IMG/VR virus record: IMGVR_UViG_3300018080_002750
Coordinates: 1-22,752 of that record
Direction: 5' to 3' (one strand)
Origin: a virus
Length of the DNA: 22,752 nt
Shown: in pieces, positions 1 through 22,752 of the stretch
Numbering within the stretch: position 1 is the first letter of the stretch
How the letters are laid out: every line of letters starts with the position of its first letter
Notes under the pieces: generated by a model
Seen by the model: only the letters and a program-made list of their open reading frames with translations
Databases searched by the model: none
What the model was told of the DNA's origin: nothing
Position numbers and translations under genes: made by a program

Positions 1-687
1 AATGATAATCCACTTAGTGCAGTAGATACAACTGTAACAGCTGTAAGTGCTGATACTCCACCACAAGTAACAGTTACATCAACAGCGGATTATAAAACAG
101 GTGATATTGTTAGATTTAGAAGTGTAACAGGTGCTACACAATTAAATGGTATGGATTTTACTATTACAAATCTTAATGCTACAACATTTAGTTTGCCATT
201 TATGGCGACTATTGTAGCAGGTACAACAGGTTCATTCTATAAAGTGAAATATCCAGAAGTATATTATCCAGCAGTAAGATTTATTACTGGAATTACACAA
301 GCTACACAAGCAGTTGTTACATTGAGTGTTTCTCATAATTATGAAATTGGTGATAAAGTAAAACTAAAAGTTCCTGAAGAATTTGGAATGGTAGAAATAA
401 ATAATAAGATTGTTGAAATTGTTGATAAAACAGCATCAGCAACAGTAAATACAATTACTATAGATCTTGATACATCTTCTTATACTGCTTTCTCATTTCC
501 ATTGACAGGAGTAACATTACCTCAATATGCTCAAGCAATACCTATAAGTAGAGCTATTATAGATAGTTCATTTAGTGGTTTTGAGTTAAAAGCTGGTGCT
601 ACTGCAGCAGCTGGACCAGCTGGAGCAGATGGTGATGTTATAAGATGGTACGCTGGAACATTTGAAAGTAATTTATTTACAGATTAA
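1..687 (+). CDS. Phage structural protein with FCCH-like beta domain (5' partial)
   Basis: The frame is open from base 1, so the gene starts upstream of the window; the ATG at 151 is internal, has no good ribosome site and would cut through a domain. Near the visible start a stretch of the form TGDIVRF...GATQLNG...FTI...ATTFSL (bases about 88-207) matches the small beta domain that is often annotated as E1-FCCH-like in phage tail and head proteins. The rest is beta-rich with Thr/Ile/Val repeats. The C-terminus has a short AGPAGADGD stretch that looks collagen-like, followed by an aromatic tail. Its position just before the head-tail adaptor genes suggests a virion protein of the head-tail region or tail hub. 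The exact role is not determined because the N-terminal part is missing. Confidence 0.7.
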   Translation, partial: NDNPLSAVDTTVTAVSADTPPQVTVTSTADYKTGDIVRFRSVTGATQLNGMDFTITNLNATTFSLPFMATIVAGTTGSFYKVKYPEVYYPAVRFITGITQATQAVVTLSVSHNYEIGDKVKLKVPEEFGMVEINNKIVEIVDKTASATVNTITIDLDTSSYTAFSFPLTGVTLPQYAQAIPISRAIIDSSFSGFELKAGATAAAGPAGADGDVIRWYAGTFESNLFTD

Positions 688-693
688 ATAATA

Positions 694-711
694 GGGGGGC
701 TTAGTCCCCCC
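694..711. terminator. G6/C6 intergenic hairpin
   Basis: GGGGGG at 694-699 and CCCCCC at 706-711 form a perfect 6-bp GC stem around a CTTAGT loop, seven bases after the stop of the first gene. No strong T tract follows on either strand, so this may be a weak terminator, an attenuator or a transcript-stabilising hairpin between structural genes. Such pure G/C runs stand out in this AT-rich sequence. Confidence 0.5.
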
Positions 712-731
712 ACTTATATCAAGGAAATAAA

Positions 732-1166
732 ATGACTAAAGATGTAAACATAAACAATAGATCAGAAAAAGATTTAGATAAATATAAAGATATTAAAAAA
801 GCTAAAAAGAAACCTGGACCTAAGCCAAAAATTAAAAAGGCTAAAGCAAAAGAAGAAGAAATAGCAATTGCTGAAATTATTAATATTAAAGATAAAAATC
901 ATGATGATGAAAATGTTACAGGTATATTTAGAAATTTAGATTCTCCTGGAAAAGATATCACTTTTACATATAGTGATGATAAACGCCCAGCTAAGAGATA
1001 TAAATTAAGACATGATCATGAAGAAACAATTCCAAGAAAAGTTGCTAAACATATTAATAATTGTTCATATACTACAATAAAACCAATATTTGATATGGCT
1101 GGAAATATTATAGGTCATGAAGAAGTTTTAAATCAAAGATATTTCTTTAGTAGAGTTGATTTTTAA
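732..1166 (+). CDS. Lysine-rich small phage protein, unknown function
   Basis: This 144-residue protein has two parts. Residues about 15-45 are extremely basic (KKAKKKPGPKPK and neighbours), resembling an AT-hook-like or nucleic-acid-binding tail. Residues about 60-144 look like a compact beta domain with GIFRNLDSPGKDITFTY, then a KVAKHINN segment and an aromatic end. A ribosome site (AAGGAAAT) precedes the ATG. It lies between a structural protein and the head-tail adaptor, where many podovirus-like genomes carry a small protein of unknown role. I infer a minor virion or connector-associated protein, possibly contacting DNA through the basic tail. I do not recognise a named family. Confidence 0.7.
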   Translation: MTKDVNINNRSEKDLDKYKDIKKAKKKPGPKPKIKKAKAKEEEIAIAEIINIKDKNHDDENVTGIFRNLDSPGKDITFTYSDDKRPAKRYKLRHDHEETIPRKVAKHINNCSYTTIKPIFDMAGNIIGHEEVLNQRYFFSRVDF

Positions 1167-1187
1167 AATTTAATTAAAGGAATTGTA

Positions 1188-2180
1188 ATGGCAACACTTT
1201 TAGATATTAAAAATAAAGTAAGACGTATTACTAAAATGCCAAGTACTAATCAGTTATCAGATGCAAATTTATTGGTATATATTAATACATTTTTAACTGA
1301 AGACTTACCAAATACAATTCAAGTATTTGATTTAAATAAAACTATAAAGTTTGCCACTACTCCATATGTTGATACTTATAGTACAACTACTGGAAACTTT
1401 GATTTAAATTTAAAAAACTTTAAAGACTATATTATTTCTATAGATCAACCTATATTTTCATCTGGAGATAAAATATTCTTTTCGCAGTCTCCAGATGAAT
1501 TTTATAATATTTATCCGAAAAATAAGTTAAGTGGAACTATTGGAACTGGTGATGGTGCAACAGTTAATTTTACTTATACTTTACCAAATAAAGTATTACA
1601 TAATTCTGTTATCATTGGAACATTAAATGCAGCAGGAGAGGCATTAATAGTCAGAGATCTTCCAAATACTGATTCTTTTGGAAGAGAAGCAAATGCTGGA
1701 ACATTAAGAGATCAAGCAAATAATAATCTAGGTACTATAGATTATCTTACGGGTGAAATAGATGTAACATTTGGAGCAGCTCCAAAAGATTCTGAATCTA
1801 TTACTTATGAGTTTGATGCTTATAGTTATTCACAACCAGAAGGAATGTTATATTATGATAATAAATTAACATTGCGTCCTGTACCAAACCAAGTATATGA
1901 AATTGAATTTCAAGCACGAATAAGACCGGATGCATTAGTCAATAATACAGATACTCCACTTATAGAATCATGGTGGCAATATATTGCTTATGGTGCAGCT
2001 AAAAAAATATTTGAAGATTTGTCTAATATGGAAGGAGTTCAGATGATAATGCCTGAATTTGAACGCCAGAGAGATCTAGTATGTACTAAATCAGATCTAA
2101 TTAGATATAAAGAGGCACCTGGAACTATATTTAATACTATAGTAACTCCTTATCCATATAATTGGTATTATCATGGATAA
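1188..2180 (+). CDS. Head-tail adaptor / tail tube-like protein
   Basis: The 330-residue product begins with an alpha-helical segment (LLDIKNKVRRIT...LSDANLLVYINTFLTEDLP) and ends with WWQYIAYGAAKKIFEDLSNMEG at about 261-283. Both patterns occur in adaptor or tail-tubular proteins of podovirus-like phages, in the position of T7 gp11 or P22 gp4. Residues about 115-210 form a separate beta insert with GTGDGATVNFTYTL and GTIDYLTGEIDVTFGAAP, a motif pair seen in many phage tail proteins. Its stop overlaps the ATG of the next gene by 8 bases, so the two are probably translated together. The role would be joining the portal vertex to the tail nozzle. The family level is inferred from motifs and order, not from a search. 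Confidence 0.7.
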   Translation: MATLLDIKNKVRRITKMPSTNQLSDANLLVYINTFLTEDLPNTIQVFDLNKTIKFATTPYVDTYSTTTGNFDLNLKNFKDYIISIDQPIFSSGDKIFFSQSPDEFYNIYPKNKLSGTIGTGDGATVNFTYTLPNKVLHNSVIIGTLNAAGEALIVRDLPNTDSFGREANAGTLRDQANNNLGTIDYLTGEIDVTFGAAPKDSESITYEFDAYSYSQPEGMLYYDNKLTLRPVPNQVYEIEFQARIRPDALVNNTDTPLIESWWQYIAYGAAKKIFEDLSNMEGVQMIMPEFERQRDLVCTKSDLIRYKEAPGTIFNTIVTPYPYNWYYHG

Positions 2181-4266
2181 ATTTTTAATAGGTCCTATAA
2201 ATTCTGGACTTCAAACAAATCTTGTTCCATTTCTATTACCTGAAGATGCTTTTACTAAATTAGAGAATATGTATATTTATAAAGGACGTATAATAAGAAG
2301 ACAAATACCAAAACTTTTAGATACATCTGATACAAAAGGAATTAGTTCACGATTAAAAATGGAAATAGGCACAACAGATGCGATAACAGGTAATTTTAAT
2401 GGAAATGCTGCATCAATCCAAAATGGAACACTAGAAATAGGACAACAATTTATTGTTGGTGGTGTGATTTTTACTATATATCAAGCAAATGGTGCAATGA
2501 AAACAACAGCTCCAGCTGTTACAGGAACATGTAATATAGCAACAAAAACAATAATTATTAATAATGCAGTACCAAGTACTAAAGTATATTGGTTTCCAGC
2601 AACAAAAGTTATGGGGATATCTTCATATAATAAACAAGGTGATATCTTAGAATTTGCTTTTGATAGAGAATTTGCATATAAATATGTTCCTACTGATCCT
2701 AATGGTCCTGGATGGTTAGCTGTTACAGGTAAATGGACTTATAGTACAACAAGAGAATATAATACAGTAAATTTTTTTGGCGGACTAGGGGGTGATCCAA
2801 CTTCAACAGTTTTAATTGTTGCTAAATATACAGATCCAATAAAATATTATAATTCTACAACAGGATCATTTATAGATTTAATACCAAATTATTCAATAAC
2901 ACCAAATTCATCAATACGTAGAGCAAAAAATATAATAGAATTTGATGGTAGATTATTTTTATTGAATACAGTTGAATATACAGGTTCTGCAGTAGAGAGA
3001 GTATTTAAAAATAGAATGCGATATAGTGAAACTGGAAATATTTTTAATGTAGATTCATGGTATGAAAGACCATCTAAACAAGATAAAGGTGGATATTATG
3101 ATCTTCCAGTTAATGAAGAAATTAAATGTGCTGAAATATTGAATAATAAATTAGTTATATTTTGTAGAGATAGCATATATGAACTAACACCAACAGGTAA
3201 TAAACTTAATCCATATATTATTGATCTAGTAGATGAGAAAGTTGGATCAAAAAAAGACTCTGTTGTTAAAATTGATAATAACAATATTTTATTTGTTAAT
3301 AACTTTGGAATATATATATATAATGGCAAAACTGTAGTTAAAATAGATATAAAAATAGAAGATGATTTTGATTCTTATGAATATAGATATGGAAATATTT
3401 ATAATGATATTGATAATCAATTAATATATATTCTTGTAAATAATAGCACAAATAATAGAAATCCAAATCAAGCAATTGTTTATAATTATAATAATAATAC
3501 ATTTTCAAACTATTTTGATAATTATGCATATATTGGATCTATTGATCATGCATCATCAGGTCTTTCATTTTCAAATACTAGAACTATTATTGGAACAACA
3601 AAAGGTTATATTTTAAGACTAGATTATAATGTTAAAAATGGATTTTCTTTATATGTAGCAAATGTACATAGGCTTGATGTAGATAATATTAGTTTATCTA
3701 TATATAATCACAATTTAAAACAAAATGATTATATTAGAATTGAAAATTCATCATTAAATGGATTAAATGGATCATATAAAGTTTTAGAAGTTATTGATGA
3801 TGATACTATAAAGATAGCAAATAATACAGTTGTTATAGTTGATGAATCTACTTATGTTGGAGATGCAGATGTATTATTAATTGACTATAAATTAATAGAA
3901 ACAAAGCAATTTAATCCATATATGAAACAAGGGTTTGGTCTATCAATTAATAAAATTACATTTAATTTATCTCGTACAACTATTAACAATAAAGTTGCTA
4001 TTACTATGAAACCAAATGGATCAACAATACAAAATGCAATATTTGATTCAGATTTAGGAAATAGTACTCTTGATACAATTGGTTATGATAATATTGAATT
4101 AACACAAAGTCGGGTATGGCATTCTATATATTTACCTGTTACAGCTGAAAGTATATCGATTCTAATTACATCTACTGATGATATACAGTTAGATGAAAAC
4201 TATCCATTTCAGTCATTTGTAGTAAATGCAATATTATTACATACAACACCAGCTAAATATATTTAG
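2173..4266 (+). CDS. P22 gp10-like stabilisation / tail nozzle protein
   Basis: A 697-residue protein whose N-terminus (LIGPINSGLQTN, then LLPEDAFTKLENMYIYKGRI) is typical of a large group of phage proteins annotated as packaged-DNA stabilisation or tail nozzle proteins related to P22 gp10. In those phages the protein closes the tail channel below the adaptor. The body is beta-rich with repeated blade-like stretches, compatible with a propeller-like domain. Around residues 500-548 there is an FCCH-like insert (HNLKQNDYIRIENSSLNGLNGSYKV...DDTIKI). The start codon lies inside the end of the previous gene (8-base overlap). The stop overlaps the stop of the convergent minus-strand gene. Confidence 0.75.
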   Translation: MDKFLIGPINSGLQTNLVPFLLPEDAFTKLENMYIYKGRIIRRQIPKLLDTSDTKGISSRLKMEIGTTDAITGNFNGNAASIQNGTLEIGQQFIVGGVIFTIYQANGAMKTTAPAVTGTCNIATKTIIINNAVPSTKVYWFPATKVMGISSYNKQGDILEFAFDREFAYKYVPTDPNGPGWLAVTGKWTYSTTREYNTVNFFGGLGGDPTSTVLIVAKYTDPIKYYNSTTGSFIDLIPNYSITPNSSIRRAKNIIEFDGRLFLLNTVEYTGSAVERVFKNRMRYSETGNIFNVDSWYERPSKQDKGGYYDLPVNEEIKCAEILNNKLVIFCRDSIYELTPTGNKLNPYIIDLVDEKVGSKKDSVVKIDNNNILFVNNFGIYIYNGKTVVKIDIKIEDDFDSYEYRYGNIYNDIDNQLIYILVNNSTNNRNPNQAIVYNYNNNTFSNYFDNYAYIGSIDHASSGLSFSNTRTIIGTTKGYILRLDYNVKNGFSLYVANVHRLDVDNISLSIYNHNLKQNDYIRIENSSLNGLNGSYKVLEVIDDDTIKIANNTVVIVDESTYVGDADVLLIDYKLIETKQFNPYMKQGFGLSINKITFNLSRTTINNKVAITMKPNGSTIQNAIFDSDLGNSTLDTIGYDNIELTQSRVWHSIYLPVTAESISILITSTDDIQLDENYPFQSFVVNAILLHTTPAKYI

Positions 4267-4268
4267 GA
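4262..4268 (+). repeat. Short direct repeat TTTAGGA, left copy
   Basis: TTTAGGA at 4262-4268 contains the TAG stop of the 697-residue gene. The same seven bases recur at 4792-4798 next to the start of the 278-residue gene, so the pair brackets the reversed gene. A seven-base match could be chance; see the finding on insertion at a stop-SD junction. Confidence 0.3.
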
Positions 4269-4718
4269 TGCTATATATTTTATTATTATATGTGACTCAG
4301 TGTAAGCACTTAGATCTTCTAATGTTGTAATATTTATATTTGTTTGGTCTATTATTACATCTAATTTTTTATTATCTAAAGATATAGTTCTTAAATTAAT
4401 AGGATCAGTAGCAGTTCCATAAAAATGTATTATTTTATACCCTGTTACAATAGGAATACCATGAGGTATCATGCTTGTTCCAGTATTTGGCAAAGCTCCA
4501 CAATCAATAGTAATAAAAGATATAGATTGTTCTTCAGATGTGGCATTTATATACCATTTTTCCGAAGTGGGAGAAATGGTGTTTGAATATATTCCAATAG
4601 GTTTTATATTGATAATATCAACAGTTTTATTAAAATTTGTTAATAAACTAAATAATAAATCTTCTTGATTTTTAGTGTATAAAACTTTACTTGCTAAATA
4701 ATTATCTTGTGAATTCAT
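4263..4718 (-). CDS. Small beta-rich host-binding/tail-associated protein, reversed
   Basis: This 151-residue protein is encoded against the direction of the structural genes on both sides. Its ATG is preceded on the minus strand by GAGAGGAAAATT, a good ribosome site, and it has no in-frame stops, so I take it as real rather than a shadow. Residues about 1-48 are a helical or linker region. Residues about 50-151 follow a pattern I know from phage tail and receptor-binding proteins: TSEKWYIN..., IDCGALPNTGTSMIPHGI, a YGTATD stretch, VIIDQTNINITT and a closing SAYTESHIIIKY strand. I infer a virion adhesin or capsid/tail decoration domain. The 3' end overlaps the 697-residue gene by four bases. 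It needs its own promoter, probably in 4719-4806. Confidence 0.7.
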   Translation of the reverse strand: MNSQDNYLASKVLYTKNQEDLLFSLLTNFNKTVDIINIKPIGIYSNTISPTSEKWYINATSEEQSISFITIDCGALPNTGTSMIPHGIPIVTGYKIIHFYGTATDPINLRTISLDNKKLDVIIDQTNINITTLEDLSAYTESHIIIKYIAS

Positions 4719-4760
4719 AATTTTCCTCTCAATTTATTTAACTTATTATTATTATAAGAT

Positions 4761-4772
4761 AGAACATGTTCT
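4761..4772. promoter_or_regulatory. 12-bp perfect palindrome, possible operator
   Basis: AGAACATGTTCT is its own reverse complement and has no loop, which favours a site for a dimeric DNA-binding protein over an RNA hairpin. It lies midway between the two divergent starts. Chance occurrence in AT-rich DNA is possible, though this palindrome contains G/C pairs. Confidence 0.35.
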
Positions 4773-4775
4773 TAA

Positions 4776-4789
4776 AGATATATATATCT
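4776..4789. promoter_or_regulatory. 14-bp perfect AT-rich palindrome
   Basis: AGATATATATATCT is a perfect palindrome three bases after the previous one. It may be a promoter -10 region, an operator half or simply a TA run closed by symmetrical ends. Confidence 0.25.
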
Positions 4790-4791
4790 AT

Positions 4792-4798
4792 TTTAGGA
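4792..4798 (+). repeat. Short direct repeat TTTAGGA, right copy
   Basis: Second copy of the seven bases at 4262-4268. Here it forms part of the AGGAG ribosome site of the 278-residue gene. Confidence 0.3.
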
Positions 4799-4806
4799 GT
4801 AATATT

Positions 4807-5643
4807 ATGGCATGGTATAATCCATTAGGATGGGGTGCGGCTACTACGACGGCTGGAGCTGCTACAGCTAATCCTATATTAACAGGAGTTGGTCTTGGTT
4901 TAATGGCTCTTCCACATGTATTAAAAGGAGGTGCGTGGGGAATTGATAAATATAAACAATGGAAAAAACCTTATAAATATAATAGAAATCGTATTTTATC
5001 ACAGATGAATTTATCACCAGAAGCATATAACTTACAAAAACAAAATTTAGAACAAGGATTATCATATTTAAATAGACCTCAAAATGTATTAAGAGCAAGA
5101 CAATTTGGTATGGCTACTCCAGGTAATATAGGTGTTAATGTTCCACAACAAATTGAAAATGTTGAACCTGAACAACCATTAACAGGATTGCCAGCATTAT
5201 TAAGAAATATGGTTTCTAGTGGACAAAGAGGATATGAATCAGATATAGGGTCATATCAAACAATGATGGGCGGACAATTAAGATATGGATCTTCTAATAT
5301 AGCAGGAGCGCTTAAAGATTTTTATTTAAATAGACAACAACAGGTTGCACAAAATCAATTAGAAGCATTAAAAAATTATGCACGACAAAATGCAATAATT
5401 GATATAGAAGGACAAAGATTAACAGGACAACAAGAATCTGCTCAAAGTGATTTAGATAGATTTTTAATGAGATTACGAGGTGGTAATGTAGGTTTATCAC
5501 AACAAGACTATTTAAATCGTCAAGCACAAGAACAAAATCGTGTAAATATGCTTAATCAATATAATCAACAAAGATATTCTCAAGCAGCAAGACAATATCA
5601 AATTGGTAATCAACCTACCTTTAATCTTCAACAACAAAGGTAA
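4807..5643 (+). CDS. Small internal virion / ejection-type protein
   Basis: The 278-residue product opens with a Gly/Ala/Thr-rich hydrophobic segment (residues about 5-40, ending GVGLGLMALPHVL) followed by a basic stretch KYKQWKKPYKYNRNR. The remainder is Gln/Asn/Arg-rich and mostly helical, with QQQVAQNQLEAL and similar stretches. The AGGAG ribosome site lies at 4795-4799. It heads a run of four genes whose order and sizes resemble the internal core or ejection protein sets of podoviruses (for example T7 gp14-gp15-gp16 or P22 gp7-gp20-gp16), and it would be the smallest member, gp14-like. This is inference from composition and context; no catalytic motif is visible. It is three bases from the next gene. 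Confidence 0.6.
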   Translation: MAWYNPLGWGAATTTAGAATANPILTGVGLGLMALPHVLKGGAWGIDKYKQWKKPYKYNRNRILSQMNLSPEAYNLQKQNLEQGLSYLNRPQNVLRARQFGMATPGNIGVNVPQQIENVEPEQPLTGLPALLRNMVSSGQRGYESDIGSYQTMMGGQLRYGSSNIAGALKDFYLNRQQQVAQNQLEALKNYARQNAIIDIEGQRLTGQQESAQSDLDRFLMRLRGGNVGLSQQDYLNRQAQEQNRVNMLNQYNQQRYSQAARQYQIGNQPTFNLQQQR

Positions 5644-5646
5644 GTT

Positions 5647-7779
5647 ATGGCAGATAAAAGAGAAATAAAAAGTATTAGAAATCTTCTTAGTAAAAATAAA
5701 ATAACCTTAAATCAATTAAATAATATTATTAAAGGTGGAAAGGGAGTTAGTAAAAAAAATGATAGTATAATACGTCAGTATAATATTATAAGAGGTCCTA
5801 TTGGTAAAGGTGTACGTGGTATACAAGATTATAATAAAGAATCAAAAGCTAGAGCTAAATCAGAAGGTAGAAAAACAGGTTTAGCAGCTCGATTAGTACA
5901 TTCAGAATTAGACTTACAAGATAAAAAATTTATTAGTAAAGGCGATGTTTTAAGATTTAAAAATAAATATAACTTAAAAGATAAAGATTTATTGCGTATA
6001 GCTCAAGGTAATCCACAGACTGATCTTGAAAATAAAGTTTATCATGAAATAAAAAAAATATTTACCCCTGAAAAAATGAAACGACTTCCTAAGGGAGCAA
6101 GTAAAGAAGGTCCAAACGCTAAACTTTATAATGATTTAAGAGATTCTATGTCTGGTTCAGAATATACACAAGATCAACAAGATATAAATGAAGAAGCAGC
6201 TAAATCATTACAAGCAAATCAAGAACCAAATGTAACAACATTAGGAGCAGAAGATAATAAAGAACAAAGTCCATTAGAAGCAGATATTGAAAAAATATTA
6301 AATAAAGCTACAGGTGGTTCTCCTAAGATAAATAAAGCTATAGCAGAAAATATTCCACAAATTTATAACGCAATTCAACAATCAGGTTATGAACAAAGAC
6401 CACAATTTGGATCTCCAACTAATAGTAATTTATTACAGGCATATGATGAACTTGTTAATCGTATACGACCGGAGGAAAGTTCTGTATCAAAACTTGCAAG
6501 AAGATATCGTCCAGTAACAGAAGCTCTTGGAGGTATAGGTGGCAAAGTTGGTGGAGCTGCTCTTGGATCTGCTATTGGATTGCCTGGAATAGGTGGTGTA
6601 TTAGGAAGCGTATTAGGTGATTATGGAGCTAATAAATTAACTAATTATTTAACTCAAGAACAACCGGAATTTAAAACATTAGCAGATTTATTAAGAGGTG
6701 AAGAGGGTGGTTATATAAGAAGAGGAAGGCGTGGACTTGCAGATATAATTGCAGGAACACAAGGTCAATCATCTTTATTATCAAGATTACCTGGGATTGC
6801 AGCAAATGAAGCTAGAACTTCAATTTTAGCAAATATATTAAGATCTGCAGGAAAAACTGATATTGGTTCCACATTAGGATCAGCATCAAAATATTTAACT
6901 GGAGGAAAAACTGATATTGGTTCCACATTAGGATCAGCATCAAAATATTTAACTGGATATAATCCATTTGATTGGTTAAATCCATCTCAAAAAGTTCCAT
7001 TGACATTTCTTCAACGATTACGTGGAGCTGCTGCTGCACCAGTTCGTGGATTAGGAAATTTATTAGGTAGTAAAAATGCAGCAAGAAATTTAAGAACTGC
7101 ATTAGGTACAGCAGAAGGATTATATGATATTGGAAAAGCAACAGGAATAAATGATTGGATTGCAAATAAACTTGGATTTAAAAAATATACACCATTTTCA
7201 TATAGTGGTTTTGAAACAGGTGAACAACTAGCAAATCCAGTTATTACTAATGCATTACAACGTTCATTGCCATTTTTACAAGAACAATCAAGTAGATTAT
7301 TAGGCCGACCAGTTTCAGCACAAGAAGCATTAAGTGGTTTAAATGAGCAATTAGTAGATGTATTAACTCCACAAGTAATGCAACGAAATATAGAAAGATC
7401 TGGTGAAGGAATATCTAGAAAAAAAATACAACAACAAAGAAATATTCAACGTGCAAATAGAAAGGCTCAAATAGCAGAAATGCAATTACAACAAGCGCAA
7501 CAACAACAACAATTTGAAAATGCAGTAAATCTTGCAGCACAACGCGCAGAGGAAAATGAATTACAAGCAATATTAGGCGCAAGAGCTGGAAATTTACAAG
7601 CACAACAAGCAGTATTAGGGCAAAAGATAACTCCTAAACCTGCATTGCGTAGAACTGTACCTAAACAATCAAAACTTTGGAGAGTTGGAGAAGAGATAGG
7701 TAGAGTTACGGAACCAATAATAGGAAGAAAAATAGAGGAAGCTTTTAAAGTTAATCCTACTGTAGGTCCAAATAGTTAA
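5647..7779 (+). CDS. Internal virion / ejection protein with glycine zipper
   Basis: A 710-residue protein with a basic helical N-terminus (residues 1-150), an acidic Gln/Asn-rich middle, and a glycine-zipper hydrophobic segment at about 292-331 (GGIGGKVGGAALGSAIG...GVLGSVLGDYG) of the kind that can insert in membranes. An 18-residue unit, GKTDIGSTLGSASKYLTG, occurs twice in tandem at 402-419 and 420-437, with identical DNA. The C-terminal third has a strongly Gln-rich helical segment at about 595-650 (IQQQRNIQRANRKAQ, LQQAQQQQQF). Size and position fit a T7 gp15- or P22 gp20-like ejection protein that leaves the virion with the DNA. The assignment is by context and composition only. Confidence 0.6.
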   Translation: MADKREIKSIRNLLSKNKITLNQLNNIIKGGKGVSKKNDSIIRQYNIIRGPIGKGVRGIQDYNKESKARAKSEGRKTGLAARLVHSELDLQDKKFISKGDVLRFKNKYNLKDKDLLRIAQGNPQTDLENKVYHEIKKIFTPEKMKRLPKGASKEGPNAKLYNDLRDSMSGSEYTQDQQDINEEAAKSLQANQEPNVTTLGAEDNKEQSPLEADIEKILNKATGGSPKINKAIAENIPQIYNAIQQSGYEQRPQFGSPTNSNLLQAYDELVNRIRPEESSVSKLARRYRPVTEALGGIGGKVGGAALGSAIGLPGIGGVLGSVLGDYGANKLTNYLTQEQPEFKTLADLLRGEEGGYIRRGRRGLADIIAGTQGQSSLLSRLPGIAANEARTSILANILRSAGKTDIGSTLGSASKYLTGGKTDIGSTLGSASKYLTGYNPFDWLNPSQKVPLTFLQRLRGAAAAPVRGLGNLLGSKNAARNLRTALGTAEGLYDIGKATGINDWIANKLGFKKYTPFSYSGFETGEQLANPVITNALQRSLPFLQEQSSRLLGRPVSAQEALSGLNEQLVDVLTPQVMQRNIERSGEGISRKKIQQQRNIQRANRKAQIAEMQLQQAQQQQQFENAVNLAAQRAEENELQAILGARAGNLQAQQAVLGQKITPKPALRRTVPKQSKLWRVGEEIGRVTEPIIGRKIEEAFKVNPTVGPNS
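6849..6957 (+). repeat. Perfect 54-bp in-frame tandem duplication
   Basis: Two adjacent copies of a 54-base unit (period exactly 54) are identical at every base. They encode 18 residues each. Identity including third codon positions indicates a recent duplication inside the 710-residue gene, or a collapsed or expanded assembly unit. Confidence 0.9.
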
Positions 7780-7790
7780 AAAGGAATAAT

Positions 7791-8930
7791 ATGGCTAATT
7801 ATTATGCAGATGAACCAGAATATAATCCAAATGAAATGTTATTAAATAGTGCAACAAGCAGTTTAGCAAATATATTAGGCGGTTATTTAGGTGCAAAATT
7901 AGAGTCAGATAGAATTGCTCGTAAACAAAGATCAATTCAAGCATTAGCTAGAACACAAGGAATAAATAAAAATAATCCTGATTATGAACAATTTATACAA
8001 ATGGATCCTAATGAACAAATGAAGTTTTTGAATTGGAGAAGATTAAATCAAGCAGCAACGTCAACACAACAACAAAGAGAACAAAAAAGATTAGAAGAAG
8101 AGCAATCATTAATAAATTATGCAAGATTAAATAATATAGATCCTAACTTGTTACAAGGTTTAAATAATAAGGAAGCTAGAGCTTTTATAGATAAAGAATC
8201 AACAAGAAGGCAATCACAAAGTATAGCTTCACAAAAAACAGCACAACGTAATTTTAATAAGTATGAACAGGATATTTTAAAGGCTGGTGGTACACGAGAA
8301 GATGCTCGTATGTATCATGGTATATATAGTATTGATAAATTTAAAAAGAAAAAAACACCATCGGGATTGCCTACAGAAACTCAAAGAATATATAATATTA
8401 AAAAACGTTATGAGGCTGGTAAAATAGATGATATAGAGTTGAAAACACTTGAGTCAGTAAATCCACTAATAGCCTCTATTGTTAGAGGTGATCCTATTAC
8501 TAAAGAATCTGATGATATTATTAAAACATTTGTAAAACAACAAGCAATTATACATGCAAAAAAAAGTCCAAAATTTGCATCATTATTACCATATCAGCAA
8601 GTTTATAAAATAGAGAAAGCAAAACATAGAATATATGATAATTTAGGATATGTAACACCAAAACCAAATAAACAAATTATAAAAAATAAAATAAAAGAAC
8701 AGAAAAAATTAAGAGCAATTAAACAACAAGAGGCACTTTTAGCAGCACAACAACCTTCATTATTATCTAGAGTTGCAAATTATATGACACCACAAATAGT
8801 TTCACCACCTGCATATAGAACTATGAATGTAAATCCAATAGCTAATCAATATGTTCCAAGAGGTGGTTTGCAATCAAATACTTCTAATGAATCAATGAGA
8901 GTTCTTAATCAATTATATAGAAATAGATAG
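7791..8930 (+). CDS. Putative internal virion protein
   Basis: The 379-residue product is highly charged and Gln/Lys-rich. Its N-terminus has a small hydrophobic Gly/Leu patch (SSLANILGGYLGAKL, about 22-36). A predicted coiled coil follows at about 88-110 (QQQREQKRLEEEQSL). A basic middle region carries several KK clusters, and the C-terminus is proline-containing and low in complexity. There is no recognised enzyme motif. It sits between two large putative ejection proteins with an AAGGAA ribosome site, and its TAG stop is fused to the SD of the next gene (TAGGAG). I infer a member of the same ejection or core complex. It could alternatively be a scaffold-like or tail-internal protein. Confidence 0.55.
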   Translation: MANYYADEPEYNPNEMLLNSATSSLANILGGYLGAKLESDRIARKQRSIQALARTQGINKNNPDYEQFIQMDPNEQMKFLNWRRLNQAATSTQQQREQKRLEEEQSLINYARLNNIDPNLLQGLNNKEARAFIDKESTRRQSQSIASQKTAQRNFNKYEQDILKAGGTREDARMYHGIYSIDKFKKKKTPSGLPTETQRIYNIKKRYEAGKIDDIELKTLESVNPLIASIVRGDPITKESDDIIKTFVKQQAIIHAKKSPKFASLLPYQQVYKIEKAKHRIYDNLGYVTPKPNKQIIKNKIKEQKKLRAIKQQEALLAAQQPSLLSRVANYMTPQIVSPPAYRTMNVNPIANQYVPRGGLQSNTSNESMRVLNQLYRNR

Positions 8931-8938
8931 GAGCTAGT

Positions 8939-11900
8939 ATGGCTAATGAATTAGTACCTATAGATGACTCATTTGATGTTACATTAGATGATTTAGATCA
9001 AATAAATAAAGATCAAGATCAAGCTTTAGGTTTTAATATTGAAGATCAAAATAATTTTGATGATTCGTTTGATGTTACATTAGATGATTTAGATCAAATA
9101 AATCAAGATATAGCTGAATTATCAGATACTTCTTTTGATGAGAATGAATTAAATGATATATATGATATTACTCCAGATGATATATATGGACCATCTCAAA
9201 CTCCTCAGCAATATAAAAAAGATTCATCTATTATTACTAAATTAGCTAAATCAGCAACTAGAGGTTTTGGTAAAGGTGTAACAGGTTTGATTATAGGTAC
9301 TCCAGAAGATAAAGAACAAGCAGATACATTTGCAGAATATTTGGCAGAATTTGGGGGAGAACTTGCTTCGGATGCTCCTGCTTACAGTGGAGGTGCTGCT
9401 CTTGGCGCTATTATAGGGGGTACTATAGGTTCTATTGTACCTGTTATAGGCACTGCAACAGGGGCTATGTTGGGTGGTGCATTTATGACTATGGCTCTTC
9501 CAACAATGATTAAAAAATCATTTGATGAATATAAAGATTATGCAAAACAAGGTGGTGATGCTACATTTGAAGGATTTATTTCTCGTACTGGAAATATTTT
9601 AGGTGAAGGTGCAAAGTCTGGTGCTGTAGGTTTAGTTACTGCAAATATGGGTAGATTTTTACCACTATTAAAAAAAGTTCCTATATGGAATAGAGTTCTT
9701 AATACGAGAGCAGGTCAAAAAGCAACATATAAAGGATTAGAGTACCTTGGTATAAATGCAGCACAATCACTTATTGAAGGTCAATTACCAACAAAAGAAC
9801 AATGGCGAGATAATGCGCTTGCTATGGCTGCTATGGGAATAGCACACAAGTTTGGAGCACCAATAAAAAAATATTTACCAGAACCAATAAAAAAAGCACC
9901 ATCTAGATTTATTGAAAAACTACCAGCACCAATACGTAAACCAATACAGAGAATTCAAGGTTATGCACAAGAAATAAAACAAAGTGTGCAAAACAAACAA
10001 GCATTTGATTTATTAAAAGAACATGTTGGTGAACGTGATGCAAAAATATTTGAAACACAATTAGAGTTTAGAGATAAAATATTTAAAAAAGAAAAAGGAA
10101 AAATGGTTCCTCGTTTTACTAAAACACAATTAGAAGAAGCATCATATTTAAGACAGAAAACTGGTAATCCAAATATAGTAGGTGATACATATGAAAAACT
10201 TAAAGAAAGAGCATCACCAAAAATTAATAAACTCGTAAAAGATGTAGATTTGTATCTTAAGAAACGTTTAAAACAAATTAATGATGATCCTAGGTTAAAA
10301 AATATTAATCCAAGAGACGTGCTTGTAGATACATATTTGCCTGGTTTATATGAAGGTGATATAAAAAAAGCTGTTCAAACTCCTGGATTTCCTGAATTAA
10401 CTCCATTTTCAGGACAAAAACAATTTTTAACACATGCAGAAGCAATAAAAGCAGGATTAACACCAAAATATAAAGGAATTGTTGATAGTGTTGCTATATA
10501 TGATGAAATAACTAATAGAGCACTTGCAAAATCTAAAATGGTTGATGCAATTGAAAATAAAGTTGGTTTAGAAAAAAAGTCAGGAGATATGCCACTTATT
10601 GTTAGATCTAATAATAAAGAACTTTACACAAAAGCAAAAGATTTAGGTTATATATCATTTGGTGATAATGTATTAAAAAGATATAAGAATAGTGCTGGAG
10701 AATGGAAAACTTCAATGTCTCCTGTTTTAGTAGATCCACAAATAGCAGATGCATTTCAAGGAGTTTTTAGTAAAGAAGGTTTTAAACAAGATAATCCTTT
10801 TTGGAGAAACTATGATAATGCTGCTAATATATTGCGTACTTTTAGAGTACAGTTATCTCCATTTCATGCAGTAGCTCTTACAGAATCATCGATTGGGGCA
10901 TTAGGTTTTACAAAAGCATTAAATTTTAAATGGATTGCTGAAAATGGAGATAAACTATTAGATAGTAAACAATTTATGAAAGATGCTGTTAGAGATGGTG
11001 TTAAATTTGAGAAACCAATTGAATATAAAAAAGGTTCAAATTATATTGATCGAGCTTTAGATTATGTAGGTTCTAAAACTGGAAGAGTTGGAACGGCTGC
11101 AACTGGAAAACTTAAGAAAGCTACTAATTATTTATTTGATACATATCATCCAAGACTTAAGGCAGTTACATATAATGAATTATTAAACAAAGAATTAATA
11201 AAACTAATAAAAGAAGGTAGACCAGCTACAGAACAGCAACGTAGACAAATTGGTAGAGATGTTGCTTCATTTGTTAATAATATTTATGGTGGTCAAAATT
11301 GGGAAACTGCTAAATTTTTTAATAATCCAAATACTATGAAATGGATGCGTAGATTTATAGCATATCCAGATTGGACAATTTCAGCATTAAAACAGGCTGG
11401 TAGTGCTATATCATCAGGACAGACAGGAAAGATGGGTAGAAAATATTGGATGAATTATATGATTAAAACATCTTTAGTACAAGCAAGTTTAAAATATCTC
11501 TTTGGAGGATTAGAACAGACAGATAAAAAAAATAATTCTGTAAAAGGTATTAAATGGTCTAGAGATAAAGCAATTAAAAATTTTTGGGATGGAGACCCAA
11601 GTAAATGGTACATGTTTTCATTACCAGATGTTAATGTGAAACTTGGACCTATAACATTTAATCCTGGAAGAGATTCAAAGGATAGAAAAACATATGGACA
11701 CTTTGGAAAACAAGCACTTGAGGTTTTAGGTTATGGTACAAAACCAGTACAAACATTATTTGGTAAGTCTAATCCTATTTTGCAATTAGCTTATCAGCAA
11801 TTAATAGGTGCAACTCCTGCAGGCGATACACAATTCCCAGTTAGAGGAAAATATGATGAAGGAGAATTTAAGCCTTGGGATGCAAGTGAGCCATATACAA

Positions 11901-12193
11901 AAGAACGTGTTGTCTCTCGTGTAAAAGCATTAATGCAAGGTGTTTTACCATTTTCAGTTTCATCATTAACATCACGTGGATTTGGTCCTTATGTAGGTTC
12001 ACTTTTAGGAGCATTTCCAGTTTCAAGAGGTATGAATTTACATTCAGCTGAAAAATATATAGCTAGAGCATTAAAACGTAAAGATAGTAAATTATTAGCA
12101 AATACTATAAAGGCTTTAATTGATAATGGCTATAAAGATTCTTCTATTAATGGTTTAATAACAAAGATTAGTAGAAGAATTTATAAGCGTTAG
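8939..12193 (+). CDS. Large internal virion / ejection protein (gp16-like position)
   Basis: The longest gene (1084 residues) closes the ejection-type block. Residues 9-23 and 41-55 are the same acidic unit DDSFDVTLDDLDQIN, followed by more acidic low-complexity sequence. Residues about 150-191 are a glycine-zipper hydrophobic segment (GGAALGAIIGGTIGSIVPVIG...MLGGAFMTM), a good candidate membrane-inserting helix pair. A long helical region follows. At about 779-820 lies YGGQNWETAKFF...RFIAYPDWTIS, a signature shared by very large phage virion proteins. No transglycosylase glutamate motif like that of T7 gp16 could be placed with confidence. I infer a structural protein delivered with the DNA. 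The ATG follows a TAGGAG stop-SD junction. Confidence 0.65.
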   Translation: MANELVPIDDSFDVTLDDLDQINKDQDQALGFNIEDQNNFDDSFDVTLDDLDQINQDIAELSDTSFDENELNDIYDITPDDIYGPSQTPQQYKKDSSIITKLAKSATRGFGKGVTGLIIGTPEDKEQADTFAEYLAEFGGELASDAPAYSGGAALGAIIGGTIGSIVPVIGTATGAMLGGAFMTMALPTMIKKSFDEYKDYAKQGGDATFEGFISRTGNILGEGAKSGAVGLVTANMGRFLPLLKKVPIWNRVLNTRAGQKATYKGLEYLGINAAQSLIEGQLPTKEQWRDNALAMAAMGIAHKFGAPIKKYLPEPIKKAPSRFIEKLPAPIRKPIQRIQGYAQEIKQSVQNKQAFDLLKEHVGERDAKIFETQLEFRDKIFKKEKGKMVPRFTKTQLEEASYLRQKTGNPNIVGDTYEKLKERASPKINKLVKDVDLYLKKRLKQINDDPRLKNINPRDVLVDTYLPGLYEGDIKKAVQTPGFPELTPFSGQKQFLTHAEAIKAGLTPKYKGIVDSVAIYDEITNRALAKSKMVDAIENKVGLEKKSGDMPLIVRSNNKELYTKAKDLGYISFGDNVLKRYKNSAGEWKTSMSPVLVDPQIADAFQGVFSKEGFKQDNPFWRNYDNAANILRTFRVQLSPFHAVALTESSIGALGFTKALNFKWIAENGDKLLDSKQFMKDAVRDGVKFEKPIEYKKGSNYIDRALDYVGSKTGRVGTAATGKLKKATNYLFDTYHPRLKAVTYNELLNKELIKLIKEGRPATEQQRRQIGRDVASFVNNIYGGQNWETAKFFNNPNTMKWMRRFIAYPDWTISALKQAGSAISSGQTGKMGRKYWMNYMIKTSLVQASLKYLFGGLEQTDKKNNSVKGIKWSRDKAIKNFWDGDPSKWYMFSLPDVNVKLGPITFNPGRDSKDRKTYGHFGKQALEVLGYGTKPVQTLFGKSNPILQLAYQQLIGATPAGDTQFPVRGKYDEGEFKPWDASEPYTKERVVSRVKALMQGVLPFSVSSLTSRGFGPYVGSLLGAFPVSRGMNLHSAEKYIARALKRKDSKLLANTIKALIDNGYKDSSINGLITKISRRIYKR
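8963..9007 (+). repeat. 45-bp coding repeat, copy 1
   Basis: Encodes DDSFDVTLDDLDQIN. It matches 9059-9103 at 43 of 45 bases; both differences are synonymous third positions (GAC/GAT and TCA/TCG). Confidence 0.85.
9059..9103 (+). repeat. 45-bp coding repeat, copy 2
   Basis: Second copy of the acidic 15-residue unit, 96 bases downstream of the first. Protein identity is complete and two synonymous changes are present, so the duplication is older than the one at 6849-6957 or the peptide has been kept under selection. Confidence 0.85.
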
Positions 12194-12201
12194 GAAAACT
12201 T

Positions 12202-12420
12202 GTGAAAAAAATATTATTAGGTGTATTTATATGTTCTTCGTTAAATGCATATATATTAGATAAAATTGAAGATAAAATTAGAAATAATTCTCTAGTTAAG
12301 AATCATCGTGTTAAATTAGATATAGTAATAGGAACTGTTGTTGGAAGTTTAATAACAAAATTGGCAGCTCCTAAAATAAATAGTTTATATAATAAAGTGT
12401 ATAATTGGTTTAAAAAGTAA
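12202..12420 (+). CDS. Small membrane or secreted protein, holin-like candidate
   Basis: This 72-residue protein starts at GTG, chosen because AGGAAA (12192-12197) lies at the right distance and the stop of the previous gene forms part of that ribosome site. It has an N-terminal KK plus hydrophobic stretch (residues 2-16) with an SLNA that could be a signal peptidase site. A second hydrophobic stretch lies at about 39-56 (LDIVIGTVVGSLITKLAA), and the C-terminus is basic (VYNWFKK). The two-hydrophobic, basic-tail layout fits a holin, a pinholin or another phage inner-membrane protein. No endolysin is next to it, so the lysis role remains a guess. It lies between the ejection genes and the fiber array. 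Confidence 0.6.
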   Translation: MKKILLGVFICSSLNAYILDKIEDKIRNNSLVKNHRVKLDIVIGTVVGSLITKLAAPKINSLYNKVYNWFKK

Positions 12421-12435
12421 TTTAGGAGATTTTTA

Positions 12436-15204
12436 ATGGCCATTAATGAATATCCTCAAACTTCGTATGGTTTTTCACAACCATTAGTTCAAAAAACAAA
12501 AGATCCATTAATTTATGATAGAGCACCTACGGTAAAAGATTTAACAGATTTAGCAAGACCATGGCTCGATAAGTCTACGGGAATATATTATATTTTAACA
12601 GCTAAATCTGGTAGTCCATTACAAGCAACTTGGACTGCTGTTGCAGACGCTACACCTGATGGCACCAATGGACAATTGTATATTGGCAGAACAGGTTTAA
12701 CACCTGTCTGGGCGAATTTAGCTACAGATGGAACAATTGGTATCACTGAAGGTGCTGGTACTATAACTCTTTCTGTTGTAGGTGCTACATCTGCTTCATT
12801 TGTTACTGATGCTGGTACTGCAACACCTCTAGCAGGCGTAACTCAATTTGCAGGTGGTACAAATATAAATACGGCTAGAACTGCTGTAAATCAGGTAACT
12901 ATAAATTTAGATGATGATGTTACATTAGTAGGTGCATTAACAGCAGGTACTTCAGTAACAGCAGGTGCAGATTTAACAATGACAACAGGTACCTGTACAA
13001 TTACATCAGATGATGACATTGCAGATTGTATTTACTTGCATGCAAACGCTGGAACCTCTGAGACAATTAGAATCAGAAGTGACCAAGGTACCGGTAATAA
13101 TTCTGTAACAGTAACTTCTGACGTTGGTTCTGTTAATATTAATTCTGGAAGAGCTGCTGCTAATGCAATAATACTTAATGCTTCAAATGCTGCTGGTGGT
13201 ATTGATGCAGATTATGGAACAGGTGCTTGTACATTTACTGGTGCTAATGGCGCATTTACAGTAATTACAGGTACAGGAGCCATCTCACTTGGCGCAGACG
13301 CTGCTGCAAAAACTATCACAATAGGTAACTCTACAGGTGCAACCGCTATTACATGTGATGTAGGAACCGGAGATGCTAAGTTTGGTACAACAGCAACTGC
13401 TCACGATACCTATTTAGGATCGACCACAACAACTGCAGGAACAATTGTACAGTCTGGTACAGGAGATGTGACAATAACGTCTACAGATGCAATTTTTGCT
13501 GATGCTACAGGTGTTCTTGAGCTTAATTCTTCAGCAGGTGTTATAGGAATTGGTAATGATGCAGTAAACCAAAATATCAATGTTGGTACTGCTGGTAATA
13601 GAACAGTAACCATGGGCGTGACGGGTGGAACAACAAGTGTTGCCTTAGATTCTGGTTCAGGTGGAACAGCTCTTAGTTCTGATGGAATAATCTCTTCTAG
13701 TTCTACAGGAGCAACAACACTAGATTCATCAGGAAATATGGAAATAAATTCATCTGCCGGTTTGGTCCAGATTGCGCATGATAATATTGATCAAAATGTA
13801 AATATTGCAACAGCAGGTAATCGAACAGTAACTATTGGTTTAACGGGTGGAACAAGTACTTTAAGTTGTAATTCTGGTTCAGGTGGAACAACAATAACAT
13901 CTGACGGAACAACAGATATAGACTCAGTTGGTGCTTTAGCGATTAATTCTGATGCTACTATTTCTATTGCTACTGATGCAGATAATCAAGATGTAGATAT
14001 TGCTACAGCTGGTAATAGAACAATAAGTATTGGTGTGGCTGGTGGAACGAGTACTCTTAATTTAGATTCTGGTTCAGGTGGTACAGCTATAAATTCAGAT
14101 GGAACTATAGAGATTCATAGTACTAATATACTTTCATTAAATTCTGATGCTACTATAAATCTCGGAAGTGATGGAGATGATCAAGCGGTGAATATTGCCA
14201 CTGCTGGTAATAGAACAGTAAGTATAGGGGCAACTGGTGGAACAACAAGTATTGCATTAGATTCTGGTTCAGGAAATACAGCGTTGAATTCTGATGGAAC
14301 AACAACAATTGATGCTACTGGTAATGTTGAAATAAATTCAACTGCATTAGTTCAAATTGCACATGATGCAATTGATCAAAATGTAAACATTGCTACAGCT
14401 GGTAATAGAACGGTAAGTATAGGGGCAACTGGTGGAACAAGTACTCTAGTATTAGATTCTGGTTCTGGTGGCACAACAATAACTTCAGACGGTACAACAT
14501 TTATAGATTCTGTTGGTGCTCTAGCTATTAATTCTAATGCAACTATTTCTATTGCTACTGATGCGGATGATCAAAATGTATCAATTGCAACTGCAGGTAA
14601 TCGAACTATAAGTTTAGGTGTGGCTGGTGGAACGAGTACTCTTAATTTAGATTCTGGTTCAGGCGGTACAGCTATGGATACTGATGGGACGTTTGCTATT
14701 GCGGCTACAGGTGCTATTTCTGCTGATTCCACAGGCGGTGCAATCAATATAGCAACTGGAGCAAATGCTCAAGATGTAAATGTTTGTACGGGTGCAGCAG
14801 CACGTAATTTAGTGGCAGGAAGTACAAACACAACATCATCTACAACAATTCAAGCTGGTACAGGTGGTATTGCTCTTAATGCTTCTGGTATAGCTACAGT
14901 AGAGCCAGCTACGGCAACTGCTGCTGGTGTAGCTCTTACAATTGATGCTAATGTTGGGTGGGCAATATTTACAGGTCAAACAACTGCTGCAGCAGCTCAA
15001 GTAACTTTAACTATAACAAATAGTATATGTACTGCTGATTCTGTAATATTAGCAACTGTTTCTAATAAGGGTGCAAATGATGCAAGAATGACATTAGAAC
15101 GTGTGAAACCAGCGGCAGGATCATTTACATTAGATCTTCAAAATAATGGAGCAGCGGCTCTTAATGGAGATATTGTAGTAGCATTTTGGATCTTGAAAGC
15201 GTAA
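12436..15204 (+). CDS. Repeat-built long tail fiber protein
   Basis: A 922-residue protein made almost only of Gly, Thr, Ser, Ala, Ile, Asn and Asp, as expected for a beta-helical or trimeric beta fiber. Residues about 1-75 are a distinct N-terminal part (probable virion attachment). Residues 79-115 form an IG...G..PVWA.L..GTI.I module also seen in the 531-residue fiber. The centre carries six clear copies of a unit containing VNIATAGNRTVSIG.TGGT and LDSGSGG, spaced 195 bases (65 residues) apart except the first at 222. The C-terminus from about 815 is non-repetitive (NVGWAIFTGQTTAAAA..., closing FWILKA) and is probably the receptor-binding or trimerisation tip. An AGGAG site precedes the ATG. 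Confidence 0.8.
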   Translation: MAINEYPQTSYGFSQPLVQKTKDPLIYDRAPTVKDLTDLARPWLDKSTGIYYILTAKSGSPLQATWTAVADATPDGTNGQLYIGRTGLTPVWANLATDGTIGITEGAGTITLSVVGATSASFVTDAGTATPLAGVTQFAGGTNINTARTAVNQVTINLDDDVTLVGALTAGTSVTAGADLTMTTGTCTITSDDDIADCIYLHANAGTSETIRIRSDQGTGNNSVTVTSDVGSVNINSGRAAANAIILNASNAAGGIDADYGTGACTFTGANGAFTVITGTGAISLGADAAAKTITIGNSTGATAITCDVGTGDAKFGTTATAHDTYLGSTTTTAGTIVQSGTGDVTITSTDAIFADATGVLELNSSAGVIGIGNDAVNQNINVGTAGNRTVTMGVTGGTTSVALDSGSGGTALSSDGIISSSSTGATTLDSSGNMEINSSAGLVQIAHDNIDQNVNIATAGNRTVTIGLTGGTSTLSCNSGSGGTTITSDGTTDIDSVGALAINSDATISIATDADNQDVDIATAGNRTISIGVAGGTSTLNLDSGSGGTAINSDGTIEIHSTNILSLNSDATINLGSDGDDQAVNIATAGNRTVSIGATGGTTSIALDSGSGNTALNSDGTTTIDATGNVEINSTALVQIAHDAIDQNVNIATAGNRTVSIGATGGTSTLVLDSGSGGTTITSDGTTFIDSVGALAINSNATISIATDADDQNVSIATAGNRTISLGVAGGTSTLNLDSGSGGTAMDTDGTFAIAATGAISADSTGGAINIATGANAQDVNVCTGAAARNLVAGSTNTTSSTTIQAGTGGIALNASGIATVEPATATAAGVALTIDANVGWAIFTGQTTAAAAQVTLTITNSICTADSVILATVSNKGANDARMTLERVKPAAGSFTLDLQNNGAAALNGDIVVAFWILKA
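13594..14790 (+). repeat. Coding repeat array, 65-residue unit with ABC-ABC order
   Basis: The glycine codon of the TAGNRT motif occurs at 13594, 13816, 14011, 14206, 14401 and 14596, giving spacings of 222, 195, 195, 195 and 195 bases. A degraded seventh copy lies near 14770-14791. Units 1 and 4, 2 and 5, and 3 and 6 resemble each other most; for example SVGALAIN follows units 2 and 5, and LVQIAHD precedes units 2 and 5. This indicates a duplicated three-unit block. Confidence 0.85.
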
Positions 15205-15210
15205 TTAAAT

Positions 15211-15235
15211 TAAGGGCGTCTTAATGGCGCCCTTA
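15211..15235. terminator. Intergenic hairpin TAAGGGCG/CGCCCTTA
   Basis: TAAGGGCG at 15211-15218 pairs fully with CGCCCTTA at 15228-15235 around a nine-base loop, just after the stop of the 922-residue fiber. The following bases are ATAAAAATTT, so a plus-strand U tract is poor. This may be a partial terminator or a processing or stability hairpin that sets the level of the downstream fiber genes. Confidence 0.5.
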
Positions 15236-15255
15236 TAAAAATTTGAAGGAATAAT

Positions 15256-15606
15256 ATGAACGCATATACATTTCAAGCTGCTGAACGTGGTTGGATGGAA
15301 CCAGCTAAAACATTAGATACAGCAGTAACGCCAGTAGGGGCCAATTATGTTGCAGTAGGAACAGCATTAGAGCATCCATGTAGAATTGATTCAATATATA
15401 ATTTTAGTGATGCAGATTTATGGGTAAGTCTAGATGGTATAGAAGATCATTTTCCAGTGAAAAAAAATGGTGGGTCTGTTACTGATAATGCTGCTAATGG
15501 TATTGTATTCCCTATTGGAACTAGATTTTATGTTAAATCACTTGTTGCTGGTACAAACCCAACAGCTGGTTTAGTTACTGTATCATCTTCTTATAAAGTA
15601 TTATAG
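15256..15606 (+). CDS. Small beta-rich virion protein
   Basis: A 116-residue, Val/Ala/Thr-rich protein. A recognisable pattern, LDTAVTPVGANYVAVGTALEHP then CRIDSIYNFSDADLWVSLDG and FPIGTRFYVKS, is one I associate with small beta-sandwich proteins encoded beside phage fiber genes; their function is not known to me. The start follows GAAGGAAT, and the TAG stop is fused to the SD of the next gene. Likely a fiber-associated or capsid decoration subunit, acting extracellularly on the virion. Confidence 0.65.
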   Translation: MNAYTFQAAERGWMEPAKTLDTAVTPVGANYVAVGTALEHPCRIDSIYNFSDADLWVSLDGIEDHFPVKKNGGSVTDNAANGIVFPIGTRFYVKSLVAGTNPTAGLVTVSSSYKVL

Positions 15607-15614
15607 GAGAGATT

Positions 15615-17210
15615 ATGTCACAGATTGTAACTAGTTTTATAGAATCATTAGCAATAACAAATTTAACTGGAGCTACAGATCATGCTCTAGTTGTTGGTGC
15701 TGCAGATGGTTCATTAACATCTTTAGGTGTTGCTGGAAATGGCGTTTTGCCAATAGGTAGTATTGGTGCAGATCCTGTTTTAGCTACTTTAACGGCAGGA
15801 ACTAATATTAATATTGCTAATAATCCTGGTAATATAACCATATCTGCTATAGGTGGTGGTATAGGACCAGAATTTGAAGATGATGTCTTTAGAGTTGTTG
15901 ATAATGCTGATAATACAGCTAAATTAGCATTTGAATGTGATCAAATTACTACTGGTACTGAACGTATAATTACTATGTGTGATCAGGATTTAAGTTTTAT
16001 TAATCCTTCGTTTCCAGGTGATGTAACTTGTGGAACTGGTTTAACTGTGACAACAGGTGATTTAGAAGTATCAGCAGGAAATCTTGGTATACCAGACACT
16101 AATGCAGCATTCACTCAAGGTATATTTACTATGGGTGGATCATTATTTATGCATAATTTAGGAGTCAACAATACATTTTTAGGTTATTTAGCTGGAAGTG
16201 CAATTAATAATGGAACAAATAATACTTCTATAGGTTCAAATAGTTTAGAAAATATTGATGATGGCACTTTTAATACATTTGTTGGTAGCTCTGCTGGATT
16301 AAATATAAGAGATGGATCGCTTAATGTTGGTATTGGTGCACCAGCGTTATCATTTTTAACAACAGGAGAATTAAATGTTGTTTTAGGTGCTGGCTCAGGT
16401 ATAAATTATACGAGTTCTGAATCATCAAATATATTAATATCTAATGATGGTGTAATTGGTGATGATAATGTTATAAGAATAGGTACACAAGGATCTGGAG
16501 CTGGGGAACAAGATAATTGTTTTATAGCTGGTATTTATGGTAATACAGTTGCTACACCATCTATGGTTGTTATAGATTCTAATGGTGAATTAGGAACAAC
16601 TTCTATATCTCCAATTAATGAATTTCAAGATAGTGATTTTAGGATCTATGATAATGGTGACAATACTAAGAAAATAGCATTTGAAGCTAGTGCAATATCT
16701 GCAGGAACTGTACGTACTATCACAATGGATGATCGTGATATTGATATGGATGCAGTAGCAACAACATATTCTACTGATTCAACAGATGCTACAGCGGCAG
16801 CAGGAACTATTACTATAGCTGGATCAGGTGCAGTTTCTACTTCAGGTGCTGGTAGTACAGTAACGATAGCAAGCACAAGTCTTGTTTGGAATGAAGTTAC
16901 TGGAACATCTCAAGCAGCAGCTGTAAACAATGGATATATAACGAATAATGCTGGATTAGTCACGGTTACTTTACCTTCAACCGCAGCAGTTGGCTCTGTA
17001 GTTAGAGTTGCAGGTCTTGGAGCTGGTGGCTGGAGTATTGCTCAAAATGCTTCACAGTATATCAGAATGAATGAATCTGAAGTTACTACTACAGGTGTTG
17101 GTGGTTCTATGAGCTCAACAGATGATTATGATGCAATTGAATTACTCTGTGTTGTTGCTAATAATGGCTGGTCCGTAGTTAATGCTAAAGGTAATATTTC
17201 ATACGTCTAG
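15615..17210 (+). CDS. Multi-module tail fiber with YadA-like beta-roll and shared C-terminal head
   Basis: The 531 residues divide into modules. Residues 41-81 are an IG...G..PV.A.LT.GTNI.I module, shared with the 922-residue fiber. Residues 87-128 are an FRVVDN.DNTAKLAFE...RIITM.D.D module. At 186-262 there are repeated NTFLG..AG, NTSIGSNSL, NTFVGSSAG, NVGIGAPAL and NVVLGAGSG units, as in the left-handed beta-roll of YadA-type adhesin heads. Residues 300-329 have CFIAGIYGNT...VVIDSNGELGT, a motif that often ends such rolls. Residues 338-380 are a second copy of the DFRIYDN.DNTKKIAFE module. Residues 424-531 are a head domain (NGYI.NNAGLVTVTLP, GGWSIAQNASQYI, CVVANNGW) shared with two neighbours. 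It is probably a trimeric receptor-binding fiber. Confidence 0.8.
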   Translation: MSQIVTSFIESLAITNLTGATDHALVVGAADGSLTSLGVAGNGVLPIGSIGADPVLATLTAGTNINIANNPGNITISAIGGGIGPEFEDDVFRVVDNADNTAKLAFECDQITTGTERIITMCDQDLSFINPSFPGDVTCGTGLTVTTGDLEVSAGNLGIPDTNAAFTQGIFTMGGSLFMHNLGVNNTFLGYLAGSAINNGTNNTSIGSNSLENIDDGTFNTFVGSSAGLNIRDGSLNVGIGAPALSFLTTGELNVVLGAGSGINYTSSESSNILISNDGVIGDDNVIRIGTQGSGAGEQDNCFIAGIYGNTVATPSMVVIDSNGELGTTSISPINEFQDSDFRIYDNGDNTKKIAFEASAISAGTVRTITMDDRDIDMDAVATTYSTDSTDATAAAGTITIAGSGAVSTSGAGSTVTIASTSLVWNEVTGTSQAAAVNNGYITNNAGLVTVTLPSTAAVGSVVRVAGLGAGGWSIAQNASQYIRMNESEVTTTGVGGSMSSTDDYDAIELLCVVANNGWSVVNAKGNISYV

Positions 17211-17219
17211 GAGTAATAT

Positions 17220-17864
17220 ATGGCGGTATTTAATTGTATAAATGATAGCTCTTCAGGGCTATATATTCTAGATGATACAGATATTACTAAAGTATTAACA
17301 TTTGATACCTCTGGAATAACAACTGCAACAACAAGAACATGGACTGCTGATGATAGAGACATAGACTTTGACGCAGTAGCTACAACTTATACTACAGATT
17401 CAGGAGACGGAACGGCTTCAAGTGGTACTCTTTCAATAGTTGGATCAGGAACAGTTTCAACCTCAGCAACGGGAAGTACTGTAACTATTACAGGAACTGG
17501 TGGCGGAACAGGTGGTGTGACTAGCTGGGTAATATTGACAGGTGGTGAAAGTCAACCATATTCGTTGAGTGTTAATACTGGATATATATGTACATCAGCA
17601 TCTAACTTTACAGCTGTATTGCCAACTACATCTAGTGTTGGAGACATTATTAGAATATCTGAGTTTAGTAGTTTAAGATCTGTTCAAATTAATCAAAATG
17701 CTAGTCAATATATTATTGGTGTAAGTGGCACTACAACAACTGGCACAGGTGGATATTTGCTTACTAATTCCACAGACAGAACTTCTATAGAATTAGTTTG
17801 TCATGTTGCAAATACCGGTTGGGTAATAATAAGTGATAATAGTGGTACGTATGCATTAAATTAG
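17220..17864 (+). CDS. Short tail fiber with shared head domain (paralogue 1)
   Basis: This 214-residue protein corresponds to the last third of the 531-residue fiber. Residues 15-52 are the DDTDITKVLTFDTSGI...RTWTADDRDIDFDAV module, 53-98 a Thr/Ser/Gly neck, and 103-214 a head with NTGYICTSASNFTAVLP, QINQNASQYIIG, TGTGGYL and CHVANTGWVI. The N-terminus MAVFNCINDSSSGLYI is nearly the same as that of the 203-residue protein, which suggests a common docking peptide. The start follows TAGGAG. It has no upstream beta-roll, so it would make a short spike. Compared with its paralogues the head is more diverged in the strand around 145-157, which could be a receptor-contact region (inference). Confidence 0.75.
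   Translation: MAVFNCINDSSSGLYILDDTDITKVLTFDTSGITTATTRTWTADDRDIDFDAVATTYTTDSGDGTASSGTLSIVGSGTVSTSATGSTVTITGTGGGTGGVTSWVILTGGESQPYSLSVNTGYICTSASNFTAVLPTTSSVGDIIRISEFSSLRSVQINQNASQYIIGVSGTTTTGTGGYLLTNSTDRTSIELVCHVANTGWVIISDNSGTYALN
17331..17359 (+). repeat. 29-bp identical block shared by two fiber genes, copy 1
   Basis: Identical to 18205-18233. It encodes the TRTWTADDR part of the shared module, while the surrounding sequence has diverged at many synonymous sites. A possible recombination or gene-conversion patch. Confidence 0.8.
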
Positions 17865-17872
17865 GAGATATT

Positions 17873-18094
17873 ATGAGTTTAGGATTAGTTGGTGCAATAA
17901 TAGTTGGTGTTTCATTAATTGTGGGAGCAGTATCAACTATTATTATTAAGAAAAAAGATAATATAGTTGAACAAGTTGCAGAGAAGATAATAAAAGCTGA
18001 AACGGGATTAGATATAGACTTTACTCCTGAAGAGCAAGAAAAACTTAAACAAGAAGAGCGCGACTATAAAGCTTCTAAGATTGAGGAAGAATAA
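17873..18094 (+). CDS. Small single-TM phage protein
   Basis: This 73-residue protein has one strong transmembrane segment at about 3-24 (LGLVGAIIVGVSLIVGAVSTIII), then KKK, then a charged helical tail with NIVEQVAEKIIKAETGLDIDFTPEEQEK. The tail pattern, E..AE..IK..TG.DIDFTP, recurs in small phage proteins of unknown function that I have seen elsewhere, so I regard the gene as real. The positive-inside rule places the tail in the cytoplasm. A holin or another inner-membrane role is possible but unproven. The stop TAA overlaps the next ATG by one base (TAATG), so it is translationally coupled to a fiber gene. Confidence 0.7.
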   Translation: MSLGLVGAIIVGVSLIVGAVSTIIIKKKDNIVEQVAEKIIKAETGLDIDFTPEEQEKLKQEERDYKASKIEEE

Positions 18095-18705
18095 TGCCTG
18101 TATTTAATACTATAAATGATAGCTCTACAGGATTATTTATCCTGGATGATACTGATATAACTAAAGTTCTCTCCTTTGATGTCTCTGGAATTACTACAGC
18201 TACCACAAGAACATGGACTGCTGATGATAGAGATATAGATTTTGACGCAGTTCCTACTTCTATTACAACTGACTCAGGCACTTGTACACCAGCTAGTGGG
18301 TCATTTTCAATTGTGGGATCAGGAGCAACTACATCAGCTTCAGGATCTACAATAACGATTACTGCGGCTGGCGGTGGAATATCATGGTCAGAAATTACAG
18401 GAACCTCACAAGCTGCTGCTGTAGATACGGGTTACATTGCAAATAATGCAGGTTTAGTTACTATTACTCTTCCAGATACTGCAGCTTTAGGCTCAGTAAT
18501 AGAAGTAGTTGGCAAAGGTGCTGGTAAGTTCAAAATAGCTCAAAATGCTGGTGAGACAATATATTTTGGTAGTTCTAGTACAACGACTGGCGTAGGTGGT
18601 TCTCTTACCGCAGACATCCAATATGGTGCTCTTAAGATGGTATGTATAACGGCTGATACGGATTGGGTAGTAGCTAGCTCATCTGGTAATTTTACAATTG
18701 TTTAA
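18094..18705 (+). CDS. Short tail fiber with shared head domain (paralogue 2)
   Basis: A 203-residue paralogue of the 214-residue protein. The docking peptide MPVFNTINDSSTGLFI and the DDTDITKVLSFDVSGI...TADDRDIDFDAV module (15-53) are followed by a Thr/Ser/Gly neck. The head at 96-203 contains ITGTSQAAAVDTGYIANNAG, VTITLPDTAALGS, KFKIAQNAGETIYFG and DWVVASSSGN. The head is closer to that of the 531-residue fiber than to that of the 214-residue protein, while the N-terminus is closer to the latter, so the gene looks like a mosaic of the two. It starts inside the stop of the 73-residue gene. Confidence 0.75.
   Translation: MPVFNTINDSSTGLFILDDTDITKVLSFDVSGITTATTRTWTADDRDIDFDAVPTSITTDSGTCTPASGSFSIVGSGATTSASGSTITITAAGGGISWSEITGTSQAAAVDTGYIANNAGLVTITLPDTAALGSVIEVVGKGAGKFKIAQNAGETIYFGSSSTTTGVGGSLTADIQYGALKMVCITADTDWVVASSSGNFTIV
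18205..18233 (+). repeat. 29-bp identical block shared by two fiber genes, copy 2
   Basis: Second copy of the block at 17331-17359, lying in the equivalent codons of the 203-residue fiber gene. Confidence 0.8.
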
Positions 18706-18708
18706 TAT

Positions 18709-18713
18709 AGGAG
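18709..18713 (+). promoter_or_regulatory. Ribosome site fixing a GTG start
   Basis: AGGAG followed by a six-base ATTAAA spacer and GTG at 18720. It supports a small gene that would be missed if only ATG starts were considered. Confidence 0.7.
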
Positions 18714-18719
18714 ATTAAA

Positions 18720-18878
18720 GTGCCTTGGAAAGTTGCAAATAAAAAAACTAAAAAGGGATGGCCTATATACAAGAAAGAAAATGGCCGTTGGAAAGTTGTT
18801 GGATATTCTACTTCTAAAGCTAAGGCACAGGCAAGCGTAAGAGCTCGTTATGCGTCTGAGCACGGAGGATTAAAGTGA
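18720..18878 (+). CDS. Small basic conserved-type phage protein (52 residues, GTG start)
   Basis: The reading frame from GTG at 18720 to TGA at 18878 encodes 52 residues beginning PWKVANKKTKKGWPIYKK, then GRWKVVGYSTSKAKAQASVR and ARYASEHGGLK. The shape is a short basic beta hairpin (WPIY...RWKVVG) followed by a helix with SKAKAQA..RA.YA. Many phages and some large viruses carry a small protein of this type, with a W-rich hairpin and a KA.AQ.RALYA helix; its function is not established to my knowledge. A perfect AGGAG lies upstream, and the last bases GTGA overlap the GTG start of the next gene by four. This coupling and the codon pattern make it convincing despite its size. Confidence 0.75.
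   Translation: MPWKVANKKTKKGWPIYKKENGRWKVVGYSTSKAKAQASVRARYASEHGGLK
18864..18868 (+). promoter_or_regulatory. Ribosome site fixing the second GTG start
   Basis: GGAGG plus ATTAAA spacer precedes the GTG at 18875. The spacer is the same six bases as at 18714-18719. The site lies inside the 3' end of the 52-residue gene, as expected for coupled translation. Confidence 0.7.
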
Positions 18879-19531
18879 GCAAGATAAATAGTATAGATAA
18901 TAAGAGTTCTGCTCTTACAATTGATCCTGGTGCGTCTGGTGATTCATTCGTACAGTTTGATATTAATACTACTGGTAAGTTTAGGATTGGTGTTGATGAT
19001 ACTGATTCTGATGCATTTGTTATTTCTCAAGGATCGGCTCTTGGAACTGATAATACATTTAGAATGTCGGCTGCAGGTGAATGTACAATGCCATTACAAT
19101 CAGCATTCAGTGGCTATTTAAGTTCTACAGCTTCAAATGTTACTGGAGATGGTACGCAGTATACAGTTGCCTTTGATACAGAGGTATTTGATCAGAATAA
19201 TGATTTTAATACTGGAACTTATACTTTTGAAGCGCCAGTTACTGGACGATATAATTTTAACTTTACTGTAAAATATAATGATATTGGTGTAGGGCATACG
19301 GGAGCATGGTTCTGGTTAGTAACTAGTAATCGTACACATCCAGTTGGTAGATTTAATCCGACATCATGTGATGTTAGTGGTGACGTTTCTTATTCTAATG
19401 TAACAGTTGCGGATATGGATGCTTCTGATACTGCATATTTAGTAGCTACTGTAAATAGTAGCACTTTAACAGTAGACGTTGAAGGTGGTGGAAATATGGA
19501 AACGAGGTTTGGTGGTTTTTTAATATGTTAG
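18875..19531 (+). CDS. C1q-like tail fiber protein (paralogue A)
   Basis: A 218-residue protein from a GTG start. Residues 1-41 are a docking segment (INSIDNKSSALTIDPGASGDSFVQFDIN..GKFRIGVDD). Residues 42-75 are a neck with ISQGSALGTDNTFRMSAAGE.TMPLQ. Residues 76-218 have the layout of a C1q/TNF-like jelly roll: SAFSGYLSS, VAFDTEVFDQN.DFNTGTYTFEAPVTGRYNF, then further strands and an ADMDASDTAYLV segment, closing FGGFLIC. C1q-like heads form trimers, so the product is probably a short trimeric spike that contacts the host surface. It is the most diverged of three tandem paralogues at the N-terminus. The stop is fused to the SD of the next gene. Confidence 0.8.
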   Translation: MSKINSIDNKSSALTIDPGASGDSFVQFDINTTGKFRIGVDDTDSDAFVISQGSALGTDNTFRMSAAGECTMPLQSAFSGYLSSTASNVTGDGTQYTVAFDTEVFDQNNDFNTGTYTFEAPVTGRYNFNFTVKYNDIGVGHTGAWFWLVTSNRTHPVGRFNPTSCDVSGDVSYSNVTVADMDASDTAYLVATVNSSTLTVDVEGGGNMETRFGGFLIC

Positions 19532-19538
19532 GAGCATT

Positions 19539-20198
19539 ATGGCGATAAATACAATAAATAATAATTCAGGAGAGCTGACTATAAATCCAGGTGCTTCAGG
19601 TGACAGTTTTATTCAATTCGATATTAATGGTACCGGAGAATTTCGTATAGGTGTAGATGACACTGACGATTCATTTAGAATATCTCAAGGTTCAGCTTTA
19701 GGAACTAATGATACATTTGTTATGTCTTCAGCGGGTGAATGTACTATGCCTTTACAGCCAGCATTTCTTGCTTACAACTCTACAGATGATACCAATGTAA
19801 CTGGTGACGCTACTTTATATCAATGTGAGTTTGATACAGAAATATTTGATCAAAATGATGACTATGATAATACGACTGATACATTTATAGCACCAATTAC
19901 TGGACGATATCTTCTTTATGCACAAGTTGGAGTATTAGGGATTGTGTCAGACCATGGAGGTGGTTATTTGCGTATTAATACTAGCAACATGGATTATTTA
20001 GTAAATGCATGTGATCCATACGCAACTATGTATCAAACTGCTGGAGATCAGCTTGCGATGAAGTATTTTTGTCTTGTAGATATGGATGCATCAGATACCG
20101 CAATAGTTAATTTATCTATTGATGGTACATCTAAAGTAGCAGATGTTGATGGAGCTGCAACGGTCGCAACAAGATTTTGTGGTTATTTAGCGGTATAG
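19539..20198 (+). CDS. C1q-like tail fiber protein (paralogue B)
   Basis: A 219-residue paralogue with the docking segment INTINNNSGELTINPGASG.., the IGVDDTDDSFRISQGSALG neck and a C1q-like head from about 74 (PAFLAYNS, EFDTEIFDQNDDYDN..., FIAPITGRYLLYAQ, DMDASDTAIV, closing FCGYLAV). The first about 40 codons are almost identical in DNA to those of the next gene, while the heads differ strongly. That is the expected pattern if the tip varies and the attachment end is fixed. Cysteines at several head positions differ between paralogues. It begins after TTAGGAG and ends in a TAGGAA junction. Confidence 0.8.
   Translation: MAINTINNNSGELTINPGASGDSFIQFDINGTGEFRIGVDDTDDSFRISQGSALGTNDTFVMSSAGECTMPLQPAFLAYNSTDDTNVTGDATLYQCEFDTEIFDQNDDYDNTTDTFIAPITGRYLLYAQVGVLGIVSDHGGGYLRINTSNMDYLVNACDPYATMYQTAGDQLAMKYFCLVDMDASDTAIVNLSIDGTSKVADVDGAATVATRFCGYLAV
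19544..19660 (+). repeat. 117-bp near-identical fiber anchor module, copy 1
   Basis: Matches 20214-20330 at 116 of 117 bases; the single change (T at 19562, C at 20232) is synonymous. Encodes the docking segment of two C1q-like proteins. Confidence 0.9.
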
Positions 20199-20205
20199 GA
20201 AAATT

Positions 20206-20871
20206 ATGGCAAAGATAAATACAATAAATAACAATTCAGGAGAGCTGACTATAAATCCAGGTGCTTCAGGTGACAGTTTTATTCAATTCGATATTAATGG
20301 TACCGGAGAATTTCGTATAGGTGTAGATGATAATGATTCAGATAAATTTAAGATATCGCAAGGCTCTACATTAGGATCAAATGATACATTTACAATAACA
20401 GCATCAGGTGAGCGAACTATGCCTTTACAGTCAGCAGTTCATGCATATCTTAATACAGAGGCTAGCAATATTACTGGTGATGGTACTACATGGACATGCG
20501 CTTTAGAAAGCGAACGATTTGATCAGAATGGTGATTATAATACAAGTACCTATACATTTATAGCTCCAGTTACGGGACGGTACCTTGTAACAGCCTTTCT
20601 TGAATTTAAAGGCCTTACATCATCACATACAACAGGCTTGTTGGAATGTGTTACAAGTAATAGAACATATCTGTTTGATTATTTAAATTCATATGCAGCA
20701 GGACATGGTAACAGTGTTATTACTCATCATGGTGTGTGTTTTGCTGATATGGATGCGTCAGACACATTAACTATTGAGTGCACCATATCAGGGGGCACGA
20801 AAGTAGTTGATGCATATGGAATTACCGGTAGTGTTGAAAGAACCAATTTATGTGTATATTTAGTATGTTAG
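20206..20871 (+). CDS. C1q-like tail fiber protein (paralogue C)
   Basis: A 221-residue paralogue with the same docking segment as the preceding gene, a variant neck (DDNDSDKFKISQGSTLGSNDTFTITASGER) and a C1q-like head from about 75 (SAVHAYLNT, CALESERFDQNGDYNTSTYTFIAPVTGRYL, ADMDASDTLTIECT, closing CVYLVC). The neck and head framework are closer to paralogue A than to B in places (TSNRTY, NTSTYTF), whereas the anchor is closer to B, so the gene looks mosaic. It starts after TAGGAA, and its TAG stop is followed directly by AAGGAAT, the ribosome site of the next gene. Confidence 0.8.
   Translation: MAKINTINNNSGELTINPGASGDSFIQFDINGTGEFRIGVDDNDSDKFKISQGSTLGSNDTFTITASGERTMPLQSAVHAYLNTEASNITGDGTTWTCALESERFDQNGDYNTSTYTFIAPVTGRYLVTAFLEFKGLTSSHTTGLLECVTSNRTYLFDYLNSYAAGHGNSVITHHGVCFADMDASDTLTIECTISGGTKVVDAYGITGSVERTNLCVYLVC
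20214..20330 (+). repeat. 117-bp near-identical fiber anchor module, copy 2
   Basis: Second copy of 19544-19660, offset by exactly 670 bases. Identity stops sharply at codon GAC/GAT of the VDD motif, where the neck begins to differ. Confidence 0.9.
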
Positions 20872-20881
20872 AAGGAATATT

Positions 20882-21181
20882 ATGAAAATCGCAGTAGATG
20901 GAATAGATTTATTTGAGTTAACAGATATTCAGAAGAAAGTTATTAAGAATGATATCTGTTGTGATAAATTTGATGAAGACGTGAAGCGCAGATTGTTTTA
21001 TATAATCAATCATAAATATGAACAATGCTTTAAAAGGTTAAAAGCTGAATGGGAGCCAAAATTAGCTGCTCGTGGAGTTAAGTCTCTTCCTACTGATAAG
21101 GATGAGTTTGCTAACTTAGTGTTTGCTCAAGAGGATTATAAAGATAGAGCTGCAAGGGATGCAGAAAGTAAAATAGTTTAA
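20882..21181 (+). CDS. Small phage protein of unknown function at end of fiber operon
   Basis: A 99-residue, mostly helical and charged protein with a short beta start (MKIAVDGIDLFELTDIQKKVIKNDI). It contains DEDVKRRLFYIINHKYEQCFKRLKAEWEPKLAARG, then SLPTDKDEFANLVFAQEDYKDRAARD. The ELT..QK.VIKNDI and YKDRAARD parts look like a conserved phage family that I have seen annotated only as hypothetical. It is the last gene of the plus-strand operon, lies ten bases after the third C1q gene, and is followed by a strong hairpin. It might be a fiber-assembly helper or a minor virion protein; the sequence does not decide this. Confidence 0.7.
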   Translation: MKIAVDGIDLFELTDIQKKVIKNDICCDKFDEDVKRRLFYIINHKYEQCFKRLKAEWEPKLAARGVKSLPTDKDEFANLVFAQEDYKDRAARDAESKIV

Positions 21182-21183
21182 CT

Positions 21184-21200
21184 CGTGACGAAATTTCACG
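21184..21200. terminator. Weak hairpin after the late operon
   Basis: CGTGA at 21184-21188 pairs with TCACG at 21196-21200 around a seven-base loop, starting two bases after the last plus-strand stop codon. Short, with no T tract; perhaps part of a two-hairpin termination region. Confidence 0.3.
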
Positions 21201-21212
21201 GATTGAATTTAA

Positions 21213-21247
21213 GATATTAATATCCCCCCAATCAAGGGGGGGGTATT
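21213..21247. terminator. Bidirectional hairpin between convergent operons
   Basis: AATATCCCCCC (21219-21229) pairs with GGGGGGGTATT (21237-21247) with one T-G wobble and a seven-base loop. A perfect 12-base palindrome GATATTAATATC (21213-21224) overlaps the left arm. The hairpin separates the late plus-strand operon from the leftward minus-strand genes, the classic place for a two-way terminator, although neither side has a long T run. Confidence 0.6.
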
Positions 21248-21277
21248 CAAAGGAAAGAATTTAATTTCTAATTTGAG

Positions 21278-21637
21278 CTAAGAAGAAATTGTAGAAGTTT
21301 TTGAATTTATTTGCACTTTAAGTTCTCTTAATCTTTTTATGTAATCTAGCGAGGTTAATATATCTAATTCGATTTCACAAATATCTTTTTTTAAATAACT
21401 ATCATCGTTCTTTGTCCAATATTTAATGGAATTAGATATAAGTCCTATGTAATTTTTAATGGTATTGTCTAAGTCTTCGTCTATTTTTTTATATATTTTG
21501 CTTTTTAATTCTTTATCTTCTATTTCGTTTATAATTTTTAAAATGTGTTCTTTTTTTTTGAATTTTATTTCTTTTGATATACACTTTTCACATACTGGGT
21601 AAATTTCTTGTCGTATGCAATCACCTTTTTTGTGCAT
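21278..21637 (-). CDS. Unknown 119-residue protein with CEKC motif
   Basis: This minus-strand protein starts MHKKGDCIRQEIYPVCEKC; cysteines at 7, 16 and 19 could bind a metal, though a fourth ligand is not obvious nearby. The rest is Lys/Glu/Ile-rich and predicted helical (EHILKIINEIEDKELKSKIYKK, IELDILTSLDYIKRLRELK), with a possible coiled coil at the end. The ATG is preceded by AAAGGAAAAC, the same type of ribosome site as that of the annealing protein upstream. It is the last gene of the leftward cluster. Function is unknown; an early phage accessory protein is most likely. An A9 run in codons about 27-29 is intact in frame. Confidence 0.65.
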   Translation of the reverse strand: MHKKGDCIRQEIYPVCEKCISKEIKFKKKEHILKIINEIEDKELKSKIYKKIDEDLDNTIKNYIGLISNSIKYWTKNDDSYLKKDICEIELDILTSLDYIKRLRELKVQINSKTSTISS

Positions 21638-21655
21638 TGTTTTCCTTTAACTATA

Positions 21656-21680
21656 GGGCGCTACTAGTTAAGCAACGCCC
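21656..21680. terminator. Intergenic hairpin GGGCG/CGCCC in the minus-strand cluster
   Basis: GGGCG at 21656-21660 pairs with CGCCC at 21676-21680 across a 15-base loop that holds the palindrome ACTAGT. It lies in the 55-base gap between the annealing protein and the 119-residue gene. The arms match the core of the hairpin at 15211-15235. It may reduce expression of the downstream gene. Confidence 0.4.
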
Positions 21681-21692
21681 AGGATACGAATT

Positions 21693-22487
21693 TTATAAAA
21701 ATTTCTTTTTTTCTGTTTCTATATATTCCACTAGTTTATCGAATAGGCTTTTTGGGCATTCTTCAAAGGGTCGACTTCCAAGTATATTTTTTCGTATTTT
21801 CTCTCTTATGTCTGCCCAACCTTTTAATTCGCTATCTAAGAATTCTATTTCTGATGCAGAGAGCATTTTAATTGTTTCTGGTGGTTTTGGTTTACTTTGT
21901 ATATTATTGTTCTTCTGTGTTTGAATTTGTTGTTTAAGTTTTGGTTGGTAATTAGTTTTATGAATATTGTTTTTATTATAGTGCTTATTGGTTTCATTTG
22001 TTTTCTCAGGTGGATTTCCATCATTTTCTATAACATCGTCATTGATTGATATACCTAATAATCCTTGTAGTGAGTATCGTCTATGGTATGAGAGTGCGCT
22101 TCCATATGCTTGGATCATAGTTTTATTCATTGTATCTGCAATTACTTCTGTTAGAGATGATATATATTGTCCGCTAGAATGTCGTAGTTTTGTTCTAATA
22201 TATTTTTCTCCATTAATTTTTTCTTCGTTAGATGATATTGAAAAGCCGTTAGCTGCAAGGTGTGGTCTTGCCATTGTCATGATATCATCATAATCAGCGT
22301 ATTTACTTTTAAATCTAGGATTTTTTTTTGTTGGTATTACGGTTGTGAACTCACCCTGCATTTTACATAATGCAGGGCATAGTTTATCTAGACAGTCACT
22401 TTCAAGTTTTTCAGTATTGTTTATTTTTTCTCTAGCATCGATAACAGCATTTATAATTTCAATTAGATCTGCTTTATTTATTTCCAT
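21693..22487 (-). CDS. erf: ERF-family single-strand annealing recombination protein
   Basis: A 264-residue protein with a clear ERF-superfamily core at about 35-155: a hydrophobic helix with LCPALCKMQGEF, FKSKYADYDDIMTMARPHLAANGFSI, LRHSSGQYISS, and the hallmark YGSALSYHRRYSLQGLLGI followed by an acidic NDDV. ERF proteins bind single-stranded DNA and anneal complementary strands during phage recombination and genome circularisation. Residues about 157-205 are an Asn/Lys/Gln-rich linker, and 208-264 form a helical C-terminal domain (FLDSELKGWADIREKI...LFDKLVEYIETEKKKFL) that may interact with SSB or host partners (inference). The ribosome site AAAGGAAAG overlaps the end of the upstream gene. 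Transcription is opposite to the late operon, which fits an early gene. Confidence 0.85.
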   Translation of the reverse strand: MEINKADLIEIINAVIDAREKINNTEKLESDCLDKLCPALCKMQGEFTTVIPTKKNPRFKSKYADYDDIMTMARPHLAANGFSISSNEEKINGEKYIRTKLRHSSGQYISSLTEVIADTMNKTMIQAYGSALSYHRRYSLQGLLGISINDDVIENDGNPPEKTNETNKHYNKNNIHKTNYQPKLKQQIQTQKNNNIQSKPKPPETIKMLSASEIEFLDSELKGWADIREKIRKNILGSRPFEECPKSLFDKLVEYIETEKKKFL

Positions 22488-22496
22488 TGCTTTCCT

Positions 22497-22752
22497 TTAT
22501 ATTAAATTTAATTCATCAAGGAGATCTACATTATCATATTTATCTTTAGAGATATCATCAACGCAGTATTGCTGTGACATTGATAAGTCATAGTAACATC
22601 TTGGACAAAGTGATACCTTAAGTAATTCGGATGCAACATCATAAAGCATTTCACATTGCTTTTTAAGCATTATAATTTCTTTATCTTTATCTCCATCATT
22701 ATTCATATCTAGATGTTTTGGTTGTTGTTCAAGTTTCTTTTTTCTTTGTATA
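22497..22752 (-). CDS. Small CPRC-containing protein, 5' end outside window
   Basis: On the minus strand this frame is open from the window edge to the stop at 22497. An ATG at 22706 would give 69 residues (MNNDGDKDKEIIMLKKQ...), but no ribosome site precedes it, unlike the other minus-strand genes, so I think translation starts further upstream, beyond the window. The protein has a helical start, a CPRC motif at residues 34-37 counted from that ATG, further cysteines at 17 and 48, and an acidic C-terminus (DNVDLLDELNLI). It lies nine bases before the ERF gene and is presumably co-transcribed with it. Function unknown; a small zinc-binding early protein is possible. Confidence 0.55.
   Translation of the reverse strand, partial: IQRKKKLEQQPKHLDMNNDGDKDKEIIMLKKQCEMLYDVASELLKVSLCPRCYYDLSMSQQYCVDDISKDKYDNVDLLDELNLI

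Follow-up and report, generated by a model that had tools for sequence, protein, structure and literature searches.

The data comprised one assembled contig, a 22,752-base phage record, which is called the window below. A cluster of fibre genes runs from position 12,436 onward, and its last members are three tandem genes, A, B and C (Table 1). The initial annotation had described two neighbouring C1q genes. The pair that it named, B and C, is real, but with A upstream the array consists of three tandem genes. A tail-protein match at 1188-2180 and virion/tailspike matches at 15615 both had counterparts in contigs G001 and G021. The array lies in a tailed phage, within a cluster of tail and fibre genes. 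Between two fibre genes of this cluster, positions 17873-18094 encode a protein of 73 aa with what looks like a membrane segment; its counterparts in G021 and G001 show 70-79% identity. A pattern search for relatives of the gene at 15256 (116 aa) found none. The small gene that adjoins the array showed 69% identity to its counterpart in G020, a phage with a distant backbone, and 50% to that in G021. Several array contigs contain relatives of this gene. So do L309 and L310, whose examined stretches yielded no stem gene.

Table 1. Features of the C1q array and its neighbourhood in the window
Feature	Positions	Strand	Description
Fibre gene A	18875-19531	+	218 aa, GTG start; stem and C1q head
Fibre gene B	19539-20198	+	219 aa; stem and C1q-like head
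Shared tract in B	19544-19660	+	codes for about residues 3-41
Neck of B	19661-19762	+	one-codon-deleted haplotype, DTD-DSFRISQGSALGTND
Fibre gene C	20206-20871	+	221 aa; stem and C1q-like head
Shared tract in C	20214-20330	+	codes for about residues 4-42
Small gene adjoining the array	20882-21181	+	99 aa
ERF-family single-strand annealing protein	21693-22487	-	PF04404, E = 3.8e-20

The C1q identity that had been assigned to B and C was borne out by their predicted folds but not by profile matching. The Pfam C1q profile matched A above the cut-off (E = 7.9e-7) and B below it (E = 0.0016), while C was not listed at all; 24 of the 50 aligned family members had such a match. C matched phrog_15750 (E = 2e-10). 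AlphaFold models of B (pLDDT 89.5) and C (pLDDT 90.6) both show an unordered N-terminus, followed by two hairpins and then a beta-sandwich head. When the models were compared with solved C1QL heads by Foldseek, the E-values were 2e-8 for B and 1.4e-8 for C, and the B model matched viral C1q proteins with E-values down to 3e-19. In these models, the heads of both proteins are C1q folds. We found that the module of residues ~12 to 76 also occurs centrally in longer fibre proteins, where it directly precedes C1q-like heads. Thus, "stem" is a safer name for it than "anchor", the term used before. The A, B and C proteins are putative virion fibres that would bind receptors.

An exact comparison of the tract in B with that in C showed that 116 of the 117 bases are identical. 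The sole mismatch, at 19562, is silent (AAT/AAC) and is followed by an exact run of 98 bases. No other ungapped 117-base match anywhere in the window scores as high. At the 5′ edge, B and C have their start codons in common, and C has an extra Lys codon directly before the tract. At the 3′ edge, the match ends sharply at 19661, just past the first predicted hairpin of B (E23-29/E32-40). Beyond this point the DNA identity of B and C is ~74% in the neck (codons 41-73) and 56% in the head; the amino-acid identity is 100% in the tract, 67% in codons 41-73 and 41% in the head. The near-identity of the two 5′ ends, the abrupt divergence after them and the strong difference between the heads had all been described correctly in the initial annotation. 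The stem of A shows ~65% DNA identity to the stems of B and C.

Strong selection on the stem, at the protein or the DNA level, could in principle keep two stems alike with no recent exchange, and no other part of the family is as conserved as the stem, whose mean amino-acid identity between phages is 66%, compared with 40% for heads. However, this is contradicted by the silent codons. In the tract, 37 of the 40 codons for which B and C encode the same amino acid are identical, compared with 48 of 78 elsewhere in the pair (Fisher test, P = 2e-4). In the same segment of A and B, only 12 of 30 such codons are identical (P = 2e-6). Other pairs within genomes had 555 identical codons among 1102 (~50%), which gives a binomial tail of 1e-8 for the B/C tract. 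As the silent codons are far more alike in this tract, neither protein nor DNA constraint explains it, and we regard selection alone as a highly improbable source. The likeness of the tract is, as its silent sites indicate, that of a recent common DNA history and not that of protein conservation. B and C, a pair named beforehand, gave P = 0.007 in a codon-run scan, and this significance was lost after correction over 39 pairs. The silent-codon tests were preferred to a permutation scan for runs of identity, which spread the tract across the whole stem. The tract thus shows what is expected of gene conversion: within paralogues that are older, the identity begins and stops abruptly and extends to silent sites.

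The array was compared with its relatives in a set of 28 contigs, one of them the window, which together have 60 such genes. Tandem arrays of two or three copies occur in every contig except three. The heads match by position: A, B and C correspond to genes 1, 2 and 3 of L004 and to genes 1, 2 and 3 of L018, and the same positional correspondence was seen between L005 and L008 and between L010 and L014. In quartet AU tests, heads grouped by position in 10 of 10 four-gene sets, with P values of ~0.03 or lower for grouping by genome in all of them. For the B/C stem, tested with L004, grouping was by genome, and grouping by position was rejected (P = 0.009). The L010/L014 stems also grouped by genome (by position, P = 0.013, or 0.0008 when the neck was added), and this pair is a second case of stem homogenization. 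The stem quartets were decided for these two pairs; the remaining stems are short. The B/C stem is about equally similar to L004_2 and L004_3. Because heads follow array position while the B/C stems follow the genome, the split between B and C is old.

A recent duplication of one gene, as proposed in the initial annotation, was thus not supported by the heads. Neither similarity over the whole gene nor a sister relation of the heads was found: the head of C is nearer to the third genes, L004_3 and L018_3, and a quartet test rejected B and C as sister heads (P = 0.005). C grouped with these third genes in a nine-gene head tree (88-92% bootstrap) and in the 60-gene head tree (support 97). When a B+C clade was enforced in the latter, the lnL was 20 lower and the clade was not rejected (P = 0.147). 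The evidence for an old split therefore comes from the smaller tests and from branch support. A positional stem clade was likewise not rejected in the 60-gene stem tree (P = 0.205). The regions flanking the tract have an older history that conflicts with that of the tract, although the conflict is weaker in the 60-gene trees.

It is also conceivable that B or C was recently duplicated and that the neck and head of the copy were then replaced by those of a third-position gene from another phage. The common stem would then be a remnant of the duplication. Movement of array cassettes between phages is indeed seen, and L006 and L083 have tandem copies whose heads are related. However, we consider this course unlikely. 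It needs more events, since the same head order is already present in the three-gene arrays of L004 and of L018, whose backbone is close to that of the window, and it leaves the old third gene unexplained. The three-gene order in relatives also speaks against an assembly artefact, by which two strains or a collapsed repeat would have put the stem of B on C. Such an artefact must be considered for a single metagenome contig, in which an exact repeat of ~100 bases is near common k-mer sizes. Nevertheless, one base differs between the two tracts, an extra codon adjoins that of C, and loss of a gene would be a likelier outcome of a collapse than a copied stem, which together make this source improbable. 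No match to the B protein or to the tail protein was found in the INPHARED phage collection, none was found in the GTDB genomes, and a scan of IMG/VR with a degenerate stem pattern found no near-identical strain.

The initial annotation had regarded the attachment end as a fixed part, and had named anchors that evolve independently in each gene as evidence against exchange. Such independence was not found for B and C. As a general rule within each phage, however, the common stem did not hold: 12 of the 60 stems cluster by genome, against 15 of the 60 heads. Stems being no more clustered by genome than heads, we rejected concerted evolution of stems across the family.

Mosaic junctions, which had been predicted for relatives, were seen in other contigs, both between stem and head and between neck and head. 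L004_1 and L018_1 reverse the usual pattern, with heads 67% and stems 45% alike. The one-codon neck deletion is present in 12 of 60 genes, namely B, L004_3 and ten others, which are scattered across the head tree. It required 12 changes on this tree for 12 carriers, and the expectation after shuffling was ~11. These observations suggest that in this group stem, neck and head evolve as separate units. Variable heads on conserved stems are also the usual target pattern of dedicated diversity systems, such as diversity-generating retroelements or inversions. That such a system acts on the array seems most unlikely: the copies are direct and not inverted, the conserved part is the 5′ end while the heads differ throughout, and no reverse transcriptase was recognized among the window proteins searched, which represent part of the open frames.

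The history of the C1q array differs from that of the backbone, and the nearest backbone relatives carry less similar C1q genes. In G021 and G001, the tail protein shows 74-79% identity to that of the window and the C1q genes about 40-61%. Comparatively, the tail proteins of G020 show 28-40% identity and its C1q genes 58-63%. Comparison of these sequences suggests that the array passes as a whole from one phage backbone to another. In G021 (which carries L018) and in G008, the contig was opened within a C1q gene and each of its ends holds part of that gene, as is expected of circular maps.

An ERF annealing protein encoded about 1 kb away had been proposed as the driver of the exchange. The gene is real, its near end lies ~0.8 kb from C, and such a role is plausible; a specific tie to the array or to phages with the tract was not found. 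The protein is 61-62% identical to those of G001 and G021. ERF was present in 25 of the 28 contigs of the array set, but 12 of 13 tail-protein relatives that do not belong to this set have it as well. As ERF runs through the whole phage lineage, we rejected its co-occurrence as evidence, and its nearness to the array is no evidence for a role either. This ERF protein could still be the exchange enzyme. The Erf protein of phage D3, one of the Rad52-like phage recombinases, matched Red-beta in efficiency on diverged DNA (PMC3945230). Our phage has an ERF gene too, and its link to the tract is a proposal.

Considering the uniform stem, the differing heads and the mosaics in relatives, the part of the initial annotation that invoked homologous exchange or gene conversion between neighbouring paralogues is supported. 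In our opinion, A, B and C are quite probably old tandem paralogues, each with a C1q-type head behind a short stem module, and the stem of B or C was recently overwritten over ~117 bases by that of the other in a conversion-type event. This event would have been a homologous, non-reciprocal exchange, most simply between the two copies within one genome or between replicating copies within one cell. It seems to have started just past the start codon and to have halted between the first and second stem hairpins, which would have left neck and head untouched. In the longer term, recombination within and between phages might act on stems, necks and heads separately, so that two or three heads on compatible stems persist in each phage. 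The conversion mechanism, as well as any benefit of the exchange, is what we infer. A further idea, which we hold to be doubtful, is that tandem C1q arrays are a built-in shuffling device, in which repeated conversion renews the stem identity of neighbours and so enables ERF-mediated joining. If it were true, the annealing protein of the phage could join any stem to any head or alter the copy number, and many head combinations would exist within one phage population.

The exchange of fibre parts is a familiar theme among phages. The distal tail fibre locus of T-even phages reportedly swaps adhesin specificity through conserved motifs (Tetart 1998, cited in PMC7468147). There, as here, conserved segments are the homology for exchange of recognition tips, although tips are exchanged between phages in that locus and a stem was probably copied between tandem genes in ours.

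Marine pelagiphages have metaviromic islands with C1q genes whose heads are replaced while the N-terminal part is better conserved (PMC3909814), and in cryoconite phages C1q genes were reported as interchanging modules (PMC7468147). These islands share with our array the C1q head, the conserved N-terminal part, natural replacement of heads and tail fibre neighbours. However, what was described there is variation of a C1q gene from strain to strain, whereas the present case has tandem genes, two or three in number, and a tract that was probably copied from one neighbour to the other within a genome. Ackermannviridae tailspikes, of which native and added copies recombined in the laboratory through shared domains, also include several paralogues with common 5′ ends per genome, tsp1-4 (PMC11414711). 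Those are large tailspikes with known assembly domains, unlike the small C1q fibres here, in which the attachment end is putative. Our literature search for gene conversion between phage fibre paralogues found no paper that combined all of these terms. The locus is a clear but ordinary example of part mixing among phage fibre genes, with the tandem C1q arrays and the copied tract as its particular features. It offers a case, supported by silent sites, of recent exchange between neighbouring recognition genes in one phage, and the relatives allow conversion to be told from duplication. Both the separate units and the movement of the array bear on the prediction of host range from sequence.

Other repeated sequences were also observed in the window. 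A second pair of fibre genes, at 17220-17864 and 18094-18705, resembles B and C in pattern: in DNA, their first 60 codons are ~80% identical and their heads ~45%. The head of the gene at 18094 is closer to the C-terminal domain of 15615-17210. A six-copy repeat array (13549-14689) with a spacing of mostly 195 bases lies in the large fibre gene 12436-15204. Two of its copies, at 13957 and 14542, lie 585 bases apart and agree at 104 of 117 bases, so these repeats may also be homogenized. A 54-base tandem duplication at 6845-6952, with 98% identity, lies inside the open frame 5647-7779.
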